From Iphinoe sp. HA4291-MV1 (GTDB taxonomy: Bacteria; Cyanobacteriota; Cyanobacteriia; Cyanobacteriales; Nostocaceae), in contig JAHHHH010000067.1 of NCBI GenBank assembly GCA_019359415.1, positions 1 to 43,764 on the forward strand: a stretch of DNA of 43,764 nt, written 5' to 3'. The notes below the pieces were generated by a model. The model was given only the letters and a program-made list of their open reading frames with translations. It ran no database searches and was not told the DNA's origin. Shown in pieces: positions 1 through 43,764 of the stretch. The translations under genes and the position numbers were made by a program. The stretch's first letter is position 1; every line of letters starts with the position of its first letter.

Positions 1-93
1 AATTGGTATGAACTCCAAAGAAATTTATCTCTTCAAGTGGCTCGTGATTTTATTTTAGAACACCTAACACAGAAGTTGAACTTAACTGCATAG
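1..93 (+). CDS. C-terminal end of an unidentified protein (partial)
   Basis: An open frame enters from the left edge and ends at TAG 91-93, leaving 30 residues that finish in QKLNLTA. The segment is mostly helical in character and too short to assign to a family. The gene start lies outside the window. The next 180 bases are AT-rich and hold no gene. Confidence 0.45.
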   Translation, partial: NWYELQRNLSLQVARDFILEHLTQKLNLTA

Positions 94-275
94 TATCAAT
101 GTTCTGTCAATGCGTAAGTTCTAGTTATGTTGATTTATTTATTAAATTATTCTTAATTTATTTAAGAATCCTTAAAAAGATTTGTTTATCTTCCTAAAGT
201 CAGAAGTTAAGCACTTCGGGGACTTGTAAAGATTGAAATTGTTTAAATTAGCCTCATTATTACCTTGAATGTTTA

Positions 276-506
276 ATGCACGAAAGGCTTTGTATGTGTA
301 TGTCGGTTAAGGAAAAAGAGGAATTATTGCATACAGAACTCGTCAAATATGGTGTGCAATACCACAAAGCAGCAGAAGTTGCTAGGATTTTAGTTTCTGG
401 AAAATCTGATGAACTTTTAACTGACAAAGAGATACAACTTGCTACGGAAGCTTGCAGAAAGTGGATAATACAACGCAAACGCTTAGCTTTCATAAAGAAG
501 CAATAG
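276..506 (+). CDS. Small hypothetical protein, 76 aa
   Basis: A short charged, mostly helical protein (about 40% Lys, Glu, Arg, Leu and Ala) with no membrane segment or signal. I do not recognise a family. Three in-frame ATGs (276, 294, 300) compete. A weak purine stretch (GAAAGG, about 282-287) fits the ATG at 294 best, so the protein may be six or eight residues shorter. A reverse-strand frame over the same bases is the less likely coding choice. It stands alone, in the opposite direction to the transporter operon that follows. Confidence 0.5.
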   Translation: MHERLCMCMSVKEKEELLHTELVKYGVQYHKAAEVARILVSGKSDELLTDKEIQLATEACRKWIIQRKRLAFIKKQ

Positions 507-638
507 ATCTTACTTCATTCCAAACAATATACCTCTTGCAAAAGTGAGATTTTATGAGGTTCTGTTCTCCTCTGTTCTTTGTTAAGAGTTCCCGACTTCT
601 GTAAGAAGTCTAATGAAATGAAGATAAACAGTTTATTT

Positions 639-983
639 TTAACTATGTTCTGCTCTGTGTTGTTTCTCAGATAATATCTTCAATTCATCCAAATGACACA
701 ACAAACGTGGCTTTTCTGGGTCAGTTAAATCTAGCTTGTCCCAAGGTATACTGTACCCACTATGCATTTTACGCGCTCCAAATAGGTGCAAAATGAAGAG
801 TCCTATTGTCCAGGCTGATAGCCGTTCTAATATAGCAGGGTATCCAATGAGATATTCTTGAACAACCCATTCATCACCTTGCTTTTGGGCACGTACTTCT
901 TCGATGCGTCCTATAGCCTTGCCTGTTGAGTCTAGCACCTGTTTATCTAGCAGCAGTTCCAAATGGATTTCATGATTCGCCAT
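639..983 (-). CDS. PRC-barrel-like protein, last gene of transporter operon
   Basis: A 114-residue protein. The first 50 residues (LLLDKQVLDSTGKAIGRIEEV) have the pattern of a PRC barrel: a short beta-barrel fold that follows 'gets set, then GKxIGxVxDv'. A hydrophobic stretch around residues 58-72 may be peripheral to the membrane. The tail is charged (PRLLCHLDELKILSE). Its start overlaps the end of the preceding PRC-barrel gene by 14 bases, so the two are probably translationally coupled. PRC barrels act as regulatory or docking domains, including beside metal transporters. A role in controlling the NRAMP-like transporter of the same operon is inference. Confidence 0.6.
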   Translation of the reverse strand: MANHEIHLELLLDKQVLDSTGKAIGRIEEVRAQKQGDEWVVQEYLIGYPAILERLSAWTIGLFILHLFGARKMHSGYSIPWDKLDLTDPEKPRLLCHLDELKILSEKQHRAEHS

Positions 984-1341
984 GTTCTAACCCTGGAATT
1001 CGTTTGATGATGTGTTCACTCACCCATTGTTCGTAGGCTAACGCTGATGTTGCTTCTGCTTCCACATCGACTTTCACGTCGATGCCAATGTCATGCACTT
1101 TTGAAAACGGAATCCGTAAAGATTCATTGCGCTTTGCGCCCCACTTGCTTTGAATTGCTGTTACCCAACGTGCTAATCGTGGATGTAACCTGCGGGCTAG
1201 GGTAGGCATACCCACTTCAATGTATATTAGTCTTGGTGGTTCTTTGTCGCGCAATTCCATGACAATACCGTCAACTTTGCCTATTTTGCGCTCTTTGCAG
1301 TCAACGAGTTGATTGTCGAGTACATCTCTGATAATGTCCAT
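970..1341 (-). CDS. PRC-barrel domain protein
   Basis: About 123 residues from the ATG at 1341. A longer frame reaches 1377, but its first 12 residues do not look conserved, and MDIIRDVLDNQLVD is a typical barrel start. The pattern QLVDCKERKIGKVDGIVMEL is the first strands of a PRC barrel, and SLRIPFSKVHDIG gives the closing strands. It lies between the NRAMP-like gene (49 bases upstream) and a second PRC-barrel gene that it overlaps. Two barrel proteins after one transporter suggests a partnered sensor or scaffold. The exact role is not known. Confidence 0.65.
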   Translation of the reverse strand: MDIIRDVLDNQLVDCKERKIGKVDGIVMELRDKEPPRLIYIEVGMPTLARRLHPRLARWVTAIQSKWGAKRNESLRIPFSKVHDIGIDVKVDVEAEATSALAYEQWVSEHIIKRIPGLEHGES

Positions 1342-1390
1342 GAATTCAAAATCCCAAATTTTCAACCAAAATTTCAAATTTTAAATCTAT

Positions 1391-2605
1391 TTAGCCGCCA
1401 ATTATTTCTAGAGGGATGGCAACTATTGCTAATACAAATGCCAGCGCAATTGTAAAGATAACAACACTGTTACTTAAAAACCCATTGCGATATTTGCCAA
1501 CGTATAATTGGTCGTTCATTAAAACTAGAAATGGCAAAATCACTGGAGGCAAAATCACTGCTGTAATCGCCATTGAAAACAAAGTGAGTTGCAACGGGTC
1601 GATACCAATCACCATTAGCAGTGAGGCAAGAAAGACGAAGACAGTGTAAACTAAGCTAAAGCGTGCTGCATCCTTTGGTTTGAGATTTTCGCCCCAATTC
1701 CAACCGAAGGCTTGAGCGACAATATAAGCTGTATCGAGAGTGACTTCTAGCGCTGCACCAAAGCACGTTATTCCCAGTGATGCTGCAAATAGAACGAAAC
1801 CCCAGTAACCGAAAGGTTCTGTCAGCATGAGCGCCGCTTGTTCATAGCTATCAACTTGGATGCCTTTTGGATGAAGTACCAGCGCTGATACAATCAGTAC
1901 ACCCAGAGATACGATGCTACCGAATCCCATACCCAATCCAGCAACGGCGCGATTAACACCGATGTGTCCTTCATCCCACTTATCTTCTACCGCACCAGAT
2001 GAATAGAAATAAAAAAGATATGGGCTGATTAATGCACCTAAAATACTAACTGCAATAAATAGATAATGTGCGGTGTCTTGTTGCGGTATTGTTGGCAATA
2101 AGCCAGAACCGATTTGTGTGAGTGATGGATGCAGTTTAAAGGTAGCAACTACAAAAGCCAGCGTTATCAGTCCCAGCAGGGAAACACTATTTTCAATAAT
2201 GCTAAAGTTGCCAAACCAGATTAACAACCAAATGGCAAATGCTACAGGTAAAGCAAACCATTGAAAATTAATGCCTGTTACAAGTTGCAGCGCAATACAA
2301 ACACCGCCAATTTCAGCTGCTAAAACCAGAAAATCAACGCCAATTTCTGCAATTAAGGGGATGATATAAAAGTTGAAACCAAAACGCTCACGCACTGCAG
2401 CAGCTAATGTATGTTTGCTGACTGCTGCCAAGCGCCCAGACATTTCTACTAAAAAAATAACACAAATTGTTCCAAGAACAATCGCCCAGATAAGTTGAAA
2501 ACCGAATACAGATCCAGCTTCGGCAGCAGTAGCGATCGCACCCACATCCAAAAAGCCACCTATACTTGTAATGATTCCCAAAGCAATCTCAAAAATTTTC
2601 TTCAT
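1391..2605 (-). CDS. NRAMP-like metal-ion transporter with altered ion-site residues
   Basis: A 404-residue integral membrane protein with about eleven hydrophobic segments in the LeuT-fold arrangement of the NRAMP (SLC11) family. TM1 carries D20-V-G-A23 where canonical Mn/Fe members have DPGN. TM6 carries I-S194-P-Y196 where canonical members have A-M-P-H. The Asp is kept, but the Asn and Met that bind Mn/Fe are absent, so the substrate is probably not a typical transition metal. Mg-type NRAMP relatives (NRMT) also lack the Met. The ATG overlaps the stop of the upstream lipoprotein gene (ATGA), indicating translational coupling, and two PRC-barrel genes follow. The family is fairly sure; the substrate is open. 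Confidence 0.8.
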   Translation of the reverse strand: MKKIFEIALGIITSIGGFLDVGAIATAAEAGSVFGFQLIWAIVLGTICVIFLVEMSGRLAAVSKHTLAAAVRERFGFNFYIIPLIAEIGVDFLVLAAEIGGVCIALQLVTGINFQWFALPVAFAIWLLIWFGNFSIIENSVSLLGLITLAFVVATFKLHPSLTQIGSGLLPTIPQQDTAHYLFIAVSILGALISPYLFYFYSSGAVEDKWDEGHIGVNRAVAGLGMGFGSIVSLGVLIVSALVLHPKGIQVDSYEQAALMLTEPFGYWGFVLFAASLGITCFGAALEVTLDTAYIVAQAFGWNWGENLKPKDAARFSLVYTVFVFLASLLMVIGIDPLQLTLFSMAITAVILPPVILPFLVLMNDQLYVGKYRNGFLSNSVVIFTIALAFVLAIVAIPLEIIGG

Positions 2606-3045
2606 GGCTTTTCACCTGCTGGCTTTACCAGCTTGTGAATTGTTTGCTCTTCGGTTAAGAGTTGTTTGAGTTGAGTTGCAATGGCACTCCGGTCTTTTTG
2701 TTCCACTGCTGCTGACATTTGACCTACTGTATACTTGAGTTCTTGTATCAGCTTTAGTGTAGTTTGCTGCTGCTTTGGTGGTATTGATAATTTTGATAAG
2801 TTATCTGTTTCTTTTTGTAGTTCTTTCTGAGTTGTTTTTAGTGTTTGCTGAGCGTAAGCAGTCGGCACAGCATCGCGTAACCATGCCTCACTAACCATGT
2901 GTGCTGTTGCTGTCCATGAAGATACTGTTTCTAGCTCTTTTGTTAGTTCTTCTGTAGATTTTTTGCTACTACAAGAAGTGATATATAATATCAGAAAAAA
3001 TAATAAACTCTGATTTATTAATATCCTTTGGATCGGCAGTGACAT
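2602..3045 (-). CDS. Putative lipoprotein, first gene of NRAMP-like operon
   Basis: A 147-residue protein. Its hydrophobic signal (residues about 10-24) ends in a lipobox, YITSC, so Cys25 should be lipidated. The mature part is helical and rich in Lys, Gln and Thr (KTTQKELQKETDNL, LKQLLTEEQTIHKLV), which suggests a four-helix or coiled-coil periplasmic protein. Its last bases overlap the transporter start by four. A periplasmic partner of the transporter is a reasonable inference; no specific family was recognised. Confidence 0.65.
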   Translation of the reverse strand: MSLPIQRILINQSLLFFLILYITSCSSKKSTEELTKELETVSSWTATAHMVSEAWLRDAVPTAYAQQTLKTTQKELQKETDNLSKLSIPPKQQQTTLKLIQELKYTVGQMSAAVEQKDRSAIATQLKQLLTEEQTIHKLVKPAGEKP

Positions 3046-3294
3046 TTATATGCCCTCTTTGACCAATGTATAATCAATTTCTCAAATTAGTTTTTCAGTA
3101 TATATCTCTTGCGAAACATTTCAAAATTATGTATATAATAATTAATATTCTTTAATTTATAAACATATTAGCAAGAAAATAGGAAATACTACTATTACAA
3201 ATAAACCCCATAAATTTCTTGCTATATTGTTGGCTCTTATGGCTCGACTTCTACCCTAATGTAGATACTTGCGAAAGAATACTACTCCCATTCC

Positions 3295-3384
3295 AATACT
3301 GCTCGGATAAGCAAAAATTAGAAACCCGGTTTCTTTAAGAAACCGGGTTTCTGGCACCTCAACTATTCTTAACCGAGCAGTATT
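3295..3384. mobile_element. MITE-like 90-bp inverted-repeat element with palindromic core
   Basis: The 12-bp termini AATACTGCTCGG (3295-3306) and CCGAGCAGTATT (3373-3384) are perfect inverted repeats. Inside sits a second perfect palindrome: GAAACCCGGTTTCTT (3321-) facing AAGAAACCGGGTTTC (to 3351). The element is flanked by a 12-bp direct repeat, ACTCCCATTCCA (3284-3295 and 3386-3397), which resembles an oversized target duplication. There is no coding capacity. The open frame that crosses it is only a by-product of the symmetric sequence. The rest of the gene-free stretch 3046-3631 is AT-rich, with a GC-rich palindromic patch at about 3428-3490 (GCGAGCGCTCATGCTGAGCGC-like). Confidence 0.65.
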
Positions 3385-3631
3385 GACTCCCATTCCACCC
3401 AAAGAATATCTATTTAACGAACTACATTCGCGAGCGCTCATGCTGAGCGCTTTGCAAGGGGCGCGTGTACATTCAAAGTAGCGTGTCCGTTGGCTCACCT
3501 GTTCCGATAGGAGAAGGATAATAAACATAGATAAACATAGAGTGAATGGCAAAGTTTGTTGACTCTGTGCTTATCTATGGTTTTTTCTTTGCTATTTGGC
3601 AAAGATAATGCTACTTAAAATTTTGATAATT

Positions 3632-4123
3632 TTAAACTTCGGCACCTGCTTTTGGTTGAGCACCCATAGGTGAAACGTAATCACGGAAAAGATTAATCTG
3701 CTGCTCAAAATCTATTTGCTGAATTTTGTTGAGTAGCTGTTGAGCTTGGGAGGAAAGCTGATAGTTTTCAGGCATAGGAACAATAGTAGCGTTTTCCATA
3801 CCTTGAGCTAGGCGATACCAAAACAACAGTTTGGTTGTGTCGCTCATGGAGCCGTACATCCGGGAATATTGATTATCTGCTTTGTTAATCAAATCACGCT
3901 GAAATTGCAACTGTTTTTCGTGGGATAATTCCTTAATTTGATTGAACAAACCTTCAGCAATTTCTGGGGAAACAGTACTAGCTGCAGGCGCTGCAGGTGT
4001 TATAGAATCGCCCATTTCTTTGTAAATGAACCAAAATAAAGCTAGCTGTTCGTCTACGTTCAAGCTTTGAAACGCTGTAACACATTCGCGGATATTTGGG
4101 TCGCTAGTTTGAGTGAATGTCAT
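3632..4123 (-). CDS. Helical carotenoid protein (OCP N-terminal domain homolog)
   Basis: A 163-residue all-helical protein matching the N-terminal carotenoid-binding half of the orange carotenoid protein, without the NTF2-like C-terminal half. Typical patterns are FQSLNVDEQLALFWFIYKEMG near the start, MYGSMSDTTKLLFWYRLAQGM in the middle, and a final INLFRDYVSPMG. Such stand-alone HCPs bind keto-carotenoid and quench singlet oxygen; some also quench phycobilisomes. The length fits the family. The start at 4123 was chosen because CGGAG sits 7-8 bases upstream and MTFTQTSD is the usual N-terminus. The open frame extends six codons further to a TTG. No OCP C-terminal homolog or recovery protein is nearby. 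The HCP clade cannot be assigned by eye. Confidence 0.88.
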   Translation of the reverse strand: MTFTQTSDPNIRECVTAFQSLNVDEQLALFWFIYKEMGDSITPAAPAASTVSPEIAEGLFNQIKELSHEKQLQFQRDLINKADNQYSRMYGSMSDTTKLLFWYRLAQGMENATIVPMPENYQLSSQAQQLLNKIQQIDFEQQINLFRDYVSPMGAQPKAGAEV

Positions 4124-4256
4124 AACAAACTCCGATTGCAATTAATCACTAACACTAGCAACGCTATCAAACGTACATTTGGTGTTTAACCCTACTGAAG
4201 GCAGATGTATCTCAATCAAAGAGAAGAACAATAAGAAAACAAAGAACTCGATAAAT

Positions 4257-4283
4257 CAGAACTTAGAAGAGTTCTAAGTTCTG
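4257..4283. repeat. 12-bp perfect hairpin
   Basis: CAGAACTTAGAA (4257-4268) and TTCTAAGTTCTG (4272-4283) pair perfectly around a 3-base loop. The hairpin lies 30 bases upstream of the truncated dehydrogenase start and between divergent genes. Related agttctgagt-type repeats recur at about 21001-21085. It may be a mobile palindrome or an attenuator; the run of T after it (GAGTTTTT) would allow termination of plus-strand transcription. Confidence 0.5.
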
Positions 4284-4315
4284 AGTTTTTGACTGAATTT
4301 CCAGGAGGTTCAAAC

Positions 4316-4513
4316 GTGGAAAGACGTTTAGAAGGAAAAGTCGCCATCATTACAGGCGCTGGTACTGGTATTGGAGAAGCGATCGCTCACAAATTTGCCA
4401 AAGAAGGAGCATCGGTTGTTGTTAATGGACTACCCAACGACCCAATTGAGGATGTCGTTAATTCAATTAGACATTACAGTGGTAAAGCGATACCCTATCT
4501 GGTTACGCTTTGA
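4316..4513 (+). pseudogene. Truncated short-chain dehydrogenase/reductase (SDR)
   Basis: A strong ribosome site (AGGAGG, 4303-4308) precedes a GTG at 4316 and 65 residues of a classical SDR. The NAD(P)-binding motif [12 protein letters not shown] follows GKVAIITG, then come [12 protein letters not shown] and a stop soon after [11 protein letters not shown]. The usual SDR has about 250 residues with an Asn-Ser-Tyr-Lys active site; all of that is missing. A neighbouring frame (to 4586) continues as LRLDHSREGLENKETKTLM and could be the out-of-frame tail, with a deletion between. Non-functional. Confidence 0.75.
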
Positions 4514-4641
4514 ACCCAAGGGCGAATTACGCCTCGACCATTCCCGTGAAGGACTAGAGAATAAAGAAACAAAAACCCTGATGTAGGAAGAAGACAAGGG
4601 GACAAAGCAATTCAAAGTTCAAAATTCAAAATTAAGAATCT

Positions 4642-4690
4642 CCCATTGCCCATTGCCCATTGCCCATTGCCCAATTCCCAATTCCCTTTG
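4642..4690. repeat. Tandem heptamer repeat (CCCATTG)n
   Basis: Four to five head-to-tail copies of CCCATTG, then two of CCCAATT. This is the short tandemly repeated (STRR) type typical of filamentous cyanobacteria. It lies just downstream of the DUF6335 stop codon. An AATTCAAAGTTCAAAATTC block at 4619-4637 is of the same kind, with an inverted relative at 10733-10756. Confidence 0.8.
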
Positions 4691-4694
4691 TTCT

Positions 4695-5135
4695 CTAGTC
4701 CTTTCTCTGCTCATAATCTTGCGATGACTTTGGGTCTAATTCCCAACGGCTGTCATCGCGTTGCTCAAAAATATCTGTTGTCCGTAGAAAGGCTTTGTCG
4801 TCCATTTCCATTCCAACAGCAGCACCAAGCTCATCAACAATATCTTGATCGGGAGTAGGAACTGTACCACCAACAGCCTCATCACCTACATCTGCTGCTC
4901 TTTCCCAAGCCGCATCCACATCCCCTGCTGTTAATTCTGGACTGGTGTCAGTACTTCTTTTGATCTCAGTTCGCAAGTTGCGATCGCGAAGCGGGCGCTC
5001 TGCGCCATCGCCAATGTTATATCCTGGTTCTTCCTGAACACCAGTTCCGTAAGATTCGGTAACTTCTTGTGGCAAATCATCCGTTTCTAGTTCATGATGA
5101 CTATTTTGCTCTGCTAAGTCTTTTTTTTCTGCCAT
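4695..5135 (-). CDS. DUF6335 family protein
   Basis: A 146-residue, very acidic, probably disordered soluble protein. The C-terminal half shows the cyanobacterial DUF6335 signature: ELTAGDVDAAWE, then VDELGAAVGMEMDDKAFLRT and a closing RDDSRWELDPKSSQDY. The N-terminal 60 residues are Glu/Asp rich and little conserved. The function of the family is not established. It is placed among stress-related genes (HCP on one side, DUF2267 and a PfpI protein on the other), which is only suggestive. The start ATG at 5135 is the first Met of the frame and begins MAEKKDL, typical of the family. Confidence 0.8.
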   Translation of the reverse strand: MAEKKDLAEQNSHHELETDDLPQEVTESYGTGVQEEPGYNIGDGAERPLRDRNLRTEIKRSTDTSPELTAGDVDAAWERAADVGDEAVGGTVPTPDQDIVDELGAAVGMEMDDKAFLRTTDIFEQRDDSRWELDPKSSQDYEQRKD

Positions 5136-5798
5136 AGTTCTAGCTCTTGCTGCATCCTCACGATAACGCTTTCTCTCCGAAGGGTAGTCTTCCTAAAGAA
5201 GTATGACTTTTGAAATAAAACAATCTCTGCCTTAAGAGTGAAGAGAAGTGACTTATTGATGCATAATGTTATATGTATCAATTCACGTTATAGCCACTTC
5301 ATGGAGAGTTATGGGTTGAGGAAAGTGGGAGTTATCAAAGTATTTTTTTCTGATAGCTCTTCTATACCAACTCATAACTATTTTTTTTATTATATTTTAT
5401 TAAAGGAATTCTATTTCCTCAAAAGAGAAAAGAAAAAGAGAAAAGAAAATAATTGTATCACTTAAGAAATAAAAAATATCTATTTCTAAAGAACAACGAA
5501 AGAAAGTCATTAAAGAGCAATACTTTAAGTAAGTACATGAATTCATGGTCGAGTGATAAGAAAGTTAGGAATTATGACTTGGGTTTCTAATCATTTATTA
5601 AGCTCCAAATCATAATTTCTAACTATTTTCTAAAATTTGCTAAAAATATTATCTTACATGAATCGAAGTCAATCGAGAGATTAGTCAAATTTGTGTAAAT
5701 AGATAATTATAAGTTGGTAATTTAGTATTGAAAAGAACTGAGTACATACATAAGTTTACTTGACTCAAGTGTTTAGTATAAACAGACGGAGGCAAAAA
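5136..5798. other. Gene-free AT-rich stretch
   Basis: About 660 bases between divergent genes, very AT-rich, with purine runs (AAAAGAGAAAAGAAAAAGAG about 5420). A 75-codon frame at 5238-5465 is low-complexity and lacks a ribosome site; I see no real gene. The stretch should hold the promoters for DUF6335 (minus) and DUF2267 (plus), but no clear -35/-10 pair stands out. Confidence 0.6.
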
Positions 5799-6203
5799 GT
5801 GAAGTACGACGAGTTTATTAGACACGTTCAAAGTGTAGCTCAGTTGAATTCTCGCGAAGAAGCAGAACGTGCAACCTATGCAACACTAGAAACAATTAAA
5901 GAGCGTATTGTTGGCGATGAAGCAAAAGATTTAGCTGCACAGTTACCTCAAGAACTGGGGAAGTATTTGCATGGACGAGAAGGTGAGAATGGGCAACACT
6001 TCTCAATGCAAGAGTTTATTACCCGTGTGAGTGGAAAAGAAGGAGTAGATCCAACCGCAGCAGCCATTCATGTGCGGTCTATATTCGTCGTGCTAAGGAA
6101 CGCTGTAACACCTGGTGAGTTTGAAGATTTCCAAGCAAATTTCTCAAACGATTATGCAGAACTCTTCCCAATATCGTCGTCAACGAGTGAAGTCCCGACA
6201 TAA
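5799..6203 (+). CDS. DUF2267 domain protein
   Basis: 134 residues from a GTG at 5799, chosen over the upstream TTG at 5760 because CGGAGG (5787-5792) lies at ideal distance and MKYDEFIRHVQ is the standard family start. The pattern SREEAERATYATLETIKERI then AKDLAAQLPQELGKYL is the repeated helical unit of DUF2267, found in many bacteria near stress and dehydration genes. The second half (SMQEFITRVSGKEGVDPTAA ... VTPGEFEDFQANFSNDYAELF) repeats the unit. Function is unknown. The next gene, on the same strand 104 bases later, encodes the PfpI/ferritin-like fusion and may be co-expressed. Confidence 0.85.
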   Translation: MKYDEFIRHVQSVAQLNSREEAERATYATLETIKERIVGDEAKDLAAQLPQELGKYLHGREGENGQHFSMQEFITRVSGKEGVDPTAAAIHVRSIFVVLRNAVTPGEFEDFQANFSNDYAELFPISSSTSEVPT

Positions 6204-6307
6204 GAGTGCTAAGTCTTGAGTGGTTCACAACTCAGGACAAAATCAATAACCGATACTTCTTGTATAACTGAATATTCAAATTAGTTAAGAGAAATCAAGG
6301 AAAGTCA

Positions 6308-7399
6308 ATGATCAGCAATCATACTAGCAAGAAAAAAGTTGCTATCCTCATTGAAAATGAAGTAGAGGATGCAGAGTTTCAAGTCCCTTACAATGCATTA
6401 AAGCAAGCAGGAATAGAAGTAGTTGTCCTTGGTGCCCGCACAAATGAAACTTATAAAGGTAAACAAGGAAAACTCTCCAAGCAACCTGATGGCACTACAA
6501 CTGAAGCAATGGCTTCTGAGTTTGATGCTGTGGTGATTCCTGGTGGAATGGCTCCCGACAAAATGCGGCGCAACCCCAATACAGTGAGGTTTGTGCAAGA
6601 AGCAATGCAGCAAGGAAAATTGGTAGCTGCAGTTTGCCACGGACCACAAGTTTTAATAGAAGGCGACTTGCTCAAAGGCAAACAAGCCACTGGTTTCTTA
6701 GCAATTCGCAAAGACATGATTAATGCTGGTGCAAATTATATAGATGAGCCTTTAGTCATTGACGGGAATTTAATTACATCACGTCAACCGGGAGACTTGC
6801 CAATCTTCGCCACAGCTATATTGAGTCGTCTAGGCTATGGTGGTAAAGATGCTGCCTTGCCAGATGAAAAAGACCCAAGAGCGGAATGGTGGAAATTGGC
6901 TGATGCTTGGGGTGGTTCTACCAAGGGTGAGATTGTCAAGGCTTTGAATACAGCTCTTGCTGGTGAGCGTTATGCGCTGGAAGCGTTGGAAAAGTACACA
7001 GAAAAAGAATCAGATACACAAATAAACTCTCTCTTTCAGGAGATGATTAGCAATAAGCAAAGCCACATCGAATTTTTGGAAGCGCGTTTGAATGAACTAG
7101 GTGAAAAACCTTCTTTAGCAGCAAATATCGCTAACCAATACGCGAAGGTCAAAACCGCTCTTACAGGAAGTGATGATACTTATCAGTTGCGTTCTGCCTT
7201 AGGCGATGTGCAAACGGGTATCGGTGATATTGGCAACTTGATTGCAGCAACAACCGACCCAATCTCAACTAGAATTTTCACACAAATCCACAAAGACCTG
7301 TTGACGTACGAACAGCGACTCGTAGACCTGTATCGTGCACGGATGGGTGCAGAAGTCAAGCTTGCTAAACCGACTACAGGAGCTGCCGTAACGATGTAG
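6308..7399 (+). CDS. DJ-1/PfpI-family protein fused to a ferritin-like (DUF2383/PA2169-type) domain
   Basis: 363 residues in two parts. Residues about 10-185 are a DJ-1/PfpI (glutamine amidotransferase-like) fold: VAILIENEVED strand, VVIPGGMAP loop, and the nucleophile elbow AAVC110-H111-GPQ with an adjacent conserved His. Members act as proteases, glyoxalases/deglycases or redox chaperones. Residues about 205-350 form a four-helix bundle like PA2169/DUF2383 (GEIVKALNTALAGERYALEALEKY ... SHIEFLEARLNELG), with Glu residues placed as in ferritin-like helices. Each domain is usually separate. The fusion is continuous, with no frameshift. Start ATG 6308 has AAGGAAAG just upstream. Role inferred: protection from oxidative or carbonyl stress. 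Confidence 0.85.
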   Translation: MISNHTSKKKVAILIENEVEDAEFQVPYNALKQAGIEVVVLGARTNETYKGKQGKLSKQPDGTTTEAMASEFDAVVIPGGMAPDKMRRNPNTVRFVQEAMQQGKLVAAVCHGPQVLIEGDLLKGKQATGFLAIRKDMINAGANYIDEPLVIDGNLITSRQPGDLPIFATAILSRLGYGGKDAALPDEKDPRAEWWKLADAWGGSTKGEIVKALNTALAGERYALEALEKYTEKESDTQINSLFQEMISNKQSHIEFLEARLNELGEKPSLAANIANQYAKVKTALTGSDDTYQLRSALGDVQTGIGDIGNLIAATTDPISTRIFTQIHKDLLTYEQRLVDLYRARMGAEVKLAKPTTGAAVTM

Positions 7400-7607
7400 G
7401 TCTTTATGGAACGAACCACATGAGCGCAAAGTAGAGAGAAGAAACAATATCAGGAGGGGACTTTACGCCAAAGTCAAAAGTATTTGACTAACGACATCAA
7501 AGTTCTGCTAAAACCCTAAAGCTTTGGTAATTGGTTTGTAGCAAGTGCCTAAGCTCTTACTAAAAGCTAACTACCAGAATTCAAATGAAATACAACGGAG
7601 GATTTTT

Positions 7608-7964
7608 ATGAATCGCTTACGTAAAATTTTGACTGTTTTTCTAGTTGGATTAACATTTTTTGTCATGCAAGCTTTTGGCTATGGCGCACTGCAAGCACAA
7701 GCTGATAACACTGTAACAAGCCCAGAAGGTATTTATTACAAAAGAACACCCGAAGGCAGAGGCAATATCAATAACAACGACAATATCAGGGACAATATCA
7801 AGAACGACAACAAGCTGGTTGAGCAAGCCAGAAAGAACCTAAAAGAAACTGCTGATAATGTCCGCGAAAAAGTCAACAATGTTGGTGAATCAGTTTCTCG
7901 CAATATGGGTGACACCGTAAAAACCCCAGAAGGGATTTATTACAAAGGAACACCCAATAGTTGA
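7608..7964 (+). CDS. Small secreted protein with a duplicated TPEGIYYK motif
   Basis: 118 residues from ATG 7608 (GGAGG at 7597-7601; the longer frame from 7545 is disregarded). A signal peptide runs to about residue 32 (FLVGLTFFVMQAFG ... LQAQA). The mature protein starts with VTSPEGIYYKRTPEG and ends with VKTPEGIYYKGTPNS. A lysine- and asparagine-rich helix lies between (LVEQARKNLKETADNVREKVNN). It resembles small cyanobacterial secreted proteins of the DUF6658 type, but I am not certain of the family. The repeated tyrosine motif at both ends of the helix is unusual and may bind something twice. Confidence 0.7.
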   Translation: MNRLRKILTVFLVGLTFFVMQAFGYGALQAQADNTVTSPEGIYYKRTPEGRGNINNNDNIRDNIKNDNKLVEQARKNLKETADNVREKVNNVGESVSRNMGDTVKTPEGIYYKGTPNS

Positions 7965-8026
7965 AAATACACTTGAGCCAGTAACTCTGGAAAAAGAGAA
8001 GAGTACTACTAATAATCTTCTCGAGC

Positions 8027-8291
8027 TATAGGACTCATATTTGATTTTTGAAATATACGTAGGGTGCGTTATGCCTGGTGGCTAACGCACCGTTAGAAGG
8101 CTTTGGTGCTGTACTCTCGCCGATAACACAACGCGCTTGTGCTACAACGGGGGGAACCCCCGCATCTCCCAAGGGGAGACGCCAAGGGCGAACGCGTAGC
8201 GTTTCCCTTAGGAAAAGGCGCTGCTCTCCGCACCGCACTGGCTCCCCTACAGATACTTAGATTTTTTCATAAATCAAATCGGATTCCTATA
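8027..8291. mobile_element. MITE with TATAGGA termini, 265 bp, GC-rich cargo
   Basis: Left end TATAGGACTCATATTTGATT (8027-) and the reverse complement of the right end, TATAGGAATCCGATTTGATT (to 8291), agree at 17 of 20 bases. TA at each tip fits a Tc1/mariner-IS630 style insertion, which is inference. The inside is a GC-rich palindromic repeat: GGGGGAACCCCC near 8150-8162, then GGGGAGACGCC, GCGTAGCGTTTCCC and others. A 26-base part (8139-8164) occurs exactly, inverted, inside the helicase gene at 32972-32997. No protein is encoded. Confidence 0.7.
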
Positions 8292-8308
8292 GATAAGTAG
8301 AAGAAGTT

Positions 8309-8345
8309 AAAAGTCAAAAGCCAAAAAATTTTACTTTTGACTTTT
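8309..8345. repeat. Palindromic AAAAGTCAAAAG repeat
   Basis: AAAAGTCAAAAG (8309-8320) pairs perfectly with CTTTTGACTTTT (8334-8345) across a 13-base loop. Such sequences are common dispersed repeats in filamentous cyanobacteria. It lies 109 bases before the oxidoreductase gene, so it may be neutral or act as a weak two-way terminator. Together with the MITE it fills the gene-free stretch 7965-8453. Confidence 0.6.
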
Positions 8346-8453
8346 GGCTTTCCCCTCAAAATAGCTTGCGATAACTGCTTTTTTTTGCAAAATGTTGATG
8401 GGTTATTTACCATTAGGTCTATTTGGCTACTTCCAAATGACTGATTACTAACT

Positions 8454-9638
8454 ATGTTTGACTCTCTAAAAAAAGAACTATCTCGCCGTGCTCTTTTACA
8501 TAGAGTCGGTTTTGGGTTCATGGCAGTTGGTGTCACAGGAACTGTAGGAAACATCATAAAACCCGCTCATACTCTTGCCCAAGCGGGACCAGCACCAAGT
8601 AATGAACCATCTTTACCTCCTGAAAAAAAGCTAGGATGGGCAGTTGTTGGTTTGGGTAAGTTTGCTACTCAACAGATAATGCCCTCGTTTGCGGAGTGTA
8701 AGAGGTCGAAGTTGGTAGCTTTGGTGAGTGGCGATCGCGCGAAAGCTGAACGATACGCACAGCAATACGGCGTCAATCCCAAAAATATTTATAATTACCA
8801 GAGTTATGACTCTATCCGCAATAACCCTGAAGTAGATGTTATTTATATCATCTTGCCCAATGGGATGCATGCAGAATATAGTATTCGCGGGGCGCAAGCA
8901 GGCAAACATATAATGTGTGAAAAGCCGATGGCGAACACCGTAGAAGAATGTCAAGCAATGATTGATGCGGCAAAGAAAGCAAACCGCAAGTTGATGATTG
9001 CCTACCGTGCCCAATATGAACCATACAACCTCGCTACCATTAAACTTGCTCAAAGTGGCAAACTCGGCAAGCTCAAGTTGATAACCTCAGACCACGGACG
9101 AACCCTCAACCCCAAAGATCCCGCTGACATTTGGCGGATGCAAAAAAAACTTGCTGGCGGTGGTTCCCTCTACGACATTGGTATCTACAGCTTACAAGCA
9201 ACGCGGTACATTACTGGCGAGGAACCTGTAGCAATTAGTGCCATGATGTATAGCACCTCTGGCGATCCCCGTTTTCGGGAAGTAGAGGAAAATGTCAACT
9301 TCGTGTTGCGTTTCCCCAGTGGTGTCCTTGCTAACTGTACCTCAAGCTACGGCTACTCCGATACCAAACGTATTCAAGTTTTCGGGTCTGACGCTGTCTT
9401 GGAATTAGATCCAGCAACCGACTACTACAAACATCGCCTAATGATTAAGGACAAGAACGGTAACCAGGAGCAAAAAATTCAAGAAAAGAACCAATTTGCC
9501 CTAGAGATAGATCATCTTTCCGAGTCCATCATACAGAATAAACAACCCAAAACTTCCGGTGAAGAAGGCTTGCAAGACGTTAAACTTATGCAGCTTATTT
9601 ACGAAGCAGCCCGCACGGGCAAAACCATCAAAGTTTAG
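8454..9638 (+). CDS. Gfo/Idh/MocA-family oxidoreductase with Tat signal (glucose-fructose oxidoreductase-like)
   Basis: 394 residues. A twin-arginine signal (S10-R-R-A-L-L then a hydrophobic run to about 30, ending near AHTLAQAG) predicts folded export to the periplasm or thylakoid lumen. Residues 62-71 (AVVGLGKFA) are the dinucleotide site, SGDRAKAERYAQQYGV is the second Rossmann strand region, and CEK157PMA is the family catalytic lysine motif. The C-terminal half has the usual open beta-sheet (GGGSLYDIGIYSLQATRY, with the Asp/His-type metal-free site). Exported members such as Zymomonas glucose-fructose oxidoreductase hold NADP tightly and interconvert sugars. The substrate here is unknown. 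A cupin gene follows 93 bases later. Confidence 0.88.
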   Translation: MFDSLKKELSRRALLHRVGFGFMAVGVTGTVGNIIKPAHTLAQAGPAPSNEPSLPPEKKLGWAVVGLGKFATQQIMPSFAECKRSKLVALVSGDRAKAERYAQQYGVNPKNIYNYQSYDSIRNNPEVDVIYIILPNGMHAEYSIRGAQAGKHIMCEKPMANTVEECQAMIDAAKKANRKLMIAYRAQYEPYNLATIKLAQSGKLGKLKLITSDHGRTLNPKDPADIWRMQKKLAGGGSLYDIGIYSLQATRYITGEEPVAISAMMYSTSGDPRFREVEENVNFVLRFPSGVLANCTSSYGYSDTKRIQVFGSDAVLELDPATDYYKHRLMIKDKNGNQEQKIQEKNQFALEIDHLSESIIQNKQPKTSGEEGLQDVKLMQLIYEAARTGKTIKV

Positions 9639-9731
9639 CATTCACTGAACTCTCCTCTTCTTTTTCTTCCTTGGTGCTCTTTGCGTCTTTGCGGTTCGTT
9701 TTTTTCATAAACCTCATTGAGGAAACAAAAT

Positions 9732-10073
9732 ATGCCTGACACAAGTGTTAAAAAAGTAGACTCTGCCTATTCTCCTAAAGGTGAACAGGGTCAAAAGTAT
9801 CTCGCATCTGGTAAATTTGTTTCAATGCGTCTTTGGGAGAACGAACAACCTGGTGAATCCAAAGAATCAGCAACGCGGGAATATGAAACTGTTGGTTATG
9901 TTATCAGTGGTCGTGCCGAGTTGCACATTGAAGGTCAAGTCGTTTTACTAGAGCCCGAAAGTTCCTGGGTAGTGCCAAAAGGAGCATCCCATACTTACAA
10001 AATTCTCGAACCATTTACCGCTGTTGAGGCAACCAGTCCGCCAGCCCAAGTTCACGGGCGAGACGAGAATTAA
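9732..10073 (+). CDS. Cupin-domain protein
   Basis: 113 residues from ATG 9732 (GAGG at 9718-9721 upstream; an earlier start at 9717 seems less likely). The cupin barrel shows EYETVGYVISGRAELHIEGQ and a second motif PESSWVVPKGASHTYKIL. The first motif lacks the two canonical His residues (GxxxHxH) and only one His remains in motif two. It may therefore not bind metal as usual cupins do. It sits on the same strand behind the sugar oxidoreductase and may share its transcript. Substrate unknown. Confidence 0.75.
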   Translation: MPDTSVKKVDSAYSPKGEQGQKYLASGKFVSMRLWENEQPGESKESATREYETVGYVISGRAELHIEGQVVLLEPESSWVVPKGASHTYKILEPFTAVEATSPPAQVHGRDEN

Positions 10074-10764
10074 TTATAAATCTTTACCTGTTGCTAAAAT
10101 TTCTCCTAGTAACATCTTACCAGAGACTCAACCTCTGGTTTTTTCTTTATTTTATGAAGGCAACAGTCCACTGAATGGTTATCCAAACTTCTGTCTAGGG
10201 ACCAAATGCCCTCAGTTAATTTACTTACTTTTTAAGTATCAGGACTTACGCAACTGGCCCAGTATTGGCACTAGCTCTACAGATGGCTTACGAGAGAACA
10301 AAGCCGAGAGATGGGGCGAGCGGGGTTTTTGGATCTAACGTCAAGCAGTGCGATCGCCCAACACCAAAAAGTTGCGCCTGTGATAAAGGAGCGAGGAGCA
10401 TGTGGAGCGATACGATTCATTTAAGAAAATTGATCTGTTGAGTTCGTCAGGGGAGGCAGAAGGAGAGAAAAAGGGCTGATCTGAACTGTATTGCCCAAAG
10501 GTGAGAAAATTAAACAAGTTGCTACCAGCAATGTAAACAAACACGACGCCGGTGTTACGGGCGAGAAGGGTTTCCGTCCCCGCAAGGGGAATTCGTTAAT
10601 GGAAAGCTAGGGTTTTCGCCCTCGCTTTGACTTGCCAAAGTACTTTTTACAAGTTAGAGTCTCGTAGTGAATTTGTCAAATGTGCTTTGTCTCTAATCAA
10701 GCATTTAGAAATAATGCTTTACGATACGTTTTTTTGAATTTTGAATTTTGAATTGCTTAAGATT
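10074..10764. other. Gene-free stretch with degenerate repeats
   Basis: About 690 bases without a convincing gene; the frames 10024-10338 and 10341-10544 lack ribosome sites and protein character. It holds a lone CRISPR-like repeat (10570-10606) and a TTTTGAATTTTGAATTTTGA block (10733-10752) directly before ureE. The block is an inverted relative of the one at 4619-4637. Confidence 0.5.
10570..10606. repeat. Single CRISPR-repeat-like sequence (orphan)
   Basis: The 37-base segment begins GTTTCCGTCCCCGCAAGGGG and ends TTAATGGAAAG. It has the shape of cyanobacterial CRISPR repeats: GTTTCC start, a CCCC/GGGG stem, AATT and a GGAAAG end. No second copy or spacer follows, and no cas gene is in the window. 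It is either a relic of an array or a chance palindrome, so it is not annotated as CRISPR. Confidence 0.35.
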
Positions 10765-11217
10765 ATGCTGACCTTTACTCAACGTAAACCACCAAACACT
10801 GATACACCAGTGACTTCGATCCTTGCTTTAACAGCCGAAGAACGCACTCGCAGCCGTCATCGTTTTGAGACGGAAGATGGGGAGCTAGTGTTTTTGCGTT
10901 TACCGCGAGGAACGGTGTTATGGGATGGGGATATTCTGCAAGATGAAACGAGTGGTAGTTTGATAAAAATTGCTGCCAAATCAGAACCTGTTTTCACTGT
11001 CACTGCCCAAACAGCGATAGATTTATTACGGGCAGCATACCATTTAGGAAACCGTCATGTCCCAGTGGAGATAACAGCAACTTATTTACGCTTATCTCCT
11101 GATCCAGTTTTACGCGTCATGTTGGAACAACTTGGACTGGAAGTGAAAGAGGAAACTGCGCCGTTTCAGCCAGAAACTGGTGCTTATGGACACCATCACA
11201 CTCACGAGAGTCACTAA
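10765..11217 (+). CDS. ureE: Urease accessory protein UreE
   Basis: 150 residues from ATG 10765 (the TTG-started longer frame is unlikely). The N-terminal part has [30 protein letters not shown], the peptide-binding domain of UreE. The C-terminal part has the metal-binding ferredoxin-like fold with [14 protein letters not shown], in which His is a conserved nickel ligand. The protein ends in a His-rich tail (GHHHTHESH). UreE delivers Ni2+ to the UreG/UreD/UreF complex for urease maturation. No other urease gene is in the window, so ureE is detached from the structural genes here, as often happens in cyanobacteria. Confidence 0.95.
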
Positions 11218-11278
11218 AGCGATTGCCCTTCGCGCAGCGTCTCCCTTAGGAGAAGGGGCACTGGCGGAGCCAATCGCT
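11218..11278. repeat. GC-rich palindromic repeat after ureE
   Basis: AGCGATTG (11218-11225) and CAATCGCT (11271-11278) close a 61-base palindromic element with internal GCGCAGCGTCTCCC and GGAGAAGGGGC. It starts directly after the ureE stop codon. The core GCGCAGCGTCTCC...GGAGAAGGGGC recurs at 19469-19495, downstream of mysC. It probably folds into a hairpin that limits read-through. Confidence 0.6.
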
Positions 11279-11374
11279 GATGTGCTTTGTCGTTAAAATA
11301 ACAATAACTGCACGTTTTGTTGTATATTCCAAGGTATATTTATTGTCGCAAAATAAACAATAAAGGCAAATTCA

Positions 11375-13033
11375 ATGGTGAGATCGGCGTTAATAACATC
11401 ATTACGGCGAGCTTACAAAATCACTAGGACATCTCTAGAAACAGGAATTCCTACGGATGAAATAGTTGATATTCTCCAGCAAAAAACCACTCGTCGTCGT
11501 CTGATATATGGAGGTTTGGGATTAGCGAGTGCTATCAGCGCAGTGACGTGGCATGGTGGTAGTGACTCGGCTGCATTTGCCACAATTCCCAAAGTCTTGG
11601 TGGTGGGTGCGGGAATTGCTGGACTAGTTGCAGCTTATCGCCTTTCTCAAGCTGGAGTTCCTGTGGATATTATCGAGGCAAGAAATCGTATTGGCGGTCG
11701 GATATATACAGTACAAAATGCTGTGGGGACTTCTATACCCGTAGACTTGGGTGGAGAATTTATTGACACAATCCATACTAGCTTACGCTCTTTGGCACAG
11801 GAATTAGGTTTGCAAATTGCAGATTTGTATACTGCTGATAAGGATTTGATACAATTAACTTCGTATTTTCAAGGACGTAAAATATCAGAAAAAGAAATTT
11901 TACAATGGTTCACTCCATTGGCGAAGAAAATAAAGCAAGATTTAGCTGCCTTTGACAAAACATCTGTCACCTACCGCACACGCAATCAGGTTGCTATTAA
12001 GTTAGATAATACCTCTATCACTCAGTACTTAAAGGAAGCGCAAGTTCACCCAATTCTGAGTCAGATAATACAAGTTGCTTACACTGGTTTATACGGTCGA
12101 GAAGCGAGGGAGCAGTCTAGTCTGAATATGCTACTTTTGATTGGCACAGATACGAGCAGCTTCCAATTGAATGCCGAAAGTGATGAACGTTATCAGATTA
12201 TTGGTGGAAATGACCAAGTCCCTCGAACCTTAGCGCGATTCTTAACCAATTCTATTGAAACAGGAACCCAATTAGAAGCGATCGCAACTCGAAGTGATGG
12301 CAGTTACCGAGTCAGTTTACATTCTGGTAATCGCTCTAGTGAACGGATATATGAGCGAATTTTACTGGCGTTACCTTTTAGTACTCTGCGTCAAGTCTCG
12401 TTAAATGTAGATATGCCAGCAGTAAAAAACAAAGCGATCGCTCAATTAGGTTATGGTAACAATGCCAAGTTAATAACTGCATATCAAGAACGCATATGGC
12501 GCACACGCTATCACTCAACTGCATTTGTCTCTACTGACCTAGACTTTCAATCCATCTGGGAAGCTTCTCGTTATCAAACTGGTTCAAGTAGTCTACTCAC
12601 CAATTTTACTGGCGGTCAAAGCAGTTTACTTCTGGAGCAAAATTCGGCTGAATTTCAAGCTCACAAACTGCTAACACAACTAGAAAAGATATTCCCAGGA
12701 ATTAGCAGTGTACGCAAGGGTCAAGCGATTCGTGCTTATTGGCCGACAGAACCTTATACAAGAGGTTCCTATGCTTGCTATCTTGTTGGACAATGGACAA
12801 CAATTGCAGGAGCTGAACAAGAAAATGTAGGCAATCTGTTTTTTGCTGGTGAACATTGCTCCCAAAAGTTTCAAGGTTATATGGAAGGTGGTTGTAGAAC
12901 GGGTGAAATGGCTGCTGTCCAAATTCTACGTTCTTTGGGTTTAAAAAAGAGCGCTGCTCAACAACAAGCGCGAATCACCAAAACACAAGCTTTATCACCC
13001 GGAATTCCAGTAGCCAGCTTTATGATAGTTTAA
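11375..13033 (+). CDS. FAD-dependent amine oxidase family protein
   Basis: 552 residues. Residues 74-87 form the FAD ADP-binding loop (VLVVGAGIAGLVAAY), followed by E-A-R-N-R-I-G-G-R, the second conserved element of flavin monoamine oxidases. The substrate domain has LGYGNNAKLITAY. The C-terminal FAD end reads NLFFAGEHCSQKFQGYMEGG, the typical closing motif. The first 70 residues include TTRRRLIYGGLGLASA, a possible twin-arginine export signal. The substrate is not readable; family members oxidise amines, amino acids or polyamines. It is followed on the same strand by ccmP (58 bases), but a functional link is unproven. Confidence 0.88.
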   Translation: MVRSALITSLRRAYKITRTSLETGIPTDEIVDILQQKTTRRRLIYGGLGLASAISAVTWHGGSDSAAFATIPKVLVVGAGIAGLVAAYRLSQAGVPVDIIEARNRIGGRIYTVQNAVGTSIPVDLGGEFIDTIHTSLRSLAQELGLQIADLYTADKDLIQLTSYFQGRKISEKEILQWFTPLAKKIKQDLAAFDKTSVTYRTRNQVAIKLDNTSITQYLKEAQVHPILSQIIQVAYTGLYGREAREQSSLNMLLLIGTDTSSFQLNAESDERYQIIGGNDQVPRTLARFLTNSIETGTQLEAIATRSDGSYRVSLHSGNRSSERIYERILLALPFSTLRQVSLNVDMPAVKNKAIAQLGYGNNAKLITAYQERIWRTRYHSTAFVSTDLDFQSIWEASRYQTGSSSLLTNFTGGQSSLLLEQNSAEFQAHKLLTQLEKIFPGISSVRKGQAIRAYWPTEPYTRGSYACYLVGQWTTIAGAEQENVGNLFFAGEHCSQKFQGYMEGGCRTGEMAAVQILRSLGLKKSAAQQQARITKTQALSPGIPVASFMIV

Positions 13034-13091
13034 AGTTACACTTAACATATTGCAATAAATAACTTTTCCCTTATGACTGGAGAGCAAAATC

Positions 13092-13730
13092 TTGGGAATA
13101 GAACTACGTAGCTTCGTATTTCTCGACAGCCTGCAACCCCAACATGCAGCATATATGGGAACAGTAGCTCAAGGTTTCTTGCCATTACCGGGCGATACAT
13201 CACTATGGATTGAAATCTCTCCTGGTATCGAAATTAATCGGATTACGGATGTAGCGCTCAAAGCCGCCTCTGTCCGTCCCGGAGCGCTGGTAGTCGAACG
13301 ACTCTACGGTCTATTGGAAATTCATTCTAGTTCCCAAGGCGAAACGCGAGCTGCTGGTCAAGCCATTTTGGCGACACTAGGAGTCCAAAAAGATGAATGT
13401 CTCAAACCGCGTGTTGTTTCTAGCCAGATTATCCGCAACATTGATGCTCACCAAGCGCAACTTCTCAATCGCACAAACCGGGGACAAATGCTGTTGGCAG
13501 GGCAAACACTATATGTATTGGAAGTTGAGCCTGCTGCTTATGCTGCACTCGCTGCGAACGAAGCAGAGAAAGCAGCGGCGATTAACATCCTTGCAGTTCA
13601 ACCTGTAGGGAGTTTTGGACGGCTTTACTTAGGTGGACAAGAACGAGATATTCTTGCAGGTGCTCAGGGAGCGTTAGCGGCGATTGAAAGTGTAGCTGGT
13701 CGGATAAATCAGAGTGGGCGTCAGGAATAA
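13092..13730 (+). CDS. ccmP: Carboxysome shell protein CcmP (tandem BMC domains)
   Basis: 212 residues with two bacterial-microcompartment domains, residues about 1-105 and 110-210. The patterns [72 protein letters not shown] and [16 protein letters not shown] match cyanobacterial CcmP closely. Trimers of this double-BMC protein stack and form a large gated pore in the beta-carboxysome shell, thought to pass larger metabolites. The start is a TTG with GGAGAG 7-8 bases upstream; no nearer ATG fits. It lies away from the ccmKLMN and rubisco genes, as is usual for ccmP. Confidence 0.93.
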
Positions 13731-13740
13731 AGGAGAGAAC

Positions 13741-14457
13741 ATGGCAAATAAAGAGCATCTGGCTTTACTTGAAGCAGGTGCGATGCTCCAGCAGGGAGCC
13801 GCCCAAAGGGCGAACGCATGGATGGAGTGGAGAAAAAAAAATCCCCAAATTGAACCAGACCTCAGCGGTGCTGATCTTAATGGTACTAACCTCTACAGAA
13901 TTAACCTCATAAAAGCTAACTTAAGCGCGGCTAATTTCAGTGTCGCTAATTTGAGAGGTGCTACACTTACACAAGCTGATTTGAGCAATGCAAATTTGAT
14001 TGGAGCTGACTTGAGTGAGGCGAATCTCAAAGGCGCTTTTCTCACTGAGGCTAACCTGATTGGAACTGACTTGAAAGGCGTTAACTTGAGAGATGCTGAT
14101 TTGGGTTATGCAAAGCTAATTCGGGCTAACCTCTGTTTTGCAAACTTAATCGCAGCTAACTTGATTGCGGCTGACTTAAGTAAGGCAAATCTGTACGAGG
14201 TAGAAATGATAGGGGCTTACCTTTATAAAACTGACCTGTATAAAGCTAATCTGAGCCAAGCTCACCTAAGTAATGCATACCTGTTGCGAGCTAACCTGAG
14301 TGAGGCTGACTTGAGCCAAGCGGACTTGAGATGGACTAACCTCACAGGAGCGGACTTGAGTGGGGCGAATCTTAAAGGAGCTAACCTAAGGGGAGCTAAC
14401 CTCAGAGGAGCTAACCTTAGCGGCGTGGATTTTCATGAGACAATTATGCCTGAGTGA
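13741..14457 (+). CDS. Pentapeptide-repeat protein, 238 aa
   Basis: Starts at ATG 13741 with AAGGAGAG just upstream, ten bases after the ccmP stop, so it is probably on the same transcript. About 36 consecutive A(D/N)LxX pentapeptides (ADLSGANLKGANLRGANL style) run from residue 45 to 232 and build a right-handed quadrilateral beta-helix. The N-terminal 40 residues (ALLEAGAMLQQ ... NAWMEWRKKNPQIEPDL) are a usual cyanobacterial leader. They look longer than normal by about ten residues around a GC-rich patch (13793-13820). No signal or membrane segment is seen. Function unknown. Confidence 0.9.
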   Translation: MANKEHLALLEAGAMLQQGAAQRANAWMEWRKKNPQIEPDLSGADLNGTNLYRINLIKANLSAANFSVANLRGATLTQADLSNANLIGADLSEANLKGAFLTEANLIGTDLKGVNLRDADLGYAKLIRANLCFANLIAANLIAADLSKANLYEVEMIGAYLYKTDLYKANLSQAHLSNAYLLRANLSEADLSQADLRWTNLTGADLSGANLKGANLRGANLRGANLSGVDFHETIMPE

Positions 14458-14502
14458 TTGATATATTTAGGCAACTGACGTACTCCTTGCATAATTGATA
14501 AC

Positions 14503-15129
14503 ATGAGAAAAAAGTTAGTTGTAGCCTCCATTCTTCTTTGTTTGATGAACTCTTCTTTGGCAAGCGCAGAAGTTAGTCATTTTGAAGATCCCAGACTGAC
14601 GCTCTCAACTGTTGAGGCGGAATGGTCTATCAAGACTGATAAAACTGAAAGACCGCAAGTTGGTAGTAGCGAAGCAACATTGCTCAAAGCTGAAAATGAA
14701 CTACAATTTCAGGGTACACTGGCTGCGATTGAGGGTAATGGGGGACTTGTCGGATTTGCGTTTGTAGAAACACCTTTATTCCAAGATTTAAGCGGATATC
14801 ACTACATTGAGTTTTACGCTAGGTCTAAAGATTCCAGAATTGTCTATACGCTAACACTAAAAGATGAGCAAGCAGAGCAGGACTCTCGTACTCTCACATT
14901 TGAGCAGGAGTTTGTTGTTGGGACAGAGTGGACAAAGGTGAAGCTACCATTGAGTCACTTTCAACCAAGAATTCGTGGGAAAGTTGTTGATAGTTTTCAA
15001 TTGCATCTTGAACAAGTGCGCGCTCTCTGTTTTCAAATCAATCGGAGCAAGCAGGAAGCAGATTCACCTGTTCCATTGGAGTTTGTTTTAGATGTAGGCT
15101 CAGGGGTATTTGTTACAAATCAAGAGTAA
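14503..15129 (+). CDS. Secreted CIA30-like (complex I intermediate-associated protein 30) domain protein
   Basis: 208 residues with a signal peptide (VVASILLCLMNSSLASA, cut near residue 23). The rest reads as a beta-sandwich related to the CIA30/NDUFAF1 domain: YHYIEFYARSKDSRIVYTLTL, then TEWTKVKLPLSHFQPRIRGK and a closing FVLDVG. CIA30 proteins in mitochondria help complex I assembly; bacterial members are mostly uncharacterised. The SHFQPRIRGK signature supports the family at moderate confidence. It is the last plus-strand gene before the minus-strand MAA region and ends six bases from an NRPS remnant. Confidence 0.6.
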   Translation: MRKKLVVASILLCLMNSSLASAEVSHFEDPRLTLSTVEAEWSIKTDKTERPQVGSSEATLLKAENELQFQGTLAAIEGNGGLVGFAFVETPLFQDLSGYHYIEFYARSKDSRIVYTLTLKDEQAEQDSRTLTFEQEFVVGTEWTKVKLPLSHFQPRIRGKVVDSFQLHLEQVRALCFQINRSKQEADSPVPLEFVLDVGSGVFVTNQE

Positions 15130-15134
15130 ACTTA

Positions 15135-15210
15135 TTATCCCAAACGTGTTTTCAAGCGTTCTGCTAAAACTTGTACATGAGGTTCCAAGATACATGTGTA
15201 GTGATTAGGA
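15135..15210 (-). pseudogene. NRPS thioesterase C-terminal tail (remnant)
   Basis: The reverse strand reads IPNHYTCILEPHVQVLAE and then RLKTRLG followed by TAA (15137-15135). This is the typical end of a non-ribosomal peptide synthetase thioesterase domain, where the His in 'G(N/D)HYT' is catalytic. Only about 24 residues survive. A MITE begins immediately upstream, and on its other side lies an adenylation-domain scrap. A second copy of the same tail is at 17342-17480. Confidence 0.6.
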
Positions 15211-15216
15211 ATCTAA

Positions 15217-15343
15217 TATAGGACTCCTATTTGATTTCTGAAAAAAATTCAGTACAGCTTTATTCCTTCTTCCCTGTTCCCTGTTCCCTGTTCCCTGTTC
15301 CCTGTCTCTACGAGTGATTCAGGAATCAAATCGGACTGCTATA
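15217..15343. mobile_element. MITE with TATAG termini, 127 bp, heptamer cargo
   Basis: The left end TATAGGACTCCTATTTGATT (15217-) and the reverse complement of the right end TATAGCAGTCCGATTTGATT (to 15343) agree at 17 of 20 bases. They match the termini of the 8027-8291 element, so both belong to one family. The inside differs completely: a tandem TGTTCCC heptamer run at about 15270-15303. It separates NRPS adenylation and thioesterase remnants. Confidence 0.7.
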
Positions 15344-15452
15344 TGTAAATTTGTGTGTTAGCAATGAGACGACCGATGGGGACTAAAGCATGAGATAGTT
15401 TCGCAGCTTCTACCTGACAGACAGTTGACCAAATAGTCGTCTCAAACACTAG
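15342..15452 (-). pseudogene. NRPS adenylation-domain fragment
   Basis: Within a 67-codon frame (15339-15542) the last 35 residues read ETTIWSTVCQVE and then ALVPIGRLIANTQIYI. They match the stretch after core A5 of amino-acid-activating adenylation domains (normally 'PTETTIWSTVxxV ... VPIGRPIANTQxYILD'). The match stops exactly at the MITE tip. The 30 residues before it are unrelated, so the N-terminal side is also cut. Together with the thioesterase tail this shows that an NRPS gene once stood here. Confidence 0.65.
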
Positions 15453-15534
15453 CTCTGGTGCGCCTTCTGCGTCTGGTGCGCAAATTCCATTCATACTGTC
15501 GATAAGCAACGCCATTTTTTTGTGTTTAGCTCTT

Positions 15535-16146
15535 TCAACCACTTGTTAATAAAGCTGGTTTCATATCCCGAATGTTGCACATATTGCCGAAAGCAGTCAG
15601 TATTTTTCGCTTCAATTTAGTATTGAGTCTACCATGAGCGACCTGTAGGTTATCGATTACGAGAATATCGCCTTGCTTCCACTCAAAGATGACTGCATTT
15701 TTCCATTCAGCTTTTCCCAATTCTTTCGCTTCTGCTTCCGTCATCTTTGTGCATTGACCATCCTCGTTCAAAAAAGACGCGTTCAAAGTACTGGTTCGTT
15801 TTTGCGAACCATCGACAACAGTTGCTGCTGTTGCTAATCCTTGCTGAAAGCTTTTGTACAATTTGGTAGGCAGCAAATTGTAATAGAGCCTTTGCCCAAG
15901 TGAATACCGTTGTCCGAGGTTTCGATACCATTCTCTATTGACTAAACAATCAATAATGCTAAGGCAAAAGCAGAGCCTACTGGTTCTTGGGTGAGTGAAT
16001 AAGGTAATATAAGAACACTCAAAATAAATAGAGCCATCCTCTTGCCAATTGAAATAAAATCCTTGTTCCTGGAGAAGTTTAGTAATCTCCTGTTGCGAGA
16101 GACCCTCGAAGACAATCTCTAATAGATGGTTGGGAACATATCGCAT
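15535..16146 (-). pseudogene. TauD/TfdA-type Fe(II)/2-oxoglutarate oxygenase, C-terminal part only
   Basis: 203 codons. The clear family part is the end: FEWKQGDILVIDNLQVAHGRL and RKILTAFGNMCNIRD carry the distal iron-binding His and the Arg that binds 2-oxoglutarate in TauD-like enzymes. The HxD iron motif, normally about 100 residues earlier, is absent. The frame begins inside EamA copy A and overlaps its end by 28 bases, so the N-terminal half was lost at that junction. TauD-like oxygenases commonly sit in NRPS clusters and hydroxylate amino acids. Probably inactive. Confidence 0.7.
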
Positions 16147-16958
16147 AAGGAGACAAATGCTGAAGATAACCTATTGAGGCAATAGGCGTAAAGTCCCAAG
16201 CCTAGTATTTGGCATATCAAGGCTGGGGAAATCACATAAAGCCAACCAGCCAAAGAACAGGGGAAAAGCCTATCTTCAGTGAGTAGAACAATAGGCAAAA
16301 ACAACAGGGAGCCGATCGCAGAACACCAAGTCATAATAATTATCGGACTCAATTGAGTTCGTAGTTCTTCAATGATGAGTGGGTATAGACCAAGAAACAC
16401 GGCTGATAGTAATGCTGCTATATCTCCTTGGAGTTTGCCAATAGTAAATGAAATGTCATCGTATATTAGGAGTCCAGCTCCTGCAATCGCTACGAACATA
16501 CCGATGAGGAATCTTCTGTCAAAGCGCTTCCCCCAAATCAGCCAGCCCCCCAAGACGGTGAACAGTGGAGCTAAATAGTGCATGAGCGTGGAGTTAGCGA
16601 CGCTGGTCTGAGTTAATGACCAAGCCCAAAGAATAAAAGTAGCAAACATCACAAATCCAAATCCTACCAAGAGCAAGATCTGCCGGATCGTGTAAAGTTG
16701 CAGTTTTTCGTCGGGTTGGTTATTAGACAGTCGCAGACGCGCTGCTGTGACTCCATTCCACAGGAAAAAGGCGACAGTAGAGATCCAGAAGCGATTAAAG
16801 ATTGTGGCATTTGGACCGAGTTCGCCTTCGCTCAAGCGGATCAGAATTGGTGAAAAAGATAGGGCTACTATGCTAACTACCAATGAAGCAACTGCTACCG
16901 TAGTTGGTGTTGCGAATAGCTGTTCTTGTGAGAATTTTAGTTTAGCCTTGAGCATCAA
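16119..16958 (-). CDS. EamA-type drug/metabolite transporter, 3' truncated (copy A)
   Basis: 279 residues with about eight to nine membrane segments and two EamA units, the second incomplete. It follows the usual family course to FVSLCD (last homologous residues), then ends in MFPTIY, a short out-of-place tail created by a junction with the oxygenase gene. The final TM helix and tail found in copy B (VPIISSLEAWVIFSESLNWATLIS ...) are missing. Bases 16141-16637 match 18841-19337 at a constant 2700-base offset. EamA carriers export small metabolites, so export of an MAA or peptide is a guess from context. Confidence 0.75.
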   Translation of the reverse strand: MMLKAKLKFSQEQLFATPTTVAVASLVVSIVALSFSPILIRLSEGELGPNATIFNRFWISTVAFFLWNGVTAARLRLSNNQPDEKLQLYTIRQILLLVGFGFVMFATFILWAWSLTQTSVANSTLMHYLAPLFTVLGGWLIWGKRFDRRFLIGMFVAIAGAGLLIYDDISFTIGKLQGDIAALLSAVFLGLYPLIIEELRTQLSPIIIMTWCSAIGSLLFLPIVLLTEDRLFPCSLAGWLYVISPALICQILGLGLYAYCLNRLSSAFVSLCDMFPTIY

Positions 16959-17172
16959 TGTTTTCCAAAAAGTTTACTAAGTATACTTGTCTTCACAGCT
17001 ACTTTGTTACCTTTTTTGAACTACGATACAAATGTAGTAATTATGACATTTAATTGTTATGTCCAAATGCAATATGGAGAAAAATCTATCAATAGAAAAA
17101 TTTAACTATGTCTATAGTTATTTTCGAGAATTGCTATCACCAAAAAAAATCGCACAAACCCGAATCAGACCA

Positions 17173-17206
17173 GGATATGTCTTGTAGAAAAGCGAAAGAC
17201 ATATCC
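17173..17206. repeat. 11-bp perfect hairpin
   Basis: GGATATGTCTT (17173-17183) pairs with AAGACATATCC (17196-17206) over a 12-base loop. It lies between the EamA copy A start and the mysD end. No T-run follows on either strand, so it is not a standard terminator. A regulatory site or a mobile palindrome are both possible. Confidence 0.45.
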
Positions 17207-17341
17207 GTAATTCAGGGGGTAGATGTAGGACTTTGTTGTATTTGCGCGAGGCTCAAGACAGTGTATTAAATTCCTTAGCAAGAAAGTAGCCTTAACACAA
17301 AATGATGAAGAACTAGCAAGCAAAATTTACTACTTTAATGC

Positions 17342-17480
17342 TCACGCCAAATTCTCTCCTAGATGTTTTTCTAGCGTTTACACATGGGGTTCCAATATAA
17401 ACAAGTAATGGCTACCAGTAACATCAATAAATTTTTATATCTCCTGCTGAGAGAATGGAAAATAATTCCACCCAAATCAG
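17342..17480 (-). pseudogene. Second NRPS thioesterase tail, with frameshift and stop
   Basis: Reading the reverse strand gives LIWVELFSILSAGDI, then (after one extra A in a 5-A run) KFIDVTGSHYLFILEPHV, an in-frame TAA, then TLEKHLGENLA and TGA. It aligns with the remnant at 15135-15210 (GNHYTCILEPHVQVLAERL). It is a decayed paralogous copy lying just downstream of mysD. Some MAA loci end in a single-module NRPS-like gene (mysE in Anabaena), so this may be its last trace. Confidence 0.5.
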
Positions 17481-17569
17481 AGTGGGCTTTTGATGCCATG
17501 GAGTATGATCGCCTGCATTTTGTTATGGTTGTAGTCTAACAATACGCCCTAGGGGTGATTTGCCGGAGA

Positions 17570-18598
17570 TTATATCATGCATAACGTTTCATTGATCGCT
17601 GTCATCAATAACTCATTTAGAGGAATTCCCATTGCTTTCGCCATACAGGAAATCACACTTTTGGGGGAAAAAGTACAATATAACCCGGCTTCTAAGAACC
17701 AAGGTTGTCCGTTTGGGTCGATCCGGAAGTCAAATAAACTGTAGTGGCGACAGCCCAAAGCCTTATGACACTTCTTAGCCATTTGCTGAACCTTTTGGGT
17801 GATCGGGTCGTTAGGGTCTACAATCCAAGACTTCTTATTATCTTTAGCGGCGAAACGTAAATTGCCATCGTCCGTTTGTTGAAGTTTGTCAGCATAACTG
17901 CGGACAGGTTTGTCGTGGGGGTCTAACAGATACTCTTCAAGGGGTAAACCGACTAGCTCCCCATCTTTGACAAGAATGCCGCATCTGACTTCTCGACCGA
18001 GTTCGATGAATGCTTCTACAATGACTTCATCTGCATATTCAAATGCTTTCTTCAGAGCAGCGTCATAGTCAGTAGCGTCTTTGACTAAGGACATCCCTAA
18101 AGAGTTAGCGGAACTTGCGGGTTTGACGATTGCTGGAGGTGTAATTGTTGGAACGTCTCCTTGGCGGAGCAGTTCTCCACAAGGCACTTTGACCCCTGCT
18201 GCTTCGACAATTGCTTTGGTTTTGGCTTTGTGGGTCGCTATTGCTGTGACATCCGGAGTATTGCCTATGTAAGGAATCTTGAGCAGGTCGAATAGTGCGC
18301 GGTAGTGAGTCATTCCAGGGATACAAAACATTTGTGGCAACATGAGGTCAATGTTTTGCGCTGTTAGAAACTGTATGGCATCAAACAGAGGAATCGGTTT
18401 GGCGGCGGCGATATCTTCTTGACCGAGGGAGCGAGGAAATCGCCACTGGCGATCAGGTGTAATGTATGCAATCACAAAGTCATAGCGTGATGGATCTGTC
18501 GTTGCTACCAGACAGTCTTGGGCGTAAAGGCGTGACAAATCACAGTAAAAATCATTGTGTGCAGATCCAACTAAATGAAGGATACGAAGTAATGACAT
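17570..18598 (-). CDS. mysD: MysD, D-Ala-D-Ala-ligase-like ATP-grasp enzyme of MAA biosynthesis
   Basis: 342 residues, normal length, uninterrupted. It has the ATP-grasp order: N-terminal lobe, IVKPASSANSLGMSLVKD (phosphate-binding loop), VIVEAFIELGREVRCGIL, and the metal site DFRIDPNGQPWFLEAGLYCTFSP. MysD condenses a second amino acid (Ser, Thr, Gly and others) with mycosporine-glycine to give disubstituted imino-MAAs such as shinorine or porphyra-334, UV sunscreens. Its place next to mysC and MAA-locus remnants supports this over a true cell-wall D-Ala-D-Ala ligase. The upstream neighbour is the broken EamA copy B. It is probably functional, but it needs mycosporine-glycine supplied from mysA/B function. 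Confidence 0.85.
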   Translation of the reverse strand: MSLLRILHLVGSAHNDFYCDLSRLYAQDCLVATTDPSRYDFVIAYITPDRQWRFPRSLGQEDIAAAKPIPLFDAIQFLTAQNIDLMLPQMFCIPGMTHYRALFDLLKIPYIGNTPDVTAIATHKAKTKAIVEAAGVKVPCGELLRQGDVPTITPPAIVKPASSANSLGMSLVKDATDYDAALKKAFEYADEVIVEAFIELGREVRCGILVKDGELVGLPLEEYLLDPHDKPVRSYADKLQQTDDGNLRFAAKDNKKSWIVDPNDPITQKVQQMAKKCHKALGCRHYSLFDFRIDPNGQPWFLEAGLYCTFSPKSVISCMAKAMGIPLNELLMTAINETLCMI

Positions 18599-18680
18599 GA
18601 TTCATTTTCCTAGATATAATAACTTTCAACTGGAAAAATTAATTAATAACCTTTGGACTACCGCCCAGTCTCCAATTCCT

Positions 18681-19337
18681 CTACATAGCTGACTCTACCT
18701 CTTCCTTGATCGCAAATTGGCTAGATGAAGTTATATATACCCCTAAAACAATCACAACAAAACTTATTAATGTAGCCCAGTTGAGGCTTTCCGAAAAGAT
18801 AACCCAAGCTTCCAAAGAGCTAATGATAGGAACCAACAGATCGCATAAGGAGACAAATCCTGAAGATAATCTGTTGAGGGAATAAGCGTAAAGTCCCAAG
18901 CCTAGTATTTGGCATATTAGGGCTAGGAAAATGACGTAAACCCACCCACTCAACGAATAAGGGAAAAGTCTACCTTCAGTGAGTAGAACAATAGGTAAAA
19001 GCAACAGAGAGCCGATCGCGGAATACCACGTCATAATAATTACTGAACTTAATTGAGTTTGTAATTGTTCGATGATGAGTGGGTATAGACCAAGAAACAC
19101 GGCTGAGAGGAATGCTGCGATATCTCCTTGGAGTTGGCTAGTCGTAAAGGAAATGTCATGGTATGTTAGGGGAACAGTCCCTGCGATCGCTACAAACATA
19201 CCGATAAGGAATCTTCTGTCAAAGTGCTTTCCCCAAATCAGCCAGCCCCCCAAGACGGTGAACAGTGGAGCCAAATAGTGCATGAGCGTAGAGTTAGCGA
19301 CGCTGGTCTGAGTGAGTGACCAAGCCCAGAGAATAAG
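18681..19337 (-). pseudogene. EamA-type transporter, 5' truncated (copy B)
   Basis: About 218 codons of the C-terminal portion. From 19337 the reverse strand reads LILWAWSLTQTSVANSTL and then the standard MHYLAPLFTVLGGWLIWGK; the frame runs to a natural end at KEEVESAM. It is the complementary half of copy A: it has the true C-terminus (SFVSLCDLLVPIISSLEAW) but no N-terminal four to five helices. Homology to copy A ends abruptly at 19337, where repeat-like sequence begins. A Met at 19283 would allow a short product, unlikely to be active. It sits between mysC and mysD. Confidence 0.75.
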
Positions 19338-19460
19338 GGGGTTTCCCTTCTGTCCTCTGACTTGAAAGTAGGGAACTCTTAACAGGGAACAGGAAAAATA
19401 TCACTTTCATGCATGGTGGTGACATTTTTTCATTGGGACTGCCTTATTCCTTCTGCCCTG

Positions 19461-19495
19461 CCCCGTTCGCGCAGCGTCTCCGGAGGAGAAGGGGC
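19461..19495. repeat. GC-rich palindromic repeat next to mysC stop
   Basis: GCGCAGCGTCTCC and GGAGAAGGGGC, the same core as at 11230-11260, lie 7 bases beyond the mysC stop codon. They may act as a hairpin at the 3' end of the mysC message. The sequence between here and EamA copy B also holds AACAGGGAACAGG, an inverted relative of the TGTTCCC run in the second MITE. Confidence 0.5.
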
Positions 19496-19501
19496 TTGAT
19501 T

Positions 19502-20899
19502 TCAATCACCACCTAATTCTACAAGTTTACCAATATTAAAATCAATTCTTGTCCAACCTTTTAGTTGTCGCAAATTATTGAGCAAAAGCAAGGCAATTTG
19601 CCAATGATGTACCATCAAAAACGGCAGTGGGTCATCCAGCTGATAAATAGCATCAGTACCTCGTAAAAAGTTGCGTATCCAAGTTTGCAGTTGAGCAAAG
19701 GAACGAATACCAGTTAACCGCCAGACTTCGTGATATGTCCAGTATGTCGGCTTGCTATTTGGTAATGGCTGGAGAGGTTCGGTGAACGATTCTTCACTCA
19801 AATAAGCATCTGCAACTTGTGGATGGTTGTAAAACATTGTAATCGCCGAATGCGTTCGAGGATTACATTCAATAGCGTAAACTGTCCCATCTTCAGCTTG
19901 GATAAAATCGAAGGAAATTTGTCCAGTAATTCCTAGTTCTCTGACAAAATGCGTCACCCATTCCTGAATTTTTGGGTTTTCTACATTTTCGTAATTAACT
20001 TGAAAAGCTGAAGATTCTGAACAGCAGTGCAGCCGCAACTCTCCATTCTTAACTGTACTGTGAGTGCAAAATTCCTTGCCAGGAATAAATTCTTGCATAA
20101 TCCAGGATTTTTCTGGACTGATTGGTAAACTTTTGACGAATGCTGCTGTTTCCTCTGGAGTATCGCAAGGTAACTTAGTTAAATCTAAACGGCGTACCGA
20201 GTCGTAGGGAATGCTTTTAAGAATATACTTGCGAGTTTCCCCAGAAAAGTCAAAATTCAGGACTTGTTCAGGATTGGTAATTTTGAAGAATTTGGGAACC
20301 GATAAGCCAAGCGCTCTGGCTTTTTCACTAAAAGCAAATTTATCATCCAACATTTGGGTGACATCAGCGTCGAAGTGAAAAACTTCGCAATAGGGTGATA
20401 GTGCAGGCTTTGCTAAAGAGTCATAGTAACTCGCAATTGGACTCGTGACAGGAACATAAACATCAATGTTTTCTTTCTTAACGATGTCTAGTAAAGCTTG
20501 GATATAAGCTTCTGGATCGTATTGCGGGGTGGGAGTTGTATAAAAGCGAGAAATTGCACGAGAAAACCGATGACCAGATAACCAGTATTTGTGGGTTTCT
20601 ACCAAGACAACTCTGTGTCCCGCAGCGTGAAAAGAACGAGCAAGCTGTAACGCTTTCGTCATTTTACCACCGCTAATCAGGATATTTTTGCGGTTTGCAG
20701 CTACGGTTGTCTGAGGACGAACAAGACGACTGAAGCGACTCCAAACCAAAGATATTAGAACTATAGCAGCATTGATGGGCAATACTAACAAGAGTATTGT
20801 CAAGGTGCCAAGGTTCTGGAATAAAGCTTTGACTTGTGCCATCAAAGAAATTGGTGATGTTGTTTCTGTATTAAATGATAAAGGAAGAGATTGTGCCAT
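19502..20899 (-). CDS. mysC: MysC, ATP-grasp ligase of MAA biosynthesis
   Basis: 465 residues, complete. After an N-terminal hydrophobic helix (about residues 33-55, probably a membrane anchor) comes KNILISGGKMTKALQLARSF, then an ATP-grasp fold: YILKSIPYDSVRRLDL, SWIMQEFIPGKEFCTHS and the metal-binding AIECNPRTHSAITMF. MysC joins glycine to 4-deoxygadusol to make mycosporine-glycine. The sequence pattern, including PVTSPIASYYDSLAK, matches cyanobacterial MysC. It stands downstream of the broken mysB/mysA on the same strand, with 224 bases of hairpin-rich sequence between. The enzyme looks intact, but its substrate supply within the cluster is broken. Confidence 0.9.
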   Translation of the reverse strand: MAQSLPLSFNTETTSPISLMAQVKALFQNLGTLTILLLVLPINAAIVLISLVWSRFSRLVRPQTTVAANRKNILISGGKMTKALQLARSFHAAGHRVVLVETHKYWLSGHRFSRAISRFYTTPTPQYDPEAYIQALLDIVKKENIDVYVPVTSPIASYYDSLAKPALSPYCEVFHFDADVTQMLDDKFAFSEKARALGLSVPKFFKITNPEQVLNFDFSGETRKYILKSIPYDSVRRLDLTKLPCDTPEETAAFVKSLPISPEKSWIMQEFIPGKEFCTHSTVKNGELRLHCCSESSAFQVNYENVENPKIQEWVTHFVRELGITGQISFDFIQAEDGTVYAIECNPRTHSAITMFYNHPQVADAYLSEESFTEPLQPLPNSKPTYWTYHEVWRLTGIRSFAQLQTWIRNFLRGTDAIYQLDDPLPFLMVHHWQIALLLLNNLRQLKGWTRIDFNIGKLVELGGD

Positions 20900-21123
20900 G
20901 ATATTTCGTTATTCATAGTTCGCAATTAAGAAAATTGCGAACTATGAGTTAAACTATTTGGAATTGTCTTGTAGTGTCATGACAGACACGAGTCGTTGAA
21001 GAACTCAGAACTCACAGAGTTCTGTGAAGTCAGAAAAAAGGAATAATATAAGTGCGGTTTTCAGTGATTCTGAATTCTGAGTTCTCACTGCACGAATAAG
21101 CGTACAGGCTAAATGTATGACAG

Positions 21124-21837
21124 CTACGGTAATCGTCGGATAATGGTTAAGCCATCTCGCAGTGGTAACAATACCTGTTCCACACGCGAATCAGCAGCGA
21201 CAACACGGTTAAACTGAGCAATAGCCTCGCCGTTGGGAGTGCGATGGATAGCAGGGAGATAAGCTTGTCCTTGAAGTAGAGTATTGTCTACACAGATAAA
21301 CCCTCCAGGAACGAGCAAATCTTTCTCCAGCAGGATTTGGAAGTACTTGACATACTCCCTTTTATCCGCATCAATGAACACAAAGTCAAATGACTCCCTC
21401 GCATCTGCCAGTTTCTGCAAAGTTTCTAGTGCAGTACCGACTTCTGTGCGAATTTTTGCGCCATGTGGAGATTCCCGGAAAGCAGCTTGCGCGAACTCTG
21501 CGGTGTAAGGGTCAATTTCACAGGCGACTAGTTCTCCATCAAGCGGTAAAGCTTCCGCCATCGCTAATGCAGAATAGCCGGTGAACATACCAACTTCCAG
21601 CACTTTCTTAGCTTTGGTCATGTGGATAAACATCTTGAGAGTTTGTCCTTCCACGTGCCCAGAAAGCATTTCCTGCTCTAATTCTCGCACAGTCGCTTTC
21701 TCGTGGAACCTTTGACTCCAAGCTTCCTGAGCGGTTTTATGAGCTAGCGCTGCGAGAGCTGGTGATTCACGGGTGGTACATTCCTCTAAATAGGGATCTA
21801 AACCTGCTGCTAAAAGCCATTTTTCAGCTTTTTGTGG
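21124..21837 (-). pseudogene. mysB: MysB O-methyltransferase, 5' deleted
   Basis: An open frame from 21837 covers about 237 codons, of which the first usable start is a GTG at 21690 (188 residues); upstream in the same frame is a stop at 21838-21840. The SAM site is present (KVLEVGMFTGYSALAMAEALP, then ACEIDPYTAEFAQ and FVFIDADKREY), as in class I catechol-type O-methyltransferases. About 45 N-terminal residues normal for MysB are gone, lost in the mysA-mysB deletion. MysB methylates the demethyl precursor to 4-deoxygadusol. With no proper start and a missing N-terminus it is probably inactive, though a short product is possible. Confidence 0.8.
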
Positions 21838-22316
21838 TTAACCGCTACTTTGATAGCAACACTTGCATCAATCAAACCAATGAGAGTGGTCGGAATGCGA
21901 ATGTAGTTGCTACTGCGGCGGTAAGCAGAACAGGCAAAACCTGCAACATCTGTGATAAGTCCACCACCAATCACTAACACTGGTTCCTTGCGAACCAACC
22001 TGAATTCAGCAAAAGCATCAATAATCTTCTCGAAAGACTCAATCGTCTTGTTTGGCTCAGTGATAGTGATAGGAAAAACCGTCAGGTCAATGTCGTAACA
22101 CTTGAAGTATTGCTGGATTTGACTGCTGTAGAGTTTATACACATTTTCATCTACAACAACTAAGCAGCGTCCAAAATCTTTATAGACTTCTGCCAGTTGT
22201 GGATTTTTGATTGCAAAAACCCCATCAACATAGATTAGGCTGTACTCAATCTTTTCGTAAGCCTCTACATGAAAAGCGGTTTCAGTGGCTTCAAACTTTG
22301 CTTGAACTGTACTCAT
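21810..22316 (-). pseudogene. mysA: MysA (demethyl-4-deoxygadusol synthase), 3' deleted
   Basis: The first 164 residues of a DHQ-synthase-like enzyme of the EVS/DDGS group: [20 protein letters not shown], then [15 protein letters not shown] (NAD loop) and [20 protein letters not shown]. The normal length is about 410. After [12 protein letters not shown] it stops at TAG 21812-21810, precisely where MysB sequence begins. All metal- and substrate-binding residues of the C-terminal half are lost. The start ATG 22316 (MSTVQAK) is the usual one. Certainly non-functional. Confidence 0.85.
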
Positions 22317-22343
22317 TATTTTTGACCTACAAGTTGATAATAT

Positions 22344-22359
22344 CCCCCAAAAATGGGGG
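22344..22359. promoter_or_regulatory. Short C5/G5 hairpin upstream of mysA
   Basis: CCCCC (22344-22348) and GGGGG (22355-22359) pair around AAAAAT. It lies about 28 bases before the mysA start, in the presumed 5' leader, where it could affect translation or act as a protein site. No known operator matches. Confidence 0.3.
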
Positions 22360-23154
22360 ACTCTTTGCAAGACAGCGGTTACTCTAATGCACTCAAAAAC
22401 TACACTTCTATCCTTGAACAAACTGCCCAATGGACATGAGGACTGAAGGCGAATAAGTTAACAGAAACAAATATTCCCCTCCCGTCTAAAAAGGTTTTGA
22501 GCATACTTTAGTCGTTGATTTGAATTTGATTAGCCCACTTTTGAGCCAAACTTACTGATATCAGGTTAAAATTCCACTATTTGCAGAAAAATCCTGATAC
22601 TTCACAGGGTGATAGCTATCGAATAATCAGCGTATCTTGACCTAATTTTCAAATTATCACATTTTAAAAAGATTTGTTAATTTTTTTTATATTTTTTGCT
22701 TCCTCTCAGGATTTCAGTCTAGAGAATCGGTAATGTATTGCCAGTACAATCAAAACATTTGAAAAATTATAATGTGACAAGCTATTATTAGAAACTGGTT
22801 TTTGCATTTGGTGACTTTTGCTTACCATTACAGACCAAGAAGCTCTTCGTAACGATCGATACAATAACCTTTTATAATAAGTCTCAGTTGATAAAGCTTC
22901 TACCTAAAGAACGAATATAAAACACTTCTGTTTAGTAAAGGGAGATACAAAGGAACTATAACTAGCAGTTAGGAATCTGATCGCACCGTTATCACTAAAG
23001 TTGAAGGCAAAATCACACCTCTAGTGGTTGCTTATGTTAAAGCAGCTTATGAAACCCCCACTTGCTAGGTCGGTTATCCACCCACTTTCTTATCCGTTAT
23101 CTCGCCTAGGATTTAGCCACAATTTAAGTAAGGTCATTTCTAGAAAAACAAACT
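22360..23154. other. Gene-free stretch upstream of the MAA locus
   Basis: About 800 bases, AT-rich, presumably holding the mysA promoter. I find only a 30-codon open frame at about 22975-23067 (DRTVITKVEGKITPLVVAYV then KAAYETPTC) with no start; it may be a gene relic. A T-run at 22680-22696 is seen. Confidence 0.45.
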
Positions 23155-23352
23155 ATGTTTCCGTTTCCTTTTCCTTTTTGGGATAACAACTGCTACGGTA
23201 GCGAACCCGTGTCTCGCAAAACTCGCTTAGAGCGTAAGCTGAAATTCCTCAAAACAATGCGAGATGATTTAGATACTAGACTTGCTGGTCTAAACGCTGC
23301 TATCAGTAATGTTGAGCAGCAGTTAAATCAGGAAGATGTCACTCAAGCCTAA
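23155..23352 (+). CDS. Small coiled-coil protein, 65 aa
   Basis: Starts MFPFPFPFWDNN, a short aromatic/proline head, followed by an amphipathic helix of about 40 residues with heptad character (LERKLKFLKTMRDDLDTRLAGL ... VEQQLNQ). No ribosome site is obvious at the ATG. The composition and regular helix make it more than a random frame. No family recognised. A hairpin that could end its message lies 85 bases downstream. Confidence 0.5.
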   Translation: MFPFPFPFWDNNCYGSEPVSRKTRLERKLKFLKTMRDDLDTRLAGLNAAISNVEQQLNQEDVTQA

Positions 23353-23436
23353 AAAGTTTTCCTTCTAGCTAGGTATTATTGCTCAAATATAGGCTAGTTG
23401 TCTCGTTCCTTGGCTCCAACAAGGAGTGTTTACCAA

Positions 23437-23476
23437 GAGGCTCCGTCTTAACTGTCAACACAGAAGTCGGAGCCTC
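23437..23476 (+). terminator. Possible terminator hairpin
   Basis: GAGGCTCCG (23437-23445) pairs perfectly with CGGAGCCTC (23468-23476). Only AATTTATAG follows, so it is a weak intrinsic terminator at best for the 65-aa gene. The remaining sequence to 23672 is AT-rich with no gene. Confidence 0.4.
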
Positions 23477-23672
23477 AATTTATAGTTATGATGAATAGTT
23501 ATGATGAACTGATAACTGACAGCAGTTATGATGTGCAAAATTTGCTATGCTTCTTAAGAAAAATTGTAGGTCAGTAAGATATTATATGCATTAAACCGCT
23601 CAATGCACACAGTGATCATCAAGTTCATTTGTATCCTAGAAATAGAGACTTAATATTTTTTAGGTAAATATG

Positions 23673-23990
23673 ATGACTCTATTAGAATTCAAACAATTGA
23701 TAGAAAAAGGTCTAAAATGTCCTGAGTCACTACCAAAAGCGTTGCAGAGCCTTTGGTACGACAAAAAAAGTGACTGGAATACAGCACATGAAATAGTACA
23801 AAATGCCAGCGATGCTGATAGTGCTTGGGTTCACGCTTACCTGCACCGTAAAGAGGGCGATTTAAGTAATGCCCATTACTGGTACAGACGTAGCGGTCAG
23901 CCAGAGTCAAAACTAGAATTAGACGAGGAATGGGAGCAGATAGTTTCTTGTTTACTAAGCAAGGTGAACCAAGAGCATGGATGCAGATGA
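23673..23990 (+). CDS. Hypothetical protein, 105 aa, overlapping a pentapeptide gene
   Basis: A soluble helical protein (TLLEFKQLIEKGLKCPESL, DWNTAHEIVQNASDADSAW, VHAYLHRKEGDLSNAHYWYR). This pattern, with 'WVHAYLHRKEGD..NA.YWYRR(A/S)G', is a widespread bacterial family of unknown function that looks like one or two TPR-like helix pairs. Two ATGs are adjacent; the second (23673) was taken. It ends 14 bases inside the start of the next pentapeptide gene, so the two are probably co-translated. Confidence 0.7.
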   Translation: MTLLEFKQLIEKGLKCPESLPKALQSLWYDKKSDWNTAHEIVQNASDADSAWVHAYLHRKEGDLSNAHYWYRRSGQPESKLELDEEWEQIVSCLLSKVNQEHGCR

Positions 23991-24345
23991 ACTGAAGCAG
24001 CGTTATGCAACAGGAGAGAGAGATTTTCCTGCAACAAACCTTGGTAGAGCCAAGCTAATTGGAGCAAATCTCGCTGGAGTTAACTTATTTGCTGCGGATT
24101 TAAGTGGAGCAAATCTAGCTAAAGCTAAGCTGTGGGGAGCCAATCTTGGAGGAGCTAACTTAGCTAGAGCCAACTTGACGCGAGCTAACCTAAGCGGTGC
24201 CAACTTGCATGAAGCTAATCTTAGGGGAGCTAAGCTAAACTTTGCCAAGCTATACGGAGCAAATTTGAGTGGAGCTTGCTATGACGACAGTACCCACTTT
24301 TCTAGAGGTTTTGACCCCATTAGTAGAAATATGCGGAAGCTTTGA
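23977..24345 (+). CDS. Pentapeptide-repeat protein, 122 aa
   Basis: About 16 A(N/K)LxX units from residue 20 to 105 (AKLIGANLAGVNLFAADL then SGANLAKAKLWGANLGGANL), then a short unrelated tail. It overlaps the preceding hypothetical gene by 14 bases. The reverse-strand frame over the same bases is a shadow of the repeats. No export signal. Function unknown. The 240 bases after it hold no gene; a 34-codon frame ending at about 24607 (EEYVAEVVEWRQPKFK) has no clear start and may be a relic. Confidence 0.85.
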   Translation: MDADELKQRYATGERDFPATNLGRAKLIGANLAGVNLFAADLSGANLAKAKLWGANLGGANLARANLTRANLSGANLHEANLRGAKLNFAKLYGANLSGACYDDSTHFSRGFDPISRNMRKL

Positions 24346-24587
24346 CTATTTTTGACCACTATTTGTTGCGGCTCGCAAACATAAACGCTCCGGCTTGCAA
24401 ACAAGAAAATTGTTGGCTCACATTAAGGTTCTTGGCAACTTTTGGTGATCATGGAAGGTTACGCGCTTTAAGGCAGAAGGCACAGGGTTGGGCAAACCCT
24501 CTAACTTGAAAATCAAACTTTGGCTGAAACCCAAGAGGAGTATGTGGCTGAAGTCGTTGAATGGCGACAGCCAAAATTCAAATCACG

Positions 24588-24908
24588 CTACCTCAAAATC
24601 ACCAGCTGATTAACCATCGTCCCTAGTGCCACTAAACCTAAAATAGCCATTAATCCCGCAGGCATAAATTTACGTGTTTTCACCAGTCTAAACCCAAAAG
24701 TTATAACTAAAACAGCAGTAACTACAGCTGCTAACGTCAAACCCCAGGTTTGTCCTTGGAGTTGGAGAAAAGCAGCAAGAATGAGTATTAAACCGCTGAT
24801 ACCACCACTAATCAGAGAAACTTTGCTATTCGCTTGACGGTAGCCAATAACACCACCAATCAGAGCTAAGATGCCGTAGGCAAGAGGTGCGACAATACCT
24901 AAAGTCAT
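24588..24908 (-). CDS. TMEM14-family small membrane protein
   Basis: 106 residues from ATG 24908 (MTLGIVAPLAYG), preferred over an upstream start that adds a poorly conserved 17-residue head. Three to four membrane helices: IVAPLAYGILALIGGVIGYR, VSLISGGISGLILILAAFL, LTLAAVVTAVLVITFGFRL, and AGLMAILGLVALG. The motif VKTRKFMPAGLMAILG is typical of TMEM14/UPF0136 proteins of plastids and cyanobacteria. Plant relatives (FAX) export fatty acids from plastids. Whether this one does is inference. Divergent from the DUF815 ATPase gene. Confidence 0.8.
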   Translation of the reverse strand: MTLGIVAPLAYGILALIGGVIGYRQANSKVSLISGGISGLILILAAFLQLQGQTWGLTLAAVVTAVLVITFGFRLVKTRKFMPAGLMAILGLVALGTMVNQLVILR

Positions 24909-24996
24909 TGTTAAAAAACCTATGTAGAATTTAATTTTGCTGCAAGCATTGGCAGACAATTTACCATAGCTATTTAGCTACATTACCTTTTGATTG

Positions 24997-26328
24997 ATGG
25001 ATAATCAAGCGATCGCAAAGATTCAATTCCTCCAGCGCCAAGCAGCGTCCCTCTTACTCTACCAATCCGCCGTCCAAAGCGAAGTGGGGAGCGCATATCT
25101 TGACCTGTTGCAATCAATACGCTACACTGATGCCGACGCACGGGGTTGCCTCCAAGCATACGGCAATTACTTCAGATGCTTGGCTGCCAAACATCAAAAC
25201 TGGGAGGAATATCTTATTACTCAAATTCTCAGAGCAGAGAATCCTTTTACTCAGCTAGCTCAACAGCAAGAATTTGAAGATTTCCCTCCAGCTTTAGTAG
25301 CAGCAGTTCAGCATGATTTACAAGCGTTGCAAAGTCTTTATGAGTGTAGCAGCGCTGCTTTGAGTGAGTGGGTGCAAGACGTGGCACATCTGGGTGTTTC
25401 ACCAGTCGTATGGTATGTAGAGAAAGATGAAATAGCAAGAATTCATGAATTGCCGCTGATTGAGAAACTAGAACAGTTAGAAAATTGGGCTGATGCGGTG
25501 AAAGAACTGGCAGCGTATTATCGCCAATTTGGTACAGGTTTATTTGCAGAGTATCAGGCTTTGCGTTGGCAAGCTGGGCAGTTTGTCGGAATACGCTATC
25601 CTGATCCAGTTCAGTTGAATCAACTTGTGGGTTACAAGTCGCAAAAAGAAGCTTTGTTGAAAAACACAGAGTTTTTATTATCCGGACAAGTGGCGCTGCA
25701 TGTCTTACTTTACGGTAGTCGCGGTTCGGGAAAATCTTCTTTAGTGAAAGCTTTGCTGAATGAGTATGGCGAGCACAACTTACGCTTACTGGAAGTCGCA
25801 AAATCTGAGTTGAGAGACTTACCAGACATTGTGGAACAGTTACGCAATGTCCCACAGAAGTTTATCATCTTTGTCGATGACCTGTCTTTTGAAGAAGACG
25901 ATGATGCTTTCAAAGCACTCAAAGTGGTTTTGGAAGGCAATTTAACCGCACGACCTCAAAACATTGTCGTGTATGCTACTTCTAACCGTCGCCACTTAAT
26001 TCGAGAGTTTTTTGCTGATAGACCATCTCCCAAAGACAACGACGAAGTTCATGCATGGGATACCATGCAAGAGAAGCTATCTTTTAGCGATCGCTTTGGT
26101 TTGACTTTGACTTTTGAAGGCGCTGATCAGAAAACTTACTTACAAATTATCCGGCATCTTGCGGCGCAAGCTGGAATTGATATGAGTCAGGAAAATTTGG
26201 AACGTCAAGCTTTACAATGGGCAACTCGCCATAATGGTCGTTCTGGAAGAACAGCAAGACAATTTGTTGATTTCTTGAAAGCAGATTTGACACTGTCTCG
26301 TTCAACCTACCATGCAGCGAACACATAA
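24997..26328 (+). CDS. DUF815-family AAA+ ATPase
   Basis: 443 residues. The N-terminal 190 are helical and variable. Then comes LNQLVGYKSQKEALLKNTEFLLSG, a Walker A loop at 240-248 (GSRGSGKSS), a Walker B region IIFVDDLSFEEDDDAF and a sensor-like VVYATSNRRHLIREFF. These are diagnostic of DUF815, predicted AAA+ ATPases found across bacteria whose partners are unknown. A TTG directly precedes the ATG; ATG was used. It is on the same strand as the TerB-C/ATPase/helicase genes, but 134 bases lie between and no link is shown. Confidence 0.88.
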   Translation: MDNQAIAKIQFLQRQAASLLLYQSAVQSEVGSAYLDLLQSIRYTDADARGCLQAYGNYFRCLAAKHQNWEEYLITQILRAENPFTQLAQQQEFEDFPPALVAAVQHDLQALQSLYECSSAALSEWVQDVAHLGVSPVVWYVEKDEIARIHELPLIEKLEQLENWADAVKELAAYYRQFGTGLFAEYQALRWQAGQFVGIRYPDPVQLNQLVGYKSQKEALLKNTEFLLSGQVALHVLLYGSRGSGKSSLVKALLNEYGEHNLRLLEVAKSELRDLPDIVEQLRNVPQKFIIFVDDLSFEEDDDAFKALKVVLEGNLTARPQNIVVYATSNRRHLIREFFADRPSPKDNDEVHAWDTMQEKLSFSDRFGLTLTFEGADQKTYLQIIRHLAAQAGIDMSQENLERQALQWATRHNGRSGRTARQFVDFLKADLTLSRSTYHAANT

Positions 26329-26462
26329 TTGTGAAATAGTATAGATTTCGTCGTGAATTTTTCTGTTCTCTCGACTATAGTGTTACAAATAATGACATCG
26401 AGAGCTGAAAAAGCGACAGTGTGATGCTTATTGACTTAGAAAATACTTAGAATGACTGGGCT

Positions 26463-27770
26463 ATGTTAAAAACAAGCAATATGCAATCAGCAATAGTGAG
26501 TAATCGACTTATTATAGGTATAGTTGCCTTTGGCGTGAGTTTTGGTCTGAGTCTCGTCCTTAGCTGGGATTTTAACAAAGCCTTTCTCACAGGTGTAGTC
26601 ACTGTACCTGCTACGTATCTATCGGTATTGTTTGTAGATAAACGTAAAAGAAACCATGAAATACTGATTTTAGATTCTCTACAAAGGCGAATTAGAGATC
26701 TTGAAGGATTAAAGTCTCGCATTATCGCAGAAGTTTATCAACTGGAAGCTCATAACGCTTTACTGCATACAGAGTCAAGTAATTTACAAAATCAAGTTAT
26801 AGAACGACGTAACCAGAGAGATACTCTCAATAGAGAGCTAAGCACTTACGTCATAGAAAAAAAACAGTTAGAAGCAAAAATAAACTATCTACAAAATGAA
26901 CTTCACGCACTAGACCAATCAAAAGTAGAACTTAACAATACCTTTTCTGCATTAACAGCCGAAAAACGCCGTTTAGAATTGAAATCTAATGTATCACGTG
27001 CTGAAATAACTCAATTACAAGCTCAAATAAACGAATTCCAACAGCAAAAGCAAGAATTAGAAAGTAGCTTAACTCTACTAAATCGGCTAAAGCCTCAACT
27101 AGAAGAGAAATTACACGAGTTGCGAGTGCAAATACAAGAGTTAGAAGTTCAGGAAAACCAACAAAAGCAACTCATTTTAGAGAAAAAAGCCGAGAAGGAA
27201 CATATAGAAGCAAGCCTCAATTCTTTACAAACCCAACTGACAGAACAACAAATCGAATTACAACAATTGCAAGAGCAAGTTATATTGTTGCAAGGGGAAC
27301 GCGACCAGTTGCAAAGCCAAGTTTGGGAGCTTCTCCACCAAATGGGAACCCTGACAACTCAGGAACAATTGAATGAAAACGGACAGGAAGAGAGCGAAGA
27401 TCTCTTTCCTTTCTCTGAATTACTAGAGTCTTTAGAACCACCAATAGATACTACCGATAGAGGAGAAAATTTCTCTGAAGAATGGGCTGAGTTTACCAAG
27501 CAGCTACAGAGTTATGAAATTCGGGTATTAAAAGCTATGCTAGAACAAGATAACCCTAATGCTGCTATTAAAAAGATTGCTGAAGAAAATATTACAATGC
27601 CAAATCTACTGATTGATTCCATTAATGAACTTGCCAATAATACTATTGGTGAATTAATAATTGACCCAAATTCGGAAACTCCAGAAATTTATGAAGAACA
27701 TAGGACTAATATAAAAAAAGTCATTGCAATGTACGAAAATAAAATGGCTGAACCAACCTCATTTAACTAA
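26463..27770 (+). CDS. Membrane-anchored coiled-coil protein with a TerB-C-like domain
   Basis: 435 residues. Two membrane segments (about 15-35 and 41-58: IIGIVAFGVSFGLSLVLSW and FLTGVVTVPATYLSVLFV) are followed by a very long coiled coil (about 65-300, rich in Leu, Gln and Glu). After an acidic linker, about 340-425 form a compact domain (QSYEIRVLKAMLEQDNPNAA, then MPNLLIDSINELANNTIGEL and IDPNSETPEIYEEH). This end matches the TerB-C domain known from tellurite/phage/DNA-processing gene groups. Its neighbour 148 bases downstream is the DUF2791 ATPase. A role as membrane-tethered scaffold of that module is inferred. Confidence 0.75.
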   Translation: MLKTSNMQSAIVSNRLIIGIVAFGVSFGLSLVLSWDFNKAFLTGVVTVPATYLSVLFVDKRKRNHEILILDSLQRRIRDLEGLKSRIIAEVYQLEAHNALLHTESSNLQNQVIERRNQRDTLNRELSTYVIEKKQLEAKINYLQNELHALDQSKVELNNTFSALTAEKRRLELKSNVSRAEITQLQAQINEFQQQKQELESSLTLLNRLKPQLEEKLHELRVQIQELEVQENQQKQLILEKKAEKEHIEASLNSLQTQLTEQQIELQQLQEQVILLQGERDQLQSQVWELLHQMGTLTTQEQLNENGQEESEDLFPFSELLESLEPPIDTTDRGENFSEEWAEFTKQLQSYEIRVLKAMLEQDNPNAAIKKIAEENITMPNLLIDSINELANNTIGELIIDPNSETPEIYEEHRTNIKKVIAMYENKMAEPTSFN

Positions 27771-27918
27771 ATGTATATACCATATTCTTCCTAGGTTTAA
27801 GCTGGAAATGCTTTCATCGCTAGGCACCATCTTTGGTAAATTGCAAGAGGAGACAGCCCACTAAATAGCTTTCCCACGTGCTTCGTAGGAACGAGAAAAG
27901 TGAGGTGCAGTAATTTAA

Positions 27919-29247
27919 ATGACAAAGCTCAAAATCTCAAAAAAAGTATCCACTGCTTTGATAAACTCTCTAGGCGCGGGAGTCGTACCTAGAGTAGGAC
28001 TAGAACACATAGCGGTAGGACGGGAACAAGAACTCAAAAGCCTATCGCAAAATCTTAATGATATAGCAGAAGGGATAGCAGCATTTCGCTTCGTCATTGG
28101 CAATTACGGTTCAGGGAAAAGCTTCATGCTACAACTGCTTCGTAATCGTGCTATGGAGCAAGGTTTTGTCGTAGCTGATGCTGACTTATGCTGGGAACGC
28201 CGACTAGCCGGAAGCAACAACGAAGGGTTGGCGACATATCGAGAATTAATGAGTCACCTTGCTACAAAAACGCGTCCTGATGGTGGTGCGTTGGTTTCTA
28301 TTTTGGAAGGATGGATTAATAAAATCCAACAAGAAGTCGCTAAAGAAACTGGAATGCGTCCCAATGATGAAGGTTTTGATGACCAAGTTGAAGAAAAAAT
28401 CAGGGAAGTCGTTCAGTATATTGAAGACTTAGTTCACGGATTTGATTTTGGCAGCGTTATTGTTGCTTATTGGCGCGGCTATCGCTTGGATGATGATGAT
28501 TTGAAAAATGCAGCACTGCGGTGGTTGCGGGGAGAATTTACCACTAAAATTGAGGCAAAAGCAGCCTTGGGAGTACGTGTCATTATTGATGATGAGAGTT
28601 GGTATGACTACATCAAGCTTATAGCGAAATTTGTTGCTGAGATTGGCTATAAAGGTCTTTTAATTCTGCTTGATGAAGCTGCACATTTATACCAGATATC
28701 TCCTACAGTGACACGGGAGAAAAACTATAACAGATTACTGAGGATGTTCAATGATATCATGCAGTGTAAAGCAGAGCATCTTGGCATTTTTCTTGGTGGT
28801 ACTACAAGATTTTTAGAAGATCCAAATCGGGGGCTTTTTGCAGATGCTGCTTGGCGAAGACGGACAAAAGAGAGTCGTTTTGTCACTCAAGCAGGTGTCC
28901 AGGAATATATGGGACCAGTGATGCGTCTTAACCCACTCATGGAAGAAGAAATCCTTACTCTTTTGCAAAGATTAACAGAAATTCATACTATTAATTTTGG
29001 TTACGAAAAGACTTTAACAAACCGTAATTTGAAAGATTTTGTCAAAGAAATTGTTAGCCGCTTGGGTGCGGAAGCTTTGCTGACACCAGGTGAAATTGTG
29101 CGGGATTTTATTAGTGTATTGAATATTCTTTATCAAAACCAAAATTTCTCTTTTGGTGAACTCATTCATGGTGCTGATTTTAAACCGACTGTTAAGGGTA
29201 AAGATGCAGATGTGGATGAGGATGATGTAGCAGAATTTAGTTTGTAA
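27919..29247 (+). CDS. DUF2791/BrxD-like P-loop ATPase
   Basis: 442 residues. Walker A at 61-68 (GNYGSGKS), and Walker B at 246-253 (GLLILLDE) followed by AAHLY. In between it has typical family features: VVADADLCWERRL and GRE near residue 35, and later GIFLGGTTRFLEDPNRGLF. This is the DUF2791 group, which includes BrxD of type 2 BREX phage-defence systems. In Ter-associated operons the same ATPase stands with TerB proteins and a large helicase. Here the TerB-C gene is just upstream and the Lhr-like helicase 3 kb downstream. DNA-related, ATP-driven function is family knowledge; the exact role is not known. Confidence 0.88.
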   Translation: MTKLKISKKVSTALINSLGAGVVPRVGLEHIAVGREQELKSLSQNLNDIAEGIAAFRFVIGNYGSGKSFMLQLLRNRAMEQGFVVADADLCWERRLAGSNNEGLATYRELMSHLATKTRPDGGALVSILEGWINKIQQEVAKETGMRPNDEGFDDQVEEKIREVVQYIEDLVHGFDFGSVIVAYWRGYRLDDDDLKNAALRWLRGEFTTKIEAKAALGVRVIIDDESWYDYIKLIAKFVAEIGYKGLLILLDEAAHLYQISPTVTREKNYNRLLRMFNDIMQCKAEHLGIFLGGTTRFLEDPNRGLFADAAWRRRTKESRFVTQAGVQEYMGPVMRLNPLMEEEILTLLQRLTEIHTINFGYEKTLTNRNLKDFVKEIVSRLGAEALLTPGEIVRDFISVLNILYQNQNFSFGELIHGADFKPTVKGKDADVDEDDVAEFSL

Positions 29248-29361
29248 AAGTAATTGCAAGACTTAAGAAAAGAATACATGCTTTAAAAACCAAAAAAACT
29301 CTTAGCTACACCCAGCCAAGAAAGCAGTTGCACTAGTATCGGCACAGTCCTGCCAAGTACA

Positions 29362-29469
29362 TATAGCACTTCTCGTTTGAATCAAGTACAGATTTATCTG
29401 CGTCCAACAGAAGTCCATCTGCGGTTTTTTAATTCTTTAATGTATTGCACTCAAATGCAAACCGCTATA
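29362..29469. mobile_element. MITE-like element, 108 bp, TATAGC termini
   Basis: The left end TATAGCACTTCTCGTTTGAA and the reversed right end TATAGCGGTTTGCATTTGAG share 13 of 20 bases. The inside has a T-rich strand with AGTCCATCTGCGG. Non-coding. It lies in the gap between the ATPase gene and a reverse-strand secreted protein, so it forms part of the material separating the ATPase from the helicase. Confidence 0.5.
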
Positions 29470-29507
29470 TTTCCGCTATGCTTTACTAGCCTTTAGAACA
29501 CAACTTT

Positions 29508-30251
29508 CTATTGTTGACCGACAGGTACTTTTTGTTTTTTTAATTTTCGTATCTCTTGATCATCTGCATCTAGTTTATAAATAAACCCAAACTCTTGAGC
29601 AATACGTCTACGAATACCTCGGGGTGGGTAAAGAGGGACGACTAAAAATGATGAAGTTGCGTAAGAATCAGCAGTTCTTATAAGCTCTAAAGCTTGGTCT
29701 TTTGATAAACCTTGCTCTAAGTTCTTTTGAAAGATGTCAGCTAAACAGGTACTTCTTCTTCCCTGCCGTCTAAATCGCTCTTTATCTTTATAAAGTTGAA
29801 TAATATCTTCGAGACAATTACTATACTGCTGGATGTTAGTAAAGGTAAATGTATATTGAGATTTCATTTGTCTAGAATCTGGCTGACTTTGCACAGAACT
29901 TTCAGGACGTGTTTGATTCTGTAGAGGTTTTATCTCATCTGTTGCAGAATCATAAATGTATTCTCCAGGTTTCAGCCCTCTTCCTCTTACACAAATTTTG
30001 TTTGTCTCTAATTGAAGGCTTGCAGTTTCATTACTACATTTAACTGGTGTGAGACCAAAGTCAGTTAGGAATTGGCTAATATTAGGTGGCAAAGAAATCC
30101 CTGGATCTTGAGCAATCACTGGATTTAGTTGATTAGTAGATGTTTGACTCAATGCAGGTATAGCTATGCCTAAGTTCGTTACCACGATACTTAACCAAAG
30201 TCCTGACAAAATCTTCAGTCTTTTACATATTTGGTGAGATACAGCACTCAT
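29508..30251 (-). CDS. Secreted hypothetical protein
   Basis: About 247 residues from ATG 30251 (other starts at 30266 and 30287 are possible). A signal peptide spans about residues 10-36 (LSGLWLSIVVTNLGIAIPALS). The mature part has ISLPPNISQFLTDFGLTPVKC and an NKICVRGRGLKPGEYIYD piece, then a basic region (KDKERFRRQGRR) and LVVPLYPPRGIRRRIAQEFG at the C-terminus. Two to three cysteines may form a disulfide. I do not recognise the family. It runs opposite to the flanking ATPase and helicase genes. Confidence 0.6.
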   Translation of the reverse strand: MSAVSHQICKRLKILSGLWLSIVVTNLGIAIPALSQTSTNQLNPVIAQDPGISLPPNISQFLTDFGLTPVKCSNETASLQLETNKICVRGRGLKPGEYIYDSATDEIKPLQNQTRPESSVQSQPDSRQMKSQYTFTFTNIQQYSNCLEDIIQLYKDKERFRRQGRRSTCLADIFQKNLEQGLSKDQALELIRTADSYATSSFLVVPLYPPRGIRRRIAQEFGFIYKLDADDQEIRKLKKQKVPVGQQ

Positions 30252-30485
30252 AATTATTATTACCATTACGGTTAATACAAAAAACACTTATTAGTGGATT
30301 TGACAATGTTGGTGGAATACCGTGCTTCCAGAATTATCCCATTTTCATACATCCTGTTTTACTCCGTTCATGACGACTACTTAATTCATCTCGGTACTGT
30401 ACCTGGAGATGAAGTTGAAGTTGGAATCGGAGTTGGAGTTACAGTTGGAGTTGATTTAACACTTGGAGCACGATTATTAGTTGGA

Positions 30486-31899
30486 TTATTCCCGTCTCCT
30501 AGGAGGATTGCCATTATCAATTGCATTTATCAAGCCAAATAATCCAAGAACAGCGAGAGCAGATAGTGCCTCGACAGTTTCGTTTTTGCCTGGAGAAGGT
30601 TTATTAGATTGACCTATGGCTCTTCGGTAATCCTCCAGTTGAGTAGCATTATATCTTTTGCTAGGTACTCGACAGTATCTGCCCGAATCTGTCGATAAAG
30701 GGCAAGAGATCTATCCACTTTTCCTGTCTCTGTATCTTTTAGTGCCTGTGCTTCTGCACCTTTAAGAAAATCAAGCTTTGACGAAGAGTTGGATGTGTTG
30801 ACTTGGTTGCGACTGCTCCAACTATCCAAGGATAATTGCCAATATTTTTCAGAATTCCACCAACCATATCCAACTGCTCCCAAGATAGCTGCCGAAATCG
30901 TGGCTATAACTAGGGTTCGTCTGCGAAGCTCTCGTTGCTTAACGCGATCGCGCAATCCAACACTAGTATTAATAAACTGATTCGCCGCCGGACTAAATCC
31001 ACCCAACACTTGATTAAATGTCGAGTGTTTTCGCAGTTCTAAAACTTTCTCTAACTTTGAGCCACCCCACAATTCATCCTCAGCTTTTTTCGCTTCCCAG
31101 CGTCCCACATCATCATTTAATCGGTTGCGGAGCGCTATCGCTTGACGATTTTCCTGAATCCAGTTATTCAAGGTTGTCCAGGAAATAAGCAGCGTTTCAT
31201 GGGCAATTTCTACGGTAGATTGCTGAGATTGCAGGGGGCGGTTACTCACTAACAAATTATTATTAATCAATTTAGTCAGCACACCTTGCTCAAGTTCATC
31301 GCTAAACTCAGAACGTAGCGCCCGTCTGCGAACTGCTTTCCATTCAGTACCAGAGTCTTCATCCCCACCAATATCAACCAGTTTGAGGAAGATTCTCTGA
31401 GTAGCTAACTTTTCCGGTTCTGGTAACGCCCCATAAATGCTATCCACCCGTTGTTGCAGCGCACCCCTGACACCACCTAACTGGCGGTAGGTACTAATAT
31501 TTAACGTGCGGTCTTGAATACTACCATTTTTGACTTCTGTTTTCCAAAGTAAATCCAACGTGTACTGTAATAGTGGTAGATAGCCTGCCTGTCCTTGAAT
31601 ATCCTTGATAATTTCCTCTACCAGTTCAGTTTCAAACACTACACCATGATGCGCCGCAGGTTGTTCAATTGCTAACCGCAACTCATCCGGTTGCATTTCT
31701 GCAATCAACGGACAATGTTTATCCGTAGCTTTTACTAGCTGAGGATAGGGGCTTAATCTATCAAGAAAATCAGCCCGCATTGTCGCCATAATTTTGACAG
31801 AACGATTCTTGGTGTTACTCAATTTCACTAAGCTGGTGATAAACTGGTCACGCTTTTGGGGCTGACTGGTGGTGAATAACTCCTCAAACTGATCAATTT
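30486..31899 (-). pseudogene. nSTAND-type NTPase, 5' truncated and frameshifted
   Basis: From 31899 the reverse strand reads IDQFEELFTTSQPQKRDQFI (Walker B-type region), then MATMRADFLDRLSPYPQLV, YLPLLQYTLDLLWKTE and AHETLLISWTTLNNWI. These are the second part of nSTAND1 NTPases. The P-loop and N-terminal half are missing. The break lies beside a TATAGCAGTTC sequence that resembles the MITE tips. A membrane helix (LVIATISAAILGAVGYGWW) follows. Near 30656-30659 one A is lost in an A-run; the other frame continues RYNATQLEDYRRAIGQSN and ends at 30486. STAND proteins sense ligands in defence or signalling. Not functional. Confidence 0.75.
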
Positions 31900-32230
31900 A
31901 AGAACTGCTATAGTATTCCACTGCGTTAACGCACGCTACAAATTTACTCTATAATATTTTTTTCCAGATATAATTGAAAATCCAAAATTAATATCTAGGA
32001 CTGACGCATTGACAGAAATCATCAAGTATGCTGTTTGAATTTTCAGACATTGAAGTTTGATTTTTCCACCACTAGCTAGCGATCGCCGAACGCGAGTGCG
32101 TTCCACAGGAAAGGCTTAAGCTCCGCTTATCGCCACCCATTTGAGAGCAGTCGCCAACAGTCTGAAACGACCGCATTTCGTTAATACACATAATAGTCGA
32201 TTTGAGAGCGTGCGTAAGTCTTAATATCAT

Positions 32231-34513
32231 ATGAGCAATGCTATATTTTCCAGACTTGCCCCATTTATTCAAGAATATATTTACAATCATAACTGGACTG
32301 AATTACGACCAGTTCAAATCGAAGCTTGTAAAGTTATATTTAACACTGATGCTCATTTGCTCGTTGCTGCTGGTACTGCTTCGGGGAAAACAGAAGCAGC
32401 ATTTCTACCTGTTTTGACTCTCTTACATGAAAATCCTTCTGCTACTATTGGCGCACTCTACATTGGTCCTATTAAAGCTTTAATTAATGACCAATTTGAA
32501 CGTCTCAATGATTTGTTACGAGAGGCGGATATCCCTGTTTGGTATTGGCATGGTGATGTTAGCCAAAGTCATAAAACCAAGCTTCTTAAGAATCCTAAAG
32601 GTATTCTGCAAATTACGCCAGAATCTTTAGAAAGTTTGTTAATCAAGAAACATCATGAATTAACACGTTTGTTTGGTGATTTGCGGTTTATCATCATCGA
32701 TGAAATTCACGCATTTATGGGTTCAGAACGAGGTTGTCAGATTCTTTGTCAATTGGCACGGTTGGCAAGAGTGACGCAAATTCAACCCCGAAGAATTGGT
32801 TTATCGGCGACTCTTGGTGATTACTCTATGGCTGAGGAATGGTTACGTTCTGGAACTGAACAGTTGGTGATGACTCCGAAAATTGAAGGGGGAAAACGTC
32901 AAATTAAACTTGCTGTGGAGCATTTTTATGTTTTTGAAACGAACCGCAGAGGCGCAGAGGAGCCAGTGCGTTGCGGGGGTTCCCCCCGTTGTAGCACCTG
33001 GCGTGACGCAGAGAGAGGAAAAGAGGAGATAGAGGAAAGTGTAAGTGTATATGATAGATATATTTTTAATTTGAGTAAATCTCGGAAGTGTCTGGTTTTT
33101 GCTAATAATAAATCGCAAACGGAATCTGTTATTTCATCTTTGCGTCAAATTGCTGCTGATGAGGGGTATCCAGATATTTATCATGTGCATCATGGCAGTA
33201 TTTCTGCTAGTTTGCGTCAAGCGGCTGAGGCTGCTATGCGTGAACCGAATTATCCAGCAGTGACTGCTGCTACGTCGACTTTAGAATTGGGTATAGATAT
33301 TGGTTATTTGGAGCGAGTTATTCAGTTGGAATCGCCTCTTTCTGTTGCTAGTTTTTTACAGCGGTTAGGACGTACTGGAAGAAGAGGTGAAGCTGCTGAT
33401 ATGAGGTTTGTTTGCGCTGAGGAGAAAGTTTCTGCAGAAGCATCGTTACCGGAACAAATTCCTTGGCAACTTTTGCAATGTATTGCAATTATCCAACTTT
33501 ATTTGGAAGAGCGTTGGATTGAACCCATTAAACCTCTTAGATATCCGTTGAGTTTGTTGTATCATCAAACTATGAGTGTTTTAGTAGCAATGGGAAAACT
33601 TTCACCTGCTGCTCTTGCTAAACAGGTTTTAAATCTACCAGTTTTTGCTGCTATTTCTCAAGAAGATTTTAAGTTATTGTTGCGCTATCTCATTGATATT
33701 GACCATCTTCACTTAACTGAACAAGGTAAGTTAATTGTTGGTTTAGCTGGAGAAAAGGTGGTAGGAAAATTTCAGTTTTATGCTGTCTTTCCTGATAATC
33801 AAGAATATATTGTAAAGCAAGGAACAACAGAAATTGGTAGTATCGTCATACCGTCTTCTGTAGGAGGTTTATTCGCTTTAGCAGGGAAAACTTGGGAAGT
33901 TGTAGATGTTGATTTTAAAAGAAAGATTATTTCGGTTAAGCAGGTAGAGGGTAAAGCTAGTATTTATTGGCGGGGTGGTAGTGGCACTATTCATACAAAA
34001 ATTTTGCAACGGATGAGGCAGGTGTTGTTTGAAGATATAGAGTATAGCTACTTACAAAAAAATGCTTTAAAGCGTTTGCAGTTAGTTCGTGAATTAGCAA
34101 GAGATGTTGGACTAGATAGACGTAATATATTGCAATTAGAAAAAGGTAAGTGTTGCATTTTTCCTTGGATGGGTACTGTCGCTCACCGTACCCTGGAAAG
34201 ATTATTGAACTGCTTTTGCCGTGAATCTTTGGAAATTAGCAGTATAAGTGGCAATAATCCTTATTTTTTGATAGTTAAATTAGCTCCAAAAAAAATTGAA
34301 TTCCTTTATTCTGAAATTCTTTCTTTCTGTGAGCAAAGAATAAACAATGAGGATTTAGTGAGTGATGCTGAAGCTCCACAAATCCAAAAGTATGATGAAT
34401 TTATTCCTTACCCACTTTTGCGAAAAGCATTTGCCAGTCATCATTTAGATATGTCGGAACTTAGGCAACAAGTTGCTCTTTGGCAAACTTATAATAGTAA
34501 ATCCTGCTATTGA
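32231..34513 (+). CDS. Lhr/BrxHI-like superfamily 2 DEAD/DEAH helicase with in-frame repeat insert
   Basis: 760 residues. Motif I AGTASGKT (47-54), motif II DEIH (157-160), motif III SATL (192-195), motif V/VI region TSTLELGIDIG (349-359) and QRLGRTGRRG (377-386). A long C-terminal part with WRGGSGTIH follows. It matches the Lhr-type helicases including BrxHI of type 2 BREX and the large helicase of Ter-associated operons. Residues about 237-266 (TNRRGAEEPVRCGGSP...) between the two RecA lobes are encoded by a GC-rich repeat and look foreign. The frame is kept. It is separated from the DUF2791 ATPase by about 3 kb. ATP-driven strand separation is expected. Confidence 0.88.
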   Translation: MSNAIFSRLAPFIQEYIYNHNWTELRPVQIEACKVIFNTDAHLLVAAGTASGKTEAAFLPVLTLLHENPSATIGALYIGPIKALINDQFERLNDLLREADIPVWYWHGDVSQSHKTKLLKNPKGILQITPESLESLLIKKHHELTRLFGDLRFIIIDEIHAFMGSERGCQILCQLARLARVTQIQPRRIGLSATLGDYSMAEEWLRSGTEQLVMTPKIEGGKRQIKLAVEHFYVFETNRRGAEEPVRCGGSPRCSTWRDAERGKEEIEESVSVYDRYIFNLSKSRKCLVFANNKSQTESVISSLRQIAADEGYPDIYHVHHGSISASLRQAAEAAMREPNYPAVTAATSTLELGIDIGYLERVIQLESPLSVASFLQRLGRTGRRGEAADMRFVCAEEKVSAEASLPEQIPWQLLQCIAIIQLYLEERWIEPIKPLRYPLSLLYHQTMSVLVAMGKLSPAALAKQVLNLPVFAAISQEDFKLLLRYLIDIDHLHLTEQGKLIVGLAGEKVVGKFQFYAVFPDNQEYIVKQGTTEIGSIVIPSSVGGLFALAGKTWEVVDVDFKRKIISVKQVEGKASIYWRGGSGTIHTKILQRMRQVLFEDIEYSYLQKNALKRLQLVRELARDVGLDRRNILQLEKGKCCIFPWMGTVAHRTLERLLNCFCRESLEISSISGNNPYFLIVKLAPKKIEFLYSEILSFCEQRINNEDLVSDAEAPQIQKYDEFIPYPLLRKAFASHHLDMSELRQQVALWQTYNSKSCY
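32939..33028. repeat. Palindromic repeat inserted in frame in the helicase gene
   Basis: A GC-rich block runs from ACGAACCGCAGAGGCGCAGA to GACGCAGAGAGAGG, with GGAGCCAGTGCG and GGGGGTTCCCCCC inside. Bases 32972-32997 are an exact inverted copy of 8139-8164 in the first MITE, and GGAGCCAGTGCG is also shared with that region. The outer ACGAACCGCA...CGCAGAG is related to the TTTGCGTCTTTGCGGTTCGT sequence at about 9681-9700. It is thus a nested repeat, translated as about 30 extra residues. Confidence 0.75.
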
Positions 34514-34602
34514 AATATCGTCGTACTGTCGTCAGACAAGCAATTTGTTGTGTCATGGTTTCACCCAACCGTGGAATCATTTTCTAATAGCACTAAAATC
34601 TA

Positions 34603-35079
34603 GCGTTGCATAAATGCGGGATGAATCAAGAAAACACAGGTATTTGCTTATACTCTAAATCATGAAGTAATAATCGAATCGAGTATTTAAGCATATCTAC
34701 TGCTTTCGAATAGCACAATGTTTTTCGATGTAGACGTGCTAAATAATGACGTAAACGTGTATTCTCACCTTCTACCCTAGTCATGTATGTTTTACTTACG
34801 ATATGGTCTCCTGGTTCAATAAAACTGGCATAAACTTTCCATCCATCTGTAACGTAAAAAAGCGCAAAGCCAACAACAAACAATATCCCATAGAGGTTTA
34901 AATGTTTCCGCGCTATTACCCTTTTGGTGGACTATAGACATCTATAAATTGACGACCACAATTTACATAAATGTGGTTTTGTTTACCTCTTCGTTTACCA
35001 TTTTTTCTAATCTCAGTAGACTCACAGTATGAACAATGCACAGTATAATACCTCAATTCATCCCTCTATTATGCAACGC
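34603..35079 (-). mobile_element. IS1-family insertion sequence, internally deleted
   Basis: Terminal inverted repeats GCGTTGCATAA (34603-) and TTATGCAACGC (to 35079) extend over 23 bases with 20 matches. From the right, the reverse strand encodes the InsA zinc-finger start: HCSYCESTEIRKNGKRRGKQ, NHIYVNCGRQFIDVYSPPKG, stop. After a deletion comes the InsB end: ETFKPLWDIV, a frame change, then YVTDGWKVYASFIEPGDHIV and ENTRLRHYLARLHRKTLCYS. At 477 bp it is shorter than a full IS1 (about 770 bp). No 8-9 bp target duplication is found. Inactive. The remaining gene-free sequence 35080-35376 has GAACGAGGGAACGAGAGAAC-type tandem repeats at about 35302-35335. Confidence 0.8.
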
Positions 35080-35376
35080 CCGTTTTTGCTGATAAACCCG
35101 TCGCTTCTGAAACTGTAAGTTACTAATTAACGCGGCGCTTGCCTACGTAATGACCACGAAATCTAGCTAAGATTTACTGCGATTATTGGGAATGTAGTCC
35201 ATTAATTGAGAATAAAAAAACCAATTATTTTAAGGGTTTCGAGTTTCGCACTCCTAACTAGTCTAAACTCCAAAGTATAGGCATTCCCAGTCAGAGACTG
35301 GGAACGAGGGAACGAGAGAACGAGGCAAACGAGGCAAAAAGTACAAAAAGTAGGGTGGGCAATGTCCACCCTGAAT

Positions 35377-36558
35377 TCACCCCTTCACGCAAACAACTTG
35401 CTTGAGAGTTGCCACAACTTCGACTAAATCCGCTTGATTTTTCATCACCTCATCTATCGGTTTATAAGCACTCGGAATTTCATCTAAAACGCCTGCATCT
35501 TTACGACACTCTACACCTTTTGTTTGCTCAATTAAATCATCTAGCGTGTAGGTATTTTTCGCCTTCTTTCTAGATAGCAAACGTCCTGCGCCGTGAGCAC
35601 AACTGCAAAAACTATTGGCACAACCTTTACCCTTAACGATGTAGGATTTTGCCCCCATCGAACCGGGGATAATACCATAGTCTTCTTCTGTTGCGCGGAC
35701 TGCACCTTTGCGAGTGACATAGACATCCTCGCCAAAATGCACTTCTTTTTCAGCGTAGTTGTGATGGCAATTCACCTCTAGTAAAGGCTTAGTTACCTTA
35801 CCACCCGCCAGATGCTTTTCGATAATGCGTTGAAAACGCGCCATCATCACCTCACGGTTGAAACGTGCATAATTCTGCGCCCACTGCAAATCATGCCAGT
35901 ATGCTTGAAATTCTGGCGTATCAGCCACAAAATGAGCTAAATCAGGGTCAGGCAATTTATTATCTGCCATTTTTGCTAATTGTTTAGCTGTATTAATATG
36001 GCACTGGGCTAAATTATTCCCGATATTGCGGGAACCGGAATGTAGCATCAGCCAAACTTGGTTCTCTGTATCGAGGCAAACTTCAATGAAGTGATTTCCT
36101 CCACCGAGAGAACCCATCTGCTTCATCGCTTTAAGATGCAAATCTTGAACGCCTCGATGCAAGTCTTGGAAATCACGCCAGTTCTGCCAGTTAGTGACAC
36201 TTTTTTCAACGTCTTTGTTTTCGTTGAAACCTGTGGGAATTGCTGCTTCAATATCCAAGCGGATTTTCTTTAGTTTACCTTCCAGTTGGTCACTGTTAAA
36301 TGGCGTTTTTATGGCACAGACACCACAACCGATATCCACGCCAACAGCAGCAGGAATAATTGCTTCCTTTGTCGCAATGACAGAACCTACTAAGGCACCT
36401 TTACCCAAATGGACATCTGGCATCAATGCGACGTGCTTATACACAAATGGTAGTGATGCTACATTCTTCGCCATCTTGGTTTCTTCTGCTCCCAAGGAGT
36501 GATTTGCCCAAGACAGAACAGGCGATGGTGTGGAAAGTTTTAACTCTTCGTAAGGCAT
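35377..36558 (-). CDS. rtcB: RtcB-family RNA ligase
   Basis: 393 residues. GVDIGC78G (Mn site), GGGNH155FIEV, LHSGSRNIG, EVNCHHNYAEKE, GIIPGSMGAKSYIVKG and the guanylylated His in CSCAH322GAGR are the signature elements of RtcB, which joins 2',3'-cyclic phosphate or 3'-phosphate ends to 5'-OH RNA ends using GTP. The length and all catalytic motifs fit. No archease, RtcA or RtcR regulator is nearby. It appears as a single-gene unit with its own promoter. Likely job: RNA repair after cleavage stress. It is a housekeeping-type gene between IS1 debris and repeats. Confidence 0.95.
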   Translation of the reverse strand: MPYEELKLSTPSPVLSWANHSLGAEETKMAKNVASLPFVYKHVALMPDVHLGKGALVGSVIATKEAIIPAAVGVDIGCGVCAIKTPFNSDQLEGKLKKIRLDIEAAIPTGFNENKDVEKSVTNWQNWRDFQDLHRGVQDLHLKAMKQMGSLGGGNHFIEVCLDTENQVWLMLHSGSRNIGNNLAQCHINTAKQLAKMADNKLPDPDLAHFVADTPEFQAYWHDLQWAQNYARFNREVMMARFQRIIEKHLAGGKVTKPLLEVNCHHNYAEKEVHFGEDVYVTRKGAVRATEEDYGIIPGSMGAKSYIVKGKGCANSFCSCAHGAGRLLSRKKAKNTYTLDDLIEQTKGVECRKDAGVLDEIPSAYKPIDEVMKNQADLVEVVATLKQVVCVKG

Positions 36559-37155
36559 AATTCTTAATTATTGTGATTTTAGATAATAGATTTGGAATTT
36601 TATGTGTGTTTTCGCGCTTTTACACAGACTATTTACAGTAATTTGAATTTTGCATAGTATTTCATTCCTACTTCCATACTAATAGACCCATACCTATTGG
36701 ATGGGTAATGCCCACCAGAACCAGTTAACAATTCACGCATTCAAAATTCACGCATTCAAAATTAAAGACAGTTTGAGTTGGGGATTTAAACCTCAACTCA
36801 AACTGAGGAGCCAGTGTCGTGGTGTTAGCGCAGCGTTAGCGACACCAGGAGCGTCGGCAGTCCGCCCTTGGAGGTTCCCTCGTTGAGTGGAACCTCCGTT
36901 AGGGTTTCCCGACTTGAGACATCTGGCGTACTACGTGTAGACGTAGGGGTCTTAAACCCTTTAATGTACGATAAGGGTGAGCATTATTTAACTGCTACTC
37001 CCAGCAAATAGCAGTTATTGTATTATATTTGTAGCATAAAAATCATCAATGTCAACTCCCTCGCTAGACGAGACGCAATACTTTTAAGAAATACATTAAA
37101 ATTTGTAAATAAAATCACATTGCTCAAAAAACCCGATAAGCATAAACACAATCCT
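36559..37155. other. Gene-free stretch with repeats and a hairpin
   Basis: About 600 bases. It holds a direct repeat TTCACGCATTCAAAA (36731-36745 and 36746-36760 region), a GC-rich palindromic block beginning GGAGCCAGTG (about 36809) of the same family as the helicase insert, and a perfect hairpin GGAGGTTCC (36870-36878) / GGAACCTCC (36889-36897). An open frame from 37018 leads into the methyltransferase, but the true start is 37156. Confidence 0.5.
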
Positions 37156-38073
37156 ATGACAGTTCGTCAAGATACAATTTGGGAACGTTTTCTATCTCCT
37201 GTGGTGCGTCTATTTATTGATGAAGAGGGGTTGCGGCGTTACGCCCAGAGCGTTGATTGGGAAAAAGAAAGCAGCCGCTTTCGACGCGCTGATGTGACAG
37301 TTCCGCCATACTACAATAGCCAAAACCTTGATGGGATTGAGCATGGATATCTCAAGCCTGATACGGCGGTGACTTACGATCCCATTACCCAATTTGTTCT
37401 CCCCCCTAATGAAACTTTGGTACGTCAGGCTTTAATAGATACCATCAAAGTACAGCCGCGACGTATTCTTGACTTGGGCTGCGGTACAGGTTCCACAACT
37501 TTGATGTTAAAGCAGGCTTTTCCTCAAGCTGAAGTCATCGGTTTAGACTTATCACCTTATATGTTAGTACGTGCTGACCACAAAGCTGAAAGTGCTGGTT
37601 TAGACATTCACTGGCGACATGGGAATGTACAGAAGACAGATTTTCCTGATGCTTCTTTTGATTTGGTCACAGCTTCTTTGTTATTTCACGAAATACCAAC
37701 AGCTGTATCTGTAACAATTTTACAAGAATGCTTTCGGTTGCTGCTAACTGGTGGACAACTAGTCATTTTAGATGGAAATCAGAAGACCTTGCGTCAATTA
37801 GATTGGCTTAATGATGTTTTTGAGGAGCCATATATTCGCGAATATGCTGCTGAAAGTGTGGATGCGTGGATGAGTGCAGCAGGATTTGAAGCTGTGCAAA
37901 CCCAAGATGTGTGGTGGATCAATCAAGTGACGAATGGAGTGAAACCAATTCTCTCTGAAGATGCTACTGCGCGAACAGATGTACGGCATTACACTGCTGT
38001 ACAGGTAGACGCGAGAGTGGATAATGAAGATTTACAGGGTTTTCCATCTCCAGCTTTTGATACAATGCCATGA
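37156..38073 (+). CDS. SAM-dependent class I methyltransferase
   Basis: 305 residues from ATG 37156 (MTVRQDTIWERFLSP). The open frame extends 46 codons further upstream but that part reads as non-coding. After a 130-residue N-terminal part the SAM motif ILDLGCGTGSTT is followed by VIGLDLSPYML, then ASFDLVTASLLFHEIP and a closing beta-strand region GGQLVILDGNQKTL. The N-terminal region (FRRADVTVPPYYNSQNLDG) has the look of cyanobacterial methyltransferases of unknown substrate. The stop overlaps the HAD gene start by four bases (ATGA), so the two are co-translated. Confidence 0.85.
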   Translation: MTVRQDTIWERFLSPVVRLFIDEEGLRRYAQSVDWEKESSRFRRADVTVPPYYNSQNLDGIEHGYLKPDTAVTYDPITQFVLPPNETLVRQALIDTIKVQPRRILDLGCGTGSTTLMLKQAFPQAEVIGLDLSPYMLVRADHKAESAGLDIHWRHGNVQKTDFPDASFDLVTASLLFHEIPTAVSVTILQECFRLLLTGGQLVILDGNQKTLRQLDWLNDVFEEPYIREYAAESVDAWMSAAGFEAVQTQDVWWINQVTNGVKPILSEDATARTDVRHYTAVQVDARVDNEDLQGFPSPAFDTMP

Positions 38074-38795
38074 GTTTAAAGGCAGTTTTATTTGACTTTA
38101 ATGGTGTCATCATTAATGATGAGTCAATCCACGAGCGACTAACAGAGCAACTTCTGCTTGAGGAGAATCTCATGCTTCAGCCAGATGAGTATCGAAAAGT
38201 TTGCTTGGGACGTAGCGATCGCACTTGTTTGCAAGATTTACTGACTAGTCGTGGTCGTGTGGTTAATGATACTTATTTAACTCAGTTGCTTAATCGCAAA
38301 GCACAAGGCTACATTTTGGAACTAGAAAAAATAGAAGAACTGCCTTTGTACCCTGGTTTAGATGAGTTGATATTTCAGGTGTGTTCTCGCAACCTCAAAT
38401 TAGGGATAGTCAGTGGTGCCATTCGCAAAGAAATAGAATTGGTACTTGAGCGCGCTAAACTGGCTGAACATTTTAAAGTTATTGTCGCAGGTGATGACGT
38501 GACCACCAGTAAACCAGAACCACATGGTTATCTGTTAGCCGTGGAACGCCTGAACCAGAAATATCCTGATTTGAATCTTCAACCACAACAGTGTCTAGCG
38601 ATAGAAGATACTCCTGCTGGTATCCAAGCCGCGAAACAAGCAGGTATGCAAGTAGCTGGTGTCGCAAATACTTATCCATTCCATATGCTTCAGCGTTGCT
38701 GCAACTGGACGGTAGATTATTTAACCGACTTGGAATTAGAACGGGTGCAGGAAGTTTATTCTCAAAAAGAATTGCAGTGTACTACAGGAAAATGA
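38070..38795 (+). CDS. HAD-superfamily (subfamily IA) hydrolase
   Basis: 241 residues. Motif I FDF-N11-GVIIND has Asp9 as nucleophile, but the second Asp, the usual general acid, is Asn11. The cap domain spans about 20-90. Motif II is GIVSGA, motif III K (TTSKPEPHGY), motif IV LAIEDTPAGI. It resembles phosphoglycolate phosphatase and beta-phosphoglucomutase relatives. The Asp-to-Asn change may lower phosphatase activity or adapt the enzyme. It is translationally coupled to the methyltransferase, so a shared pathway is likely but unknown. Confidence 0.88.
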   Translation: MSLKAVLFDFNGVIINDESIHERLTEQLLLEENLMLQPDEYRKVCLGRSDRTCLQDLLTSRGRVVNDTYLTQLLNRKAQGYILELEKIEELPLYPGLDELIFQVCSRNLKLGIVSGAIRKEIELVLERAKLAEHFKVIVAGDDVTTSKPEPHGYLLAVERLNQKYPDLNLQPQQCLAIEDTPAGIQAAKQAGMQVAGVANTYPFHMLQRCCNWTVDYLTDLELERVQEVYSQKELQCTTGK

Positions 38796-38823
38796 TATTA
38801 TAAAAAATTGGTTGCATTTGTGT

Positions 38824-38896
38824 GGGGAATTAGCTCAGCTGGTAGAGCGCTGCGATCGCACCGCAGAGGTCAGGGATTCGAGTTCCCTATTCTCCA
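38824..38896 (+). tRNA. tRNA-Ala (anticodon CGC)
   Basis: A full cloverleaf of 73 nt: acceptor GGGGAAT/ATTCTCC (one G-U), D-stem GCTC/GAGC, anticodon stem CTGCG/CGCAG with loop ATCGCAC (anticodon CGC, reads GCG), T-stem AGGGA/TCCCT with loop TTCGAGT, discriminator A. CCA is not encoded. The anticodon arm contains a perfect HIP1 octamer GCGATCGC. It stands 29 bases after the HAD gene on the same strand. Confidence 0.9.
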
Positions 38897-38923
38897 TTCT
38901 TGTTCATTTCTCCATTAGTCAAT

Positions 38924-39304
38924 TTAAGGTGTTGGTGCGGGTTGAATGTGTTTTCCAGCATAAAAAACAACGACTTTCAACTGATTTTCATTAGGAATAT
39001 AAAATACTCTGTCTCCTTTAGTCACCTCGTATTCCCATACCCCTTTATACTTTTTGCCTTTCAACGGGAAAACACGTCCTGGCTGTCTAGTTGTGGGTAC
39101 TGTACGTAAATCGTCATAACAACGGTTAGAATTTTCAGGATGTCGCTGCATTAATGCTTCCCAATCTCGGTTCACCCGACGATTTTTGGCTACCACTAAC
39201 CAAGTGTTTTCTGTCTCAGGTGTCTCAGATAATTCAGAAGCCATCAGTTTTACTTCTGGCGGCTCTATATTCTCTATGATTTCTTCCGAGGTTTTTTCTG
39301 ACAT
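38924..39304 (-). CDS. Probable toxin of a type II toxin-antitoxin pair
   Basis: 126 residues from ATG 39304. After an acidic head (SEEIIENIEPPEVKLMASEL) comes a RelE/ParE-like piece: RDWEALMQRHPENSNRCYDD, KGVWEYEVTKGDRVFYIPNE and a final strand VVVFYAGKHI. The pattern 'Kgxl.g.w.Y.v...dRv.Y..d...kvvvvy..gk' supports an RNase-type toxin fold, but catalytic residues cannot be assigned. It starts 10 bases after the antitoxin-like gene, in the usual antitoxin-then-toxin order. The fusion of a 40-residue acidic N-terminus is odd. Confidence 0.55.
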   Translation of the reverse strand: MSEKTSEEIIENIEPPEVKLMASELSETPETENTWLVVAKNRRVNRDWEALMQRHPENSNRCYDDLRTVPTTRQPGRVFPLKGKKYKGVWEYEVTKGDRVFYIPNENQLKVVVFYAGKHIQPAPTP

Positions 39305-39313
39305 ATCAAACAC

Positions 39314-39802
39314 TTAAGCAACGTTTTCACCAATCGGCTGAGACAATGCTATTTCCTCAAGCTCATCACTATGCAGACTAAAAGCAGCTTCAAGCTCTGG
39401 ATTGGATATTGCTAGAGCGCTTTCATGCCATTCATGGATGATTGCATCTAACTCATCCCAAGCTTTTTCGGATAAATCAACCGAACGATACGCCGACATA
39501 ATCTCATCAATAAATTCATTCAGTTCATCTGAATCAAATACCTCAAGCCAACCATAAGGATGCTCAGTTCCAATTTTTTGCTTTAGCAGTAAACGGAAAG
39601 CTGTATTTAGAAGCTCAACAATTTCTCTACTACGTTGGGCTGCTTTCACAAATAAGGCTACATTTTCACGAGGTAGTAAAGCAAAAGACTGGTCATTGCG
39701 AGTAATTGTTACTGGGTGCTCCAATGCTTTATCCAAAACACGTCCTGGTTGACGATTTAACTCAGTGGCTGTGATCAATTCATCTGAGTAAATGGTGTTC
39801 AT
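39314..39802 (-). CDS. Phd/YefM-like antitoxin with long C-terminal extension
   Basis: 162 residues from ATG 39802, chosen because GGGAG lies directly upstream (two earlier ATGs exist). Residues 5-50 read DELITATELNRQPGRVLDKAL and EHPVTITRNDQSFALLPRE, a Phd/YefM DNA-binding antitoxin fold. The long acidic helical part (residues 50-162) is unlike short antitoxins and could neutralise the toxin. The neighbouring gene 10 bases downstream is the toxin candidate. Such pairs are usually autoregulated by the antitoxin at their promoter; no operator was identified here. Confidence 0.55.
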   Translation of the reverse strand: MNTIYSDELITATELNRQPGRVLDKALEHPVTITRNDQSFALLPRENVALFVKAAQRSREIVELLNTAFRLLLKQKIGTEHPYGWLEVFDSDELNEFIDEIMSAYRSVDLSEKAWDELDAIIHEWHESALAISNPELEAAFSLHSDELEEIALSQPIGENVA

Positions 39803-40062
39803 AACTCCCATAGCCATATTTGAACTGCACTCTTGTCTATACGTATTATTTTACGTAGTGAGTTTCAAGAGTCAATGGGGTGACAAGCTGTGTTTCACAG
39901 CCTAAATATTTTCTGGAAAGATTGGTATCGTATTTGTAGCTAATATCCAGTCATTTCTTACCAAATCATTCATTATGAGCTTTAAGGAACTTATTGGGCA
40001 GCTACGTGACGTACTCCCGTCGCTGACTCTTCGAGTACAGCGCGGGCTTCTCAGCGACTCTT

Positions 40063-40549
40063 CTATGAAAACATTAACTGAGCTTTAAGACCGTTCGCCT
40101 CAGGGTTCTTTATGTTAATTGCGGCATTTAAATCTCTACACAAACTCGTATGACAGACAGGACAATTGTGCATTCTTTGAGATAGCGCCTTTTTAGCTTT
40201 GTGACCACAACTAGAACATTCTTGGCTAGTGCCGTTTGGATTTATAGCTATTACTTTCAAGCCAGCATTTTCGGCTTTGTTTGAAAGTATAGAAATAAAC
40301 TGACTCCAAGCAGCATCGTTTACTGATTTAGCCAATCGTGTTTTAGTTAGTCCTTTTATATTCAACTTTTCAACAGCTATGACATCATACTTATCAAGTA
40401 ATTTCTTAGCTGTTTTGAAATGAAAATCTTTTCTGGTGTCAGCAACTTTTTTGTGCTGAATGCCCAGTTTTTTAATTGCTTTTTTACGACGATTTGACCC
40501 TTTCTTTCTTCTAGATACTTTCCTTTGTGCTGACTTTAATTTAACTTAC
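40063..40549 (-). pseudogene. TnpB (IS200/IS605) C-terminal remnant
   Basis: The frame is open from about 40549 and lacks a start. [18 protein letters not shown], then [15 protein letters not shown] (RuvC part), [20 protein letters not shown] and [18 protein letters not shown] (zinc finger and last RuvC Asp). TnpB is an RNA-guided nuclease of about 400 residues; here only the last 160 or so survive. The upstream boundary is a MITE (40550-40671). The stretch 40010-40060 contains GACTCTTCGAGTAC and GCGACTC pieces, perhaps the transposon right end/guide-RNA region. Inactive. Confidence 0.75.
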
Positions 40550-40671
40550 ATCTTGCACCAGTTGATTTATTGCAATTTTTGTAGGGTGGGCACTGCTAAC
40601 CGTTCGCTGAAACTGCTATTTTTACGTTCTGAGCAGTGCCTACCTTACAGTGATTGAGAATGGTGCAAGAT
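40550..40671. mobile_element. MITE-like element, 122 bp, ATCTTGCACCA termini
   Basis: ATCTTGCACCA (40550-40560) and TGGTGCAAGAT (40661-40671) are perfect inverted ends. Inside, GTAGGGTGGGCACTGCT (about 40584-) and AGCAGTGCCTACCTTAC (about 40632-) pair imperfectly. It is placed exactly at the break of the TnpB remnant. The sequence between it and 40838 is non-coding. Confidence 0.65.
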
Positions 40672-40838
40672 CTCAGCTAACAAACATTGAATTTGCATAA
40701 TGTATTTAGATGTATCTCTTGTGGGGTGGGCATCTGGTCCCCCCAGATAATGCAACTTAAATGCCGATTAGCTTATTATGATTTTTGGCGTTACTGAATT
40801 GTGGTAAATTGAAAGTTGCTGTAATGACAACTTACTAA

Positions 40839-43040
40839 TTACAATTTAGGCAAAATTTCTGGTAACAATTGACCAGGAACTTTAGACAAAGCTAAGTTTT
40901 GTCCCTGTATACCTAATTCATTGTGGAAAGCGCGAATCGTTTTGACCACATAAGCAAAAGTTGTTTGATAAGCTTCAGATTGTTTACTCATTCCATTCAA
41001 AGCTTGCACGTGATTGTCTAATGCTGCTTCTAAATGTTTAGAACGAGTTGCTTTATCACCGTCAAAACACTGGTCTGTTGCTAACTGAAAATGGGCTAAT
41101 CCTAGATTATTGTGAGTGGCAAACACATCAAAACTTAAAGACATACCGCTGAGTGCATGAGCAAGAGCAAGTGCTTCTTCATATGAACTAATGCACTGTT
41201 TTAACAACTTTTGCCGCTCATCCTTGGAAGTTTGTGATTGATTTGCTAGGTGCCAATAGGCTGTTCCAAGGTTATTTTGGGTGGCGGCGCAAGCGGGAGG
41301 AACATTAGCAGGAGTTCGATATTTCAACGCTTCGCGGTAAGCATCAATAGCAAACTGCAGATTTTCTGCTGGCTGCTCGTACTGTGCAATATTCCAGTAT
41401 GCCGTGCCTATATTGTTTTGAATCATGCCATATTTGAGCGATTCTTCTTGGGGGCTGTAATAGGCAAGCGCTAGTTTGTAAGCTGCAATGGCTTTCTTGA
41501 GATGCTCAACAGGTTGATTGTATTGTGCTAAATGCCAGTAGGCTGTACCTAAATTGTTTTGACAAGCAGCGTACTTTAATGGTTCCATCTGAGCCGTACG
41601 GAGGCAGAGTGCTTCGCTGTAAGCTAAAACTGCTTGTTGCCAGTTTTCAGCAGGATTCGCAAAATGAGCTAAATCACCATAAGCTGTCCCTAAATTATTT
41701 TGCACACGAGCATATGTCTCAGGGTGGCTTTCTGATGAAATGAGCTTCAAAGCCAAATGATAAAATTCAATACCCTGCTCTATGTAGGCTTGTCCCTCCT
41801 CAGAATTGGGTGGTGTGCGGTAAAGCATCCAGTAGAGCGTACCTAAGTCATTCAAAGTATCAGGAACTTGGGGTGAATTGTCATCATGGGTGATTGATTC
41901 TTGATAGGCAAGAATTGCCACCATCAGGTTTTCTAGGATGGACTGTCCTTGTTCAATACGAAGGCGATATAAGTTTCCTAAGCGATGATAAGCTGCTGCT
42001 AGCTGGACGCCTGAAGCTTGTTGCGTGTGTAATTCCTCTATCTCCTCCAAAATTTGCTTCACTTGTAAGTTTTGCTCATCATCTTCAGCAATTGTCGTGT
42101 TAATCGTTGCTAGTACTAGCTCTGTTAACTCTTGGCTGATCTGAGATATTTGCTGAGGCGATGAGGTATCACTGATACTTGCTTTATCAGCGGATTCCTC
42201 TTGAAGAGGTTTGTTTGTTAATATTTCCGATTTTGAAGGAGGAACTTCCGGCGGTTTGTGTCCACGATTCACTGATGTTTGTGTGGGAAAATCGAAATCA
42301 TCCTGAATGACTGATTCTTCTAAAATGGATTGCTCAACACTACCCAACTCCAAACTTCTAGAACCGGAAAAACGTTCTGGTGAGTTTTTGTTTTGAGTTG
42401 TCGGTGTGGGTTCTCCGGCAAAGACAAAAACACCCGTACGGTAACGCCAAAACTGTGGAGCTGATTGCTGAATAGCATACAACCAAGGACGTGATACCCA
42501 CAACAGTAAGCTGGATTCAAAGTTAGACAGTTGTTGCTCAGTCAAACGCAGATAGTGCAAAAATAATCGCTGTACTGCTACTGATTGCCTAGTGAGCTGT
42601 TCCACACCTACAATCTGAAACGCTGGTACTGGCAATGGTCGCCCTGGGCTGTCTTTTGATGCTCCAACAATAGGTGGCGGATAATTAGACAACCACTGAT
42701 TTATCTGAGCTATGAGATTAGGGTCGCTTAAATTCAGTCGCAAGGTGACTAATCGGGGATAGGCTGGTGTGCTAGCTTCCCGTGTATTGGATGGCTGATA
42801 CAGCACTTGCCCAACAGGATAAGCCAAAGTTGAATGCAGACGCGCTGCCACCTGATTTCTCAGGTTCAAATCATCACACACCGCTAAAAAGATTTGTCGT
42901 CTTAAACCGAGACTGAGAGCAAGTTTCAGGCGATGATACACTTGCCTATTCCAAGCAAAATTATCTGAATGTGTAGTTTCATTTACACTCATGGCGGCTA
43001 AAGAGCCAAAACGCAGTGGACATACCCTCTTGGGGTACAT
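40839..43040 (-). CDS. Large tetratricopeptide-repeat protein
   Basis: 733 residues if started at 43040; an internal ATG at 42992 is also possible (AAMSVNETTHSDN). Residues about 25-210 form an alpha/beta domain (LKLALSLGLRRQIFLAVCDD ... LVTLRLNLSDPNLIAQI) that may be ATPase-related but lacks a P-loop. A Ser/Pro-rich linker follows. About 355-700 carry seven TPR-like units spaced about 45 residues (NDLGTLYW, NNLGTAYGDLAH, NNLGTAYWHLAQY, NNIGTAYWNIAQY, NNLGTAYWHLANQ, NNLGLAHFQLA). Such cyanobacterial proteins are presumed scaffolds. It is the next minus-strand gene after psb34 but separated by a terminator. Confidence 0.8.
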   Translation of the reverse strand: MYPKRVCPLRFGSLAAMSVNETTHSDNFAWNRQVYHRLKLALSLGLRRQIFLAVCDDLNLRNQVAARLHSTLAYPVGQVLYQPSNTREASTPAYPRLVTLRLNLSDPNLIAQINQWLSNYPPPIVGASKDSPGRPLPVPAFQIVGVEQLTRQSVAVQRLFLHYLRLTEQQLSNFESSLLLWVSRPWLYAIQQSAPQFWRYRTGVFVFAGEPTPTTQNKNSPERFSGSRSLELGSVEQSILEESVIQDDFDFPTQTSVNRGHKPPEVPPSKSEILTNKPLQEESADKASISDTSSPQQISQISQELTELVLATINTTIAEDDEQNLQVKQILEEIEELHTQQASGVQLAAAYHRLGNLYRLRIEQGQSILENLMVAILAYQESITHDDNSPQVPDTLNDLGTLYWMLYRTPPNSEEGQAYIEQGIEFYHLALKLISSESHPETYARVQNNLGTAYGDLAHFANPAENWQQAVLAYSEALCLRTAQMEPLKYAACQNNLGTAYWHLAQYNQPVEHLKKAIAAYKLALAYYSPQEESLKYGMIQNNIGTAYWNIAQYEQPAENLQFAIDAYREALKYRTPANVPPACAATQNNLGTAYWHLANQSQTSKDERQKLLKQCISSYEEALALAHALSGMSLSFDVFATHNNLGLAHFQLATDQCFDGDKATRSKHLEAALDNHVQALNGMSKQSEAYQTTFAYVVKTIRAFHNELGIQGQNLALSKVPGQLLPEILPKL

Positions 43041-43206
43041 GGAGACAGGCTGTAAATCTAACCATGACTATGATTTTCAAGTCAATGTTACTTTGCTCAG
43101 GATAAATCGATTCTTTAAGATTTTAAAGAACAAAATTGTATAATCTTACCATAAATAAAAATTTTATGCCATTAATAAAAATTTCTATTTTAAATAATAA
43201 AAAACT

Positions 43207-43230
43207 AGGCTCCGATAAAACTAGGAGCCT
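43207..43230 (-). terminator. Intrinsic terminator of psb34
   Basis: On the minus strand AGGCTCC (43230-43224) pairs with GGAGCCT (43213-43207), followed by AGTTTTTTATT. This is a stem plus T-run 46 bases after the psb34 stop. It should separate psb34 from the TPR gene downstream. Confidence 0.75.
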
Positions 43231-43275
43231 GAAAAACTGAAAAACTCAATTCTCAATTTCTAAAACAATTTTCCA

Positions 43276-43455
43276 TCAGCTCACATTGGAAACAGAAAAA
43301 GCAACAAAAATCAAACTACTGACCAAAATCGTAGCAATAATTCCCAGGATAACGTAGTTGCGCTTCTGATGCTCGGTAGGGGGTTCTGCTTTATAAACTT
43401 TGGGTTCACGAGCAAAGTTATTCAGACGACCACCATCTTCTATTGTGTAGGGCAT
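43276..43455 (-). CDS. psb34: Psb34 (Ssl1498-type) small photosystem II assembly protein
   Basis: A 59-residue protein. The N-terminus MPYTIEDGGRLNNFAREPKV and KAEPPT lead to one membrane helix (VILGIIATILVSSLIFVAF) and a short tail SVSNVS. It matches the cyanobacterial ssl1498 family, identified as Psb34, a single-helix thylakoid protein bound to a PSII assembly intermediate and related to Hlip-type proteins. The ATG lies at 43455. A clear terminator follows at 43207-43230. Confidence 0.9.
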   Translation of the reverse strand: MPYTIEDGGRLNNFAREPKVYKAEPPTEHQKRNYVILGIIATILVSSLIFVAFSVSNVS

Positions 43456-43540
43456 GAGTAAAATTCCTTATCCCATTTATTTATTTAATGTAACATAAAC
43501 ATGAAACTTACTCTTACAACAAGGATACAAACGGTTACAT

Positions 43541-43571
43541 CAGTCATTAGTCATTAGTCATTAGTCATTAG
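43541..43571. repeat. Tandem heptamer repeat (TCATTAG)n
   Basis: Four to five copies of AGTCATT/TCATTAG, followed by a pyrimidine run with CCCCCTATCCCC units (about 43590-43630) and then CACTAATGACTAG, an inverted partner of the repeat. It is STRR-type sequence and non-coding, and fills most of 43456-43714. Confidence 0.75.
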
Positions 43572-43714
43572 TTTTGTTCCCTTGTCCTCCTTGTCCCCCT
43601 ATCCCCCTTCCCCCTATCCCCTTGTCCCTCACTAATGACTAGTAGTCTGTCAGCCTTGAATTGAGGGGTGACTCGGTTAATAATTTGAGTAATCCCCGAA
43701 TACGCAATTGTGTC

Positions 43715-43764
43715 ATGGCGAAAAAGAAATACATTGTCTCTCTAACAAGCTTTGAGCGAGAAGT
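43715..43764 (+). CDS. IS630-family transposase start (partial)
   Basis: ATG 43715 opens MAKKKYIVSLTSFERE, the usual N-terminus of cyanobacterial IS630-type transposases (normally '...SLTxEERE'). It runs off the right edge. About 70 bases upstream, TAGTAGTCTGTCAGCCTTGA may be the left end of the element. Such transposases could be the source that mobilises TATAG-ended MITEs, although the end sequences differ here. Confidence 0.65.
   Translation, partial: MAKKKYIVSLTSFERE

What the first reader, a model, noticed from the sequence alone, without database searches (positions are those of the whole stretch)
26463..34513. TerB-C / DUF2791 ATPase / Lhr-like helicase module without BREX partners
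A membrane coiled-coil TerB-C protein, a BrxD-like ATPase and a BrxHI-like helicase lie on one strand. BrxD-BrxHI pairs occur in type 2 BREX, and TerB-ATPase-helicase sets in Ter-associated DNA-processing operons. Here there is no methylase, PglZ, PglY or BrxL. The membrane-anchored coiled coil suggests a distinct anti-phage or DNA-repair assembly at the membrane.
Basis: partly seen in the sequence, partly recalled or inferred. Interest (0 to 1): 0.7.

Follow-up and report, generated by a model that had tools for sequence, protein, structure and literature searches.

The report
Membrane-tethered Shango variant in cyanobacteria
The three genes are a version of a known anti-virus system, Shango, whose first protein appears to be anchored in the membrane and whose genes are inherited almost like permanent genes in one family of filamentous cyanobacteria instead of travelling as mobile cargo.

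Summary
Two things are unusual. (1) SngA lacks TerB_N and TerB; it has a two-helix hydrophobic hairpin, a long helix modelled over residues 37-294 and an acidic winged-helix-like head in the TerB_C region. SngB partners of this form are one clade. (2) The genes behave as near-core genes: of 193 genomes of the window's family SngA matches 188, SngB 167, SngC 169 (broken copies included), with dS similar to rpoB. sngC has moved away repeatedly (at least 15 kb from sngB in 30 of 49 genomes placed), yet B and C are present or absent together: 166 both, 23 neither, 4 one only. SngA survives in 19 of those 23. Here an insertion of about 3 kb separates intact sngB and sngC. Best reading: a membrane-tethered, vertically inherited Shango variant in which SngA's head docks the SngB ATPase and/or SngC helicase near incoming or abnormal DNA. 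Defence versus housekeeping is unresolved.

The parts
26463..27770 (+). sngA variant: two hydrophobic helices + long coiled coil + TerB_C; TerB_N and TerB not found
   Evidence: PADLOC SngA 2.4e-20 on residues 103-421; Pfam TerB_C 1.3e-14; matched in 188 of 193 family genomes
26493..26636 (+). putative membrane hairpin (residues about 11-58): two hydrophobic helices, basic residues directly after the second
   Evidence: Kyte-Doolittle windows 1.83 and 1.86; region aligned in 41 SngA proteins; low model confidence here, block pLDDT 50-72
26571..27344 (+). continuous helix, residues 37-294
   Evidence: AlphaFold2 model, block pLDDT 81-98 for residues 61-280
27477..27749 (+). acidic winged-helix-like head (residues 339-429) within TerB_C; proposed docking head
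27919..29247 (+). sngB: BrxD-like AAA+ ATPase, Walker A (residues 61-68) and Walker B intact
   Evidence: PADLOC SngB 1.1e-173 over residues 1-441; motifs; matched in 167 of 193 family genomes
29254..32230 (.). insertion of about 2.98 kb between sngB and sngC (left edge within a few bases), ending directly at the sngC start codon; not present in L033, L035, L037, L038, L039
   Evidence: blastn of window 29000-32500 against relatives
29508..30287 (-). ORF inside the insertion, no family over threshold
30614..31828 (-). nSTAND1 NTPase relic inside the insertion (profile positions 150-378 of 379 only)
   Evidence: Pfam nSTAND1 8.8e-65; part similar to WD40-repeat genes on Nostoc and Dolichospermum plasmids
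32231..34513 (+). sngC: Lhr/BrxHI-like SF2 helicase, helicase motifs intact
   Evidence: PADLOC SngC 2.8e-253 over residues 2-746; motifs; matched in 169 of 193 family genomes
24994..26328 (+). DUF815 AAA+ ATPase, constant upstream neighbour of sngA; possible partner of SngA, not a known Shango part
   Evidence: Pfam DUF815 1e-97; directly upstream of sngA in 76 of 79 named loci, the other 3 cut by a contig end

Best explanation
A variant of the Shango anti-phage system, tethered to the membrane and inherited vertically. SHOWN: matches to all three Shango components; SngA's TerB_N and TerB domains absent, a hydrophobic hairpin and long helix in their place; presence in most of the family; dS similar to a core gene; SngB and SngC present or absent together although often far apart. 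INFERRED: SngA is an anchored rod (about 38 nm if fully helical) whose acidic winged-helix-like head, the part shared by every SngA I looked at closely, docks SngB and/or SngC. SngB, an AAA+ ATPase of the BrxD kind, loads or activates the SngC helicase on abnormal or incoming DNA near the membrane. The outcome is interference with phage or other foreign DNA; I saw no nuclease domain in the three proteins, so a host nuclease or a block of replication is assumed. In this genome sngC has lost its native upstream region to an insertion and would need another promoter.
For: PADLOC hits to all three Shango proteins, SngB and SngC nearly over full length. Eight plasmid Shango loci that I picked out of the 25 listed of 686: TerB_C in 8 of 8 SngA, TerB_N in 7 of 8, TerB over the Pfam cut-off in 3 of 8 and just under it in a fourth, A-B-C adjacent in 8 of 8. 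SngB partners of the hairpin-coiled-coil SngA form one clade (98/89), sister to Paenibacillus plasmid Shango. SngB and SngC matches: 166 both, 1 and 3 single, 23 neither of 193 (Fisher 1.7e-25, ignoring ancestry). Unlinked sngC lies in mostly different surroundings in different lineages, so linkage does not explain the coincidence. Trees of A, B and C recover 7 of 7 sampled genera and largely agree with each other (A-C 21 of 26 splits, no strong conflict). dS of A, B and C similar to rpoB in 11 pairs; median omega 0.17, 0.08, 0.13. TerB_C missing or broken in 5 of 20 SngB-less genomes against 0 of 79 SngB-bearing loci. Acidic head in 78 of 78 named-locus SngA and 12 of 12 others examined. Shango inhibits phages in P. 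aeruginosa PAO1 (PMC10250203, passages read).
Against: No phage data for this variant. Near-fixation and vertical inheritance are atypical of defence systems. SngA outlives SngB and SngC in 19 of 23 genomes, with omega of its hairpin and coiled coil 0.12-0.34 there, so it has some independent role. In SngB-less genomes TerB_C is usually still present (15 of 20), and its divergence relative to the coiled coil is not raised (p = 0.99, p = 0.35). The rpoB tree conflicts with the A, B and C trees at 7, 7 and 9 strongly supported splits. Shared loss of B and C on the tree: 5 of 6 independent pairs, p = 0.06. At least 4 of the 166 'both' genomes hold a broken B and/or C. No complex was predicted; the SngB model failed (pLDDT 46) and the hairpin is modelled with low confidence.
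Confidence: 0.55

Rival explanations
1. Domesticated Shango: the module no longer serves mainly against phages but is a core DNA-processing machine (repair, replication restart or DNA uptake) at a membrane of these cyanobacteria.
For: Matches in 167-188 of 193 family genomes but rare outside: SngB over 500 bits in 13 of 343 and SngA in 7 of 343 non-family genomes; purifying selection and rpoB-like dS; genes often dispersed.
Against: Lost repeatedly, with decay in progress: SngB and SngC broken in G385, SngC broken in G411, G424 and G334, so it is dispensable; omega of B and C is 3 and 5 times that of rpoB.
Confidence: 0.28
2. SngA here is not a Shango subunit but the partner of the DUF815 ATPase; SngB and SngC form a separate loader-helicase pair and the adjacency is frozen synteny.
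For: SngA kept in 19 of 23 genomes without B and C; DUF815 directly upstream in 76 of 79 loci and still beside sngA in the 9 SngB-less family loci read at length; A and B apart in G334, G062, G060 and no SngA near SngB in L107.
Against: The same acidic TerB_C head occurs in canonical SngA; the SngB partners of this SngA form are one clade; head truncations were seen only without SngB. DUF815 also occurs without SngA and is on a different contig from sngA in G185 and G116.
Confidence: 0.2
3. A remnant of type 2 BREX that kept only BrxD and BrxHI.
For: SngB and SngC match BrxD and BrxHI models (PADLOC 4.6e-55 and 6.8e-136).
Against: Shango models score far higher (1.1e-173, 2.8e-253); NCBIfam BrxD 186 bits against a cut-off of 350; no second BrxC/BrxD protein over the cut-off in the genome; a SngA-type protein is present.
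Confidence: 0.02
4. A recently acquired ordinary Shango island.
For: Shango-type SngB is common on plasmids: 686 records with a SngB-like match (BrxD-like proteins may be among them).
Against: dS similar to rpoB; genera recovered in all three trees; DUF815-sngA-sngB order shared across the family.
Confidence: 0.02

Closest known systems
Shango (SngABC) of P. aeruginosa PA14; also reported in E. coli. PMC10250203 (passages read); Millman et al. 2022 (not read; cited in the one passage seen of PMC10952713)
   Same: SngB and SngC match their PADLOC models nearly over full length; SngA shares TerB_C with its acidic end domain
   Different: TerB_N and TerB replaced by a hydrophobic hairpin and long coiled coil; vertically inherited near-core genes; sngC often unlinked; here an insertion of about 3 kb inside the locus
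Type 2 BREX BrxD-BrxHI pair; PMC12839542 (abstract, outline and passages read)
   Same: Same ATPase-helicase pairing; that paper suggests that BrxD may load or activate BrxHI
   Different: No PglX, PglZ, PglW or BrxC seen; lower model scores; a TerB_C protein instead
Hachiman HamAB; PMC12278908 (start of abstract and two passages read)
   Same: Defence helicase; that paper groups SngC with BrxHI, DruE and DpdJ in a potentially distinct SF2 clade
   Different: No nuclease partner seen here; HamB is assigned to the Ski2 helicases there

Membership tests
Shango | SngB, BrxD-like ATPase | tested here: met
   PADLOC SngB 1.1e-173, residues 1-441
Shango | SngC, DEAD/DEAH helicase | tested here: met
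   PADLOC SngC 2.8e-253
Shango | SngA with TerB_C | tested here: met
   PADLOC SngA 2.4e-20; Pfam TerB_C over its cut-off
Shango | TerB_N and/or TerB domain in SngA | tested here: not met
   Neither reported for SngA at E up to 1. TerB_N is also missing in 1 of 8 plasmid SngA and TerB is over the cut-off in only 3 of 8, so typical and not strictly defining; hence 'variant'
Shango | three adjacent co-directional genes | tested here: not met
   A and B adjacent; C separated by about 3 kb here; adjacent in L033, L035, L037, L038, L039
Shango | anti-phage activity | not testable with these tools
   needs an experiment
Type 2 BREX | BrxC/PglY present | tested here: not met
   In the whole genome only SngB is over the BrxC_BrxD cut-off; one further hit of 20.3 bits lies under it
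Type 2 BREX | PglX, PglZ and PglW present | tested here: inconclusive
   Not seen in the 27 of 43 window ORFs scanned; not searched genome-wide
Type 2 BREX | BrxD equivalog score | tested here: not met
   NF033438 186 bits against 350
Ligase-associated DEXH helicase (TIGR04121) | score over the equivalog cut-off | tested here: not met
   226 bits against 850
LysR-type winged-helix domain (head of SngA) | winged-helix fold | tested here: inconclusive

The most novel reading that the evidence does not exclude
In heterocystous cyanobacteria a mobile immune operon has been converted into a dispersed, vertically inherited core machine at the membrane. SngA is a two-partner hub: its coiled coil serves a DUF815 ATPase and its acidic winged-helix head recruits the SngB-SngC loader and helicase, so that the TerB parts have been replaced by membrane tethering.
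Probability: 0.28. Interest if true: 0.75.

Novelty: new variant of a known kind. Interest (0 to 1): 0.55.

Why it matters
Defence systems are expected to be patchy and mobile. Here three Shango genes are carried by most members of a whole family of filamentous cyanobacteria, are inherited like core genes, and stay together as a set after separating physically. This offers a case of an immune-to-core transition and points to the acidic TerB_C head as the likely common link in Shango, whose mechanism I did not find described in the listings and passages that I saw. It also warns that finding these genes in such a cyanobacterium does not by itself indicate a mobile defence island.

Tried and rejected
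Orphan BREX: rejected on model scores and lack of a second BrxC/BrxD protein. Recent island: rejected on dS, trees and gene order. A separate TerB gene that supplies the missing domain: TerB-type matches occur in 53 of 57 chosen genomes, with and without SngB and SngC, so uninformative. DUF815 as a Shango part: found in 13 of 19 chosen genomes, among them ones without SngA, and not always linked; kept only as a possible partner of SngA.

General decay of TerB_C after loss of SngB: not supported by identity ratios (p = 0.99) nor by the omega ratio (p = 0.35). TerB_C omega alone is higher in SngB-less pairs (median 0.43 against 0.18, p = 0.009), but so is that of the coiled coil (0.18 against 0.13, p = 0.011); the SngB-less pairs are mostly closer relatives, which can inflate omega, and the pairs were hand-picked and are not independent.

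rpoB as a reference tree: recovered only 4 of 7 genera and conflicts with the A, B and C trees; used for distances and dS. SngB structure: pLDDT 46, discarded. The insertion showed no clear flanking direct repeats. PDB sequence searches: nothing for SngB (E up to 0.01), only weak hits to designed proteins for the TerB_C end (best E 0.016), Lhr-type and other SF2 helicases for SngC. Papers: no study of Shango in cyanobacteria appeared in the listings. Rows set aside: SngA of G411 (cut by a contig end) and of G385 (SngB broken, TerB_C present) were left out of the 5-of-20 count; one short SngA row (213 aa, G484) was kept.
Full report
WHAT IS THERE. PADLOC assigns them to SngA (2.4e-20, residues 103-421 on profile positions 230-527 of 528), SngB (1.1e-173) and SngC (2.8e-253), the last two nearly over full length: the Shango system, shown to inhibit phages in P. 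aeruginosa PAO1 (PMC10250203; passages read). BREX models score much lower (BrxD 4.6e-55, BrxHI 6.8e-136; NCBIfam BrxD 186 bits against a cut-off of 350). In the whole genome (7.36 Mb, 140 contigs; the window is contig C82) SngB is the only BrxC/BrxD protein over the Pfam cut-off. ATPase and helicase motifs are intact.

NEAR-CORE GENES. In a sample of 193 genomes of the window's family (code f1), SngA matches 188, SngB 167 and SngC 169 (thresholds 1e-15, 1e-30, 1e-60; broken copies count as matches). The 80 named loci (the best 80 of 140 found) are mostly from genera such as Nostoc, Scytonema, Brasilonema and Fischerella, which form heterocysts (recalled). In a phylum sample of 386 genomes my count of the listed rows gives 33 of 43 family members with SngB and 42 of 43 with SngA; outside the family SngB exceeds 500 bits in 13 of 343 (20 of 343 at E 1e-30) and SngA is found in 7 of 343. 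DUF815 lies directly upstream of sngA in 76 of 79 named loci, the other three being cut by contig ends, and a Tmemb_14 gene lies before it in most. Pairwise dS of sngA, sngB and sngC is similar to that of rpoB in 11 pairs (for example 0.40, 0.40, 0.38 and 0.42 for the window against G394; the loosest is sngA 0.49 against rpoB 0.28 for G387-G481); median omega is 0.17, 0.08, 0.13 and for rpoB 0.03. The three gene trees (29 genomes) each recover 7 of 7 genera with two or more sampled members; rpoB only 4 of 7. A and C share 21 of 26 splits without a strong conflict, B and C 19 with 2 conflicts, A and B 18 with 1; A, B and C share only 9, 8 and 9 splits with rpoB and conflict with it at 7, 7 and 9 strongly supported splits. 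I attribute this to weak signal in rpoB (95% identical) but cannot prove it.

DISPERSED YET COUPLED. sngC follows sngB within 4 kb in 20 of 80 named loci, is absent from at least 7 kb of downstream sequence in 51, and 9 loci are too short to tell. Of 49 genomes in which I placed both on one contig (a hand-made selection from the rows), 19 have a gap under 5 kb, 30 at least 15 kb, 24 over 300 kb. In 14 genomes with unlinked sngC the neighbours are mostly lineage-specific, with parts shared among some relatives. Even so, matches to B and C coincide: both 166, B only 1 (G442), C only 3 (G411, G459, G499), neither 23 (some absentees inferred by elimination from capped lists); Fisher p 1.7e-25, ignoring ancestry. 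Closer reading of a few genomes moves some cells: G499 has the start of SngB at a contig end; SngC of G411, G424 and G334 carries internal stops; SngB of G518 is broken and its SngC runs into a contig end; G385 has SngB and SngC broken beside an intact SngA. Thus at least four of the 166 have a broken B and/or C, SngB without an intact SngC occurs in G334 and G424, and I did not examine all 166. On a tree of 67 SngA coiled coils B changes 8 times and C 9 times; of 6 independent pairs 5 go the same way, none the other way, p = 0.06. So shared loss is clear in raw counts and only suggestive after allowing for ancestry.

SNGA OUTLIVES ITS PARTNERS. Of the 23 genomes without B and C, 19 keep SngA. 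In the 9 such family loci read at length DUF815 is still beside it. There its hairpin and coiled coil are under purifying selection (omega 0.12-0.34 in 9 pairs). The TerB_C head is missing or broken in 5 of 20 SngB-less genomes (G149, G233, G522, G397 and, from another family, G005, whose SngC was not searched) and in 0 of 79 SngB-bearing loci (p 2e-4, not corrected for ancestry). Against a simple story, 15 of 20 still have the head and its relative divergence is not raised. I conclude that SngA has a second role, perhaps with DUF815, and that the head is the part tied to SngB and SngC; the latter rests on moderate evidence.

THE WINDOW'S OWN TWIST. In L033, L035, L037, L038 and L039 sngC follows sngB by 69-177 bases. 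In the window about 2.98 kb lies between them, ending at the sngC start codon, so the native upstream sequence of sngC is gone. The insertion holds an uncharacterised ORF and an nSTAND1 relic, partly similar to WD40-repeat genes on Nostoc and Dolichospermum plasmids. sngC remains a full-length ORF; its omega against two relatives (0.17, 0.16) is at the upper end of the range seen in the 11 pairs (0.08-0.17). The same-genus genome G474 has a gap of about 9 kb, and the sequence after sngB in L034, a close Brasilonema, is unrelated to the window's insertion.

HOW IT MOST LIKELY WORKS. SngA is a membrane-anchored rod whose acidic head recruits SngB and/or SngC; SngB, as suggested for BrxD with BrxHI (PMC12839542, passages read), loads or activates the SngC helicase; the target is incoming or abnormal DNA near the membrane. 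Steps shown: components, architecture, inheritance, co-occurrence. Steps inferred: membrane location, docking, loading, target, outcome. Whether the fixed function is defence or housekeeping cannot be settled from sequence; I lean to a retained immune function because repeated losses show that it is dispensable, with domestication as the main rival.

VERDICT. Known kind (Shango), new variant. The surprise is less the trio than its conversion into dispersed, inherited near-core genes with a membrane tether in place of the TerB parts.

Noticed in passing
window 17570-22430: Genes resembling a mycosporine-like amino acid cluster (DHQ-synthase-like, ATP-grasp, D-Ala-D-Ala-ligase-like; cluster name recalled). 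The DHQ-synthase-like frame is only about 206 aa, so its second half seems missing.
   Followed up: partly
window 30614-31828: nSTAND1 NTPase relic on the opposite strand inside the insertion, partly similar to WD40-repeat genes on cyanobacterial plasmids.
   Followed up: partly
L185 4496-5029: In G039, which has no SngA match, a gene next to DUF815 encodes a 177-aa TerB-type protein, a hint of an older DUF815-Ter link.
   Followed up: no
L318, L319, L321, L322, L324, L326: Several genomes carry open frames of about 850-900 aa with a TerB domain; for G493, G042, G338 and G451 only one SngB match each was found, so these are not second canonical Shango loci by that test: possibly another Ter-linked system.
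   Followed up: no
L161 5608-8527; L156 8180-8902: In G060 DUF815 is directly upstream of sngB with sngA on another contig; in G062 a 240-aa ORF without a confident family sits between sngB and sngC.
   Followed up: no
window 35377-36558: RtcB-type RNA ligase gene on the opposite strand downstream of sngC.
   Followed up: no
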